This document shows, piece after piece, positions 1 to 64,000 of a stretch of 64,000 nt of DNA; the stretch's first letter is position 1; each line of letters begins with the position of its first letter. The notes beneath the pieces were generated by a model. It searched no databases, was not told where the DNA came from, and was given only the letters and a program-made list of their open reading frames with translations. A program made the translations under genes and the position numbers. The DNA is from Labia minor (lineage: Eukaryota; Arthropoda; Insecta; Dermaptera; Spongiphoridae): positions 44,529,155 to 44,593,154 of the forward strand of contig OY720347.1 of NCBI GenBank assembly GCA_963082975.1, given 5' to 3'.

Positions 1-90
1 TATGAGAAAAATCTATGAAAAATTAATTAATCTGAAATAATTGAAATGCAATATACGCCAGGGCAATAGCGATACGATACAATTATTATT

Positions 91-196
91 AGTAGTACCT
101 GGTTCACCGAGCCGCCGCTCAGTCTTTAAAAAAAATTATTCCTTATTATCGGGTTTGTCTGCTAATATTAATACCTGGTTCTCCGAGCCACCGTTC
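91..196. repeat. Dispersed repeat P, copy 1 (paired TACCTGG/GAGC-hairpin motifs)
   Basis: Two copies of a motif of the form TACCTGGTTC.CCGAGC....GCTC lie about 75 bp apart, joined by a TTATTATCGGGTTTG-like spacer. The same two-motif arrangement with a similar spacer recurs at 4612-4722. Single copies are seen near 1494 and 17292. The GAGC/GCTC arms are kept while loop bases change, so a small stem-loop is likely. The class of the element is not known; a transposon terminus is my guess. Confidence 0.5.
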
Positions 197-349
197 AAAT
201 AATTTAAAAGAACATAAAATAATCATATATACTTACATCTTAAACGTTTGTATTAATGCACTGAAAGACAGAAAAGTATGGCCTGTTGATATAAAATAAT
301 ATATATTTTCGTAATTTGATTTATTTATATTTATAATATTTTGTATTTA

Positions 350-405
350 AGGAAGCGCTGGCTGACGTAGTTGCTGACGTCATATAATTTAAATTAAGAA
401 AAAAC
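350..405 (-). repeat. Fragment of repeat E (CRE-containing part)
   Basis: The sequence TGACGTCA (375-382), a degenerate TGACGTAG 12 bp before it and the following AT stretch match the middle of repeat E in reverse orientation (compare 52980-53035). Only this core remains; both termini are missing. Confidence 0.45.
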
Positions 406-454
406 GATAATTTGACATGTATATATTTCGTAATAGGAGACTTGCAAACAAAAG

Positions 455-525
455 TGGTTCCTGGGTCAAGGGTCTAAGGCGTTATCTTTTGACTTTGCAC
501 TCTCAGTTCGAAACTCGCAAAGGCA
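455..525 (+). pseudogene. tRNA-like sequence, Leu-type A box, B box GTTCGAAAC
   Basis: An A-box-like TGGGTCAAGGGTCTAAGGCG and a B-box-like AGTTCGAAACT lie about 40 bp apart, as in a tRNA gene. The first block resembles tRNA-Leu D-arms. I could not fold a convincing acceptor stem or anticodon arm, so this is a decayed tRNA gene or a tRNA-derived SINE head, not a working tRNA. Confidence 0.3.
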
Positions 526-752
526 CATTTTTTTTTAAGTATTATATATTTTTTTATAAATTTATTAATTTTTATTATTTTAATATTTTATTAAATTATT
601 TTATTTTATTAAATTAATAATTAAGTCAAATAATTTTTTCTGCATAAATAAACATATATAAAAAAACTATATAAAATTTAAATTTTCATTCATTCATTCA
701 TCTAAAATGATATTAAAATATTCCTTTGAAATATAATAAATAATTAAGTAAT

Positions 753-1033
753 TAAATGTGGTTGCTGCGGCCAAGAACTTTCGAGATAGATAAAATAACA
801 TATACAATAATAATATATATATAATTAATTTACTGATTAATTTAACATATATTTTAAATAAGAACACAAAAAGAAATGAATGTTTTATGTAATATACTGA
901 TTGAAACAAAATGGATGAAAACCTTTTACTACTCTTAACCAAATACTATGTACCACTCGGGGGGGGGGGGGGGTACAGGGGGCGGAGCCCCCGTCTAGGT
1001 GTGGAGAGCGCCGAAGGCGCTCGGAGCAGCTAG
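753..1033 (+). mobile_element. Helitron 3' end with captured LINE tail (copy 1)
   Basis: The left part (from 753) is the extreme 3' end of LINE A (GGCCAAGAACTTTCGAG). It runs into a ~240-bp AT-rich tail shared with 61905-62142, 55001-55235 and 35074-35320. The end holds two GC-rich hairpins, GGGGGCggaGCCCCC and GAGCGCCgaaGGCGCTC, then CTAG (1030-1033) followed by T. A GC hairpin shortly before CTRR, inserted before a T, is the established Helitron 3' signature. The 5' end was not found, so this copy is truncated. A run of about 16 G (959-973) is peculiar to it. Confidence 0.7.
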
Positions 1034-2555
1034 TATATATATATAATTTTAAATTAGTTTAATTAATTAAAATATTTAAGTATCTTTTTCAATTGAAAGA
1101 ATAATAATATTTAATTTTGTATGAAAATAAATAAAATTTATAAATAATAGGAAGTCGCTAAGCTTCTATGAAAATAAATGGTGTTTTATTTAATGTTTAC
1201 CTCATCCTAATTATCAATTATATTTACATTTTAAATTTAGTTAATACTTTAATTTATTAAATATCTGATTATAATAATCCTATTCATAAAAATACAAAAG
1301 GAGTTAATTAACTTTCATTTATTGAAAATCGCTTAAAAAGTAAAAAGAAAAACAAAATTTCAATTAAAATAATTGTAAATCATTTATCTAATTAATTAAT
1401 CTAATATATCAAAGTATATTTATGTTAAAGTGTACAATAGTATGTGTCTAGTAGATTTTAAAAATCTTAAAAAATGGAGAGATAATTATTTCCTAGTACC
1501 TGGTTCATCCTGCACCCGATCATTATATAAAAATCACTGGTATCTTACAAACTGAGTATAAATTGTTTTGAGAATATTGCATTCTGTCTTGGAATATTAA
1601 TAAATTGGCTGGTCCAAATAATATAAAATATTGTCCATTCAACTATTTTATATCGTAATTATCTCTATTTTTACATAGTTTAGAGATCATCAATCAAATT
1701 ATATTTTATGAAAAAAACAGAATTAGTTTTGTATATAGCTTTTAATAAAAATTTATGTAAAGCTTCGCGTTCATCTAATGCCAATTTCGGTTAAGTTAAC
1801 CTGGGCATACATGACCGATAATTAATATAATATTATTTTAGTAATATATTTTTTGATTTCTAATAAACAAATATTTAAATTGTTTAATTAATTCTAAAAC
1901 TTATCAATTTAATCAATTCAATATAATTATTCAATTATATTTATTAAATATTCTTCTCTATCTCTATATATACAATTTTTGATAGTATAATAAGATTAGA
2001 TAGATAATGAAATTTACAGATTAATTTAATATTATATAGATATATTCAGATTATAAATTTTATAAATCTATAATAAATATAATCTAAATAGAAATTACAC
2101 ATATATTTTCAATATAGTATAGACTAATTAAAAAGCTTCAACTACTTTTTTAAACAAAAAAAAAAAAATATTTCTGTGTAGTCAAGCTCATGCATTTATC
2201 TGTAAATGTAGACATGTATAAAAATGTTTTAAAGATATTTTTAGAATATCATCATCATAATAGTAAATAAATAAACAAAAATATACATATTTATAAAACT
2301 TATATTAGATATTCAAAAGGTAAATGAAATATTATAATTTGGGTGGTAATGTCTGAAAAATATAAGTATATTTTTAATGAATATTGTGATAAAAACACTT
2401 CAATAATTATGTAATTCCAACCACCCTCACTAGAAAATACAATTTGTTTATAATACCAAAAGTATAAAAAACTCTTAAAGAATATTAATTTCAAAGTAAA
2501 TATGAGATTATTTGCTCATCATTGAGAGAATTTAAAACTATATCAATGATAGTTG
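1034..2555. other. AT-rich intergenic DNA, no gene seen
   Basis: Low-complexity AT sequence with stops in all frames. It contains one isolated P motif (about 1494-1525) and a Helitron-like 5' end at 1971. I see no splice-supported coding signal. Confidence 0.6.
1971..2010 (+). mobile_element. Possible Helitron 5' terminus, family R copy 1
   Basis: The block TCTCTATATATACAATTTTT and a following 'agtataataagattagatag' match 6186-6222 and 10901-10945. A TC start preceded by A fits a Helitron 5' end. No matching 3' end was found, so it is probably an orphan fragment. Confidence 0.35.
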
Positions 2556-2559
2556 TTTG

Positions 2560-3400
2560 TATCAGGTGTGGCCACACTTGGTGATATCTAGAGCTATATT
2601 GAAAAATCGAAAATGTTTAAAAATTACTTTTTTTTGGGGAGGGGGGGGGGATTTCGTAGTCATAGAAGGAAAAATTAAAATACCTAATTATATTAATAAT
2701 AAGTGGTATGAACCGAAAGCAATAATTCTGCTGTTGCTATTGTAATAAAGTAGACAGAGTTGGGATAGATCGAATACATTTTACAACAAAGTTTTTGCAG
2801 AAATAACTAAATTTTAAATTTCCTTTAAATAATTATTTGTAAATAAATATGTGTCATGACGTAGCTTTTTTCCAGTTTAATACGAGGGTGGGGTGAAAAG
2901 TTTAAGGCCTGACCAAGAAAAACGATGTTTTTAAATTTTTTTTTTGCTTTATTTTTCAACATAATCTCCATCAACACTGATACATTTCTCATAACGGTGT
3001 TCTAATTTAGTTAATTAATTAATTTAATTTAAGTCTCATCAACAGTTATGAATGGACGCAAAAATTCGTTTGGATTACGCCTACAGCGCCAAATTGTCGG
3101 TAGAAATATTTTTTCGAAGCAGTTTTTGGTCTACGCGGCACCCACCTTGCACACAGCTTTCCATGTTCAAATGGTTGTGCAAAATATTTCGCACACGTTC
3201 AGCTGACATCATACAGGTCTCAGCTATCTTGAATATTGAAAAATAAAGAAAAAAAAAAAATTTAAAAACATCGTTTTTCTTGATCAGGCCGGAAACTTTT
3301 CACCTCACCCTCGAATATGTAAATTCTAAATTGTGATAACTTTGAATTTTTTAATTGAGCCACTATAAACTCAAAAAGAGCCACGGTTTAGCCACCGTTG
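2560..3400 (-). mobile_element. Inverted-terminal element Q, copy 1, split by later insertions
   Basis: The left block (GTGGCCACACTTGGTGAT, about 2566) and the right block (about 3340-3398, ending in a GCCACGGTTTAGCCACC-type sequence) are reverse-complement matches to the two ends of the compact copy at 6302-6463. Here they are about 700 bp apart. The extra DNA includes the mariner remnant at 2881-3315. The ends share an imperfect GTGGCCAAACCGTGG / GTGGCCACACTTGGT inverted terminus. Confidence 0.6.
2881..3315 (-). mobile_element. Mariner transposon remnant with long inverted ends
   Basis: About 60-bp inverted ends match closely: left starts CGAGGGTGGGGTGAAAAG, right ends CTTTTCACCTCACCCTCG. 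Both continue into a CATCGTTTTTCTTG/TGATCAGGCC-type block. On the minus strand the interior encodes a mariner-like C-terminus, EHRYEKCISVDGDYVEK then stop (about 3003-2948), and a segment reading KLCARWVPR, as in mariner transposases. The middle of the gene, including the catalytic aspartates, is missing, so this is a non-autonomous relic. Confidence 0.75.
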
Positions 3401-3714
3401 GTATATATATTTCGGGGATTAAAATAAATACTAACACAACTGAATAATATGAAAGAAACTATACGAATAAGATAACATTAATATATGAACAGTATTTGTT
3501 TTCTAAAATATATAAGTATTTTATATATTTTAGAAAACAAAAATTCTAGTTATATTTTGAATACTTAATAAACAACAAAATAACTTTCCTTTTAATTAAA
3601 TGCATAAATTAAAACTTTAAACTATTTTAAATATGTTTGAGACTGTTACAAATCTTTAAATGAATAAATGATAATAAATAAATACTAAACTAATGATGTC
3701 TTAATTTCTAAATA
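3401..3714. other. AT-rich spacer
   Basis: Contains a short inverted repeat around 3500-3545 (TTTTCTAAAATATATAAG and its reverse complement) that could form a hairpin. Nothing else was recognised. Confidence 0.5.
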
Positions 3715-4085
3715 ATTATCCGGAAAAGGGAGGGTCCCACCATGATTAAGAGAGGGATGGTGTTTTATTTGCAAAAGGCGAGGCCTGCATCTTCCTTGCC
3801 TGCATATTGAGGTAGGACTTGTGGAGGGGGAGTGTCAAGGGGTGAGTTGTCAGGTGGCGACGCAGCCCCTCGCCAATCCTTGTCCGCTTGCGCACCACGT
3901 GAACGTCGTCCGCGGGAGTCAGTGTTCCAGCGAACCTTCATCGGTTAACTTGATCCGAGTTCTTCACCTGACATTGGCGACAGTCAGTTGGTATTGAAAC
4001 CTCACCCACCACGTGACATTCATCATCCGCGATCTGAATGCCGACTGCACGCCTATTCTGGTAAGTGTCTATGATTCCCCCGCCA
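3715..4085 (+). promoter_or_regulatory. GC-rich island, candidate promoter and first exon
   Basis: This ~370-bp block is strikingly richer in GC and CpG than its surroundings. It contains two CACGTG E-boxes in the same CCACGTGA context (3896-3901, 4010-4015), a CCAAT, and an arthropod initiator-like TCAGTT at 3984. An ATG at 4038 opens MPTARLF and runs into a consensus splice donor, TCTG|GTAAGT, at 4061. I infer a bHLH-responsive promoter with a short first exon on the plus strand and a long intron beyond. The downstream exons are not in view. An untranslated exon or a captured GC-rich repeat are alternatives. Confidence 0.45.
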
Positions 4086-4428
4086 CTTCCCCCTTTTTTT
4101 CCTACTGATTGGAAGTATAAATATAAATTAATTTTTTTTTTGTTTTTTATTAAAAAATGATAAGAAAAATAAATAATTTATCATTTAATTAGATATTTCT
4201 AATTTTATTAATAAACAATAACCGTATCCTTTACTTTTCTTTTTTAATTAAAATAATTTATTATTTTTTTTTATAAATGTCTAGGAATAAAGAGAAAAAT
4301 TGAATACAATATGGTTAGTACGAAAAATATACATTCTACATTTTCATTATACAAGCGTAATTTTTAGATAAATTAATCATTTAGATTATTTACAGATTCA
4401 CTCTAGTTTTTATTTAAATAAATTATGG

Positions 4429-4597
4429 ATAAAATAGTTCATCAAAAAAGGATCAGGTGAATTTATTTTATTCTGATTTTTTTTACTGTATTAGATTATT
4501 TTGTTTTACAATATGAAAGAGAATGAGCCATTATCTATCTATCTATCTATCTATATCGATAAAATAGTTAATAAAAAAGGATCAGGTGAATAAATAT
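4429..4597. repeat. 38-bp direct repeats flanking CTAT microsatellite
   Basis: A block starting GATAAAATAGTT and containing AAAAAAGGATCAGGTGAAT occurs at 4429-4465 and again at 4558-4597. Between them is about 90 bp, including a (CTAT) tract at 4531-4556. This could be a duplication flanking a small insertion, or local slippage. Confidence 0.5.
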
Positions 4598-4611
4598 ATA
4601 TATATATATAT

Positions 4612-4722
4612 AGTACCGGGACCCCGAGCCTCGGCTCGGTACTTAAGTTAAAAAAAATGATTCATTATTATTGGATTTGGCTGGTAATATTAATACCTGG
4701 GACACCGAGCTCTCGCTCTACC
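4612..4722. repeat. Dispersed repeat P, copy 2
   Basis: Same two-motif layout as 91-196. The first hairpin is the strongest of the family, CCGAGCCTCGGCTCGG (about 4623-4638). The second is GAGCtctcGCTC (about 4707). The spacer TTATTGGATTTGGCTG resembles the first copy. Confidence 0.55.
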
Positions 4723-4889
4723 CTTTAAAAAATATTGATACACAATTCTTTAATTATTTATTACAATTATTAAATGTTACACATTTGCATCAATCTGATT
4801 AAAATTAATGAACTTGTGCTCCTCAATAATACATAAATATATAATATATAGGTACATATATTTTTTTTCTATAGTGTTTTTTTGAAAAA

Positions 4890-5505
4890 CTGTTTAGCGC
4901 CCCAAGTGATTATAAAACAAACTAAAGACAAAAAAACGTGCTTTGCAGCTTTTCGGAATTAAAAAAGCAAAATTGGCAGTCGTGGGACTGGCCGACAGAA
5001 GTGAAAACTTCTGCGTAAGAAATTTTAAAACAGACGAAATTCGCGCTATTTCACGAGAAAGATGAATTTCATATGCATGTATATATATATAACTTATATA
5101 TTATTTTAAACATATATTTTAAACAAATTTGTAACTTATATTTATATATATATAAATACACAACTTTGTTTAAAATATTGCAATACGAACTGTTTTATAA
5201 TTCTTATCTCTAACATAAAATATATATTTATTATGTGAAGTTCATTTCGTATAATTTTGATTATATATGTATATATGAAATGAACTTTACATAATAAATA
5301 TATATTTATATGTTAGAGATAAGAATTATAAAACAGTTCTAATGACAATTCAAATTTCGCGCTCTGTTATAAGAAATTTGAAAGCAGACGTAATGTGCTA
5401 GCTTCATGGTGTTGGTCACGATCACGCGAGTTCTATACTTTTTCCCCATCCCGCAAAAGTGCTCAACGCCGCTAAAGAAGTTTTCACTTCAAAAATTATT
5501 TAATA
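4890..5505. repeat. Repeat I with inverted AGAAGTGAAAACTTC ends
   Basis: AGAAGTGAAAACTTCT near 4998 and the related AAGAAGTTTTCACTTC near 5478 bracket the long hairpin at 5187-5339. The right end, CGCCGCTAAAGAAGTTT..., recurs at about 47148-47180, so it is a dispersed family. No coding potential. Class unknown. Confidence 0.45.
5187..5339. repeat. Near-perfect 63-bp hairpin (foldback)
   Basis: The left arm starts GAACTGTTTTATAATTC and the right arm ends with its reverse complement; about 63 bp pair with a few mismatches around a ~28-bp loop. The few mismatches suggest recent formation or gene conversion between the arms. Confidence 0.8.
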
Positions 5506-5887
5506 TTTGGAAATATATCTGACTTATAGAAAAAATGAATATTAATTAAAGAAAGAAATTGTTTTTAAAATATCCTGAATAATATGTAACAATTTTCAAG
5601 ATAGAAATTTATTACAATATTACAATTATTAACTGTTGCATCATTGCATCAATCTGATTAAAATGAATGGAACTTCGGGTACTCAATAATAATAAATAAA
5701 ATAATATTAATAAATATATTAAATAATATTTTATTGAAAAAATATTAAAAATTATAAAACTATCTAAAACTTAATTAATAAAAGAACAATGAATAAATAA
5801 ATATAGAATAGTAATTTATTAAAAAGTAAACAATAGATAAAAAGAAAAAAAAATAACAAAATCATTATTTTCATTTTTAAATAACGA

Positions 5888-5958
5888 TTCACCCGGCGAG
5901 TTTCGAACCGACGAAATCCACTCGTTAAAACATCAGTCCAACCTCTGGACTATATGTA
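5888..5958 (-). pseudogene. tRNA-like sequence on minus strand
   Basis: On the minus strand, TAGTCCAGAGGTTGGAC (A-box-like) precedes CGGTTCGAAACTCGCCGGG (good B-box and T-arm) by a tRNA-like distance. The 5' acceptor side is not complementary to the 3' side and the anticodon arm is poor. I read it as a tRNA-derived relic or SINE head. Confidence 0.35.
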
Positions 5959-6185
5959 TTTAGATAAAAAATTGTCATTTTTTTACTGTCTTAGCAGGCA
6001 GTATTAAAAATGGATGCCAATTTTGACGTTTTCCATATATAATTTTCAATTAAGAAATTAATAATGAAGCTGAATGTTTCAAGAGATATCATCAATAAAA
6101 CTTAATTTTTCTTTATAAATACTATATCTAGTGTGAATTTGAAAAAAATCGTTAGAGCGGTTTTTGAGAACCATGATATATAGAT

Positions 6186-6222
6186 AAATACATATATACA
6201 ATTTTAGCTAGCATAATAAGAT
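6186..6222 (+). mobile_element. Helitron-like 5' fragment, family R copy 2
   Basis: ATATATACAATTTTAGCTAGCATAATAAGAT matches the start of the sequence at 10901. Only the first ~35 bp are present. Confidence 0.3.
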
Positions 6223-6301
6223 AAGATATATATTAAATAATATAATACGTATTTAACAATTTAATACCAAATCTATTATACTTTTTATTTTATTATATAT
6301 G

Positions 6302-6463
6302 TCACCGTGGCCAAACCGTGGGTCTTTTTGGATTTATTATGGCTCAATTAAAAAATTTAAAGCCATGACATAAAAAAAGGTAACATTTTTTTCCGATTTG
6401 GCTCTTAAACATTTTCGATTTCTTAATATGGCTCAAGTATCACCAAGTGTGGCCACCCTTTTT
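6302..6463 (+). mobile_element. Inverted-terminal element Q, compact copy 2
   Basis: About 160 bp with inverted ends (GTGGCCAAACCGTGG left; reverse complement of GTGGCCACACTTGGT right) and internal TTTGGCTCTTAAACATTTTCG. It matches the split copy at 2560-3400. Non-coding MITE-like relic; superfamily unassigned. Confidence 0.5.
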
Positions 6464-6469
6464 ATATAT

Positions 6470-9400
6470 CATTTTTTAGAAAAAAGAATAAATATTTTAA
6501 TTTATAAAATTTTAATAATTTTTTTTATTAATTTTATTTGACATTAATTTTTGCTGATATAAAATAAAAATTATTACAATATTTATAATATAGAAAAGTT
6601 TTGAATACTTTTTTTTGCATAAATATTTTTTTATTTTAGGATCATTTTATTGAAAAATCTTAATACATACGTCTTAATAAATTAATTCTTAAAATATTAA
6701 TAACATATTATTATTGAGTAAAATTATTCTATCTATATTTTTTTTAAAATTTATTAAATTTAATTTTTTTCTATTATGAATGAAATATATACTGTAACAA
6801 AAAAATTATTTTACCTTTATTTCCATAAAATTTAAAAAAAACATCTCTTAGACCTTGTCACTTTGTACTGTATTTCAAGTATTTCACGCATACTAACACC
6901 TTTTCAACTTTTATTGACCTTCCATTTTTTTGCATTTTTTCAATAAAAATATATTTTAAAAAATGTCAGTCATGAGTGAATGAGGTATTTGATATACCAG
7001 ACCATTCCATACAAAAATTTTATTTGAACTAGATGACTTATAAAATACACCATCAAAAAACATGAAATAAAATCACTATTTTTATTATTATATTAGATAT
7101 TATTTCTTAATCATGCCTGTCTTTATTTATTGATTTTAAGTTTTGTAAGAACTCAATAATTTGAGCAACTTCATATTCCTAGTTCGTTTTTAAATCACGA
7201 AAATCATTTCCATTAAATATTGTCAATATTTATCAGGTAGTCACAATATTAAAAATTAATTAAATCTTATAAAATTTTGATTTATTAAATATGTTCATTC
7301 CCAGGATAAATATAAGGTTTACTAATTCACCTGTAATATATTTATTCACATTATAGAAATTTAACAGATAAATGTAATGTAAATTTTATCGTGGTCAAAA
7401 GAGTACAAATTACATGCTAATTGGTCATCACAATCAAAATTTAATCACTCATGTCATATTATTTATTCATTAATCCAAAGGCGTTGTTGAATATATTCAG
7501 AATAAATATAAATAAATCTTTATTTTTATATAAATTTAATAGATTTAAGTAAATGAGGTCTTAATTGTTGGTGACTATTTAATTAATATTATAATCTATT
7601 TATTTGCATATTTATAACTTAATTATATTTAAAAAAAATAAAAATAAAAATTCACATAAATTATTTTTTCTTCTCAATTTTATTTTTGTTACATTCCATT
7701 TTTGAAATACACTCTTTATTTTTATATATATAATTGATTAAATTATTTTAATATATTATAATTATTCTTTTTTTATTTTAATCTTATATATAAAAATGAC
7801 TTAAAAATTAAAAAAAAATTGTTTTTTATGAGGAATATTTATTAATTAAATCAATAATAATTATAAAATATATAATAGTTATAAGTATTAATAAATTAGA
7901 TGTTAATAAATTCGTAATTTAATAAAATGTGTTTAAGGAACATGAGAACTACTACTCTCACTTAAATTATAAAGTAATATTCTCTATTTTAAGTATCTTA
8001 TAAATAACGACATTAATTTATTTTTTATTATTTAAAAACCCGATATATTTTTAACATCAATTTTTTGTTATTATATGAAATTTAAAATTTCGGCAAAATG
8101 TTCACCTAATTGTGTGTTTATTTAATAAAATTATCTCTTTATTTACAGTTTATTTGCATAATTCTCTTATCTCAGACCATAAATATATGGTTAATTCATA
8201 AATAAAATTATAGAATATCCATAATAATCATTATATATATTTTTTATTCTACATATTTTCTGACAATATAAATTATATATATTTGTATTTTTATTACTAT
8301 CATACGAATTATTATAAGATTAGAAAGCAAAGATCTTAACAAAAACGAAGTTCTAATCAAAAGTATTTTATATATAATAAAGTATGTGTCATATATTTCA
8401 ATAAGTAATTGATTTTATTAAAAAAAAATATTTCCAATTTTAAAGCAATTTTATTCTCTATATTATTTTTGGGATTACAGTCCAGTGCTGGATTAGTCAT
8501 TACAAGAAGCAGGCAAATTCTTACACTTTTACGATCCTTCCTATATTAATTTATTCAAAACCTCAATTTTATTTAGAAATTCATTAGGTAAGTACAAACT
8601 ATCGTATGGAGATGATATGAATGAATATTCTAAATTTATAAATAGTAATTTAGTTTATTTTATATTACATATTAATTAAAAATAAACATTTAAACTCAAG
8701 GGTCATTATTGAATATTTTAATAAATATACAAATTCATCAGAATACAATCATTTTTTTTAAAAAAAATACGATAAGTTTACATATTAATTTGATTTTCAA
8801 CGATTCATATGAAATTATTGAAAAAAATATTCAAAAACAACAAATATTAATTTGCTTTTATAAAAAAAAATTATCAAATTTCATTGTTTATAAAATTTAA
8901 TAAAACAAATTATTAAAATTGATTTGATTTGTTTTGTTTTTTTTTATGCCTTTTTAAATAAACTTTAAAATAATACGAGCTATTTATAAAGAAAAAACAA
9001 CTTTATTCATATTTAGAGAGAGAGAGAGAGGAAAAAATTTTAAACAATAATTTGAATACAAAAGAAATAAAATATATATATATAGGTGAGTTAAAATTAA
9101 TAATTGTGGTATATAAGGTAAATTAATTGTAAAACAACGATTTTCATTGAAATCAATCTTTTTTCAAAGAAACATTCAAATTCAATTCAATGACTTTTAA
9201 ATCAAGAAAGACCGAATAAATGGTTCTCTCTTAAATTCGAAAAAAGTAAAAGGCATTGACATTTGATGTCCATATAAGTAAAAAAAGAGCAGTAAATGAA
9301 TATCTTTCAACAAAGAAAAATAAAATAAAATTTAAAATCAAAATTTATTTTGACATTTATTTAAATAAATTAAATATATTGTTACCTTTTATGATTATAT

Positions 9401-10700
9401 TTTAGATTGTTAAATCATATTTAATTTTGATTCTTATCATTTACAAAAATTTGAAATTGATTTATTGATTTAATTAAATAAAATAGAAGAAATATTAAAA
9501 ATTAACTATGAATATTTTTATTTTTATTTATTTTATTTCATATATTATTATTTATATATTTATTTTATTTCATTTTAAATTTGCTTTTTTTATTTTGAAT
9601 CATTATTTATTATTTTTATATTCTCTTTTAAATTTGTGATATTTAATTAATCACTATCAAGTTCATTCGTAATCACTAGAGATAAAAAAAATGTATAAGT
9701 TTCAATAAAATGTTTAATTTTTAATGAATAAAAATGTTACTAAATCTAAATTATATCGAAATAATTAAATTATATATTTTTTCAATAAAATATAATTAAA
9801 AAAATCATTGAACAGAATGTTAAAGCGTCAAGTTAAGATGATGCATAAAATTGTCCAGTAGAAATATTTTCAATTTTAAAAGTAATTAAAAATTTTAAAA
9901 TTATCAAAATTACATTATTTAGTTTTTTAGAAGATTTGTTTAATATATAAATACGTTATATGAGTTAATAAATAAATAAATAGATAAAAAGGCAGACAAA
10001 CGGATCATTGACCCTTTTGGTACTGTAAATACTTCCTATCGATCAATTAATGATATCTTTACTCATCCTCCCCATTATCATCTTTATGTTATTTCACTTT
10101 AACCAGGACAGGATTGAGATCTTTTTTGGATTTAAATTCGCAGATCCGATTCTATCCAGAGTTTTTCTAGTCGAATTTTTATCAATCAAAAAAATCCCAG
10201 ATCTTGAAATTGAAACCCAAAATAATCGCGATCCGGATTAAGTATATGCCTCAGTATTATAATTAAGAAATCGAGAACGAAGGTTTAAACCACACAAAAT
10301 AGATATACTTTCAAAAATATACTTAAGCAAATAAAAATGCATAGCTAATGTTTGAAATAGACTTATATAAATAATAAAGCAATATCATTAAATTCAAAAT
10401 ATTCCATACTTAAATATTTATTCTCTACAAAAATCACTTTAATAAGAATTGGTTATATTTTCTCTGAATTAAGAATTTTCTACGATAATGAATTACATAT
10501 TTACATATTCCTTTTTGAGTAAAACACAAATCTTTTAAAGTACATTGTTACCTGAAAAATTGTTATTTAAATGTAAATCCTAGATCAGAGATTTGACTAA
10601 TTTATATCTATAATAAATATACTTATCTCTTTCAATTTATTCAAACGATTATAAATTTATGAGTATGTATGTATAGAAAGTTTGAATATTTCTAAAATAT
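6470..10700. other. Long AT-rich desert, no gene seen
   Basis: About 4.2 kb of AT-rich DNA with stops in all frames. It holds a short (GA) run at about 9017-9030, poly-A and poly-T tracts and TA repeats. No RNA gene, hairpin-bounded element or convincing exon was found. Confidence 0.6.
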
Positions 10701-10709
10701 ATATCGTTT

Positions 10710-10825
10710 TTGTTACGCGGCCAAGAACTTTCGACTACCGTAGAACACAGAGATAGATAGATATAACATTTACAATAATAATATATAATTAATTTACTGA
10801 TTAAATTAAAATATATTAAAAGTAA
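10710..10825 (+). mobile_element. Truncated Helitron/LINE tail (copy 2)
   Basis: CGGCCAAGAACTTTCGA followed by ACAGAGATAGATAGATATAA and an AT-rich stretch matches 755-870 and 61860-61970. It breaks off before the GC hairpins, so the 3' terminus is lost. Confidence 0.6.
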
Positions 10826-10900
10826 GTAAGTGTTCGATAAATAACCTTGCACCCACCATTTCATTCCAAATTGCACATTTTATGCTTATATATTACAATA

Positions 10901-10990
10901 TCTATATATACAATGTTAGCTAGCATAAGATTAGATAATGATTTTCTTAACTTCACATGGCGTTTGTCTCTCTGTCTGTCTGTTCGCTCT
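10901..10990 (+). mobile_element. Helitron-like 5' terminus, family R copy 3
   Basis: Starts TCTATATATACAATGTTAGC directly after an A and soon carries a CTGTCTGTCTG run. This layout matches the 5' ends of the complete Helitrons in the window (compare the minus strand at 22581 and 58070). No 3' end was assigned. Confidence 0.4.
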
Positions 10991-11151
10991 TTTGACAAAT
11001 TGAAATCGATTTTTCATATATATATATATATAAACCTCAAATGTTTTAAGTTTCAGGAGAATTTCAAGTCATTCCTCTTAAATATTACAAATAAATAATT
11101 AATAATAAGAGTTATTTAGAACTTACATTTATTTATTCTCTTTCATTTAGC

Positions 11152-11435
11152 TCACTGATTCCTAAAGTGGTTCTGCAGAGATCCAGGGGAGCTGTGATAA
11201 CCATAGGTGCATTTGAGGAAAATTAAATTACCTTTCTATTTCGAGTTCAATAAAGCGTTTCATAATTTCAAATAACAATAATAATTTTCTGCTTATTATA
11301 CTAAATTTTACGAAAAAGATGTACTTATAATGATATTTTAAAATTTATAAAAAAAAATTAATTTCAAGTGGGCACTGAGTATTATTTTTTTGAAAGGAGA
11401 TCGGTAGTCCAAATAAGTTTGGAAACTACTAATAT
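11152..11435. mobile_element. hAT-like MITE remnant
   Basis: The left end, CACTGATTCCTAAAGTGG with GATCCAGGGG further in, has the look of hAT (Charlie-type) ends. The right end, CCAAATAAGTTTGGAAACTAC, is the reverse complement of a CAGTGGTTCCCAAACTT-type end. No clean 8-bp duplication is visible, so it is old. Confidence 0.45.
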
Positions 11436-11439
11436 AGAT

Positions 11440-12340
11440 GATAAATTTATTTATCATTAAATGATAATATACTATCATTATCTAAAACCTTTACATTAAA
11501 AGTAAGATAAAACTCCATTATACAATTTGTATAAATTAGTAATCAAAAACAGTTAAAATAATCTAAAAGTAGCTTATATTATACTAAATTCATTTACACC
11601 TGTAGAGAAAATGAAATATTAAATGAATTATTTTAATAATTAGCTAATAGTTATTAAATATATATATATTAAATACAATAATATTAATAATATACCTGAA
11701 CATTTATGTATGTGAAATATGATAAAAAGTTATACAGAACAGAAAAACAAATTCAAAGTAATTAACTTAATACTTCGATTCACTGATACAGAAAAGGAAA
11801 AATTAAAGGGGCGAGAGCTACCCATTCAAAATTAAATTCATTTTTGTTTGAATACTATAATTGTTAAGTTAGATTTCTACTTCTATGGAAATTAACCAAA
11901 AATGGATATTGTTAATGCGTTACGTGCTTATCTCCTAATTTATAATATACACCAAATTGAAGTTAAAATCGTTTGAACAGGAGAAATAATGGGACAGTGA
12001 AATTATACCAATTTATGCACGTGTTGAAGAGGGAGATATTTCTAAATATTTTCATGATATAACTTTATAAAAAAAAAAGATTTTTGCGAATCTTTAAAAT
12101 AAAAAAAAAAAAAAAAATTCTTATTTCTCAAAATATTTTTGTAAAAATACATATTTAGCTCTCCCCTCCTTATTTGATGTAATGTTATCGAATGAAAACA
12201 TCAGAGAGCTAATATTAATAGTATTAATTCTCTGTTATAATAGGATTATAATTGATCTTCTATAAGAGATCATTCATTTTAGGATAATTATACCCACTTC
12301 CTAAGTGGTTGGTGAGTAGTGATTCAAAGTCGATCATTTA
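11440..12340. other. AT-rich intergenic DNA
   Basis: No coding or RNA feature recognised. Contains poly-A runs and TA repeats. Confidence 0.5.
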
Positions 12341-12344
12341 CGAC

Positions 12345-12420
12345 AATGTCATCAACCTGCGGCTCGCGAGCCCCATGTGACCCTTTATATATCATGATGT
12401 GCCTCTCTAGTTCCATGCGT
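12345..12420 (+). mobile_element. One-ended hAT-like terminus
   Basis: CATCAACCTGCGGCTCGCGAG resembles widespread hAT ends of the CAACCTGCGGCTCGCGAGCC type. The partner end is not certain, though a GTGGCTCTTTAAAA block at about 12606 may belong to it. Confidence 0.35.
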
Positions 12421-12714
12421 AAATATTAATAATTATATTATTTTATTTTCAAAATTCAAAATATTATATTACAAAAAAAAAAAAAAAAAAAAATACTGCA
12501 AACATGATAACAAGACTCACGGAAAACAGTTTATTTAGTTATTTGAAATCAAAAATAAATTCTATACCAACTAACCAAATCCTATACTATTGCAACAAAA
12601 ATGTTAGTGGCTCTTTAAAAATAAGGATATTTTGTAAATTGTAACTTTTGACTCTTCCGTCTCAAAAAGTTCCCGACTTCTGTTATGGTCGAATCGCAGA
12701 GAAATGATGCCCAG

Positions 12715-12935
12715 GCCAGAATTGACGACCAGAAAGGTTGTGCTGTGTGTTTGGTGGGATTGCTGGGGAATCAACTATGAGCTGCCCCTCTAAATCATAA
12801 CTCTAAATTCGGAACTGTACTTTCAACAATTCGAGAGGAATGGTGTTTCACCAGGACAAATCTAGACTACCCGATAGTGAAGTTGCGGGAGCTTGGTTGG
12901 GAAATTCTTATGCATATATTGTAGTTCAATCAATT
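12715..12935 (+). pseudogene. Mariner transposase remnant
   Basis: Translations in two frames give LTTRKVVLCVWWD, then NSELYFQQ, VFHQD and KLRELGWEILMH. In mariner transposases these come in this order: CVWWD holds the second catalytic aspartate of the DD34D triad and VFHQDN the third. An internal stop, a frameshift and loss of the segment after HQD (expected NARPH) show that it is dead. Flanking TIRs were not found. Confidence 0.75.
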
Positions 12936-13140
12936 TTATGAATTTGGCGTAGGCGCTATTGAAGTTGTTATTAATTATTTGATCATATAGTTATTTATTT
13001 GCTTATTTTTATTTTAAAATAAGTAAAAAACCAATATACACATGTTACAAAAGATATACTTATATGTGAATATATTATTTATATTATTTTTAATTAGAAT
13101 TTTTAGCAGCATTTATGGCTAAAGAAGGATGAGATCACAA

Positions 13141-13281
13141 TATAGGAAGATAGGAGAAAATAGGAGAGGATAGGAGTTGGATGGCAGTAGCTCAGGATAG
13201 GGACACGTTTAGAGAGGTGTGGTTACCGCGGCCAAGAACTTTCGAGATCCGTAGAGCCTCAGAGATAGATAGGTATTCATT
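13141..13281 (+). mobile_element. LINE A, 3' end only
   Basis: The sequence from AGGAGTTGGATGGCAGTAGC through CGGCCAAGAACTTTCGAGAT to CAGAGATAGATAGG matches the 3' end of LINE A elsewhere. No Helitron hairpins follow, so this is an independent, heavily 5'-truncated LINE copy. Confidence 0.65.
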
Positions 13282-13289
13282 TTAATTAA

Positions 13290-16200
13290 TTAAATAAAAA
13301 AATTAAAAAAGGCTTTTATTATATATTAGACTATATACTATTTTATTTTATCTATTTATTTAAGAAATATTTATAAATTTAGTATTTTATTTCACTTACC
13401 TTTTTGTTCTAGATTACACAATTTTACACAATAATATTTAAATGCTGGTAATTATTGGAAATATTCCCATTTAAGATTAAGATTAAATTAGATTAAACCG
13501 CCCCCGGCTTTCTAACTGGTACTCCACTCATTTAAAATAAAGCTCAGAAGTTTTAGCACGCCCCCGACGACAAACGTTATCTAAACAAAAATAGAAAATA
13601 ATTTTTATCGTTGAATCTGTTAGAGGATAAACCGATCAACTAATAAAGGCTTTTGAGTTGACTTAGGAAAACTCACAAAACTTTTTTATTTAGTTTATCC
13701 TGACAGATAAAAATTATTTTAAGAATAAAATTAATTTCAATTTGTATATATATAAACCAGATTCTTCAAGGGTTTAGTGGTTAGCACGTCAGTCTACCAC
13801 ACTGAAGACTCGAGTTTGTGCCTAGGGAAATTCAATAATTAATAATTTCTCTTTAAAGCTCTGCGTAATCCTCAGGTCTATCCGCAAACAAAATAATAAT
13901 ATATACAAAAGAAAAATCGTTTTCTTTTAAAATAAAAATTAAAAATTAAACAAATTATTAACGACTTGTTAGGTGACACTTGAGACTATGTCTCTCTTTT
14001 TCGGTTTCTCTAGCCTAGAGGCAAAGACCTCGAGTACCTCTGGAGCTTTGTAGCTTCTGGTTGTAAATGGAATTCGTAATAACCTTTTTAAATTATTCTA
14101 TGCTATTATATATATATATATATATATTTGCATTTGGTTCATTTACTATTAGACTCATTGTTTTCGCATTGTAGTGAAAACATCCATTGAAAGATAAATA
14201 ATAGAATTGTATATAATATAATAATATAATAATATAATAATATAATAATTGAATGTGATAATTTGAAAATTATTCAAATCAAGAGGGTTAAAATATATCT
14301 CCAAATATGTATTTATTTAATAATATTTTAACCCCCTTTAAAACTACACAATCTCTATTATTTATTACCTTTTATAATTAAGAAAGTAAATTTATGAAGA
14401 ATAAAAACTAGTTTTAAATATCAAACATTTTTTTAAGTGATTTAAATTGCTTTGTTTTTTTTTGGAAGAGTTTCAAATAAGAAGACATTTGAAAATAATT
14501 GACTTCATTAAATCCTCCGTGATTTCTAAGGTGAAAACAAATCCTTTAAACACACTAAAGGAGCTGGTAAATGTTCTTGTCACCATTAAATTACAACTAT
14601 GTTTGGATAAACTGATGTTTGGTCAATGCTACTTGGAAATAAATCTTTCTCTTTGGACTTTTTGAACAAATACTTGTTCCGCAATCTATCCATGAGAAAA
14701 TATGTTAATTGTATTTGTATATAAATATCAATATTGATATGAATTTACTGGCAATATTACCAGTAAATTCATACATACATTAATCGTCATTTCTCCTTCA
14801 TAAAAATAAAATAAATCAATAAATTTAAGAATGTATATAAATATTTTGAACTCAAATGTAAAAAATATTTAATTTTAAAAAAATAATCTTTTTAAACTTG
14901 AGTAACCCATGGGAATTGAATTTTAATTTCTATTTTTTAGTTTTATTTTCTTATTTTAAAGGCACTTAGTCGCAGGATATTTTCCCAATACATTCTCATT
15001 TTTTTTCAACAAGTAATTTTTAAAAAAAAGTTTTTTTTACATATTCAGGGCCCCCTATTGGAGCGCCGTTAAAATTATCTTATACAAAATATTATATAAT
15101 TAATATAATATTATTATTATTTAATAATATTTATATTATGCAAAAGAAAATCTTTTTTTTCTTAAATTTTCTCAGTTGATTTTTAATTAGAGTTGTTTAA
15201 AGAAATTTTAATTAAAAAGATAATTTCTTAAAACAGCATCCTCTCTGTGAGAAGGGTTAAAGGTTTGAGATTCATTACTTCAATGAGAAAGAATTTAAAC
15301 TTTAATTGAAAAGGAATGAATTGAAATGTTGAATTATGACACATTTTATTTTTAATTTTAATTTCTATATTTAATCAAAATAGATTATATTATTATTATT
15401 ATATTTTTACTATTATATTATTATTTATACTAATTGACCAGTAGTAATAAAAGGTAAAATAAATATCTAACACTTTTGCGCTCCCCTCCTTTACCTGCTT
15501 TATATAATTAAAATAACATAAGCATAAACAAGTGTGATTAAATAGATTACACTAGAATAATAGTTATAGAAAAGTCGAATGTTTAAAATTAATTATTAAA
15601 AATTAATATAAACTAAAAATAATTATTTCTACATAGATACGTATGACAGATAATAACTGAAAAAAAGTTGAAATGGTTGAAGATTCAATCTTGGTATAAC
15701 ATAATTAAATGATTTTATTTTTATATTTCATAAGTTTGTCTATAATCTTTTCATCATTCTGTGATATGATAACATCATCATTCTTCATAAATCATTTTTA
15801 TATACATATAAAATAAATATTTTCATAACCGAAAGTTGGCCTTCTTCATGAATTGTAATGGAAAAAGTTTTCGTTTCTTTTCAAACTTATTATTTTTATT
15901 AAACTCATCTTAATCTAATAACAGTTCCGAGGATACCAATTTCATTTATCGGAAAAATTTTTCCAAACGTATAATAAAATATTATAAAGAAAAATGAAAA
16001 TTATAGAGATGGTATTAAATAAAGATCGTTGATTAATATGAAAATTATAAATAATTATCTATAAATATAAAATTTGATATCATTTAATATTAAATTATAT
16101 ATAATCTTGAATGTATATCCACCAGTAATGCAGAAAAAGAATCCTAATAACACATTTTTTTTTATTTGTCATTAGAAGGATATAGCTATAAAGAGTGAAC

Positions 16201-16570
16201 AAGATTGAGAACAAATGAAATGCTCAATTTCAAATGAATTATGCAAGAAGAAAACAGAGAGGATCTCTCCCGAATCAATTCGTACTCTTTGCATTCGAAA
16301 TGTTTGGAAACCAATTGAATTGGTTTACTTCTACAACGGCTTTAGAATACGAATTTAATCTCTTTTTTTTAAATAAAAGAAATGAAAGAAAATAAATAAA
16401 TGATTAATGAATGTAAACAAAAAAAAAATTAAATTATCATAAAATTATAAATATAATGAATTCTCACATCCTTGGCTGAGAATAAAGTGGGTGAAGGTGC
16501 AGGTACACCTAAAATATAAAATTTCTTGATTCAATAAGAATCACAAATCAATATATAAATTATTTTTACA
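13290..16570. other. AT-rich intergenic DNA
   Basis: No gene recognised. A (TAATA) microsatellite lies at about 14215-14245 and TA repeats at 14106-14128. A tRNA-like relic is listed separately. Confidence 0.55.
13766..13830 (+). pseudogene. tRNA-Val/Glu-like relic
   Basis: GGTTTAGTGGTTAGCACGTC is a good tRNA D-arm and A box. A perfect anticodon stem, TCAGT/ACTGA, closes a 7-nt loop CTACCAC, placing ACC at the anticodon. The T-arm (GAGTTTGTGCC) deviates from GTTCGANNCC and the acceptor arm is unconvincing. ACC is not a normal eukaryotic elongator anticodon, so a mutated tRNA-Val(AAC)-like pseudogene or a SINE head is likelier than a tRNA. Confidence 0.4.
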
Positions 16571-16574
16571 ATCT

Positions 16575-16868
16575 TTTATTAAGTTCCAACCCGTGTCCTG
16601 TCGTCAAATCATGCAAGAATGAGCTGAAATTTTTCATATATATGTAACTCCGGTGACAGTGCAATATTCTGGTTCATTCTAGGTTATAGGTGACCTAAGA
16701 GGTATTATTTTTTTATAAATTATTAATTACATATTGCATAATATTGAAAAATAATAATTATCTATAAATATATACGAGTATATAATAATAATTTTTATCC
16801 AAAAACCTGCGTTTCATTCGAAAAGTCACGGACTTATTGACCTGCCCTCGTAAATCATTTGAATTAAA
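16575..16868. repeat. Dispersed repeat G, copy 1
   Basis: Matches 50705-51042 over about 300 bp, including CGTGTCCTGTCGTCAAATCA, a GTGCAATATTCTGGTTCATT-type block, and AAGTCACGGAC plus CCTGCCCTCGTAA near the right edge. Neither copy codes for anything. Element class unknown. Confidence 0.6.
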
Positions 16869-16887
16869 TAATTTATTCTAAAAGTTA

Positions 16888-17152
16888 TCATTTTAAGCGT
16901 AGGCGCCAAACATGCAGGGAAAAACGTAAATTCTACTTCAAATAGACATAGTTATCAATTAAAGTAGAAAAGATTATAAAATAGTAAGGTTTGTGCATAT
17001 ACAATGAAATGTCCTTCGTATTCTTTTCCTTTCCTTGCATGTTTGGCGCCCACGCTTTGATTTTTTAGAATTTATTAATTATAAGGAAATCGTGGTGTGT
17101 GTGGATAAATTATTTTCTCCTTTTTAGTGTATTTAATTAAAAGAGTGTTTTT
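16888..17152. mobile_element. Long-TIR element F, copy 1
   Basis: AAGCGTAGGCGCCAAACATG (left) and its near reverse complement, CATGTTTGGCGCCCACGCTT (about 17039), bound a ~110-bp centre. The right arm continues to about 17152 with GAAATCGTGGTGTGTG and AAAAGAGTGTTTTT and matches both arms of the copy at 52617-53842. The outer left arm is missing here. This copy shows the uninterrupted centre sequence. Confidence 0.6.
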
Positions 17153-17291
17153 AAAAAGTTTTTTTTATTATCTTAATTATTTATATTTTCTCCATAATAA
17201 TGCAATTAGGAAGAAATTATCTATATTTTATAAAAACAATTGAGAGTTTATTGTTGCTGCTTCCCTAATTACTCTTTCATTATATAGTATA

Positions 17292-17320
17292 TTACCTAGT
17301 TCACCGAGCCGTCAGTAGGT
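17292..17320. repeat. Single motif of repeat P
   Basis: TTACCTAGTTCACCGAGCCG matches the P motif at 96-120. Confidence 0.4.
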
Positions 17321-17324
17321 ATTA

Positions 17325-18780
17325 AAAAAATATTATTTATGAACTGCGAAGATTGTTCTAAGAATATTTGATATTTATCTGAGAAAGTTAATTAATTCGC
17401 TTAGACGTTCATAATGACTATCGTCTATTCACTATTTGAACATAGAAAATATCAATCAATTTCCTTTTTCAAAAACCAAGAAAATTTAAAAAATTTTATA
17501 AGAATTTATTAAAAGTCCTGGGCTGATCATCCTGTCCATATAGATAAATATTTTATTATTAATTTAATTTATTGTAAAAGAATTCATTTTAATTAATTTA
17601 ATTAAATAATATCATTTATTGAATATTTTAATTGAAATAAGATATTTTAAATGAATATCAATTAAATAAATTAGAGAGAAATATATGCATTAAATGGATT
17701 TTCAATTTTAATTTTTTTAATATTTATCAAAAATTTAAAAAATATAATATCAAAAAAAAAGAGAAAAATCAATCAAATAATTAATTCTTAATGGTAATTT
17801 TAAAATTATTTGCTCCTTTTAACCGTAGTCAAAAGGACACAAGATGCATACATGACATTTTATTTATTTTGTTTTCTTAAATAAGAAAGTGTGATGATTT
17901 AAATAAAAACAAATTCTAAATCTATTTATTATTTACTATATATATATATATATTTGGAGTTCATTTATATCTAAACATCTTTTGAAATTCGTGATAGATG
18001 TGGTATTGTTCAATCGTCGATCAAACGATTTTTTTTCTAAGCATTTGATTTCTGAAATGTTATTTTTTTCTTTCATAAATTAAAAAAAAAATATATATTT
18101 CTTAAAATAAAATTGTATTTACTTATTTATTTTGAATCATTTTATTTTTATATGAACGGACACAGGACTTCCCTTCCATCTAAATTATATAATGAGAAGA
18201 ATTTAGAGAATGCTTAGAACATGATAATGGATAATAGAGATGATGTTATTTGATGATGAGTGGTAAATGTTTAATGTTTATTATTTATTTATTGTATCAG
18301 AAAAATATTTTCATATGCCTATTTAGTAATAAATAAATAAATTCCCTAATGATATTGGAAGGCTCTTAGGGACTTAAATAAATATTAAGGCTAATGACTA
18401 CGTTGGAAATTACTCTGTTGCTAATCTCAAGTAATACAGATCTATTTATGATAAATCTTTTTAAATGATTATTTAATTAAAAGCGCATTATTATGTTTAA
18501 TTTTATTAAAAATATTTATAAACATGTTTTTAATTCGGTATGTTTCATGTGTATGTTTGAGAATTTGAATTTTAAAATATATTTTTCTATTGCAAAAAAT
18601 AATCAACAATAAAATAAAATATTTTATAATATTTTAATTATTCATAAATGTAAATATTCAATTAATATGAATTGATTTAAAAAAAATGTTTAAATTTTCA
18701 TTAGAAAAAATATGAAAAAAATATTCGCATTATTTTGAATTTTAATTTTAATCACACATACCTAAATGCGTATGTAAAAT
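17325..18780. other. AT-rich intergenic DNA
   Basis: No gene or bounded element recognised. Confidence 0.5.
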
Positions 18781-18781
18781 T

Positions 18782-19177
18782 TTCGCCAGAGATAGTGTTG
18801 CGATCAGGAAAATTTTCTTTTGAGAAATGTAACTCAACCGGAAGAGCATTACCTACCAAGTTTTGATTTTTTTTCCTCTAAAGTGACCGTAAAAATAAAG
18901 ATATATGTTTGATAATTTTTCACATGATTAAAAATTGTATAAAACTGCTATATATAGAATTTAAGCTTGATTTAATCGCTGAAAGTAAGAGAATTAATTT
19001 TTTAACACTGCAAATCACTCGCCTGCATGTGATGTACTGCCATCAACAAAGACCCAAACACGCTGGTTTAACAAATATTATTTATTAATTTTAATTTATA
19101 ATTAATTAAATTTAATTTTAATATAATATATGTTAATTAATCCAATGCAAGTCGAGTGGAGACACTCCAGCTTATTT
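18782..19177 (+). mobile_element. Helentron-like element D, copy 1 (internally deleted)
   Basis: Begins within the 5' hairpin (CGCCAGAGATAGTGTTGCGATC), lacks the microsatellite segment, and keeps the shared GACCGTAAAAATAAAGATAT and GAATTTAAGCTTGA blocks. It ends in the stem-loop GAGTGgagaCACTC followed by CAGCTTATTTT. The right subterminal repeat is damaged. Family architecture is described at 54173-54662. Confidence 0.6.
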
Positions 19178-19179
19178 TA

Positions 19180-20340
19180 TAATTAATCTATATCATTTTA
19201 TTTATAGAAAATAAAATAATAAACGAATAAATAAATATATTCATTCGAGTGGAAAGAAAAAGTAAAAAATCTGTGTAGTTACTTTACTTACTGTTTCTGA
19301 TTTATTAAATATTAAGGTTAATAGATAGTTTTATTTTAATTACATTAAAATTACCTTTATGGGGGTAGATGTAGTTTGGCTACCCCTGCTTTAGACTAAA
19401 AGTATCAAGTTTAACTGAATTGAGAAAAAATAACACTTTTTTTACTTAAAGAAAAATAAATAAATTATATTGAACAATTCACTGAGTTATCAAACTGCCT
19501 TTGCATTCAGTAATTTATTAACAAATTAAGAATAAATCATGTGTGAGGTGGCAAACAATTAATATTTTTCAAGTACCTGCCTGTTTCAAAATTTATTCAT
19601 ATCAATAAATCTTTAAAATGTTCTCGCATACAAAGATAATCTGGCACAAATGTCTCTTTAGAATATAAAAACCAATTGAGTTAAATAATTGATATAACAT
19701 GTAGAGAGAGTTGTATGGACTGTTTGCTCGAGGAAATTTAAAAGCTAAATGAGAATAGCAATTTATTTTTGTAAATATATGAAAATACTAATCTGTATAA
19801 AAGTGTTAGATAATAAATTTAATAAAAAATTTAGTAATAAACATATCAATGCCACACATTAATGATATGGCACTGCAATAGCTCATCGGTGTCAAAAATA
19901 ATTGACAGATAAAAAACAACGAATTGTATTAAAATTTTAATGACGCCCGCTGTGATTGCAAAATGGCAAATGATAATGAAAATTGTGAACAAGTGTGTAG
20001 AAGAAGTTCGAAATCGAAATATTAAAACCTGTGTAGAGTTATGGAATAAAACTATGGGGTATGTCGACATTTATCCAAAATTCAAAAATTTTAAAATAAA
20101 GTGTTGAGACAGAACTCCCCAAGAGGGCTGATTGACTGGACTCGGATTTTAAAGTTATACCAGTGAAACAAGTAATAAATAACCTGTACATACATATGTA
20201 TAATACTAATTTATAATAATCAAAATAAACTGGAATTTGTAATGAACAAGAGCAAAAAAATTGTAAATATATATTATGAATTATGTATCAACATTTGGGT
20301 TATGAATTTGCTTTAATAAATAAAATTAAAAAAAAAAATA
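19180..20340. other. AT-rich intergenic DNA with one possible small ORF
   Basis: A 20-codon ORF with a good start context (GCAAAATGGCAAATGATAAT, ATG at 19963) ends in TAA without a clear splice donor. I see no other coding evidence. Confidence 0.35.
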
Positions 20341-20344
20341 TATA

Positions 20345-20435
20345 TTTTGTTTTCCATATCATGAAATGTTAAGAAATGCAAAAATTTTTAAATTCTTAGC
20401 AGGGTGCAGAAAAACTTTTTTTTTCCCTTTATAGA
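20345..20435 (-). mobile_element. Helitron 5' end fragment
   Basis: On the minus strand it starts TCTATAAAGGGAAAA after a host A and continues through TTTTTCTGCACCCTGCTAAG and ATTTAAAAATTTTTGCAT, matching the first ~100 bp of the Helitron that starts at 58070. No 3' terminus lies to the left, so it is a truncated copy. Confidence 0.55.
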
Positions 20436-20844
20436 TTAATAGTTATTGGTAAATAATTTGTTTTTGTCTCGTTTTTTTGATGAAATATTTTCAACACTTG
20501 ATCATTATAATTTGGAAATGTATTTGGTATTGTATAAAAATCCTTTTGATTATCACATGTTTGTCTGACTACAAATTATATTAAACAATGGTTGAGTTTA
20601 CAATAAACAGCAAAATTATCTCAATGGAGGGACATATTAGAAAACTAGTTATCAACTAGAAATCTAGTCTATTTTTAAGTTTGAATAAAAAATAGTCAAG
20701 TTTTTTAAAATTTTAATAAAAACTAATTAAATTGCTTTTTTATCTAATGAACTAAATGTGTTTTAATTAATTTATTTATTCAAGCCTGTTTATGATACAT
20801 TTTTTTTAATATTTACACATAATACAAATAAAAAAAATAACAAT

Positions 20845-23190
20845 TATTTATCAGGCCCGTTTTGAGCATAGTCCTCTCCCATTTCTTTCAAAATTTCTCT
20901 TCTTCCCCATTCGTTTCCTACTATCTAATTAATATCATCGTACCATCTTTTGTGTTGTCTTCCTTGACTTCTTTTTCCCTGGATATGCCACCGATGCCAC
21001 CTTTCAGTCACTACCTTTGTCCATCTTGCTATGCGATATCCATTTTAATTTCCTTATTTCTATTATTATGTTTTGTAACTGTGTTTTTTTGTAATATATT
21101 CAATCTTAATTCTATCTTTTATTTTAATATTTAGGATGCTCATTAACATCGTCCTTTGAATCGCCTATAGTTGATTTGTAATTTTTTCAGTAATCGACCA
21201 TGTTTGAGCTCGGTCTACACATTTTTTAAAAATTTTTATTTTGGAAATTAGGTAGATATTTTTATTTTTAAAAATGAATGAATGAGTGACCAAAATTTGT
21301 CCATCCCAAGTTGATTCTTATGAATTATTTGAAACATGAATTCTCTATTTGATATGTTAGCTTCCAATATGATGTTCGACTGTAATTTATTTGAAACTAG
21401 CTGCTTCGAGCGCCTTCGGCGCTCTCCACACCTAGACGGGGCTCCGCCCCCTGTACTCCCCCGAGTGTCCCTATTTTGAGCTATAACCATCTAACTCCTA
21501 CCCTGTCCCATCTCTCTCACGTTCCTTCCTACATTGTCCGCCCTGTTCACAATTGGTCTTCCAAACGGACGTTTTCCAATCGAACTCCCCACCAATATAT
21601 TTTTCCTCTCCCATTCTAGCCATGTGCCCTGCCGATCCCAGCCTTCTCGCTTTTATAACCCTAACTATATCTAGAGATGCATAGAGGTCATGCAATTCCT
21701 TGTTATGCAGTCTCCGCCATTCCCCGGTGTCCTCATCTTTCTTTGGCCCATAAATGCTGGGAAGAATCCTATTCTCAAATACTCTGAATCTATTCTCATC
21801 TCCCAGGGTTATAGACCATGCCTCCCACCCATATAATACAAATAATAATTTAATAATTTTGATCCCCTTTGATAATAATTTCCAGATTGCAACCTCGATT
21901 TAAATTCTTTGCAAATATTATTCTCTCTGATACTAATTATTTTGTCTTATCACTATTAATTTCAAACCCCATCAATTTTCCTGCCTCGATTAATTTTTTT
22001 ATGCTACTTTAAATGTTATTAATTTATTTAAAAAAAAATCAAAGTAAACAAAATAAAAATAAAATATAAAATTAGCATAACACTAAACTACTATAAAAAT
22101 AATATTAAAAAATATATTATATATTAAAATCTTACGTGAAAATCCAATTATGAGATCAAATTTTCTTAATTAAAATAATTTACTCACATAATCTTAAAAA
22201 TTAATAGTATTAAATTATAGCCGTAATGTGAATGTTTTCAAAGTTTAAAAGGCCAATAAGATCAATTGAGATATTGTAAATATCAATAGATATATAAAAA
22301 GATTTTTATCTGCACATTGCTCAGAATTTAAATTACCGCCAAATTATCGCCACCAGCGCCTCTATGATCTAGTATGGTAACTAAACTATTTTTAATTAAT
22401 TATTCTTTATAATTTTTTTAAAATTTTTCTAATTAAAAAATCGAAAATCGGGCTTCGAGGTCTGGTGGCCAGCCCCTTTGTGCTTCCGTGTAAAAAATTC
22501 CATGTCCCTGCGTGCGATAGATTTGGCTGGAGAGCTCGGTCAGACAGACAGACACATTACACTTGCTTTTATTATTATAGATAGATAGATAAATGCTAAT
22601 TTTTTATAATTAATTTCTAGCCCAATCGCTCTACTTTTAATGTTAATATCCATTATCATTTCTTTCAAATATTCTTTTGGAGATCCTATTAAAACAAGAT
22701 CATCGGCGAATAAAATTGTTTAAGTATTTTCCATCTATTTTGGCTCCTTTATTAGCCCAAATTAGATTTCTGAACATGTTTTCGAAGACACAGTTCAAAT
22801 ACATAGTGTCAATGCCTTTTTATAGTCCAGAAATGCAAAAAATATATCTATTTGGTATTCAATATTTTTCTCTATTAATTGATTGATAACTTGTAGGTGA
22901 TCGTTTGTAGAAAATCCAGATTTAAAGCCGGCTTGTTCTATTGGTTGGTTAAATTTCATTATATTCCTTAATCGATTTCCTAAAATCTTAATGAATATTT
23001 TTCGCAAGTAAGAAGATAGCGTAATTGGTCTATAATTGTTGATATCATTTCGTTCGCATTTTTTAAACATAACTATAATATTAGATTGTTTCTATTGGAT
23101 TGGAATTATTTTATTATATTATTAAATATTAAACTAACTGGTTTTTTAATTAGTTTTTGGACAAATTTTAAATAAATGTGATTCATTCAT
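20845..23190 (-). pseudogene. RTE-type LINE copy (ORF2 fragment), interrupted by a Helitron
   Basis: Two minus-strand blocks form one reverse transcriptase copy. The 23190-22583 block reads NDINNYRPITLSSYLRKIF, EQAGFKSGFSTNDHLQ, FFAFLDYKKA (RT motif A) and, after a frameshift, a FADD-like box with SRAIGLEIN. The 21396-20845 block gives RRINLGW-like, AQTWSITEKITNQL, GKRSQGRQHKRWYDDI and GEDYAQNGPD, as at the C-terminus of RTE/BovB-like proteins. Across the 21397-22581 Helitron the frame continues without a break (GLEINYKKLAFIYL then FQINYSRTSYW). Several stops and frameshifts make it inactive. The endonuclease domain is absent (5' truncation). Confidence 0.8.
21397..22581 (-). mobile_element. 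Complete non-autonomous Helitron carrying LINE A fragment, 1185 bp
   Basis: Reading the minus strand, it starts TCTATAATAATAAAAGCAAG after host A (complement of 22582), followed by a GTCTGTCTGTCTG run. It ends in GGGGGC(GGA)GCCCC-type and GAGCGCCgaaGGCGCTC hairpins and CTAG, followed by host T. Inside, LINE A coding sequence (LHNKELHDLYASLDIVRVIK, GHMARMGEEKY) lies in the sense direction and runs almost directly into the 3' hairpins; the ~200-bp tail of sister copies is deleted. No Rep/helicase gene is present. It sits precisely within the RTE copy at 20845-23190, which provides an empty-site frame. Confidence 0.85.
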
Positions 23191-24345
23191 CTCAATTTGT
23201 GTAAATAATTGTTAATCTTTCTGAGAAGTATATCAATAGTTTCATTCATTAAAAATTGATTAAAGTGTAGTGACTATTATTATATAATGAAACATTTTAT
23301 AATGACGTTGCGAAATATGGTTTCCTATAATATGGTCTAAATTCTTATGAAAACAACTAATATTATTATAACCAGTGGCGCAACCAGAATTTGCTCCTGG
23401 GGGGGGTTTTGACTAGCCGCTCCACCTTCCTATGCCCCCCCCCCCCCCCCCGGGCTCACTCAAAAACAAATTTTCATTAAGATTTTTTTTTTTATATTAA
23501 ATATTTAAAAAAGTTTTGTAAATGAAACACTGATTTTACAAAATCTGGCAAATTTTGTATTTTATTTACTCGTATTCACAGTTTTAGAAAGAAAATATTT
23601 TTTTCCAGCTATAAGTAAACCATTTTAGCTTTCCTCATGAAATAAGGATAGCTTTTACGATGATCGGAAAATTTTTGCTCCGAGATTCTTCGAGATTTCC
23701 ACTTTTCAGACGGTTCTGAATCCAAACTTGCAAAAAAAAATTTTGATCCGGCCGGCCGTTCGTTACCAAAATTAAGTCTAAACGAAATGAGATATTATCT
23801 TGGGATTTGATATTTAGATGTTTTTTTTTGGAATGATGGGCGGGGATTGGATTGTTTTTGGACAAGATGGGACCATAAGTAATGCTAGTTTAAAGAGGTG
23901 TCAAAACACATTTTATTGAATTTCTTTATAAATTCCGATTTTTATGAGAATTATCATATCATATTAAATTTATAGGAAATCGCATTTACTAAAAGTTTCA
24001 TTATATTCATTTTTACCTAAACTTAATAATAATGGAGTTATTTATAATAAACTACTTTAAGATGTCGAAAGCTTTTCGTCCGCCCGTAGTGGTAGGATAA
24101 TTTGAAAAAATTAAACTTAAGAAAATTTAGAAAAAAAAAGATTTTATGTGTGGGAACTGAAGCTCCCGAATCCCCCCCCCCCTGCCTCTTCTCTGGCTAC
24201 GTGAAAAAATGAAATTTGATTTTAACCCATTGGTGACCAGATATCATGTAGATAAATATAGAAAAAAATATTTTTGAAAGGGTTTTTGGTGTATAAAAAT
24301 AAATGTTCCCATTTGGGAACGCTGGCTCTACAAATGGGTTAATAT

Positions 24346-24438
24346 ATATATCAAATCAACTATTTCTTTATTGTCTTCTTCGCTATTGCTATTAACACAA
24401 TCTGTTGTTTCTGAAGGTCCAGCTTCACTATCTAATTC
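24346..24438 (-). pseudogene. Possible hAT/ZMYM-type transposase N-terminal scrap
   Basis: The minus-strand frame reads ELDSEAGPSETTDCVNSNSE followed by EDNKEIVDLIY, an acidic, serine-rich segment of the kind that precedes the zinc finger in many hAT transposases. A TAA lies just upstream of the first E. It sits about 40 bp from the RTE insertion point and inside hAT-like termini, which is why I connect them. The similarity is compositional and weak. Confidence 0.3.
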
Positions 24439-24476
24439 TTAAATGGAAAAGTATTTAAGAATTAATTCACTAATTT

Positions 24477-25931
24477 AAAAAAAAATTTTAAATCTTATAA
24501 TAATAACAATAATAATAATAATCTTATCTATAACTGCGGTGTGCTTCCAGAGGAATGGCTGAAATCAACATTTGTTACTATCCCAAAGAAACAATACCCT
24601 AAGAATTGCAGTGACTATCGCCTCATCAGTCTTATGAGCCACATGTTAAAGACCTTTCTTCGAATAATACACGCCCGCATCCGATTAAAATGTGAGTTAG
24701 ACTTAGATGACTCGCAGTTTGGATTCAGAAACGCCTTCGGTACAAGAGAAGCATTATTTGGCTTCAATGTTTTGCTTCAAAAATGTCGTGACCAACACAA
24801 AAATGTATTTGCATGTTTTGTTGACTACGAAAAAGCCTTTGACAGAATAAAACACACTAGACTGATTGAACTTCTGTGCGATGCTGGAGTGGACGAAAAA
24901 GATATCAGGATTATAAAAAATCTGTACTGGAGGCAATATGCCGTAATCAGAGTAGGAAAATCCACAACACCGGGAATTGAGATCCAGAGAGGAGTCCGTC
25001 AAGGATGCATTCTCTCTCCCCTTTTATTTAATCTCTATGCTGACAGAATTTTTAAGGAGGCCTTGGAAGAACTGGATATGGGGGTGAAAGTAAATGGCGT
25101 ACCAATTAGTACAATTAAATATGCCGACGACACTGTGATCCTGTCTGAAAACATTGAAGACCTTCAACTACTTCTAAATAAAATTTCTCAAATTGGAATT
25201 AAAGCGGGCTTAAACATCAATATAGCCAAAACAAAATTTATGGTCTTTAGCCGCCAGCCACATGGAAACGCCTCCCTCCACCTCGATAACAAACAAGTTG
25301 AACGAGTAAGATCTTTTAAATATCTTGGTTGTATCATAAATGACCAGCTAGACCCGGATATCGAAATTAAGTCCAGAATTGAGGCTGCGAGGTCCACCTT
25401 CAATAAAATGAGATCCTTCTTCTGTGATGACAACCTAAATCTTAAATTACGACAGAGAATGGCCAAATGCTATGTTTGGTCCATTCTCTTATATGGTGTG
25501 GAAGCATGGACACTCAAGGTCAGTACGATGAATCGCCTGGAGGCTTTTGAGATGTGGATCCTCAGGCGAATGCTGCGAATTCCCTGGGTCGAGAGAGTTA
25601 CCAACAGGGATGTCTTGAGGAGAGCAAACACACAGCGAGAACTCCTCAACACTGTCAAATGCCGGAAAATCTCTTACCTCGGCCACATCTTGAGAGGTAA
25701 TAAATATCAACTCCTTCAATTAATCCTCAAAGGGAAAATTGAGGGTCGACGTGGACCCGGGAGAAGACGCCAATCCTGGTTAGGGAATATCAGGGAATGG
25801 ACCGGCATAAGGAGCGTGGGAGAGCTGTTCCGCACGGCGGAAAATAGAGACGTTTTCGCCAGAGTGATCGCCGACGTCAGGGAGACCGGACAAGGCACTT
25901 GAAGAAGAAGAAAAAAAAATTTTAAATCTTA
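24477..25931 (+). mobile_element. 5'-truncated RTE LINE insertion with 21-bp target site duplication
   Basis: The 21-bp sequences at 24477-24497 and 25911-25931 (nine A then TTTTAAATCTTA) are identical and flank 24498-25910. The insert starts with TAATAATAAC repeats, encodes an open reverse transcriptase frame, and ends GAAGAAGAAG directly before the right duplication. A short simple tail and a perfect duplication show target-primed reverse transcription, probably recent. Confidence 0.9.
24541..25902 (+). CDS. RTE-type reverse transcriptase, C-terminal 453 codons of LINE ORF2, N-terminally truncated
   Basis: This is the only long intact coding frame in the window. It encodes the RT domain and C-terminal region of a non-LTR retrotransposon protein, which copies LINE RNA into DNA at a nicked target. 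Visible RT motifs: PKKQYPKNCSDYRLISL (about 15-31), FGFRNAFGTREALFGF (60-75), FVDYEKAFDRIKH (motif A, 93-105), RGVRQGCILSPLLFNLYADR (motif B, 150-169), IKYADDTVIL (motif C, catalytic YADD about 194-197) and FKYLGCIIND. The C-terminus has ILLYGVEAW, LRRMLRIPW, YLGHILRG and a basic GRRGPGRRRQSW segment, as in RTE-clade LINEs. The apurinic-type endonuclease domain that should precede the RT is missing. The first codon shown is GTG and the frame is open upstream, so there is no true start. The stop is TGA at 25900. The absence of stops and frameshifts, unlike every other LINE copy here, indicates a young insertion. It cannot be autonomous. Confidence 0.9.
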   Translation: MLPEEWLKSTFVTIPKKQYPKNCSDYRLISLMSHMLKTFLRIIHARIRLKCELDLDDSQFGFRNAFGTREALFGFNVLLQKCRDQHKNVFACFVDYEKAFDRIKHTRLIELLCDAGVDEKDIRIIKNLYWRQYAVIRVGKSTTPGIEIQRGVRQGCILSPLLFNLYADRIFKEALEELDMGVKVNGVPISTIKYADDTVILSENIEDLQLLLNKISQIGIKAGLNINIAKTKFMVFSRQPHGNASLHLDNKQVERVRSFKYLGCIINDQLDPDIEIKSRIEAARSTFNKMRSFFCDDNLNLKLRQRMAKCYVWSILLYGVEAWTLKVSTMNRLEAFEMWILRRMLRIPWVERVTNRDVLRRANTQRELLNTVKCRKISYLGHILRGNKYQLLQLILKGKIEGRRGPGRRRQSWLGNIREWTGIRSVGELFRTAENRDVFARVIADVRETGQGT

Positions 25932-26020
25932 CCTTTCTTGTTTTTCTTATTTTGAAAAAAATCTGAAATTAGTCTTCGCTTCATAATCTTTATGAAATTA
26001 GCAATTAATGTATGTAGCAA

Positions 26021-26285
26021 TGTGGAAGGGGTTGAATTGGTGTCTAGGGTAAATGTTCTCGATAGAGCAACTTCTTGTTTGCGAATTTCTATAAAATGGT
26101 TTATTTACAAATGCCCTACCCGTTGTGGTGGAGAAGGGGGGAGACTTTCTCCTGGACGTCACCAAAGGGCCTGTGGGGGTGAGGGCCTGCGTTTCCGCTA
26201 TCCCTCTGTTAAATTTTACAACCAGGGATAAGGAAGTGGAGTGAGGAGCTCGAAACATCCCTTGACCTCGGTATCAATTTCCACA
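26021..26285 (-). mobile_element. Possible solo LTR, 265 bp
   Basis: Starts TGTGGAA and ends TTCCACA, an inverted TG...CA terminus as in LTRs. On the minus strand AATAAACCATTTTATAG offers a polyadenylation signal about 85 bp before the end. A second, partial copy of the end lies at 34128-34265. No 4-6 bp duplication is visible and no internal retroelement was found, so this is tentative. Confidence 0.4.
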
Positions 26286-26364
26286 TGTATTAATAAAAAA
26301 AAACTTTTTTATTATACACTAAGTTATATTTTAAGAATTTTTTTTCTTTTCTATTTGAAAACAT

Positions 26365-26515
26365 AATATACAGCAATTATTTTTTTTTTCTCTCCTGGGG
26401 GTTTTAACCCCCAAAACCCCCCCTGGTTGCGCCACTGAATATACAGCAATTATTATTTTTTTTCTCTCCTGGGGGGGGTTTTAACCCCCAAAACCCCCCC
26501 CTGGTTGCGCCACTG
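26365..26515. repeat. Tandem duplication of the composite's right terminus
   Basis: Two units of about 73 and 78 bp, each starting AATATACAGCAATTATT and ending CTGGTTGCGCCACTG, lie head to tail. They differ mainly in the length of their G, C and T runs. The element therefore has two potential right ends. Confidence 0.85.
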
Positions 26516-26523
26516 TTATAACT

Positions 26524-27535
26524 ATTCATCAGTTTATACTTAGATATAATGCTTTAATTTATAAATAAAATAACTATATAATTAATTGAAAATTAAGCAA
26601 AAAGACAAAAATACATCTAAAAGTATCAATGCAAAATGAATAACAAAACCAATTTTTTATATTAAATAAATTCTAAAATTTAAGAGATTAATTGATTAAT
26701 TGATTGAAACAAAAAACATGTTTGAAATAAGGTTGTAGGAACATGTTGTTGTGGAAATAAATCAAATCATTATTAGATTGTTTTATAAATCATCAATTAT
26801 TTTTTTTTATTAATAATCATCTTTCAATTTAAAATAAATCGTCTAAATTTTTCTATCCGTTTAGAAAACGATTTATATACTTTTATTAAAATTTATTGAT
26901 CTTTTAATCATTTAACATTTTCTAGAAGAAAAAAAGATAATTTTTTCTTAATCATGTAGTTAATTAATCTCTTTCGTTTCATATAAAAATATCTTTCGAT
27001 GAATAATTCAATCATTGATCTTAATCTGACCCTGAAAAAGTTTCCAACTTTTTTGAAAATCCTATTTAAAGGATTTAATTAAATTAATTACAGTTAAAAT
27101 TATTTTCGATGATAATTGATTGATGGTTAAAAAAATTAAACTGATATTATTTTTTTGTTTTCTCAAAATATCAAAAATGAAATTTTTATATAGGTTAATA
27201 TCACTATATCAAAGCAATGGGGTATAATCAATTTTATTTAATAATAACTTCAGAATATAAGATTAAAAAAAATGGAGAGATATCAAACGAAAACCATTTA
27301 AATTAAAGAAAATTATTAAAGAATTAGGAGACACGGACGATTTAAATACATTAATTTAAATACATAACAGGTAATTTAAATATCAAAAGATTTAGATGAA
27401 AATTTATTAAAATAAACGAAAATCATATAAACAATTAAATTTTGAAATCTTGAATCTTGAATGTTTGGCTTTAACTGATTTAATCGCTGGAATAATCTTA
27501 CTCACTAACTCAATAACTCAATAATTCCTGGAGAC
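26524..27535. other. AT-rich intergenic DNA
   Basis: No gene or bounded repeat recognised. Confidence 0.5.
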
Positions 27536-27539
27536 ATAG

Positions 27540-27700
27540 GTGCGTTCCGTCGTACCTCCTAGATGAAATCAGCTGTGCCGACTATAGCGACCAATCAGGA
27601 TGGAGCTCATCTTTTGTCGTCAAATCAGTGGCGCGTTTATTACTACCAATGAGATTTCCGGAAGGGGAAACTGAGCTGGAGATCGTAGAAAAAAACTAGG
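27540..27700. promoter_or_regulatory. Promoter-like patch with two CCAAT boxes
   Basis: A moderately GC-rich patch in an AT-rich region holds CCAATCA at 27591 and CCAAT at 27646, same strand, 55 bp apart, with CpGs (GTGCGTTCCGTCGTACC, AGTGGCGCGTT). This spacing and context fit NF-Y-dependent TATA-less promoters. No first exon or donor site could be assigned, so it is a candidate only. Confidence 0.3.
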
Positions 27701-27966
27701 AGATGACTTTAAGGAACAAATATAATCAGAAGAAAAAGGAATAAGACCAACCAATTCTTTGTAGATTTTCGGGGATAATATCATTTATAGCAGATGATCT
27801 CAAATGGGGTCGCATCACACATTTTGTAAAGCTCTGATATATTATATAAGCATAAATAAATTGATAAATACAGAAAAAAACTCAACATCACAAATAAAAT
27901 TACAAATAAAATAATTGTAGGTCATTATTTTGTCAATGAACCGATTTTTAACTTAAAATTCTCTTC

Positions 27967-29400
27967 TTAAAAAACTCGAAAGTTCTTGGCCTCAGCAACC
28001 TCATTTCTCCAAGTGTCTCTTTCCTGAGCCACAACCATTTCCCATTCTAGCCACGTGCCCTGTCCATCGCAGCCTTCTCGATTTTGTAATTCTAACTATA
28101 TTTGGAGATGCATAAAGGTCATGCGATTCCTCGTTATGCAGTCTCCGCCATTCCCCGGTGACCTCATCTTTCTTTGGCCCATAAATGCTTCGAAGAATCC
28201 TATTCTCAAAGACTCTAAATCTAGTCTCGTCTCCTAAGGTCATAGACCATGCCTCACATCCATACAATATAACCGGATAAATAATTGTTTTATATATTTT
28301 AATTTTGATTCCCTTTGATAATAATTTTGACTGCATGCTAAGAAGTGTCACGCGATTGCAACTCGAATCTTCGTGGTTACAAAAGTATTTAAATTTAAAT
28401 TTAAATTTTTCTCCATTTTCATAATCTACATTTTGTATGTTAAGACTTTGTGTGTTAATACTGCTCCTTTCTGTTACTAAATATTTTGTTTTATCACTGT
28501 TAATTTCAAGCCCCATCTCTTTCCTATCCCTATTAATTTATTACGATAACTTTATATAATTGCATTAGCCGCAACTCCTATCATATTTATGTCGTCTACG
28601 CAACCCAAATCTTGAAATTTTTTGTTTAATTGTATTCCGTTTGATTTTTCCACAATTTGTCTAATCACATATTCCAATACTAAATTAAATAAAATTGGTG
28701 ATAGCCCGTATCCTTGTTTTAACCCATTCCGAATTTCGAAAGTTTCTGACAATTGATTCCCGCATATTTGTATCATATTGTAAATATTGTATTTTCGGAG
28801 TTTCCGTTGAGATCAAAATTTGAAAAAGTTTATCCGGGTATATTGAGTCATATGCTTAACAGAACATGTTTCTGAACAGAAATATTGAATTCGCGTTTTT
28901 GTTCTAATATCTGCCTTAATGAAAATTTGTGATCTAATGTTAGTCAATTTGGCTTGAATCCGCATTGATATTCCTTTTATATTTCCTCTGCATATGGTCG
29001 TAATTTTAATAAAATAGAAGAGAATCTTATATGATGTCGTCAAAAGAGAAATTACCCTTTATTTATTGCAATCCCTTCTTTTTCTCTTCTGAAAAACTGA
29101 GATAATAATTGTCTCTTGACATTCTAATGAAATTTTTTCCATAGATCGTATGAACTAATTTGTGCATATTCTCTATAAAGGATTTCCACTATATTTGATT
29201 ATTTCTGCCGGGATCCATCTCTATTCCCTCTGCTTTATTATTTTTAAATTTTCCCATTATCATTTCTAGCTCATGTAATGTTAGTTCTACAAGATTATTT
29301 TCTGCTAGTCTACCGATAAGGTTTCTGTTCGATTACCTAGATTTTCATTTAATAATTTTTTAAAATAATTCTTCCATATATTTTTAATATCGTTCTAACT
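27967..29400 (-). pseudogene. LINE A copy, longest coding fragment in the window (~1.4 kb)
   Basis: Minus-strand reading, from 29400 down: WKNYFKKLLNENLGN, NNKAEGIEMDPG (the linker before RT), then NGLKQGYGLSPILFNLVLEY (RT motif B), CVDDINMIG (motif C, with YADD changed to CVDD), MGLEINSDKTKYLV, YGCEAWSMTLGDETRFRVFE, LHNEESHDLYASPNIVRITK and GHVARMG. The 3' end is the GGCCAAGAACTTTCGAG-type block at 27967-27990. Frameshifts and stops break it, and the catalytic box is altered. The 5' end stops at a poly-A stretch at about 29405. It is a non-LTR element of the endonuclease-reverse transcriptase type common in insects; clade not certain. Confidence 0.8.
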
Positions 29401-29734
29401 TATATTATAAAAAAAAAAAAAAAAAAAAATTATACTAATATTTAAAATGATTTTGGTATAAGAAATAATTTCAGTAACAATTGCGAAATAATAAATCATT
29501 CAATAAAATATAATTAAATCTAGTTTTATATATATTTTTTTAATGTTTTCGAAAGGCGTCTTTATAGCAAGGTACAAATGAGAACTGAAGGCCAAACCTT
29601 GTTACAATATGAATTTAAGATAATAAGAGAGTATTATTATTTTGCTATTTTTTTAGTATGCTTAAATATAGCAAATAAAGTGAATATAGAAAAACTATAA
29701 AAAATTAAAATTTGAAAAATATATCAACATCTAT

Positions 29735-29985
29735 ATTAAAAGAATGAATTGGAGATGGGCAGGATATTTTGTAAGAATGGACGATGGACAAAAACATCTA
29801 TAGAATGTACCATTGAGAATAAGAGGAAGCACGGAAGGCCTTCGAAGAAATGGACCGATGATTTTTCTATAATGGCCGATACACACAAGAGCGGGTCAAC
29901 GATTGGTGTGGAAGCATTTGGGAGAGGCATATGCCCTAAGAGGCCTGTTTTCATAATAATATTAAAAAAAAAAATGTACTAATAT
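29735..29985 (+). pseudogene. RTE-like LINE C-terminal remnant
   Basis: In mixed frames the plus strand reads RMNWRWAGYFVRMDDG, NKRKHGRPSKKWTDD and WKHLGEAYAQEACF. RTE proteins end with this series (RWAGHIAR, RGRPxxRWxDD, LGEAYxQQ). It is a heavily truncated, frameshifted copy ending in an AT-rich tail. It is distinct in sequence from the copy at 24541-25902. Confidence 0.7.
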
Positions 29986-30454
29986 CTAATTTTAAAAAAA
30001 TTGTAAATAAAATATGAACCAATAAAGGCAATAATAATTAGGGGTGAAACGATACGAGAAAATATAAGTACTTATTCGATACTTCTCTTTCGATACCAAG
30101 ATTTTTCATTTGAGCAGACAGTCAGACATAAATTGAAGTTAAGAAAAACGTAATAATAAAATAGTTATGTTTAAAATAAAATGTAAGTTTTTTTGTATTT
30201 ATTGCTTTTTATTATCATTGTCATATTATATCCTCCAAAAAAATCTTCATCAAAATCCTTACGGTTTAGATTAGAGGGACCTCTCACCTCGCAGAATTTG
30301 ATGAAACATTGCCAGTTGATTCTTTGATTAATTCTAAGAAACTTTTTCCTTAGACAATTCTTGGGTAAACTTCTAGTTTTCGAGATAAAAAGGATTAAAG
30401 ATTGGATATAAATCCATTGATATCCCATTTAGCTACCATGTCTTATCAGTTTGA

Positions 30455-30468
30455 CCAGCAGAGGGCGC
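30455..30468 (+). promoter_or_regulatory. CTCF-consensus-like motif
   Basis: CCAGCAGAGGGCGC fits the CTCF core consensus CCASYAGRKGGCRS at every position. It lies between the left arm of element H and repeat E copy 1. One match by chance in 64 kb is possible, so occupancy is an inference. Confidence 0.35.
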
Positions 30469-30486
30469 GGCTAATTATCGGTTTTT

Positions 30487-31108
30487 ACCGACCGACGATA
30501 GTAAGGGAGGTATTGTTTTCACACCAAATTTCACATGTGGAGATTTTTAAATATCTCCACGAATCATGCATTTTCTTAACAGAAAAAAGTATTTTTAGCA
30601 TGATGTCTGTCCGTCCGTCCGTCCGTATAGATGAGTGTACAGCCTGAACGGCTCAACCGATTTTGATGAAATTTGGTATATTTACTTAATGCATCAGTGG
30701 GATGAATTGATCAATTTTTGGTGCAAATCCGGAAACCGGAAGTGGTAGTATTAGCGATCGACGATAGGAATGGAAGGGTTATTTTCACACCAAATTTCAC
30801 ATGAGGAGATATTTTTATATATCACCTCGAATCATGCATTTTGTATTGGTTTTATCCTCGGGAAAATCATATTTATTAGTTTTTTCTTGATTTAAAATTA
30901 TATGACGTCATCCAGCCATTCATGACGTCACAGCCTGGTCTTATATATTCTAAATAAAATAAAATTAAAAATATTTATGTTATATCCATATCTGTTTTTT
31001 ATTACATTAATAGATATATTAATATTATTTGAAATTGTTTCTGTAGCTGGAAATTAATTTACTTCAAACCGTCGGTCGGTTCGGACCTGGCCACAGGTCA
31101 ACTTATTT
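30487..31108 (+). mobile_element. Helentron-like element E, copy 1 (best copy)
   Basis: Subterminal inverted repeats ACCGACCGACG (30487) and CGTCGGTCGGT (31070-31080) are perfect. Near the left third is a (CCGT) microsatellite, followed by CGATTTTGATGAAATTTGG and AACCGGAAGTGGTAG. Toward the right are two TGACGTCA palindromes (30903, 30923). Three bases after the right repeat comes a perfect stem-loop, GACCTGgccaCAGGTC, then AACTTATTT. This is the layout described for Helentron-associated elements such as Drosophila DINE-1. No ORF is present. Other copies: 39336, 40104, 52790 (reverse). Confidence 0.75.
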
Positions 31109-31692
31109 GAGTTAGGATTGTATATAGAAAATTTAAAAATTAATTAATTAAATAATTTCCCTATATCCAAACCGAACAGAAAAAACAAAAAATTAGTGAA
31201 TATGTGAATAATTAATGAATTAGTCAATAAAAATTACTTAATGGCTGCACATTTCGACATTCATAAACAACTAATTTATATCCAATCTTTAATCCTTTTT
31301 ATCTCGAAAACTAGAAGTTTACCCAAGAATTGCCTAAGGAAAAAGTTTCTTAGAATTAATCAAAGAATCAACTGGCGAAGTTTCATCAAATTCTGCGAGG
31401 TGAGAGGTCCCTCTAATCTATACCAATCTTACATAGCGTGAAAAGGGGCCCAAGTTTTTAATTGGATTCACAAAAAGTTTGCACACCCATAGATAGAACA
31501 TTGCTCACTATTTAGATAAATGTGGATATAGTAATCGATGATAAAAATGACTTAACTGGTTCTTTATTGTACGTATGTATTATATATTTTATGATATCAA
31601 TCATTCAGCATCAAATATTAAAAAATATTGGGTTTATTTACGAACGATATTATTAGTTTTTTATGTAAACCGAGACATTTTTATGTCCTGAG

Positions 31693-31938
31693 CAGTGATG
31701 TATTGATAAAATAAGAAGTAAGCGAACGCCTAGTGGGAGCAAAACTATATTTTTCCATATAAGTTTTTATTTTTTCTTATTCTTACTATACAAAATATTA
31801 ACGAATACAAAAAAAGAAATTCTAACATTAGATTTAAGTGGGAGTTGTCGGAACATGAAAAAGTACTGGAACGCTTCCAGTTCTGAAAAAAGGTAAGGGA
31901 ACGTCGTTCTCCCGCGTTCCCCTCCCAATACACTACTG
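31693..31938. mobile_element. hAT-like MITE, 246 bp
   Basis: The inverted ends CAGTGATGTATTG and CAATACACTACTG match at 11 of 13 positions. The right inner part, GGGAACGTCGTTCTCCCGCG, is GC-rich. Flanks GTCCTGAG / ACACTGAG share five of eight bases, a weak trace of an 8-bp duplication. Confidence 0.55.
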
Positions 31939-31944
31939 ACACTG

Positions 31945-34125
31945 AGACATTATAAAAACGGGATGGATGAGTTCCCTAAGTATGTAGCAAAGTAAACAAT
32001 TGTGGATTTATTATATAAAATAAGTTGTACTGCATGTTCAGAATTTAAAAAAATTATACATTAACTTTATTTTTTTTCTATTTGAAATATTTGTTTCAAA
32101 ATTTTAATTATAATGTAAGAAAAATATTTGATAATTTATTAATATAAAATTATTATTGAATCTCTCTCTCTATATATAGAGATATATTCACGTGAAATAT
32201 TTTTCCACAATAAAAAAATTGTAAATTGAGTAATTATAAGAGTAATTAATTCAATCGAAATAGTAACAACTTTAAAAGATATATAAAAAAAAATTATATA
32301 TTGAGAATTTAAAAATGAAAATAAATAGTAAATAGTACATAAGAAAATAATCACGATATTCAATTATTTTTTAAAATTATTAATTAAATAAAATAAAACA
32401 ATTGAACTTTAAATAGGGCTTCCTCCTCTGCCCATAAATTAGCCCTTCCAAGCCAGAAGAAAGAAGTTGGAAAAAGTGATGAAAAAAAGAAAGTTTGTCT
32501 TATTACAAAATAATAACATGGCCTTTGTTCTGTATGCCTATTGAATCAACTGATAGTGCCTTTGATTTTTTGTATTTCGAAATGAAACTGTCACATTCGG
32601 GGCAACCTGAAATACAACTTATCTACCTTAGGGGTGCATGATCTCCCCCAATATGGGTGGATCACTCATGCTAATGGAAAAGGTCCTTCGCTCAAAAGGT
32701 AAACAACAATTTGTTCCTGTTCAGGATATTACCTTCTCAAAATCCCGTTCTCATTCGATCCACATTAACTACTGTCTCAGTAAAACATAAAGAAAGAATT
32801 GAGATTTGGCATGCTATTAATTCAGTTCATGCTATCCATCCCTTAAAAATAGCATGGAACTTTTTTATACACCCACAATTTGTTATTTATTAATTCTAAT
32901 CTAATCTATGGATTTGTAAGATGAGAACATGCATCTTTCGATGGAAATAGAAGGCAACCTCCTGAAAATCCCTAACAACAAAATATATATTATACCAAAG
33001 ATTAGCGATACTCGATTAACCACACATCGAAACCTACCATTTCTAATTTCCCTTCTCTCTTCTGCCTCCTTTATCAATCCTGACTCTTGATAGATGTATT
33101 CTAAAAAAAATTTCCTGATCTCAATAAATTTTATAATATAGTTTAATATATATCTCTATAATCTCCCAAAGAATATTACGAAAACAAAAAAAATTAATTT
33201 AAATTCAATTATACTTACTATTATGTATATATTCAACTTTACTTGAAATATTACGTACATTTATATTGAAAATTAATAATTTATACCCATTTTAAAATGT
33301 ACCATGATAAATAAATAACGATGATTACTTACATTTGGTGAGCTGTATTATGTACATCATTTGATCATCACCGGGATAAAGAAGATAATGAAGAATTCAA
33401 ATCAACATCGAGTATCAGGAGCGAAGTTTAAATCATGAAATAGAAGTAAAAGAGATCATATTAGATAATGAAATTTTAAAATAAATATATATAAATTTAA
33501 ATTGAATTAAAAATTAAATCAATAATAAATACTGATCTCGAAGTTATTAAAGGGTGAATAGACTCGAATTCAATTTCAATTGATATCTCATCTCTCTCGC
33601 CTGGATAAATAAGAAATTAAGTAAGATTAGATAAGATTTATAACAACGAAATAAAAAAATAAATAAATAACATTAATATGATTCAAAAGGTGTATAGATT
33701 TAAAATATTATTTTATTTCTATGACATTAAATTACTAAAATTTTTAAAATTTAAAAATATTTCGGAAAATAATACCAACATTATTTAAAAAAATATTTAA
33801 ATAAATATATTTAATAAAAATTGAATTAAAATTATTTAATAAATATATAAGTAATATATCAGTAAAAAATTATAAAAATTCATTTTACAATATTTAGTTT
33901 TTATTGAAATATTTTTTATGTTCATTTTAAGAAAAAAATTTACTGGCGGGGACTAAATACTACTAACTTAACAATACACTGATGTTGAAAATATAATGAT
34001 GGATTAAAGAAGAGTAAGAAATCGGATACCAGATTTATTGCTAGAAATACAAAGGAGAGGTGTCAGAGATTAATGAGATTAGAAATAATTCATAGAATAT
34101 TTAAAATTAATAATATATATATGTA
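31945..34125. other. AT-rich intergenic DNA, one unusual normal-GC stretch
   Basis: From 32415 to 33070 base composition is closer to ordinary unique DNA, and a 60-codon plus-strand ORF (32711-32893) runs through it. I recognise no domain, splice signal or repeat there. A decayed gene or unknown repeat is possible. Confidence 0.4.
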
Positions 34126-34127
34126 GT

Positions 34128-34265
34128 GATTTCGGAAGGTGTTGGATCGTTGTCTAGGGGTATATTATCTTGATAGAGAGAGCAACAACACTTCTTGTTT
34201 GGGGTTTTCTATAAAATGGTTTATTTACAATAAATATACATAGGCAAACACACGCACTCTCTCAT
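34128..34265 (-). repeat. Second, partial copy of the LTR-like end
   Basis: GAAGGTGTTGGATCGTTGTC through TTTCTATAAAATGGTTTATT matches the first ~100 bp of 26021-26285, with a small insertion. Confidence 0.45.
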
Positions 34266-34799
34266 CAACATAGTCATCACGAATCTAAACAGTAAAAATA
34301 TATATATATACTTATATATATTTATATGAATATAAGATATAAATATATATGAATTAAAGATATATACAGTATATATATTTAAAAATAAACAGCACAAACT
34401 AATTCTTCATGTATTTTAAAGAGAATTAAATTAATAAATGAATCTAACAAATTTTTAAAATTTAATAATATTTCAGAAAATAATACTAACATTTTGTTAA
34501 TTTTCATTTAAAAAAATATTTAAAGGAAATTAAATCAATTAAATAATTTTTATTTAATTTTTAATAAAATTGAGATAGATCTTAAATCGAATTTAATTAT
34601 TTTCAAAAATTTTTATAAAAAAAAATTATAAAATTTATATACATATATATAATATCAGTAAAACATTAAAATCCATTTTGTAAAATGTAATATTTATTGA
34701 AATATTTTTTTAAAGTTCGCTAATAAAAATCTTTTTTTTTAAAATTACAAATAAAAAAAATTAATTATCATAAATTCGATTAATTTTTGATTTGCGAAT

Positions 34800-34965
34800 G
34801 ATTTGAGGGATGATTTCGGTGGGAAGGCCGCTCAGTATCATACATTACAGTGTGAAAGTCAAGCAAGTGAATGCCAATGCGCTCGAGCAGGCAGGCAGTG
34901 GGAGGTGTGCAGAGACGGCGGAGGGGAATGGAGAGGGGCGTACGGGGACGAGTTGAGTCACACTA
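34800..34965. promoter_or_regulatory. GC-rich, CpG-containing island
   Basis: About 165 bp of GC-rich DNA (GGAAGGCCGCTCAG, CGCTCGAGCAGGCAGGCAG, GGGGCGTACGGGGACGAG) stand alone between long AT stretches. There is a 61-codon frame from 34803 but no donor site or known domain. It could be a promoter, a first exon or a foreign GC-rich repeat. Strand unknown. Confidence 0.3.
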
Positions 34966-35073
34966 CAATTTTTTTTTATTATAAATAAAAATCATATTAA
35001 TGAAATAAAAACACAATTATTATTTTTTTTTAATTAAAGGTGCTTTTGAATAGATCTAAAATTTATTTAAGAA

Positions 35074-35404
35074 CTAGATGCTCAGAGCGCTTTCGGCGAT
35101 CTTCACACCTAGATGGGGGCTCCGCCCCCTGTACCCCCGAGTGGTATATAGTATTTGGTTGAAAGTAGTAAAAGGTTTTAATTCATTTTGTTTCAATCAG
35201 TATATTACATAAATCATTCAATTCTTTTTGTGTTGTTATTTAAAATATATTTTAATTTAATCAGTAAATTAATTATATATTATTATTATTGTATATGGTA
35301 TATATATGTATGTGGCTCAAAGATACTCGAAAGTTCTTGGCCGCAACAACCACATTTCTCCAAGTGTCCCTATCCTGAGCCCTTGTCCCATCTCTCTTAC
35401 GTAT
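35074..35404 (-). mobile_element. Helitron 3' end with captured LINE A tail (copy 3)
   Basis: On the minus strand it ends in GGGGGCggaGCCCCC, a mutated GAGCGCC/GGCGCTC hairpin, and CTAG (35077-35074) before host T. Upstream is the shared AT-rich tail, then the LINE A 3' block (GGCCAAGAACTTTCGAG at about 35325-35341) and ~60 bp of LINE coding sequence. No 5' TC terminus was found. Confidence 0.7.
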
Positions 35405-35409
35405 GGCAA

Positions 35410-36140
35410 GTCTAGTTATAACTATCTATCTCTGTCGCTCAATGGTACTCAAAAGTTCTTGGCCGCAACAACCACATTTCTACAAGTGTCCCTATCCTGA
35501 GCCACATCCACCCAACTCCTACCCTATCCCATCTCTCTTACGTCTCTATATATACGCATCCAAGCGGACGTTTTCCAATCGGCCTCCCCAACAATATCTT
35601 TTTCCTCTCCCATTCTAACCACGTGCCCTGCCTTTCGCAGCCTTTTCGCTTTTATAATCCTAACTATTTCTGGAGATGCATAGAGGTTATGAAATTCCTC
35701 GTTATGCAGTGTCCTCATCTTTTTTTGGTCCATAAATGAATGCTGGGAAGAATCCTATTCTATAAATACTCTGAATCTACTCTCATCTTCCAGGGTCATA
35801 CCTTATACCATACCTTACACCAATATAATACAACAGGCAAAATAATTGTTTGTTATATATTTTAATTTTTATCCCCTTTGATAATAATTTTGATGATAAC
35901 AGGCGTTTCCCGATTGTAACCTCGATTTAAATTCTCAAATATTATTATCCTTCGTGTTTACATTCAATTTTTTTTACATTTTCAAATTCTACATTTTGTA
36001 AGTTAAGACTATGTGTGTTAATACTATTCCTCTCTATTACTAAATACTTTGTCTTAGGAATATTCATTTCTGGCCCCGCCTCTTTTCCTGCTTCGATTAA
36101 TTTTTCTACGCTATCTAAAATAATTAATATCTCATTAACT
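35410..36140 (-). pseudogene. LINE A copy, head-to-tail with the preceding Helitron
   Basis: A second LINE A 3' end, with its CTATCTATC tail, starts at about 35418. Minus-strand reading includes MDQKKMRTLHNEEFHNLYAS, PEIVRIIKAKRLRKAGHVVR and, further upstream, blocks shared with 28250-28520 (STSINSEKTKYLV-type region) until about 36140. So the same ~80-bp LINE end occurs twice in a row here. Confidence 0.65.
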
Positions 36141-36574
36141 ACTCAACATAAATTTGTGAAATTTTCAAGAGATGTCAAGGTAAGATGTTTCTTTGTATAC
36201 AAAAAAATTAATCAGCTTAGCTTACCTAGAAAGAGTTTTGAAGACTCTCGAAAAAACAGTTATTTTCTTCTTTGAAAAAACATGTGTTCGAAAAAAACAC
36301 AATAAAAAAGTGGAAAAAAGAGAAAGTGTAATTATTGTAGTTTTAAAAAGTGCAAAAATTTTCATTTTTCAAAATAAAACTTTTGGTGCATTATTTAAAC
36401 CACAGACCATATAATAGACTTGACACGACCATGTTAACTTTTGAAACCTTATTTAGCGCCTCCTGACAATGATAAGAATAACTAATTGACGAAAAAGCGG
36501 GTCTTTCCACCCGGGGGCTTGATTGGTTTTTTAAATTTATTTTTATTTAGAATGAATTATTGGAATGAAAAAAA

Positions 36575-36721
36575 TTGTGGAATTTTAAGTTAAGTGGAAA
36601 ATTATTTATTTAGAAGTAAAACTGACATTTCATCAATAGATTTTTATTTTTTCATATTATTGCTGAAACGTTGGTTTTATCTCCAAATAAATAATTTTTC
36701 ATTTAACTGAAAATTCCACAA
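36575..36721. repeat. Foldback MITE, ~48-bp arms
   Basis: TTGTGGAATTTTAAGTTAAG (left) pairs with CTTAACTGAAAATTCCACAA-like sequence at the right (ends 36721). The arms are about 48 bp with a ~50-bp loop. It is non-coding and abuts element D copy 2. Confidence 0.75.
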
Positions 36722-36735
36722 TTTTTAAATTATTT

Positions 36736-37332
36736 ACTATCTCTCCAAAGTATTGGAAATTTTCGATGTCGAGATTTTGATGTTTTTATTCGTTTTGAAG
36801 GTTCCTGAATCATTTTCACTAAGGTTGAGAAAAATGTATGTGTGTATGTATGTAGTCATGATTACGCAAAATTGGGTTGAGCTAGAATCTTGAAATTCGG
36901 AATACGGGCATTATTCAAAATTCGTAGTTTTTTATCAAGTTTTGAGAAATGTAGCTCAACGGGAAGAGGGTCATTACCTAACACGTTTTTATTTATTTTT
37001 CCTCTAAACTGACCGTAAAAATAAAGATATACGGTATGTTTGATAGTTTTTCAAATGATTAAAAATTGTATAAAACTGTTATATATAGAATTTCAGCTTG
37101 ATTGAATCGCTGAAAGTACCAAAATTAATTTTTTAACACTTAAAAATCTCACGCGCCAACAAGTGACTTGGTGCCATCAACAAAGAGCCAAACATGCACT
37201 GGTTTAATAAATATTATTTATTAATTTTAATTTATAATTTAATTAATTAAATTTAATTTAAATATAATATATGTGTTAATTAATCCAATTCAAATTGCGA
37301 GATAGTCGAGTGGAGACACTCCAGATTAATTT
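36736..37332 (+). mobile_element. Helentron-like element D, copy 2 (near full length)
   Basis: Starts ACTATCTCTC (36736), carries a short GTATG/TGTG microsatellite at about 36837-36858, the GAAATTCGGAATACGGGC and CTCAACGGGAAGAGG blocks, and GACCGTAAAAATAAAGATAT. It ends with GCGAGATAGT (37298-37307), stem-loop GAGTGgagaCACTC and CAGATTAATTTT. No ORF. Confidence 0.7.
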
Positions 37333-37334
37333 TC

Positions 37335-39136
37335 TTATTAATGTAAAATTAAATTAAATATTTATTGAATTTATCGAGATTTGATCTCATGACCTAAACG
37401 GAAATTATTCTTTTAAATATATTTCAAAAGTGTTCATTTTACTCTTCTCTATAAACCAGCTTCGCAATAACAAATAATCAGTCTCTGGAGCTGAAGCGAA
37501 ACAATAACAAACAAGAGAAGTGAACATGAACGTGCTAGGAAAAACAAAACAAATAATAAATGCCGTCCTATGAATTATTTCGTATTTGAGCACATAATAT
37601 AAAGAAGGAAAGAAAGAAAAAGAAAATTCGTTTGTTGTTACATGGTGGTCGAACTTTTGATTATTAAAGTCCCATCGATTGAATTGAAATATTAATTTAT
37701 ATTACAAAAATGTAAAAAACGGCTATTTATAGGATTCTCTTTCTTTCTCTTCGTCTTATTAGATCAACAGTTTTTATTGATTTAAAGAGAGATATGTGGG
37801 TTAATATTATATATTATCTTTAATTCAGGTATGATCTAATAACATTTTAATTTACTTCTTTGAATTAAATTGTCGATGAGTAAGTAATTGATACGTTTTA
37901 TTATAATTGTATTTTTCTCTGGACTAGAATTTATATATCGGTTTCGGATGTTTTGAATTATGCAATTCAACATGGATCGAATTCTGAGTCCCTTTCAACT
38001 CGGATCCGCCAGAATTTTTGTTTAATTTCCAATGATTTTTATATAGCATGATTTGTATTTAAAATCAATTAACATGAGTGTAATGGTTTATTTATCATTA
38101 TTTCAAATCCCAAATTTGTAATTGCAACCAACAACCTTATCTGTAGGGTTTCATTAGTTTATATTGTTATTAGAGGGAATTCCCGGGAAAATTCTTTAAT
38201 TTTTATTTCCCGGGAAAAAAAACAAATTATTTTTCATGCTGATTATGATGCCGATACCGAAATGTTTGTTTGTTAACTGAAATAGTCGTAATAAATATAA
38301 AATACAAGTGTACATACATACATTTGTCTTTTGTTATAATTTTTTTTTTCCTTTTTCTTTCCTTCTCTCCCTTTAATTTTTCTTTAAAATTTTTCTATTT
38401 TTTGAGTTTTTTTACAGTGAACTCTGGCAGACGGCAGTTGTCATAGACAAATTATTTTGTATTTAACTTTTTTTTGTACATATATAGTTATATATTTGTA
38501 CATATATAGTTATATAGTTATATCTGCACGTGTAATAGAAATTGGCATAACTTATAACTATCAATCGACCTTTAGACTTAAAATTCGATTTCACTAGCTT
38601 GGGTCTGTTTTAATTCCCATTCCATACCCCTTGATAAGGGTTCTATATAAAATGGTTCTTGAACAGGTAACAATAATAAAATACACTATTGCACTTGACT
38701 ATTTGGAAAGAAAGTAATTCTCCTCACACCCTTGAAATTAACCCCTCTCCATCACCTACTCCTTAACTTAAATTAATATAAATAAGCTGTCGTTGAAAGC
38801 GAGTAAGATAATAAAATAAATAAATATTATTATTTATTTATTGAAGATATATATATACAAACATTCTGTATGTTATTTCAGTCCACCTTTTTGGGTGGTG
38901 TTAAAAAAATAGCAAAAACATCCAAATCACAGACTCAGAATATCAGTTTTCCATCTTTTTAGATATATACAATAAAGAAAAACCAAAATAAGAAAAATTT
39001 ATTTTATTTTTTTGCAAAAACATTTATTTAACTTTTTCGTAAAATTTTTACAATTTCCAACTCAAATTTAGTATTTTTTAAAATTTTCCGGGATTCCCGA
39101 TAAGTTATTTTTGGGGACGAAATCATTTTCAACTTT
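37335..39136. other. AT-rich intergenic DNA
   Basis: No gene found. A short tandem of TTATATATTTGTACATATATAG-like units lies near 38480-38520. A 62-codon minus-strand frame (37405-37593) has no recognisable domain. Confidence 0.45.
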
Positions 39137-39972
39137 AAATAATACTTTATAAAAAAAAAATTTTAAAAAACCACGTTTTACTAACGGACTAAAAAGGAGA
39201 AAATAATTTTTTTCTGAAAATTCATACTGACATTACATACAAGAGATCTGATTGGAATCAAACTGTCCATAACGTAAAACGTGGGGCGCAACAAATAATA
39301 ATTTTTCTATTCAAATATGATTTCCTTTATTAATTACCGACCGACGATAGTAAGGGAGGTATTGTTTTCACACCAAATTTCACATGTGGAGATTTTTACA
39401 TATCTCCACGAATCATGCATTTTCTTAACAGAAAAAAGTATTTTTAGCATGATGTCTGTCCGTCCGTCCGTCCGTATAGATGTGTACAGCCTGAACGGCT
39501 CAACGGATTTTGATGGAATTTGGTATATTTACTTAATTTATCGTATATTTAATATATTTAAAAATTGTTTAAGATACTAACTTATACTATCAAACTTTTC
39601 AAATATCAAATTTTTTATCAGACCACTCGTAAAAGGGAATAATATTAGTAGTCCAATAGATTTTTTTTAATTTAAATTCTTTCGAGCATTAAATTTAATA
39701 TTTTTGATAAAGATCAATATTCATTCGTCATATTATATTATGCGTGGTTTTAATGTTTATTTTGAGATTTATATATTTTCTATATTTTTATTAGAAACAG
39801 GATATTTTAGACATATTTGCGCCTCACGTTTTACGTTATGGACAGTTTGATTCAAATCAGATCTCTTGTATCTAATGTCAGTATGGATTTTCAGAAAAAA
39901 ATTATTTTCTCCTTTTTAGTCCGTTAGTAAAACGTGGTTTTTTAAAATTTTTTTTTTATAAAGTATTATTTT
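39137..39972. mobile_element. Palindromic long-TIR element F-like, 155-bp arms
   Basis: Left arm 39137-39291 and right arm 39817-39972 are close reverse complements (inner end AACGTAAAACGTG, outer end AATAATACTTTATAAA). The outer arm motif ACTAAAAAGGAGAAAATAAT resembles the arms of element F at 52617-53842. The ~525-bp centre contains repeat E copy 2. Confidence 0.75.
39336..39550 (+). mobile_element. Helentron-like element E, copy 2 (5' third only)
   Basis: Begins ACCGACCGACG and includes the GTCCGTCCGTCCG microsatellite and the GATTTTGATGGAATTTGGT core. It stops at about 39548; the CRE pair, right repeat and stem-loop are gone. Confidence 0.7.
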
Positions 39973-39986
39973 CTACTTTTTAGTCT

Positions 39987-40880
39987 TCAAATTTTGCAAT
40001 CGATTTTAGTTTACTCATATTAATTAAATTTTTGAAGTATAATTTAAGAAATGAATGTGTACTAAATATTTATATTTATAAAGTTGGGGATTTTATGTTT
40101 TTTACCGACCGACGAGATAGTAAGGGAGGTATTGTTTTCACACCAAATTTCACATGTGGAGATTTTTACATATCTCCACGAATCATGCATTTTCTTAACA
40201 GAAAAAAGTATTTTTAGCATGATGTCTTTCCGTCCGTCCGTCCGTATAGATGTGTACAGCCTGAACGGCTAAACCGATTTTGATGAAATTTGGTATATTT
40301 ACTTAATGCATCAGTGGGATGAATTGATCAATTTTTGGTGCAAATCCGGAAACCGGAAGTGGTAGTATTAGCGATCGACGATAGGAAGGGAAGGGTTATT
40401 TTCACACCAAATTTCACATGAGGGGATTTTTTTATATATCATCACGAATCATGCACTTTGTATTGGTTTTATCCTCGGGAAAATCATATTTATTAGTTTT
40501 TTCTTGCATATATATTATAAATAAAATAAAATTAAAAATGTTTATATTTATTATTTATGTATCCATATGTTTTTATTACATTAATAGATATATTAAAATT
40601 ATTTCAAATTGTTTCTGTAGCTGCTAATTAATTTACTTCAAACCGTCGGTCGGTTCGGACCTGGCCACAGGTCAACTTATTTGTTTACATTTTTTTGTTT
40701 ACATCCGACATTTTGAATTTTTATATATAGGAATAATTTTGGATTATTTCATTCAAATTGTAGCAATTAGAAGCTCATAGAAATGATAATATTGTATTGT
40801 CATCGAGAGCAAAGCTGTTGGTGAAGTTTTAAGAATATCCGATGATTGGAAGTCGTCGAAAAATCGATTGCAAGATTTGA
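39987..40880. repeat. 21-bp inverted arms around element E copy 4
   Basis: TCAAATTTTGCAATCGATTT (39987) has a near-perfect reverse complement at about 40860-40880 (one mismatch in 21). Element E copy 4 lies between them. An AT-rich background makes short inverted repeats common, but a 20/21 match with TTGCAATCGAT is unlikely by chance. Confidence 0.5.
40104..40680 (+). mobile_element. Helentron-like element E, copy 4
   Basis: ACCGACCGACG start (40104), (CCGT) tract, GATTTTGATGAAATTTGG, AACCGGAAGTGGTAG, then a deletion that removed the CRE pair. The right CGTCGGTCGGT (40644-40654), stem-loop GACCTGgccaCAGGTC and AACTTATTT are intact. Confidence 0.75.
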
Positions 40881-40889
40881 TGCATACAC

Positions 40890-42170
40890 ACAGACAAGAA
40901 TACAAGTTAAGTAAAACGTGATAAAAAAAGGTAAGATGTTGCGATCAGGCTTTTAAACATTTCTGATTTTTTTTTCAATATTGTTCTAAAAAAGTGTACC
41001 TACCTTATATTAGGGATTGCAATTTTTATCTTTTAAAATTTATAGGGGGCGAATTATGAAGCCGGCCTTACGAAGTGGGCGTTTGGTCCAAAAAAGTTAA
41101 GAAACGCTAGTCTAACCAATGATAACACGAAGAAACATTAGCGTATGTATTTATATAAATAATTTAAAAGAGGCATCTTAATTGATATTTAAATTCATAA
41201 ATTCTCTATTTAAATTATAAATAAATTTAAGGGAGAATAAAAGAAATTGTATTGATGAGAATTGGAAAATAATGATGGATATAATGGAAATTTAATAATA
41301 ATAAGTTTAAATTAAAATTTAATAAATGGAAAGTTTAAATTAATGTTTAATAAAGATTAATAAATTTAATAATTTTAAGATTTTATTTGAATTTTCAATT
41401 AAATCATAAAGGTAATAAATATTTCCAAATAAAATTCCCATTAAATTTAGTTTAGTTTATTTACTTTCTATATAAAATTATTAATCATTAATATTATAAA
41501 CAAATATTCTACTGTTGAGCTATTTTCAAATTATTATAAATTAAACCTATCAACTTCGTAATAAATAATATGATTTTAATCATCGAAAAGAGAAAAGCCA
41601 CTTGAGTCTTATTGACATTTCTAATCTAATCAAAAATTGTTTGAAGAGCCAGAACCAGAACAAAAGAGAAGCTGAGTTAAAATTAACTTCATACAAACAA
41701 AATCAAAAAGCGAGTTGCTTAGAGAAGGTGGAAAATTTAAAAATAGTATTCCTTTTATTGAAATTGTAGAAGATTTTATAAAATTGTTTGCATCACCTAA
41801 TTACGAGAGTAATAAATAAATGGAAACAGTTGATTGGAATAAACCATAATAGAAAATTTATAAAATTATATATCAATGGTTTTTATAATATAATTTTATC
41901 CCTCTTTTCGTATTAATTATACTTATTATCTAATTTATGATTATCAAGTTTTTATTCGTTGTTATTTTAAAGATTAAGATATGATCTCTAATAATTACTA
42001 TCATATATTATATTATAGTCAGAATCTGATAATTTGGTCAATAAAATTAAAAGCATTTACTAATTTTATATTAAATAAAATAAAGAATAACATTTTGAAC
42101 TAACTAAACAATTGTATGAATAAGACTAGATCACTGATCAAGAAAAATATGACGAAAATAATCATAAAAT
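40890..42170. other. AT-rich intergenic DNA
   Basis: At 40915-41000 a degraded stretch (AAAAAGGTAAGATGTTGCGA, GCTTTTAAACATTTC) resembles the interior of element Q. Nothing else recognised. Confidence 0.45.
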
Positions 42171-42174
42171 ATAT

Positions 42175-42595
42175 CAGGGGTCGGTAAACTACGGCCCGCG
42201 GACCAAATCCAGCCCGCCATCTTTTTAAATCCGGCCAATATTGCCATTTTTTATGCAAATGCAAAAATTTTTTTTCATATTTCAAAGTCCATTTCGTGTA
42301 CGATTGACGAACTTCCATCACAACTTTAGTTGGAAGTTATTTATCTGTAAAATGATGACACTCTTAAAACGAAGTTCAAAGGTATATGGTTCTAGAACAA
42401 TATGAAACATGAATATCTTTCCGAGAATGAACACGGTCAATTAAAATCATATGTTCGAGGGTTTATTTCTGTATTTGGAAGTACATACCAATGTGAAAAG
42501 ACATTTTCGAAAATGAAGTATACAAAATCTCAATACTGTTCATTATTTACAGATGACCATTTACAAACAACTTTAAAAAAGTTTGACGACCCCTG
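42175..42595. mobile_element. hAT transposon relic with perfect 8-bp target duplication
   Basis: The termini CAGGGGTCGGTAAAC (42175) and GTTTGACGACCCCTG (ends 42595) are inverted repeats matching at 13 of 15 positions. They are flanked by identical 8-bp repeats AAATATAT (42167-42174, 42596-42603). Inside the left end, ACGGCCCGCGGACCAAATCC is a typical hAT subterminal sequence. At 421 bp it is an internally deleted derivative that keeps the end of the transposase gene. Confidence 0.9.
42402..42595 (+). pseudogene. hAT transposase C-terminal fragment
   Basis: The 64-codon frame contains VFGSTYQCEKTFSKMKYTKS and LFTDDHLQTTLKKFDDP. This is the hAT C-terminal dimerisation segment (pattern FGSTYxCExxFSxMxxxKS...LTDxHL) seen in ZBED5- and GTF2IRD2-like transposases. 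The protein runs right up to the 3' TIR. The zinc finger and catalytic regions are deleted, so it cannot act as a transposase. Confidence 0.8.
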
Positions 42596-42599
42596 AAAT

Positions 42600-43995
42600 A
42601 TATTATAGTTATCTCATATATAGGGTGATCCAAAAAACATCAATAAAACCATGCGTGGTGGAAGAAAAACAATTTATTCATAATAAAAATGGAACTTGTC
42701 ATATTTTAAATACTTATCATTTAAAAAACATTAGTAGAATTTATTAATTATGTTTAAATTACATCCTTTAGATCCCCTGTTTATTTTCAAAAATATAATA
42801 TTTCATGTAATGAAAAATCATATTATCATATTATCATCTTATTAAAAAGTAAAAAACACCAATGAAATGCATTAAGAATATATATCTCCCCAAGTTTTGC
42901 TTATTAACATAACATGTGAGATGAAAATGATCCTAATATGCATCTCTACGACTTGTATTGTAAACAAAATAATTTTTGAAAAAATAATATATTCCATTAA
43001 TATTTCTTAAATGTCAAATTTTAGTTTTTTTTTTAAATAAACAAGAGAACATTTGATTAAAGAATGCATTCATTACTGCAAGAGAACCAAATCTATAAGA
43101 AGAAAATGATCAACTCCATTGATGTTTTAAGGTTTCTATTACTATGGATTAATTATTTCCATCACGCTTGGTTTTATTGGATTATTTAAAAGATGACAAT
43201 GATAACACATGATTTTGGAGGAATTTTTTTTTAGTTTTCAACTACTAGAGAGATCATAAAGTTTCAGGCATGCGTTTAGTTGTTTATTTGTGGTTGTCGA
43301 ATTAAATAACAAATTTTCACATGTTTTTATTTATTTTTAACATTTTCAATTGAATACCTCTAAACTAGACTATCGATTTGAAAAATATAATATAATTTAT
43401 GTAATCTAATGTAGATTCATAATTTTTTATGAAAAACGAAAGAAATGAACTGTTAAGTTCAAAAGAGCAATAATAAAGTCATAAAGTCAAGGATTTTACG
43501 ATTATCATAAAGTATGAGAAATAGATTATTTTTTTTCAATCAAATAAAAGAGGTTCTTAATTATTTTTTCTAGGTTTTTATAAAAATAAATTAAACATAG
43601 ATATATATAGGATAAATATTAGTTAGTTTCAAAAGAAACAATTAACGATTCACAATTTAAAAATGATAAAACAAAAAATATCAATAATAATAATAAATAC
43701 TTAGTAAGTGTAACAGCTCGAATCATAATAGATTATTAAGTGGGAAATGTTGGTATTTTATTATGTTATACATTTCTAAAAATCTATTTGATTACATATT
43801 TATAATAATGTTTAGGTATTTACACTTCAATAGCAACTTCACTTGCACTTCTTGCATGTTCTTCTGTTTTCAGCCAATTCTAACAATGTTTAAAGAAATA
43901 AATATAAACATGATACCCAAATGTAAATCAAAGTAAAGATTAATTTTCAACATGCTATATAAGAAATAATAATTTACATATATATATATTAAATG
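42600..43995. other. AT-rich intergenic DNA
   Basis: No gene or bounded element seen. Confidence 0.5.
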
Positions 43996-44000
43996 GCGGA

Positions 44001-44244
44001 GGTTGCATAACGAGGAATTGCATGACCTCTATGCATCGCTAGATATAGTTAGAATTATAAAATCGAGAAGGCTGCGATGGGCAGGGCACGTGGCTAGAAT
44101 GGGAGAGGAAAGAATGGCGAAAAATATATTGGTGGCGAGACCGAGTGGGAAAAGTGTAGTGATTGGAGGGTTGTAGCTCAGGATAGGGATACTTGGAGAA
44201 GTGTGGTTGCTGCGGCCAAGAACTTTCGAGTTCAGTAGAGGTAC

Positions 44245-44287
<43 letters not shown>

Positions 44288-44290
44288 TAT
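44001..44290 (+). pseudogene. LINE A 3' fragment with GATA tail
   Basis: The plus strand reads WRRLHNEELHDLYASLDIVR, IIKSRRLRWAGHVARMGEER and MAKNILVARPSGK. A deletion joins this to DWRVVAQDRDTWRSVVAAAK-like sequence and the GGCCAAGAACTTTCGAG block. It ends in a (GATA) array at 44247-44288. This shows the natural 3' end of LINE A, without Helitron hairpins. Confidence 0.8.
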
Positions 44291-44294
44291 TAAA

Positions 44295-45105
44295 AAATAG
44301 AATTAAATCATATTCGTCAAGATAAATAAATAATGTATTGGTTGTGTTCCAATTATTTAATTTTATTAAGTGAACTGGTGAAGTATTATTTCAATGTTCC
44401 TGTTATTAAAGAGTTCATTTGAAATAAAAAGAAATGCAGGAGGCCCGTGTCGAGAGTAAATAAACGAACTCTTGAGAGTTAAAGCATTCAACGTCTGCAT
44501 AGTTCTGAACCACCTTCTGACCAAAATACTTCACGAAACATAAATCTTCATATTGCACAAACAAGTTGAATTCAAGGCTAATGAAATTCAAATTAGTAAC
44601 GAATTATGTTGGATTGAAGAATGATAATAAAATAAAAATATAATTATCTATAAATAATATCCATCCACAATTTACATTTACACATTTACAATTATTTATT
44701 TATTTTAAATAGTGTTATGGTGATTAATTTCCCATACTGTTTCTAGTCACACCTAGAAGAGAATCCAGATGGGGATGCAGGTTTTTTTTGTAAATGTTTG
44801 AGGATAACTTTCTTGTTTTCATTTCTGTTGTTTTCTCGTTACTATCTCTCTCTCTCTCTTTTGTTGTTCTTTTTGTATTGGAGTTTTTGATGTATTTTTT
44901 CATTTATTTATTTATTCAATTATTAATTTTTTTTTGTGTAATTTGTTTTTTTTCCTTTGTAATTAATTACACCTGAATTGTAAATTATTATTTATATTTT
45001 TTTCTATTTTTCAATTCTCTTTAAATCTTTTTATATATTTATTTCTATTTTTTCTACTATTATTTTCTTTATTTACATTAAATATTTCATAAATATTATA
45101 ATTTT
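44295..45105. other. AT-rich intergenic DNA
   Basis: No gene recognised. A TCTCTCTCTC run lies near 44845. Confidence 0.45.
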
Positions 45106-45254
45106 TTTTACTTTCCCGCATACTTCGTATAATTACTTTCCCGCATACTTCGTATAAGGGAAGTATTGGAATCGTCAAAAATTTCGACTTCGAGATTTCG
45201 ATAGATCTTGACGTTTTAGACCTCCCTGAGTCGGAAAATACCATTTTTCGAATT

Positions 45255-45439
45255 ATGTCTGTGTGTGTGTGTATGTATGTATGTATGTATGTATGTATGT
45301 ATGTATGTATGTATGTATGTATGTATGTATGTATGTATGTATGTATGTATGTATGTATGTATGTATGTATGTATGTATGTATGTATGTATGTATGTATGT
45401 ATGTATGTATGTATGTATGTATGTATGTATGTATGTATG

Positions 45440-45470
<31 letters not shown>
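45255..45470. repeat. (ATGT)n microsatellite, about 200 bp
   Basis: A short TGTG stretch passes into about 50 near-perfect ATGT units. Open frames in all three phases on both strands here are artefacts of the repeat. It occupies the position where elements D and E carry their microsatellites. Confidence 0.95.
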
Positions 45471-45604
45471 TGTCTGTAAGCAAATTTACTCAAAAACTAA
45501 TCAAGCTAGGACTTCGAAATTTGGTACACCGATATTATTCACAGTTTGTAGATTTCTATCAAAATTTCGTCAAAATCGGTTAACCGGAAGTGGTACTTTA
45601 CCTA

Positions 45605-46790
45605 CACTGGTTGCGTTTACCTTTCAAGTAAAGTACCAGTTTGCTTCGAGATATTTGCTTCATATTTTGTATATAGATTTAAAAATATGAAAAAAAGTAA
45701 CATGTGCAGCATCGTACACGTGGCGGAAGTGAAACTTCTTACAATCTAGAGAATAAGATAAATTTTAGTTGAGAGTGTGAGTGAGAGAGAAATAGAGAAA
45801 AATTATGTCGAATCATACTATTTCAATTGTAATGTTCACATGTGGAAGTGTGAACGTGACAAACATAACTTACTTATTCTTAATTGTAATGGACACATGT
45901 GGGAGCTTGACATTATAAGCCTTTCTGGGAAATTGCAAAATGTGTTTATTTTTTTATATAAATAATGATCATGCAAATTACACTAAAAATTAAAAAATTA
46001 TTAGCTATAATAAACTATTATTGGCTATAAATTAATTATAATTAATTAAATTAATAAAAATAATTTAAAGATACAACTCGTTGAGAAATGAACTTATAAT
46101 TAACATTTCCTTTAAAACTGTTTAAAACCCCAGAGTGGACGCTGACAATTTGGGTTTTTCCTGGTAAGACTGTCCCCCCCCCTGGTTTTTCCCAATAACA
46201 AAGTGAAAGAAAATTCCCTTATGTTGCCTCCCCTTCCGACCCCCTAAGAGGGGTTATTTTAAAGGAACAATCGGAAAATAATTTTAAATGAATGAATAAA
46301 TGAAAATTCAAATTTTATATATAGTTTTTTATATATGTTTATTTATTCACAAAAAATTAATTAAATTGTAATTTAAATTCTTATAGTTTTATTAAATAAA
46401 TCATTTTTAGTTATAATTTTATATAAGCATTTTTTAATTGAACCTATTCAATCTTGTCATTCCCTAATCAGCATACGCGGTTTCAATAACCCTTTTAATT
46501 ATTCTAAATTCAATCTTTAATTAAATCTAATTTAACACACAACAATTCCGTCTCATTATTGTAATACAAAGTTAGAAATATTAAGTTAATATAATTAATA
46601 TTATTTATTTATTAATACCAATTAATAATATTAATTACTTATAAATAATTCATAATAATAATAAATTGTGATACCAACTTATAGGAATATTAAAATAATA
46701 TAATTATTATTTTACATATATATGAATATAATATAAATATTTTTAATTTTATTTTAAGAATAGATATATATCTAAAAGGCGGTAACTGTG
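45605..46790. other. AT-rich DNA between the two family N ends
   Basis: No gene recognised. A C-rich patch at 46135-46250 (GTCCCCCCCCCTGG, CCTCCCCTTCCGACCCCC) may be a transposon end. Confidence 0.4.
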
Positions 46791-46793
46791 AGG

Positions 46794-47160
46794 TCACATA
46801 CTAATTTTTATTCTTTGACCCAGCAGAGGCTGAGAAATATTATTCCGCGTCAACGTACTAGCGCGCATGCGCGCCGTGGACTTTGGACCTAGCGAGAGGG
46901 TATTAGAACGAAAGACAGCACAAAACGAAGACGCAGATAGCCTCTTTCTCAAAGACGAAAGACCGGACAAAAGAAAGACGCAGATAGCCTCTTTCTCAAG
47001 AACGAAACACCGCACAAAAGAGAGACGGAGATAGAGGCTATCTCATTCTCACTCGTTATATCTATATCTTTTTTCTCTCTTGCGTTACGAATGCGTTACG
47101 AAATTTCAATTTTTCAATTCACTCTCCATTCTCAACCAAATGTCAGGACGCCGCTAAAGA
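46794..47160. promoter_or_regulatory. Promoter-like patch with NRF1-type palindrome and a 46-48-bp tandem repeat
   Basis: GCGCGCATGCGCGC at 46861-46874 is a perfect 14-bp palindrome containing the NRF1 (Drosophila ewg) site GCGCATGCGC, a common promoter element. Just downstream, three head-to-tail units of 46-48 bp (46906-47045; core GACGCAGATAGCCTCTTTCTC) follow. The patch is clearly richer in GC than its surroundings. No exon or donor was identified. It may regulate a gene outside recognition or be a transposon promoter. Confidence 0.4.
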
Positions 47161-47204
47161 AGTTTCACTTCAAAAATTGAGATACCAAATTTCATCATGA
47201 TCTG

Positions 47205-47345
47205 ACTACCGGAAGTTAGTTTTTTCTTATTTTAAAATTATATGACGTCACCCAGCACTTCATGACGTCACAGTCAGCCCTTATATATTATAAATAAAAT
47301 AAAATTAAAAATATTTATATTATATCCATATCTGTTTTTTTTACA
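47205..47345 (+). repeat. Fragment of repeat E (CRE pair region)
   Basis: Contains two TGACGTCA sites (47243, 47263) with the same 20-bp spacing as in E copies 1 and 3, followed by the shared AAATAAAATAAAATTAAAAA stretch. The termini are absent. Confidence 0.6.
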
Positions 47346-47859
47346 TTTAAAATATCAGTTAACCGGAAGTAGCACTTTATTCTATATATATATATATATA
47401 TATAAATGTTACCAAATATCAAATTTGACACCAATAAACTAATACGAACTGGCTCTTTATCAATACCAAGTTTACACATTCTAAATATTCATTCACAACT
47501 CTTTATACCTATTTATATGCGGGAAAGTCTAGGGGAGGACACTCCCGCTTATTTAATTTAAACTTTACCTATTCTGCCTTTGTATCCCTATAAAAGTTCA
47601 CAAAATAATATTTAAACCTTCGACGGATCCAAAAGTACAAATTATTCTTTTGGTAACTTTTTCCGGTTACAGTTTGAACAACCTTTTTTCTATTCTTTTT
47701 CCTTTTTTTCTATTTTTATTCTTTTTTCTTTATTATATTATATATAATATTATATATAATTAAATTATATAAACGTTTATATTATAAAATATTTTTTTCA
47801 ATCCGATTATATATATATAATACCAATATATACATTTTTTTTCTTTTCATTTATATTTT

Positions 47860-47923
47860 AGTAGCCACCTGGACCGCTGCAGCACCCACCTGGGGACGGT
47901 AGAGTCCACTTTGGGAATCAGTG
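47860..47923 (-). mobile_element. hAT (Charlie-like) terminus
   Basis: The minus strand starts CACTGATTCCCAAAGTGGAC and continues CTACCGTCCCCAGGTGGGTG and CAGCGGTCCAGGTGG, typical of hAT MITE ends found across animals. The opposite end was not located. Confidence 0.5.
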
Positions 47924-47929
47924 TATTAT

Positions 47930-48600
47930 ATTGTTTTGCGACCATGTTTTTCCCCAAATGGTTTTCCCATAAACATACTTCTCACCAATTTCAATCAAGC
48001 CAACAGTCAAGAACTAATTCAATAGTAAATTTCAACCTTATTATTCAATTTAAAAAAAAAGATCCACGAGATATAAACATATAATGGACTTAGTTAGCTC
48101 CTATATTTATATTTATACGGCAAAATAAATCGATTCAATTTTATATATTTAACTTTAATTAAAATAAAAGTATTTTCCACCTTATCGGGTTGTATTAAAT
48201 ATAATGACAATGTTCAGTAAGTTGTATGATGATTAGATTACAAAATTAAATATTAAATGATAAAAATAATGATAAACAAATGCTCTAAAAAATCAGTATA
48301 ATGTTAATCAATTTCCAAAATTCAATAATTGTTTCATGGCATAAATAAAAATATCGTGTTTCTTTTCTATTTTTTAAATAAAATATGTAATATTTAGTAA
48401 TAAAAAAGAAAGGAAGAAAAAAGAAAAGAAAACTTTTTGTAAATAATTATATTATTATAATTATATAATATAATATTTATATAATTTCTGTAATTGTGGA
48501 AGCCAAATAGAGGCTATAAATAAATAAATAATTTAGAATTTGATTATCATCATCTGTTAACTTATTGAATTTCATTATTATTAGTTAATAGTTTGTAATT
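47930..48600. other. AT-rich intergenic DNA
   Basis: No gene or bounded element recognised. Confidence 0.45.
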
Positions 48601-48603
48601 ATA

Positions 48604-49070
48604 TTATTGTTACTATCTATCTATCTATCTCTGTGCCTCTACTGAACTTGAAAATTCTTAGCCGCAGCAACCACACTTCTCCAAGTATCCCTATCCTGAG
48701 CCACAACCCTCCAATCCCTACACTCTCTCGTTTCTCTCACGTCCATTCCTATATTCTCCACCCACCGCGTCCTTGGTTTTCCAATCGGACGTTTCCCACT
48801 CGGTCTCGCCAACAATATATTTTTCGCCATTCTTTCCTCTCCCATTCTAGCCACGTACCCTGCCCATCGCAGCCTTCTCGATTTTATTATTCTAACTACT
48901 GGTGATGCATAGAGGTCATGCGATTCCTCGTTATGCAGTCTCCGCCATTTTCTTTGGCCCATAAATGCTTCGAAGAATCCTATTCTCAATTACTCTAAAT
49001 CTAGTCTCGTCTTGCCATGCCTCACATCCATACAATACAACCGGAAAAATAATTGTTTTATATATTGTTA
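48604..49070 (-). pseudogene. LINE A 3' fragment (~450 bp)
   Basis: The minus strand reads VVLYGCEAW, DETRFRVIENRILRSIYGPK, WRRLHNEESHDLYAS, GYVARMGEERMAKNILLARP and GKPRTRWVENIGMDVRETRE, with small deletions. The 3' end shows the GGCTAAGAATTTTCAAG block and a (GATA) tail (48617-48632 as TATC). No Helitron tail is attached. Confidence 0.8.
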
Positions 49071-49149
49071 CAATAGACATATCGAAATAGGGATATACAA
49101 AATTGATGTTCACAGTATTAAGTATATTAATTAAGAATGTGTGTTTTTT

Positions 49150-50700
49150 AACCAATAAAAATTAATTATTAATGTAATGTGAATTTAGGGAATGCTTCTC
49201 ATGGGAATTGCCAAGTTAAACTTTTTTTAAGATATTTTTTTAGCATAATTAAACTAGAAGGAAAAAAATACCCGGATATTTGAACAACCTTTGCGGTCAT
49301 CTCATGTTTTATCCATTCAAAGGAGTAAAAAAAAGGAAGTTGTCCAAGGATCTAGAAAATAAAGAGAAGGGTGATAAAAAGAACATGATTATTTCTTTGG
49401 ATAGATGTGCTAGATATTTTTTAATTTCCGTTAACTTTACAAAGAAATAAAAAGAAAAAAAAAATTATTATAATTAACAAACATTAGAGTTATAATATAG
49501 AGACGGCGTCGTATATCTAGTAGATATAAATATGAAATTAATTAAATTACTAAATTATATTTACAGTGTTTGATCAATTTTTTTTTATTTTATCCAATTG
49601 AAAAAATGTCAACGATTTGATAAAGAGTATAAAAGATAAAAAAATAATAGTATAATTGTTCGAAAATAAGTTTTAAATAAATACAGTTATTTTTTCAAAA
49701 TTTATTTAAAACAAAAATAATATACATAAGTTAATGTTTTATTTTTTAACTGTTTTAGATCGAATGGAATCAAACGCTTAAATATTATTCCAGTCAAAAA
49801 TATAATATTAGTTTTTTCATTATATGTCCAAGTTCAAAAAAAATAAACATAATAAATACTTTCATAACTATAACTTTCATTCTATATCTATTTTCAATTA
49901 ATTTCTTTAATTTTATTTGGAAGCAGATATTAAAATGAATTTGGTTAAATGAAAATATTTCTTAGATTCATTTATGAAATAGAATCACTAAACAACGATA
50001 GGAGGCCATTAGGTTATGTACATATATTTGCATTTTGTTAATTGAAAGAGATCAAATTAATGTGTTATTCATCAATCAATGGCAGGCATTGACATCTTAA
50101 CAGACTTATAAGCCCCCATTATACCTTCCCGTGATTATTAATTGAAAAATCAGGAAATGGGAAAATAATTGACGAAGGTACATATAAATTGAATTTTTAC
50201 TAAACAATATGTTAGTTATTAATTCCTGGTTAAAAAAAATACCTAAATACAATATTTTCATTTTAAATTTAAATTTTCATAAAAAGTTATAAAAAAATTA
50301 AAAAACTGATTAAATGTAAGGGATAAAACCGAGCGATATGACGCCCAATTAGGTTTTTTTTTCAAATCTCAAACGCTAATACCTAATATGACATGATTAT
50401 TGGTGATAATAGGACTATTAGGTATTCAAAGCGAAAATTGCAGTTATAATGGTTGATAATAATTGTGATGATGAACATGATATCGAGGGACTATTGAAAA
50501 TTAATTTATTTTTAATTGTAATATAAATAATATCTCGTATATATAAATGAATAAAAAAAAAAACAAAAAAATTTGGTTTTAAATAATAATAATTCACTCT
50601 GGCTTGAGTTAAGATTTTATTATTAATTCATATTTATTTTTCCCCTAAATTTTTAACTAATCATAGTTCTTGTTTTTATTATTACACGCTTTTATTTAGT
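49150..50700. other. AT-rich intergenic DNA
   Basis: No gene or bounded element recognised. Confidence 0.5.
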
Positions 50701-50704
50701 TTCA

Positions 50705-51042
50705 CATCGTGTCCTGTTGTCAAATCATGTAAGGTGAATTTGACCCACTTCCCAATGTACGAATGAGCTGGAATTTTACATTCATATCTAACTCCAATGT
50801 AACAATGCAATATTCAGGTTCATCCCAGGTAACCTAGGAGGTATTATTTTATAACAATTACTAATTGTATAATACATAATATTTAAAAATAGTAATTTTT
50901 ATATATTACATAATATTGAAAAATAGTAATTATCTATAAATATAAACGAATATATTAATAAAAGTTAATTTAATTTTTTATCCAAAAGCCTGGGTTTCAT
51001 TCAAAAAGTCACGGACCTGCCCTCGTAACTCATTTGAATGAG
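50705..51042. repeat. Dispersed repeat G, copy 2
   Basis: Homologous to 16575-16868, including CGTGTCCTGTTGTCAAATCA and AAGTCACGGACCTGCCCTCG. It contains an internal ~60-bp AT duplication relative to copy 1. It directly borders the LINE at 51050. Confidence 0.6.
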
Positions 51043-51049
51043 TATAAAA

Positions 51050-52200
51050 GAACCGAGCTCACCATGGATTGTAGATAATTAGATTTCGACCTCATCAAAA
51101 TCTCTCTCACCCTATGAGACTCAAACTGGCTCTTCCTGATGAACTCGTCAGGAATTGGCAAAGAGCCCAGAAGACGAAAATTACTCCCAGATATGTAAAA
51201 TTTTTACTATCTCCAACCTTTGATACCTGTAAAATAATGGATTGTGAGTACCCCTTCCTCCTTTTTTAAAACTACAGACTTTGTTTTCCCTAAATTTATC
51301 TCAAGTAGGATGTGGTCGCAGTAATCTGGTAATGCTTTTAGCTTTCTGTTTGCTCCAGACCAAGATGAGTCGAGCAAGACCAGATCGTCTGCGTATAGTA
51401 AGCCCAGCACCTCCTTCTGCGATGTAATGCATACCCCCGAACAGTCCCTCCTCCCCCTCCCCCAAGAAAGAGATCAGATCCGAAATAAACAAAGAGAATA
51501 TCAAAGGACCTAAAGAATCACCCTGCAGCACACCTCTTGTCACAGCTACCCTCTCATCTAAGTAATTTAATAGCATAGTTGCCTGGTCATAGATGCTTTT
51601 CAAAATGTTTATAATCTTTGTGCTAATATCTGGGTGGGAAAGTTTAGGCCACAATACTCCATAGTCCAGAGAATCGAAAGCCTTTCGAAAATCAACGAAT
51701 GTGGCGTAGACTGGGTTCTACTTATATTCTAGATATATACTAACAATAGAGCTTAGAAAGAAAATAGAGTCAGTACAACTCCTCGATTTCCTGAATCCGT
51801 TCTGCTCCTCGGGAAGGATTCCCTCCCCCTTAGCCGAACTCATGATCCGACTGACCAGGATAGAAGTGAATAACTTTGCGATTGTGTTTATCAATGCAAT
51901 GTCTATGTAATTACAAGGGTCAGTCGGCGAGCCGCCCTTATAAAGGTGTGACATCAGCACCTCCGCCCAGTCAGTTGGTAGAGTTTCCATCTCTGAACCA
52001 AATTGTAGAGATTCAGGACATAATGGTCCCAGCAGGGAGGCATGAGTTTATAAAGCTCATAAGGAATTCCGTCCGAGCCAGGCCATTTTCAAGAGCCACA
52101 ACGAGCAATAACTTCCTGCAATTCAGTAAGCTCAATGTCATCATCCAAGAAAGAGTTTCTTACGATCGACAAGTTCAAATCCGACCTCCCACCGGTGGCA
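51050..52200 (-). pseudogene. Second LINE type (LINE C), decayed reverse transcriptase
   Basis: Minus-strand frames read, in order: DIELTELQEVIARC, PGSDGIPYEL, YKLMPPCWDHYVLNLYN, ILPEEQNGFRKSRSCTDSIF, ISTKIINILKSIY, VTRGVLQGDSLGPLIFSLF (RT motif B), LLYADDLVLLDSSW (motif C) and LEINLGKTKSVVLKK. This is the core of a non-LTR reverse transcriptase, in sequence clearly unlike LINE A or the RTE copies. At least three frame changes and several stops break it. The endonuclease and 3' end are missing. Confidence 0.8.
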
Positions 52201-52298
52201 AAATATTAACGGTTGGTTTTTTAAAAGATATATATATATATATATAAACCAATAATCTATTAATAATAATAATAATAATAATAATCAGTCCCCTATAC

Positions 52299-52474
52299 CA
52301 GTGCTCCGCAACCGGTGTGCCTTAAAGGAGATACAGGTGTGCCGCCGCGATCAAATGAAACTTAGAAATCCGCATAATTATTATTATTATATAATTATTA
52401 TTATATTATTATTATTATTATTATCTCCTTTAAGGCACACCAGTGTGCCGCGGCACACCGGTTGCGGAGCACTG
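52299..52474. mobile_element. hAT MITE, 176 bp, perfect 8-bp target duplication
   Basis: Inverted ends CAGTGCTCCGCAACCGGTGT and ACACCGGTTGCGGAGCACTG are identical, and pairing continues through GGAGATA/TATCTCC with a small extra GGCACACCAGTGTGCCGC loop on the right. The element is flanked by CCCTATAC on both sides (52291-52298 and 52475-52482). The centre is TAT/TAA repeats. No coding. The intact ends and duplication indicate a young insertion. Confidence 0.92.
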
Positions 52475-52616
52475 CCCTATACCACCGATTTAATATATAT
52501 AGTATTTTGAGGTGGAGAATCGACCTGAATTAGATTTTTTCAACATTCACACTATAACCTGGCGAAATTTCTATCAAGAGTAAAAATTAGGAAATGAAAA
52601 AAAAAAAAAAAAAACT

Positions 52617-53842
52617 TTTTAAAAACACGCTTTTATTTAAATTTACTAAAAAGTAGAAAATAATTTCTCCACACACAACGATTTCTTTGGAATTAATCAT
52701 ATCTAAAAAATGAAAGAGTGGGTGCCAAACAAGCTGGGACAAACGCAAATTCTACTTCAAATTGTAAGAGAAAGCTTGGTCATACGATTAAATAAGTTGA
52801 CCTGTGGCCAGGTCCGAACCGACCGAAGGTTTGAAATAAATTAATTTCCAGCTACAGAAACAATTTCAAATAATTTTAATATATCTATTAATGTAATAAA
52901 AAACAGATAGGCATACATAAATAATAAATATAAACATTTTTAATTTTATTTTATTTATAATATATATGCAAGACCAGGCTGTGACGTCATGAATGGCTGG
53001 ATGACGTCATATAATTTTAAATCAAGAAAAAACTAATAAATATGATTATTCCGAGGATAAAACCAATACAAAGTGCATGATTCGTGGTGATATATAAAAA
53101 AATCTCCTCATGTGAAATTTGGTGTGAAAATAACCCTTCCCTTATTATCGTCGATCGCTAATACTACCATTTCCGGTTTCCGGAATTGCACCAAAAGTTG
53201 ATCAATTCATCCCACTGATGCATTAAGTAAATATACCAAATTTCATCAAAATCCGTTCAGCCGTTCAGGCTGTACACATCTATACGGACGGACGGAGGGA
53301 CAGACGGACGGACGGACAGACATCATGCTAAAAATACTTTTTTCTGTTAAGAAAATGCATGATTCGTGGAGATATGTAAAAATCTCCTCATGTGAAATTT
53401 GGTGTGTGTGGACAAGATATCGTCGGTCGGTAAAAATAGCAGAGTTTAAAAAACAATGATGGACATTTATTAATTAAGTAATAATAAAATATACATAAGA
53501 TATACATGAAAAAGTAATTATTAATTTCTTGGCATCTATGATATATGGATATGAAAGTATTAATTAATACATAGCTGGACTACAATATCAGAGTTTCCAT
53601 CTGTTGAGGAATGGAATTTCCCAACACAAATAGACATAGTTCAAGTATAGTGAAAAAGGAAAAAAAACAGAAAGGTTTGTGTATATACAGTGAAATGTTC
53701 TTCGTATTCTTTTCCTTTTCCTGCATGTTTGCCGCACACGCTTTCATTTTTTAGATTTGATTAATTGTAAGGAAATCGTGGTGTGGAGAAATTATTTTCT
53801 CGTTTTTAGTGCATTTAAATAAAAGAGTGTTTTTAAATTGTT
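52617..53842. mobile_element. Long-TIR element F, copy 2, split by an 864-bp insertion
   Basis: The left arm (AAACACGCTTTTATTTAAAT, AGAAAATAATTTCTCCACAC, AATGAAAGAGTGGGTGCC) is the reverse complement of the right arm ending at about 53842; arms are about 120 bp. Comparison with copy 1 (16888-17152) shows the centre was continuous. Here it is broken after TTCTACTTCAAAT and resumes at CAAATAGACATAG, so 52763-53626 is inserted with a CAAAT duplication. The insert contains E copy 3. Confidence 0.7.
52790..53436 (-). mobile_element. Helentron-like element E, copy 3
   Basis: Reverse-oriented. The 3' end AACTTATTT and stem-loop (GACCTGtggcCAGGTC on the plus strand, 52799-52814) lie at the left, ACCGACCG at 52818, two TGACGTCA sites (52982, 53002), and a CGGACGGA microsatellite at 53285-53322. 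The 5' repeat CGTCGGTCGGT (53421-53431 on plus) lies at the right. Near full length. Confidence 0.75.
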
Positions 53843-53856
53843 TTTTTTACATTTTT

Positions 53857-53980
53857 ACTATCTCGCCAGAGATAGTATTTCGATCACGAAAATTTTCGAT
53901 GTCGAGATTTTGATGTTTTTATACATTTTGAGTCATTTTCACTAAGGTTGAGGATAATGTCTGTCTGTCTGTCTCTCTCT

Positions 53981-54030
<50 letters not shown>

Positions 54031-54872
54031 ACAAGATTGCGCAAAAACGGTTTAAGCTAGAATAATGAAATTTGGTACACGGGCATTATTCAAAATTAGT
54101 GGTTTTCTATCAACTTTTGAGAAATGTAGCTTTATTCGAAAGAGAGTCATTACTTACCACGTTTTCATTTTTACTATCTCGCCAGAGATAGTATTGCGAT
54201 CACGAAAATTTTCGATGTTGAGATTTTGATGTTTTTATACGTTTTGAAGGTTCCTGAATCATTTTCACTAAGGTTGAGAAAAATGTATGTGTGTGTGTGT
54301 GTGTATATGTAGACAAGATTACTCAAAAACGGTTTGAGCTAGAATCATGAAATTTGGTATACGGGCATTATTCAAAATTCGTAGTGGCATGTTGATAGTT
54401 TTTCAAATGATTAAAAATTGTATAAAACTGTTATATATAGAATTTCAGCTTGATTGAATCGCTGAAAGTACCAGAATTAATTTTTTAACACGATGGTGGT
54501 GGTGCCATCAACAAAGTGCTAAACATGCGCTGGTTTAATAAATATTATTTATTAATTTTAATTTATAATTTATAATTAATTAAATTTAATTTAAATAAAA
54601 TATATGTGTTAATTAATCCAATTCAAATTGAGAGATAGTCGAGTGGAGACACTCCAGCTAATTTTTTCCTCTAATCTGACCGTAAAAATAAAGATATATG
54701 TTTGGTAGTTTTTCACATGATTAAAAATTATATAAAATTGCTATATATAGAATTTTAGATTGATTGAATCGCTGAAAGTACCGGAATTAATTTATAATTA
54801 AATAAATTTAAATATATTATGTTATTTAATTCAATTAAAATTTGCGAGATATTCGAGTGGAGACACTCCAGC
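53857..54872 (+). mobile_element. Helentron-like element D, outer copy, split by another D
   Basis: The 5' half (53857-54170: ACTATCTCGC hairpin, long TCTG/TG microsatellite 53955-54029, GAAATTTGGTACACGGGC) stops at CCACGTTTTCATTTT. The 3' half resumes at 54663 with TTTTCCTCTAATCTGACC and runs to the GAGTGgagaCACTC stem-loop (54856-54869). In D copy 2 these two stretches are contiguous. Confidence 0.7.
54173..54662 (+). mobile_element. Helentron-like element D, inner copy (defines both ends)
   Basis: The 5' end forms a perfect hairpin, ACTATCTCgccaGAGATAGT. The right subterminal repeat is GAGATAGT (54632-54639), then stem-loop GAGTGgagaCACTC (54641-54654) and CAGCTAATTT. A TGTG microsatellite lies at about 54287-54304. 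Because it sits inside another D copy, both boundaries are defined to within a T run. No ORF. Related to Helentron-associated elements by architecture only. Confidence 0.75.
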
Positions 54873-55000
54873 TTTTTTTATTAATATAGATTTCTATTAA
54901 AAGATAACACAGAAAAACTAATAAAAGCACCCATTTTTCATTTTCCTTCATTTTATTATCTTATTATCTTATTTAATATATTAATAATTTTATTATTAAA

Positions 55001-57877
55001 CTAGCTGCTCAGAGCGCCTTCGGCGCTCTTCACACCTAGACGGGGGCTCCGCCCCCTGTACCCCCGAGTGGTACATAGTATTTGGTGGTTGAAAGTAGTA
55101 AAAGGTTTTCATCCATTTTGTTTCAATCAGTATATTACATAAAACATTCATTTCTTTTTGTGTTCTTATTTAAAAAATATATTTTAATTTAATCACTATA
55201 TTAATTATATATATTATTATTGTATATGTTATATCTATCTACCTATGTGGCTCAAAGATACTCGAAAGTTCTTAGCCGCAACAACCACATTTCTCCAAGT
55301 GTCCCTATCCTGAGCCCTTGTTCCATCTCTCTTACGTCCCTTCCTACGCGTCATTGGTTTTCCAAGCGGACGTTTTCCAATCGGTCTTCCCACCAATATC
55401 TTTTTCCTCTCCCATTCTAGCCACGTGCCCTGCCTATCGCAGCTTTTTCCCTTTTATAACCCTAACTATTTCTGAAGATGCAGAGAGACCATGCAATTTC
55501 TTGTTATGCAGTCTCCCCCATACCCGGTGACCTCATCTTTCTTTGGCCAATAAATGCAGGGAAGAATCCTATTCTCAAATACTCTGAATCTACTCTCATC
55601 TCCAAGGGTCATAGACCATGCCTCCCACCCATATAATGCAACAGGCAAAATAATCTTTTTATATATTCCCTTTGATAATAATTTTCAAGAGATAAGCCTC
55701 TTTATTGCAAGATAACAGGCGTTTCCCGATTGCAACCCCGATTTAAATTCTTCTCAAATATTATTATCCTTCGTGATTACATTCAATTTTTCTACATATT
55801 CAAATTCTACATTTTGTATCTTAAGATTTTGTATGTTAATACTCTTCCTCTTTGATACTAAATATTTTTTCTTATCACTATTAATTTCAAACCTCCATTA
55901 AATTTTCCTCGCTAACTGTAATTGCAATTGCCGAATCTCCTATTATATTTAAGTCGTCTGGGTAACCTAATATTTTACAATTTATTTCCGCATCTTATTC
56001 TTTCTTTACTACCTTCAAGACAAATTTGAAGATTGAAAATTTGAAAAAGTTTATCCGGATCTATTGAGTCATGCGTATGTTTTACTAAAGTCTACAAATA
56101 ATTAGTGAACAGAAATATTGAATTCGCGGTTTTTTTTCCTAATATCTGTCATAATGAAAATATCTTAATTAATGTTGGTCGATTTGGCCTGAACCCGCAA
56201 TGATATCTCCTAATATTTCCACCGCCTATGGTTCTTAAGTATTTTCTATGTTATTATAGTGAAATAGAGTATAATATTTCTTGATCATTACATTTGCTAG
56301 GGGATTTGAAAATTATTCGTCGCAATATGAAGATTTCGCTTACAGTTTCTGTCATGTCCGACCTCCATCCAACAGTTATTTTCTGTCAAGTTTTTTGATT
56401 CTCTTAATCATGTGATCTATATATTTAATTTTTTTTGATTCATTATAATAAAATTTAAACAAATAAAAATTTTTACTTTGTTAATTTATATAAATTTCAA
56501 TATAAACTGATTGTGAGTGATACGCTTAGCCAATACTCTGAATAATTTGTGTACAAAAATATTGAATGTTCTTAGCGAGATTTGATATAATGTTGTACGA
56601 TTTGTCCTAAATCTGAATTAGAAGAAAATTATAAATTGCCTCCTTTTCCAGCTCAATTCATTTACCCACCCATGTTGCATATGGCATCTAAATTTCTTAA
56701 AACTCCGTTTTTTTAATTTAAAATAGAAGGAGAGAAAGAGTTTTAAATTATATTCGAATAGTCTATATATTCTATATATCAGTATTTTTTTTCTGAATTT
56801 AATAGCAAGTTGATTTTAAAAATTTTCCATTCTTAATGCATATGATTGATTACATGTGTTAAAATTTAAAAAAATTCAAATATTCTAATTTTTATATTTA
56901 TATACAATTTAATATTATTTTTTATTAATATCATATCAAAAAAAAAGAGAATTTATTAAAATTAAAAATAAAAAAAGAAGCCTATTAATAAAAAATTGAA
57001 TGGTGATTTAAATATTTTATTAAATTAATTAAAATGAGACCTTTTAGAATAAATTATTTAATTGAAATGATATTTAAATATAAGAATTTAAAAAAATATT
57101 ATATTCTTTGTTTGGCAATTGTTATTTAATTATGTGCAACATGATTCGACTTGCACAGAGCATCGTTATTTTTTATTAATATCACATAATAAAAATGAAT
57201 CTTTTAAACATAATAAATAAAAAAGACATTTTAATAAATTTAAAAAATATACCCAATTTAAAAATGTCAAAAATTTAAAACAACTTTATATCATCATATT
57301 TTAATTTTTATATAATATATATATATATTTAGTAATTAATAATAGAGTAATTAAATTAAAATAAAAAACAAAGATAATATAATTCAGTCATTTTAATTCA
57401 GGTTAAATAATATTTTTTTTTATTATTCAATGATAAAATTTATATATTATTATATATATATTATAGAAAAGAAGAAATATTCAATTAAATAAAAAATAAT
57501 TTAAGATAAAAATATGATCTAATAAATATTTTAATTAAATTGAGAACTTTTAGAATAAATTATCTAATTGAATTGATATTTGTATATTAGAATTTAAAAT
57601 AAAAAGGGAAATATTATAATAATTCTTCTATTGGGAATCGCTATGATAATTCATTGTTTGAAATGATTCCGCTAGGCCGACAGTGAGCCGCGAGCTGCTC
57701 TTGAATGAACAACACGGAGAATTATATAAACTTTAAAAAATTAATTTCTGCGGTTATTGATAAGATATTAATAAAATGTATAGCCTATGTTACTCTAGAG
57801 GTATATAAGAATATTGTGATGTAATTTCAAAGAAATCGGTTCAGCCAATTCTGAGTCTATAAAATAGTAATTTTCCG

Positions 57878-57956
<79 letters not shown>

Positions 57957-58070
57957 GTGAAAAATTCTAAAGTCACTTTTGGATTCTAGAGGTCATGAAA
58001 CGCGAAGATATGCAAAAATTTTTAAATTCTGAGCAATGTGCAGACAAAAACCTTTTTTTATATATATAGA
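55001..58070 (-). mobile_element. Complete non-autonomous Helitron with LINE A cargo, 3070 bp
   Basis: Reading the minus strand: 5' TCTATATATATAAAAAAAGG after host A, then TGTCTGCACATTGCTCAGAA and a long TCTG microsatellite (57957-57878). About 1.3 kb of AT-rich DNA with an internal ~140-bp direct repeat (57000-57150 vs 57520-57660) follows. LINE A cargo (56270-55235) contains ALYGWEAWSMTLGDESRFRV and FENRILPCIYWPKKDEVTG. The shared tail has GGGGGCggaGCCCCC and GAGCGCCgaaGGCGCTC hairpins, then CTAG (55004-55001) before host T. No Rep/helicase ORF. Confidence 0.85.
57878..57957. repeat. (CAGA)n microsatellite inside the Helitron
   Basis: About 19 perfect units, roughly 115 bp from the Helitron 5' end. 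The sister Helitron at 21397-22581 has three units in a comparable place. Confidence 0.95.
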
Positions 58071-58074
58071 TTAT

Positions 58075-60020
58075 TATTATATTATTTTATTATAGCAACA
58101 TTTCATCATATTCCAAGAAATAAATGCTTTGGTTATTTGTTTTTGCTTTACCACTAAGTCAATTAGTTAATGAAGTAGGCTTCATAATATTATTGTAGTC
58201 CTTAACTTCTCTGAACCTTTATTAAGATTTTTGTAGTGATTAAATCAAGGCACAATTCTGAAGTCGGAGAGGTAAAACAAGACTGGGTCTATGAATATTT
58301 ATCTCGTTTTACTAAATTTTTCAATTTTAAGCAAATGTAGGTAAATATAAATATGTAAGTCTTAATATTAATTTTAAAGAAACGTCGAATAAATTATACT
58401 TACAAAATTTCAATAGAGAAGAAATCATAAATCTTTGAAATAAAGATGATGAAATTTCACTTGTATTTAGCTTCAAGATGGCGGACAAAAAATCCTTCTT
58501 ATTAAACGTTTCACTTATAGCTTAAGAAGACGCTTCATCTGGTGCCGTAGATGACTACAATCGTCCCACAATGTTTTTCGCAAAAGTTTTTGTTTTTGAA
58601 ATATAGAAAACACGTCATATTCATCTGTTTTACCTTAGATGATAAAATTTTCAATTCTTTTAAAAAAAAATATAGGAAAAAGACATCAGAGAATGATTTT
58701 TTCACTTTGAATCTTAATATGTGATTCCTAACTGCTTTTTTTATACGGAAAAAGATAGTCTTAGGTTTAAGGAAGAGGCATAGATTTATAATTCCTTTAT
58801 TAAGCCAAAAATAATTTATTAACAAAAAAGAAAAAATGTGCAATTACTGGTTGACAATGCATCTCTAATGATCAAAAAGTGTCCAGAATCGAAAGTTTCA
58901 CTTTTTAACACTGAAATATTGTCGACTCTTACTTGTGAAACAATGTCACACCAAGCAAAGATAAGAAAAGCAAATCTTCAGGTTCAGACCATTCCACAGC
59001 CTCCCTCCAACCAAGGGTCATAGAATGCTTCCTGCTCTCCGTGCAAAGTGTAGTTACATTACCTAAAAATTCGAAAATTCTAAAACAGTTTATTTAAGAA
59101 ATAAATAGAACTGTCAAACACTGGAGTTTTTCAATTTTTATGATCCAGTAAATCACAATGAGAATAAATTACTTGTCTTCTCAAACAAAACCAACATAAT
59201 ATTGGTGCATAATATAAATAATAACCTATATCAAACAAATCAAGTGAAAAATAAATACGATGTGAACAAATAAAAATCTATTCCACCTTATGAATATTGA
59301 TAACATCTGCTTATAAACTTATCAGTTTTCTCTTTTTATTTTCGTATTCTTAAAAGCTTTCACTAATCTTGATGGTGAGTCAGCCATTACAGTTGACAGA
59401 TATCTCTTTCTTGATTTGATGGCACACAGCATTCCAAAAATATATTAAAACCATATATTGGAGGTATTTTTAATCAATTATCATACACTCGTTCCGTTAC
59501 CCTTATATTTAATTTACTACTAGTGTAGTTTAAGTTATTGTAGATTGTATTATATGCACGGTAAATATAAAAAAATGTGATTTTCGCTATTTAATAATTT
59601 AACATTTAAATAAGCAAATAATTTTTATTTGTTAATTACATATTTGATAATAATTTGACGTTTTGGTTCATTATTATAACATTAATTTTAAAAAATTATA
59701 AAATTTTAATTCAATTTATATTTAGTCATATAGAATAGAATAATTAGGTATAATATGTAAATATATAAGGTATAATCTCGAAAGCAATAATAGTTTGAGA
59801 TATAGGTAAATTATCAAATAATTTCTAAATTAGGAGATCATTTATTCTCAAAATATTGGACTCAAATTTGTTTACTACTTCAATAAATGGAGTTTTTACT
59901 ATATTTAAATGATATGTATAATATTTTCATACTTTTATTAAACAATTTTTAAACTAAAAATATAAATTATAAAACAAGTATATTATCATTATTTAAATAT
60001 ATTTCAACACATTGGCTAAG
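58075..60020. other. AT-rich intergenic DNA with one possible small ORF
   Basis: At 58478 an ATG in the context TTCAAGATGGCGGACAAAAA opens MADKKSFLLNVSLIA then stop. AAGATGGCGGAC also matches the YY1/Pho site that often overlaps start codons. A 102-codon minus-strand frame (58535-58843) and a 61-codon plus frame (58838-59023, including TIPQPPSNQGS) show no known domain. The stretch is less repetitive than its surroundings and might hold an unrecognised gene. Confidence 0.35.
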
Positions 60021-60027
60021 TGTGATA

Positions 60028-62142
60028 TCTTATATATAAAATTCTCGTGTCACAAAACTTTGAAATGATACTCCTCCGTAACGGCTGTACCGATTCTTAT
60101 GAAATTTTTTATGCATATTCAGTAGGTCTCAGGGCATGTCAGACTTCTTTTATTAAACCGCTAATTGGTAAGGTGTGTCCAGGGGGTGCTAATTAATTAA
60201 AAATAGTTTAGTTACCATACTAGATCATAGAGGCGCTGGTGGCGATAATTTGACATTTGTTCAGAATTTAAAAATTATTGTAATATTTCACTTTTTATTT
60301 TAAATTCTAATATTCAAATATCAATTTAATTATATTAAATTATTAAAACTTTGGTGGTTGTTTTTATTTATAACGGCATTTTGTAAATTAAACCACATAT
60401 TGATATTTGCTATTTCTGCAATCGAGACGTTGTGTATATTTTTGTATTTTTTGAATAAATTTACAATAACAAATATCAATATGTGGTTTAATTTATAAAA
60501 TTCCGTTATCAATTCAATTAAATAATTTATTCTAAAAGTTCTCATTTTAATTTATTTAATAAAATATTTAGATTATATATAACTTAATTTTTATTTATTC
60601 TTTCTATATATTGGAATAATTCATCTTTTCTATTTGAAAGTGAGAAAGCTTAAAAAAACAGAATATATTATTTTTAATGTTTTATGAATACAAAAATATT
60701 TTCAAAACGTAAATTAAAATAACTAAATTATATTATTTTTGATTTTGTATCAATTATTATTACAAATATATTTTAAGTGCAAAAATGATTTCTTGGTTAA
60801 TTAAAATATGTTTTTTAGACAAATGATATAAACGAGATGTTTTAAATTTATGTCTTTTTTATATTGAGTATTTTTTTAAAATTAAAATTTGTTTTAAATC
60901 AAAATTATTGTATTCAATTATATTTTTTTATTAATAGGCTTCTTTTTTTATTTTTAATTTTTAATAAATTCTCTTTTTTGATATGATATTAATAAAAAAT
61001 AATATTAAATTATATATAAATTTAAAAATTAGAATATTTGAATTTTTTTCAATTTTAACACATGTAATAAATCATATGCATAACGAATGGAAAATTTTGA
61101 AAATCAACTTGGTATTAAATTCAGAAAAAAATACTGATATATATATAGAATATAATAGACCATTCGAATATAATTTAAAACTATTTCTCTCTTTCTATTT
61201 TAAATTTAAAAAAAACGGTGTGTTAAGAAATTAAGATGGCTGGATAGGTAAATGGGCTGGAAGAGGAGTTAATTTATAATTTTCTTCTAATTCAGATTGA
61301 AATTAATAGTGATAAGAAAAAATATTTAGAACAAAATCTATATACAAAATGTAGAATTTGAATATGTAGAAAAATTGAATGTAATCACGAAGGATAATAA
61401 TATTTGAGAAGAATTTAAATCGAGGTTGTAATCGGGAAACGCCTGTTATCATGCAGTAAAGATGCTTATCTCATCAAAATTATTATCAAAAGGAATCAAA
61501 ATTAAAATATATAAACCTATTATTTTGCCTGTTGTATCATATGGGTGGGACGCATGGTCTATGACCCTGGGAGATGAGAGTAGATTCAGAGTATTCTTTC
61601 CAGCATTTATTGGCCAAAGAAAGATGAGGTCACCGGGGAATGGCGGAGACTGCATATCGAGGAATTGCATGACCTCTATGCATCTTCAGAAATAGTTAGG
61701 GTTATAAAAGCGAAAAAGCTGTGATAGGCAGGGGACGTGGCTAGAATGGGAGAATGCGGAGACCGATTGGAAAACGTCCGCTTGGAAGACCAAGGACGTT
61801 TAGGAAGGGACGTAAGAGAGATAGGACAAGGGCTCAGGATAGGGACACTTGGAGAAATGTGGTTGCTGCGGCCAAGAACTTTCGAGTTCCTTAGAGTCAC
61901 AGAGATAGATAGATATAACATATACAATAATCATATATATAATTAATTTAGTGATTAAATTAAAATGTATTTTAAATAAGAACACAAAAAGAAATGAATG
62001 TTTTATGTAATATACTGATTGAAACAAAATGGATGAAAACCTTTTACTACTCTTAACCAAATACTATGTATCACTTGGGGGGTACAGGGGGCGGAGCCCC
62101 CGTCTAGGTGTGGAGAGCGCCGAAGGCGCTCGGAGCAGCTAG
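60028..62142 (+). mobile_element. Complete non-autonomous Helitron with LINE A cargo, 2115 bp
   Basis: Starts TCTTATATATAAAATTCTCG directly after host A, continues with CTCCTCCGTAACGGCTGTAC and TAGATCATAGAGGCGCTGGT (the latter shared with 21397-22581), and then an AT-rich region homologous to 56610-57090 in reverse. LINE A cargo follows in the sense direction (61295-61905; SYGWDAWSMTLGDESRFRVF). The end is GGGGGCggaGCCCCC, GAGCGCCgaaGGCGCTC and CTAG (62139-62142) before host T. No transposase gene. This and the copies at 21397 and 55001 define the family. Confidence 0.87.
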
Positions 62143-62144
62143 TA

Positions 62145-64000
62145 TATATATATAAATATTTATAAACAGTTATTTGTAAACTGCCCCCCCACAGCATGCG
62201 TTAAATACTTTAATTAATTCCTTGATGTTTTCCAATCTGAAATTTATGAATCACTGTGTATTAGCCTGCAGAAATAATTAATTTAAGTCAAAAGCGCTAA
62301 ATTATTTTTTATTATAGATATATAATATTGAATTATTGATATAACTATTATATAAATTATTTTATGTATTAAAATAATTTGTTAATAAATCGTTTTGCAT
62401 TTTATAAAATATTTAATATTTTTCATTAACAATCGAGATAAGAAAATTTAAAATAGCTAGCAAATTATCTAAAAAAAAAAGTATTTCAGAAGGAGAGTAT
62501 TATTTGTATTATTATATCATTATATCAACTACAAAGGGCTTATTTTTAGTATAACTATTTATAATGTGATATAGAAAAGCTACCGATAATATATATTTTT
62601 GGTGTTAAAGATCGTTTTTCAAAGAACCTTTTACTTTAAAGGATCTCTTAATGGATTGCAATTAGACTAAAAGACCAGTATAAAATTAATATAAACTATT
62701 TAAGATAAATGAAATAATATAAGTTCACTAATTACAATCTTATTGACATTTAATCAACTAAAAATATTGATTTCCAAGTTATCACTTTTAAATGATGGTA
62801 TTTATATAAAATATCCACTAATCATTCTCTTTTATTTGAATTTTAGCTTCATTTGCAATATTTACTAGAGTGAATAAATAACCTATGAATTATCTATTTT
62901 ATAAATGTTTACGTTTTGTTATAGATCGAAACAAATGATCAAATAACAGACAAGAGCCTATTGTAACCAAATTTATTTTCTGTTATTTGGTTTGGATAAT
63001 TTTCCCAATTCGTAGTTTTCTATGAGAAATTAGGAAATTATTTTTTTTCTCCCCACCCTAATTATTAATATATAAATATTCATTTATATGAGATATCAAC
63101 AAGAAGTAATATCTTTTTACTCTTGATTCTCATATATATATTATTACTTATATATTTATATAGAAAATAAAATTATTATAAAATTTAATGAAAATGAATA
63201 TGAAATTGAGCTTAAACTTCCATAAAAACGAATAAGCTCTATTCGTATCTTGAAATCCCCTTCTAAATCATGCTAAATTTGATTTTATAATCTCATCCCT
63301 TATAAGGTAAATATATTAATCGATATCCCAAATATATATCAATTTTTTTTTGTTTTGAAATTCAAAAAATGTAGAGTATATAGCAAGAGTGCATTAAGGA
63401 AATAAGGCCAAAGGCAGTTGAATCTCATCCATTGGAGGTAAGCAATAGATGCAGGAATTAAATAACAATTGTCCCCTTCAAGGATACGGATAAGCAAAGC
63501 ATGGCATCAACATGGCGGCGAATCTTTACAATCTGTCAATTTTTAATTAAGGAAGGACCGTAAAATTATATAATACTACTTGTCTTGGTCACAATTTACA
63601 AGATTTAGTCAAAAATTTTAATAAAATGAAAAACATTGAATAGATTTGTTCTGCTACTACTCCAAAGAATACAATAAATATGAGTTCAAAGTTTTTTACT
63701 AATAAGTAGCGTAAGAGAGGTGGGTCCTCTCAGAGGCACTTATAAGATGCGTCTCGCTCGTCAATTAAGAGGTTTTGCTAGTTAGAAAATGCGTGTAATC
63801 AGCATATATTTGAATTAACCCCTCGAATGGGTATTAATTGTTTGTTTTGTCTATTATAATCTACGTATTTAATATCTTTTCAGGTTATACTTTAGCTTTA
63901 CTTCTTGATCTCTCAATTATCTATTAATAATTTATATAGTTTATCTTTTAACATTCTAAAATAAACCAACAAATATTTTTTATATATTTTTTTTAATTAC
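62145..64000. other. AT-rich intergenic DNA with a possible start codon
   Basis: At 63512 an ATG in the context ATCAACATGGCGGCGAATCT opens MAANLYNLSIFN then stop. A donor-like GGAG|GTAAGC lies upstream at about 63438. A GC-richer TATA-like patch (CACTTATAAGATGCGTCTCG) is at about 63740. These could belong to a gene start, but no exon chain can be drawn. Confidence 0.35.

Follow-up and report, generated by a model that had tools for sequence, protein, structure and literature searches.

A 64,000-nucleotide stretch of the Labia minor genome (the window) holds repeated units that begin and end as Helitrons and contain, in sense orientation, the end of a LINE, which raises the question of what moves these units and how the LINE came to lie inside them. 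The history that we consider very probable is that the LINE inserted once into a canonical Helitron, that the pair was then amplified by rolling-circle transposition, and that trimming and joining to another 5' end came later. Insertion followed by rolling-circle amplification was also the core of the original prediction, and it is borne out by an autonomous partner, a 16-bp duplication inside the Helitron and LINE-free targets. The statement that the Helitron had "captured" the LINE has to be replaced in view of the duplication: the LINE was rather received by its own retrotransposition.

Three complete elements were predicted to have the same order of parts (TC start, AT-rich spacer, sense LINE, GATA end, tail of about 200 bp, two hairpins and CTAG; Table 1). 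This order is present, with a tail of about 230 bp, in 60028-62142, the H type, and in 55001-58070, but not in 21397-22581, in which the LINE stops at ..GGGACACT and is followed by CGGGGG.. of the hairpin end, with neither GATA end nor 200-bp tail. The same LINE cut occurs in L022, L031 and L034, while the 5' end of 21397-22581 (TCTATAATAATAAAAGC) was matched in no other copy among the DNA fetched at that point, and its 5' boundary is therefore only putative. The proposed 3' fragments at 753 and 35074 are as described and the one at 10710 lacks CTAG; LINE copies outside Helitrons (13141, 44001 and 48604) do end in GATA repeats without the Helitron tail. A cargo consisting of the 3' end of a LINE is an adequate description for 60028-62142, in which positions 1272-1891 of the element match the free LINEs L052-L054 (74-76% identity across the main stretch) and the 5' part of the LINE is gone through internal deletion, stretch 1461-2181 of 55001-58070 being absent in a BLAST comparison of the two. 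The longest insert seen, however, is about 1.0 kb and begins in the RT domain. In 55001-58070 the upstream target copy has decayed, as judged against the C10 copy described below, and a GTCT microsatellite lies near the 5' end of this type. The common 60028 type has a different 5' end, starting with TCTTATATATAAAATTC, which brings the 5' ends in the family to at least two, and no longer possesses the 5' LINE junction; the first 31 nt of its 5' module have 2,140 genome matches against 0 for the reversed control (≤2 mismatches), and its 229-bp tail aligns across 30 LINE-bearing rows.

Table 1. Features of the LINE-bearing Helitrons in the window.
Feature	Position	Strand	Basis or remark
H-type non-autonomous Helitron	60028..62142	+	complete, 2115 bp; A/TC..CTAG/T
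H-type 5' module, ~229 bp, begins TCTTATATATAAAATTCTCGTGTC	60028..60256	+	BLAST blocks over H 1-229 in sampled copies
AT-rich Helitron spacer, shared in part with 55001-58070	60257..61298	+	BLAST of H against 55001 element
LINE 3' coding segment, ending KNFRVP-stop, then (GATA)n	61299..61913	+	match to free LINEs
Helitron 3' tail, from copy of 16-bp LINE target to CTAG	61914..62142	+	229 bp
First GC hairpin GGGGGCGGAGCCCCC	62087..62101	+	fold
Terminal palindrome GAGCGCCGAAGGCGCTC, 17 nt, 11 nt from element end	62115..62131	+	fold
55001-type non-autonomous Helitron	55001..58070	-	complete, 3070 bp; 5' and 3' ends those of autonomous element
LINE insert, 1,006 bp, starting within RT domain	55234..56239	-	matches L052 from 1481; limits set against C10 copy
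Helitron 3' tail with 3' LINE-target copy, hairpins, CTAG	55001..55233	-	comparison and tail alignment
Deletion derivative, LINE segment joined straight to hairpin end	21397..22581	-	5' boundary a candidate
3' fragment: LINE end, tail, CTAG	753..1033	+	
3' fragment: LINE end, tail, CTAG	35074..35404	-	adjoins another LINE relic at ~35415-36000
Fragment: LINE end, ~64 bp of tail, no CTAG	10710..10825	+	

The ends of these units are those of canonical Helitrons, with 5' TC, 3' CTRR (CTAG), a palindrome of 17 nt that stops 11 nt short of the 3' end, and placement between A and T with no duplication of the target. Candidates scored numbered 40 of 1,625, 150 of 27,756 and 40 of 584, and the 20 copies read come from the best of the 1,625 first-look candidates, a choice that favours young copies with the junction. 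The TC start of the H type is common to 18 of them (≤6 differences), and all 20 have an identical 3' end that closes with CTAG followed by T; variable 3' ends, poly-A and target duplications around the hairpin end, which had been named as evidence against a Helitron, were not seen among these chosen copies. The whole unit likewise shows neither the flanking target duplication nor the variable 5' truncation of a non-LTR retrotransposon. Among the 18 complete sampled copies the left flank is A in 14 and the right flank T in 18 (one of the four exceptions is a tandem join), so that location between host A and T, predicted for all complete copies and present in 60028-62142 and 55001-58070, is a rule but not an absolute one. 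Direct CTAG/TC joins of one copy to the next, head to tail, occur at 2 of the 20 loci. The 83-nt hairpin end folds with -21.2 kcal/mol, compared with -11.9 for shuffled sequences (z -4.0). Membership of the Helentrons is rejected, since no endonuclease domain, the mark of Helentrons and DINE-1, is found among six Pfam families at E ≤ 0.001 in the autonomous element, and 12-15-bp subterminal inverted repeats are absent: between the first 80 and the last 120 nt the longest exact inverted match is 10 nt in the C4 autonomous copy and 7 nt in the 60028 copy. The longest frame after the helicase stop of the autonomous element is 65 aa.

This autonomous element is a LINE-free Helitron with Rep/helicase, found at C4:72530932-72539147 and C5:34911465-34921022. 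Its condensed translation (1,666 of 2,039 aa) contains the Pfam domains Helitron_like_N (1.1e-57) and PIF1 (4e-70). The two copies are 99.6% identical across 5,777 bp, the match ending 19 bp beyond CTAG, both have the 55001-type 5' end, and the empty site of the C4 copy is an exact A/T join. The element 55001-58070 is 89% identical to the C4 copy over its first 1225 bp and 96% over its last 151 bp, and both of its ends are thus shared with a Rep/helicase partner of the canonical kind. The original prediction, in which an autonomous partner has the same ends, therefore holds in full for the 55001 type; for the 60028 type, whose last 149 bp are 94% identical to the autonomous element, it holds for the 3' end only. 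The H-type 5' end was not detected in any Rep locus that was read, a minority of the 104 Rep matches having been followed to their ends. A further candidate partner, a Rep lineage of 1,652 aa (C9:43365333 and others), showed neither this hairpin end nor an H-type start in the C9 stretch that was read, although a related hairpin is present in L047.

The manner in which the LINE entered is best seen in a complete relative, C10:5014840-5018122, where a 5'-truncated LINE of 1.0 kb with a GATA-repeat end lies between two perfect 16-bp copies of the target TATAACATATACAATA (element positions 2031-2046 and 3051-3066). None of 2000 Markov shuffles gives a shared word of equal length; in weaker controls, an equally long word is held by 12 of 2000 random pieces of the window, which contains several tail copies, and the score is reached by 46 of 300 windows of the C10 element itself, which include the repeats. 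LINE similarity begins directly after the first 16-bp copy (score 84 against 22.8 +/- 3.8; 0 of 500 shuffles), and upstream of this copy there is no excess over shuffles (79 of 500), which speaks against an extension of the LINE through the upstream repeat that one alignment had hinted at. The inner 1.0-kb segment thus has the marks of a non-LTR retrotransposon, namely membership of an RT family (RVT_1 at 2.4e-26 in the free copy L052), 5' truncation, target duplication and its own 3' end at the junction. The three free LINE copies L052-L054 show no clear target duplication, perhaps because of badly placed 5' ends, and duplication by this LINE is therefore demonstrated only inside the Helitron. 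Because the duplication is on both sides, the GATA end is at the 3' junction and LINE-free targets exist, the entry is attributed to target-primed reverse transcription; on these sequence features, the cargo is taken to have arrived by LINE retrotransposition into the Helitron and not by capture.

Genome pattern counts, which are complete and allow ≤2 mismatches, give 7,144 matches to the 28-nt 3' LINE/Helitron junction against 1 for the reversed control (an excess not due to chance), 2,659 against 0 for the 5' LINE junction, and 134 against 3 for the uninterrupted, LINE-free target. On C1, 13 of 14 paired junctions are spaced 1010-1024 bp apart (opposite strand 0). A point against the proposed history is that, with zero-mismatch rows alone counted, a perfect junction lies ≤6 kb downstream of no more than 17 out of 75 perfect H-type 5' ends (opposite strand 5). 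The LINE-free target pattern differs from the LINE-bearing C10 element at at least 7 of 26 bases; 2 of 41 matches cross the predicted LINE-free join, and 22 of the best 38 LINE-free target matches reappear among the 100 tail matches listed. One of the 134 LINE-free matches, L056, was read in sequence; another LINE adjoins the same tail there. LINE-free copies, read or matched, have a common tail variant (AATAAAATATA.AATT) one indel away from the LINE-bearing tail.

One clade of the LINE tree (support 98/97) contains every one of the 19 rows with a Helitron-borne label, and a single insertion was therefore probably amplified. The Helitron label requires three changes on this tree, and trees needing only one make up 0% of 200 bootstraps, because three rows labelled "free" sit inside the clade: a Helitron copy whose hit was split, a row truncated at the limit of its locus and a relic next to the end of a Helitron. 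The tail tree has too little support to tell whether gain or loss of the LINE came first; in it, LINE-free L056 and L057 are not outside the LINE-bearing rows but beside two old LINE-bearing copies (80/76, not significant), and some LINE-free copies could therefore be secondary losses.

These data bear unequally on the other histories that can be proposed. A LINE subfamily with a GC-hairpin 3' UTR, moving as a whole by reverse transcription, would account for the sense LINE end near the 3' end of the unit and for 5'-truncated copies with a constant 3' end (753-1033 and L039), but it is hardly credible given the TC start common to 18 of 20 copies, the exact A/T empty site and the Rep/helicase partner with 55001-type ends; moreover, three truncated pieces lack a clear target duplication, their flanks having words of at most 5-7 nt in common, a length given without a background value. 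It is also very unlikely that the Helitron itself took up the LINE piece. Read-through of the 3' end and filler DNA in break repair are published models of Helitron capture, as outlined in parts of PMC4778049 and PMC6544945, but against them stand the perfect 16-bp duplication on either side, its 5' side with 2,659 matches, the terminal repeats of the LINE placed precisely at the 3' junction, the 5' truncation of the LINE and the uninterrupted target found elsewhere.

Separate LINE entries for the 60028, 55001 and 21397 types would fit their differing 5' ends and LINE extents, as well as the other LINE beside the tail of L056, and are improbable because the 3' junction is identical in the 60028 and 55001 types and the well-supported LINE clade unites all three. 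A history in which the LINE did retrotranspose into the element, yet most LINE-free copies arose later by recombination between the 16-bp repeats, making the "empty site" secondary, is unlikely but deserves some weight: the weak tail tree places LINE-free rows beside LINE-bearing ones, and a recombination product would look identical, whereas the indel in the LINE-free tail variant suggests a separate, older lineage.

In the favoured history of one insertion followed by amplification, a single 5'-truncated LINE would have landed, by its own target-primed reverse transcription, in a canonical Helitron about 230 bp from its 3' end. With its TC start and terminator (palindrome and CTAG) intact, this Helitron would have stayed mobile with Rep/helicase supplied in trans, as the ends shared with the autonomous element suggest. 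Rolling-circle transposition, to which A/T insertion without duplication, the empty site and the head-to-tail junctions point, would then have spread the Helitron and its passenger to the thousands of sites that the match counts show. Comparison of the types shows that deletions subsequently shortened the LINE and that its 3' part, with the Helitron end, was joined in some way to a second Helitron 5' end, which gave the common 60028 type.

Canonical Helitrons, including Helraiser/Helibat1, agree with these elements in TC, CTAG, a palindrome of 16-20 nt about 11 nt from the end, A/T insertion without duplication and a Rep/helicase partner, according to portions of PMC4067079 and PMC4778049; compared with what those portions describe, the Labia minor cargo came by LINE retrotransposition into the element, and junction matches with the LINE (7,144 and 2,659) far exceed those of LINE-free targets. 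Helitrons with captured gene fragments, as in maize, bats, silkworm and insect Hel1, likewise amplify internal cargo, which the sections available of PMC6544945 explain by end bypass or filler DNA, whereas the cargo here is marked by target duplication and by an empty site. Other transposons also lie within Helitrons in Fusarium oxysporum (hAT or Hornet), and for these chimeras the authors saw no evidence of transposition, as far as extracts of PMC5148889 go; the present chimera, with its thousands of junction matches, clearly transposed many times, and none such was found in that fungal survey. DINE-1 and other Helentrons, in the part of PMC4067079 concerned, share the 3' hairpin, a microsatellite and very high copy number, and differ from these elements, in which no endonuclease domain was found and which have an A/T target and TC/CTAG ends. 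The case illustrates how simply mobile DNA can gain cargo when another transposon brings it, with no capture involved. Two easily lumped routes are told apart; the two junctions and the duplication, along with the uninterrupted target and a Rep/helicase partner, all occur in a single genome. Repeat annotation could label thousands of these Helitrons as LINE fragments, which would skew the counts of both, and the paired junctions could serve as a clock, with one LINE insertion to be dated from thousands of copies.

A more tentative idea, which we regard as possible though rather doubtful, is that the LINE-bearing 3' part is a 3'-end module shared between Helitrons behind at least two 5' ends, and that the terminator of the autonomous element was perhaps replaced, by read-through, with that of a nested mini-element. 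Terminators would then spread by hijacking, with the passenger LINE riding on the winning terminator. Replacement is suggested by the tail of the autonomous element, which resembles LINE-bearing elements (94-96%) more than it does the pair of LINE-free elements that were read (72%), and by a second, inner Helitron 5' end that lies 333 bp before its own CTAG.

The junctions of a LINE insertion are preserved in a complete Helitron copy of 3,283 bp on contig C10, which starts with TC after an A and ends in CTAG before a T. The LINE occupies positions 2047-3050 of this copy and is flanked by two perfect copies of a 16-bp Helitron stretch, TATAACATATACAATA, the target. A shared 16-nt word was found in none of 2,000 Markov shuffles and in 12 of 2,000 pieces drawn at random from the window, which itself has several copies of the tail, i.e., the Helitron 3' end up to CTAG. 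LINE similarity directly after the first target copy scores 84 against 22.8 +/- 3.8 in shuffles (0/500), and before that copy it is not above shuffles (79/500). In the 55001 element, the Helitron at 55001-58070 of the window, the upstream target copy is decayed.

When the genome (604 Mb, 71 contigs) was searched with the predicted LINE-free sequence, two of the 41 reported matches crossed the predicted join, at 81-83%, and the remaining ones covered one side only. Both crossing loci, L056 and L057, have the Helitron tail and a single target copy; L056 ends in CTAG followed by T, and the end of L057 is decayed. The LINE-free target with its left flank has 134 matches (<= 2 mismatches; reversed-pattern control, 3), one of which, L056, was read as sequence, and the LINE-free tail variant has 231 (<= 2 mismatches; control, 0). 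At least 7 of the 26 bases in the pattern with 134 matches are different in the LINE-bearing C10 element, so these matches are not LINE junctions of the C10 kind. Of the 38 target matches with at most one mismatch, 22 are found again in a list of 100 tail matches, which shows an unbroken run of flank, target and tail at those places; the other 16 may fall among the remaining 131 tail matches. By eye, L056 carries LINE-like coding sequence of another kind, in sense and immediately before the same tail, and L057 has LINE-like relics too. The Helitron region near the 3' end may be one in which LINEs accumulate repeatedly.

The resident LINE, which encodes a reverse transcriptase domain (RVT_1) and terminates in (GATA)n, is very common and gave 27,756 first-look candidates, of which 150 were scored. 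Its junction with the Helitron tail (3' junction) has 7,144 genome matches and the intact 5' junction 2,659 (both <= 2 mismatches; reversed-pattern controls, 1 and 0). Within the first 25.4 Mb of contig C1, 14 of the 52 perfect 5' junctions are followed on their own strand by a perfect 3' junction, and none is paired with one on the opposite strand. The distance is 1,010-1,024 bp in 13 of these 14 pairs, so a LINE block of constant length has been copied many times. In agreement with this, all 19 rows labelled Helitron-borne in the LINE tree fall in a single clade (98/97) apart from the nine other free rows; this clade also takes in three mislabelled or cut rows, and labels taken at face value require three changes. 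Among 38 hairpin ends (L009-L057 and the window), the LINE end lies 226-231 bp before CTAG in 26, a tally that is not a genome-wide fraction since 20 query-chosen copies bear the junction by design. It lies 61-66 bp before CTAG in three, which share a deletion, and was not detected by the same search in nine, three of which (window 1033, L034:370 and L034:3874) do bear LINE ends, of a length below what this search detects. Searches of the open-licence PMC literature brought up no Helitron described as amplified together with a LINE inserted in it. The nearest case there is that of hAT or Hornet elements in Helitrons, with no evidence for transposition of the chimeras (PMC5148889). Other papers cover Helitron capture models (PMC6544945, PMC4778049), canonical Helitron and Helentron definitions (PMC4067079) and Helentrons with tandem repeats (PMC7492417); in the main text of a silkworm Helitron paper (PMC3789558), none of LINE, retrotransposon, nested, SINE and tandem occurs as a whole word.

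The window (27% GC) contains the Helitron H (60028-62142), which starts after an A with TCTTATATATAAAATTCTCGTGTC and ends with GAGCGCCGAAGGCGCTCGGAGCAGCTAG before a T. Twenty further copies, the next best among 40 scored matches to the last 243 bp of H, all stop at the identical base before T. The 35-nt start is shared (<= 6 differences) by 18 of them, L039 being truncated and L022 apparently fused head-to-head with another copy. The original prediction had all complete copies in the window exactly between A and T; among the copies sampled this holds on the right (T in 18 of 18 complete copies) and only in part on the left (A in 14, G in 3, including a tandem join, and T in 1). At two of the 20 loci, L031 and L034, a new TC start immediately follows CTAG, as expected for rolling-circle concatemers. 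Identity is 96-98% among eight near-full copies, the window copy included.

H lacks the stretch 1461 to 2181 of the 55001 element, and with it the 5' LINE junction, and also has a different 5' end. Both features are consistent with the larger number of 3' than 5' junctions and with the 2,140 genome matches to H-type 5' ends. In the first 25.3 Mb of C1, a perfect junction follows within 6 kb for 17 of the 75 perfect H-type 5' ends (other strand, 5). In the type represented by the window's 21397-22581 element, the LINE end is gone together with most of the tail, and the LINE segment is fused to the hairpin end; L022, L031 and L034 have an identical fusion.

Coordinates of elements, deletions and neighbouring features
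Feature	Position	Remark
LINE-bearing complete copy	C10:5014840-5018122	
Further deletion	H 992 to 1783	L025, L035 (shared)
Further deletion	H 277 to 1792	L027
Further deletion	H 918 to 1852	L028
Inverted repeat, AT-rich spacer of H	window 60366-60414 and 60465-60513	49 bp, 92%
Tandem duplication of LINE end and tail	L029 1-350 (reverse strand)	unit ~171 bp
Different LINE-like coding stretch	L056 (C9:1439750-1441250, reverse strand), ~1-1010	
Another LINE	window 24466-25902 (+)	478-aa open frame, full RVT_1 (2.7e-40)
Long tetranucleotide microsatellite	window 45011-45690	spurious open frames on both strands, seen in translations
Rep matches with stop codons	C5:46740114, 46749931, 46759748, 46765437, 46771124	equal scores
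Second Rep lineage	C9:43365333, C9:45506044, C10:14925745, C1:82181971, C5:81088381, others	1,652-aa open frames

The autonomous partner with Rep/helicase and the same ends that had been anticipated exists for the 55001 element. Two of the 104 places matching Helitron_like_N are complete elements, of 9,558 bp on C5 (open frame of 2,039 aa) and 8,216 bp on C4 (1,722 aa), which start after an A with TCTATATATATAAAAAAAGGTTTTTGTCTG and end with the same palindrome and CTAG before T. Six Pfam families match the autonomous protein at E <= 0.001, including Helitron_like_N, PIF1 and the PIF1 2B domain, and none of the six is an endonuclease domain. The two copies share 99.6% identity along 5,777 bp, the match stopping 19 bp beyond CTAG. 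The sequence that hosts the C4 copy is related to the window's 57.6-kb sequence, to which the joined flanks of the copy align with no base gained or lost at the join. Identity between the 55001 element and the autonomous element is 89% in the first 1,225 bp and 96% in the last 151 bp of the former, and neither autonomous locus showed similarity to the LINE upstream of its 3' end. An inner second Helitron start lies 333 bp before the CTAG of the autonomous element (L044/L045), as if its terminator had been supplied by a nested mini-element. The tail of the autonomous element matches LINE-bearing tails at 94-96% identity and the LINE-free tails of L056 and L057 at 72%. The inner start and these identities suggest an exchange of 3' ends among these Helitrons. 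Five further Rep matches on C5, spaced by 9,817, 9,817, 5,689 and 5,687 bp, probably form a tandem Helitron array. The second Rep/helicase lineage, with equal scores in several copies, has apparently been active recently.
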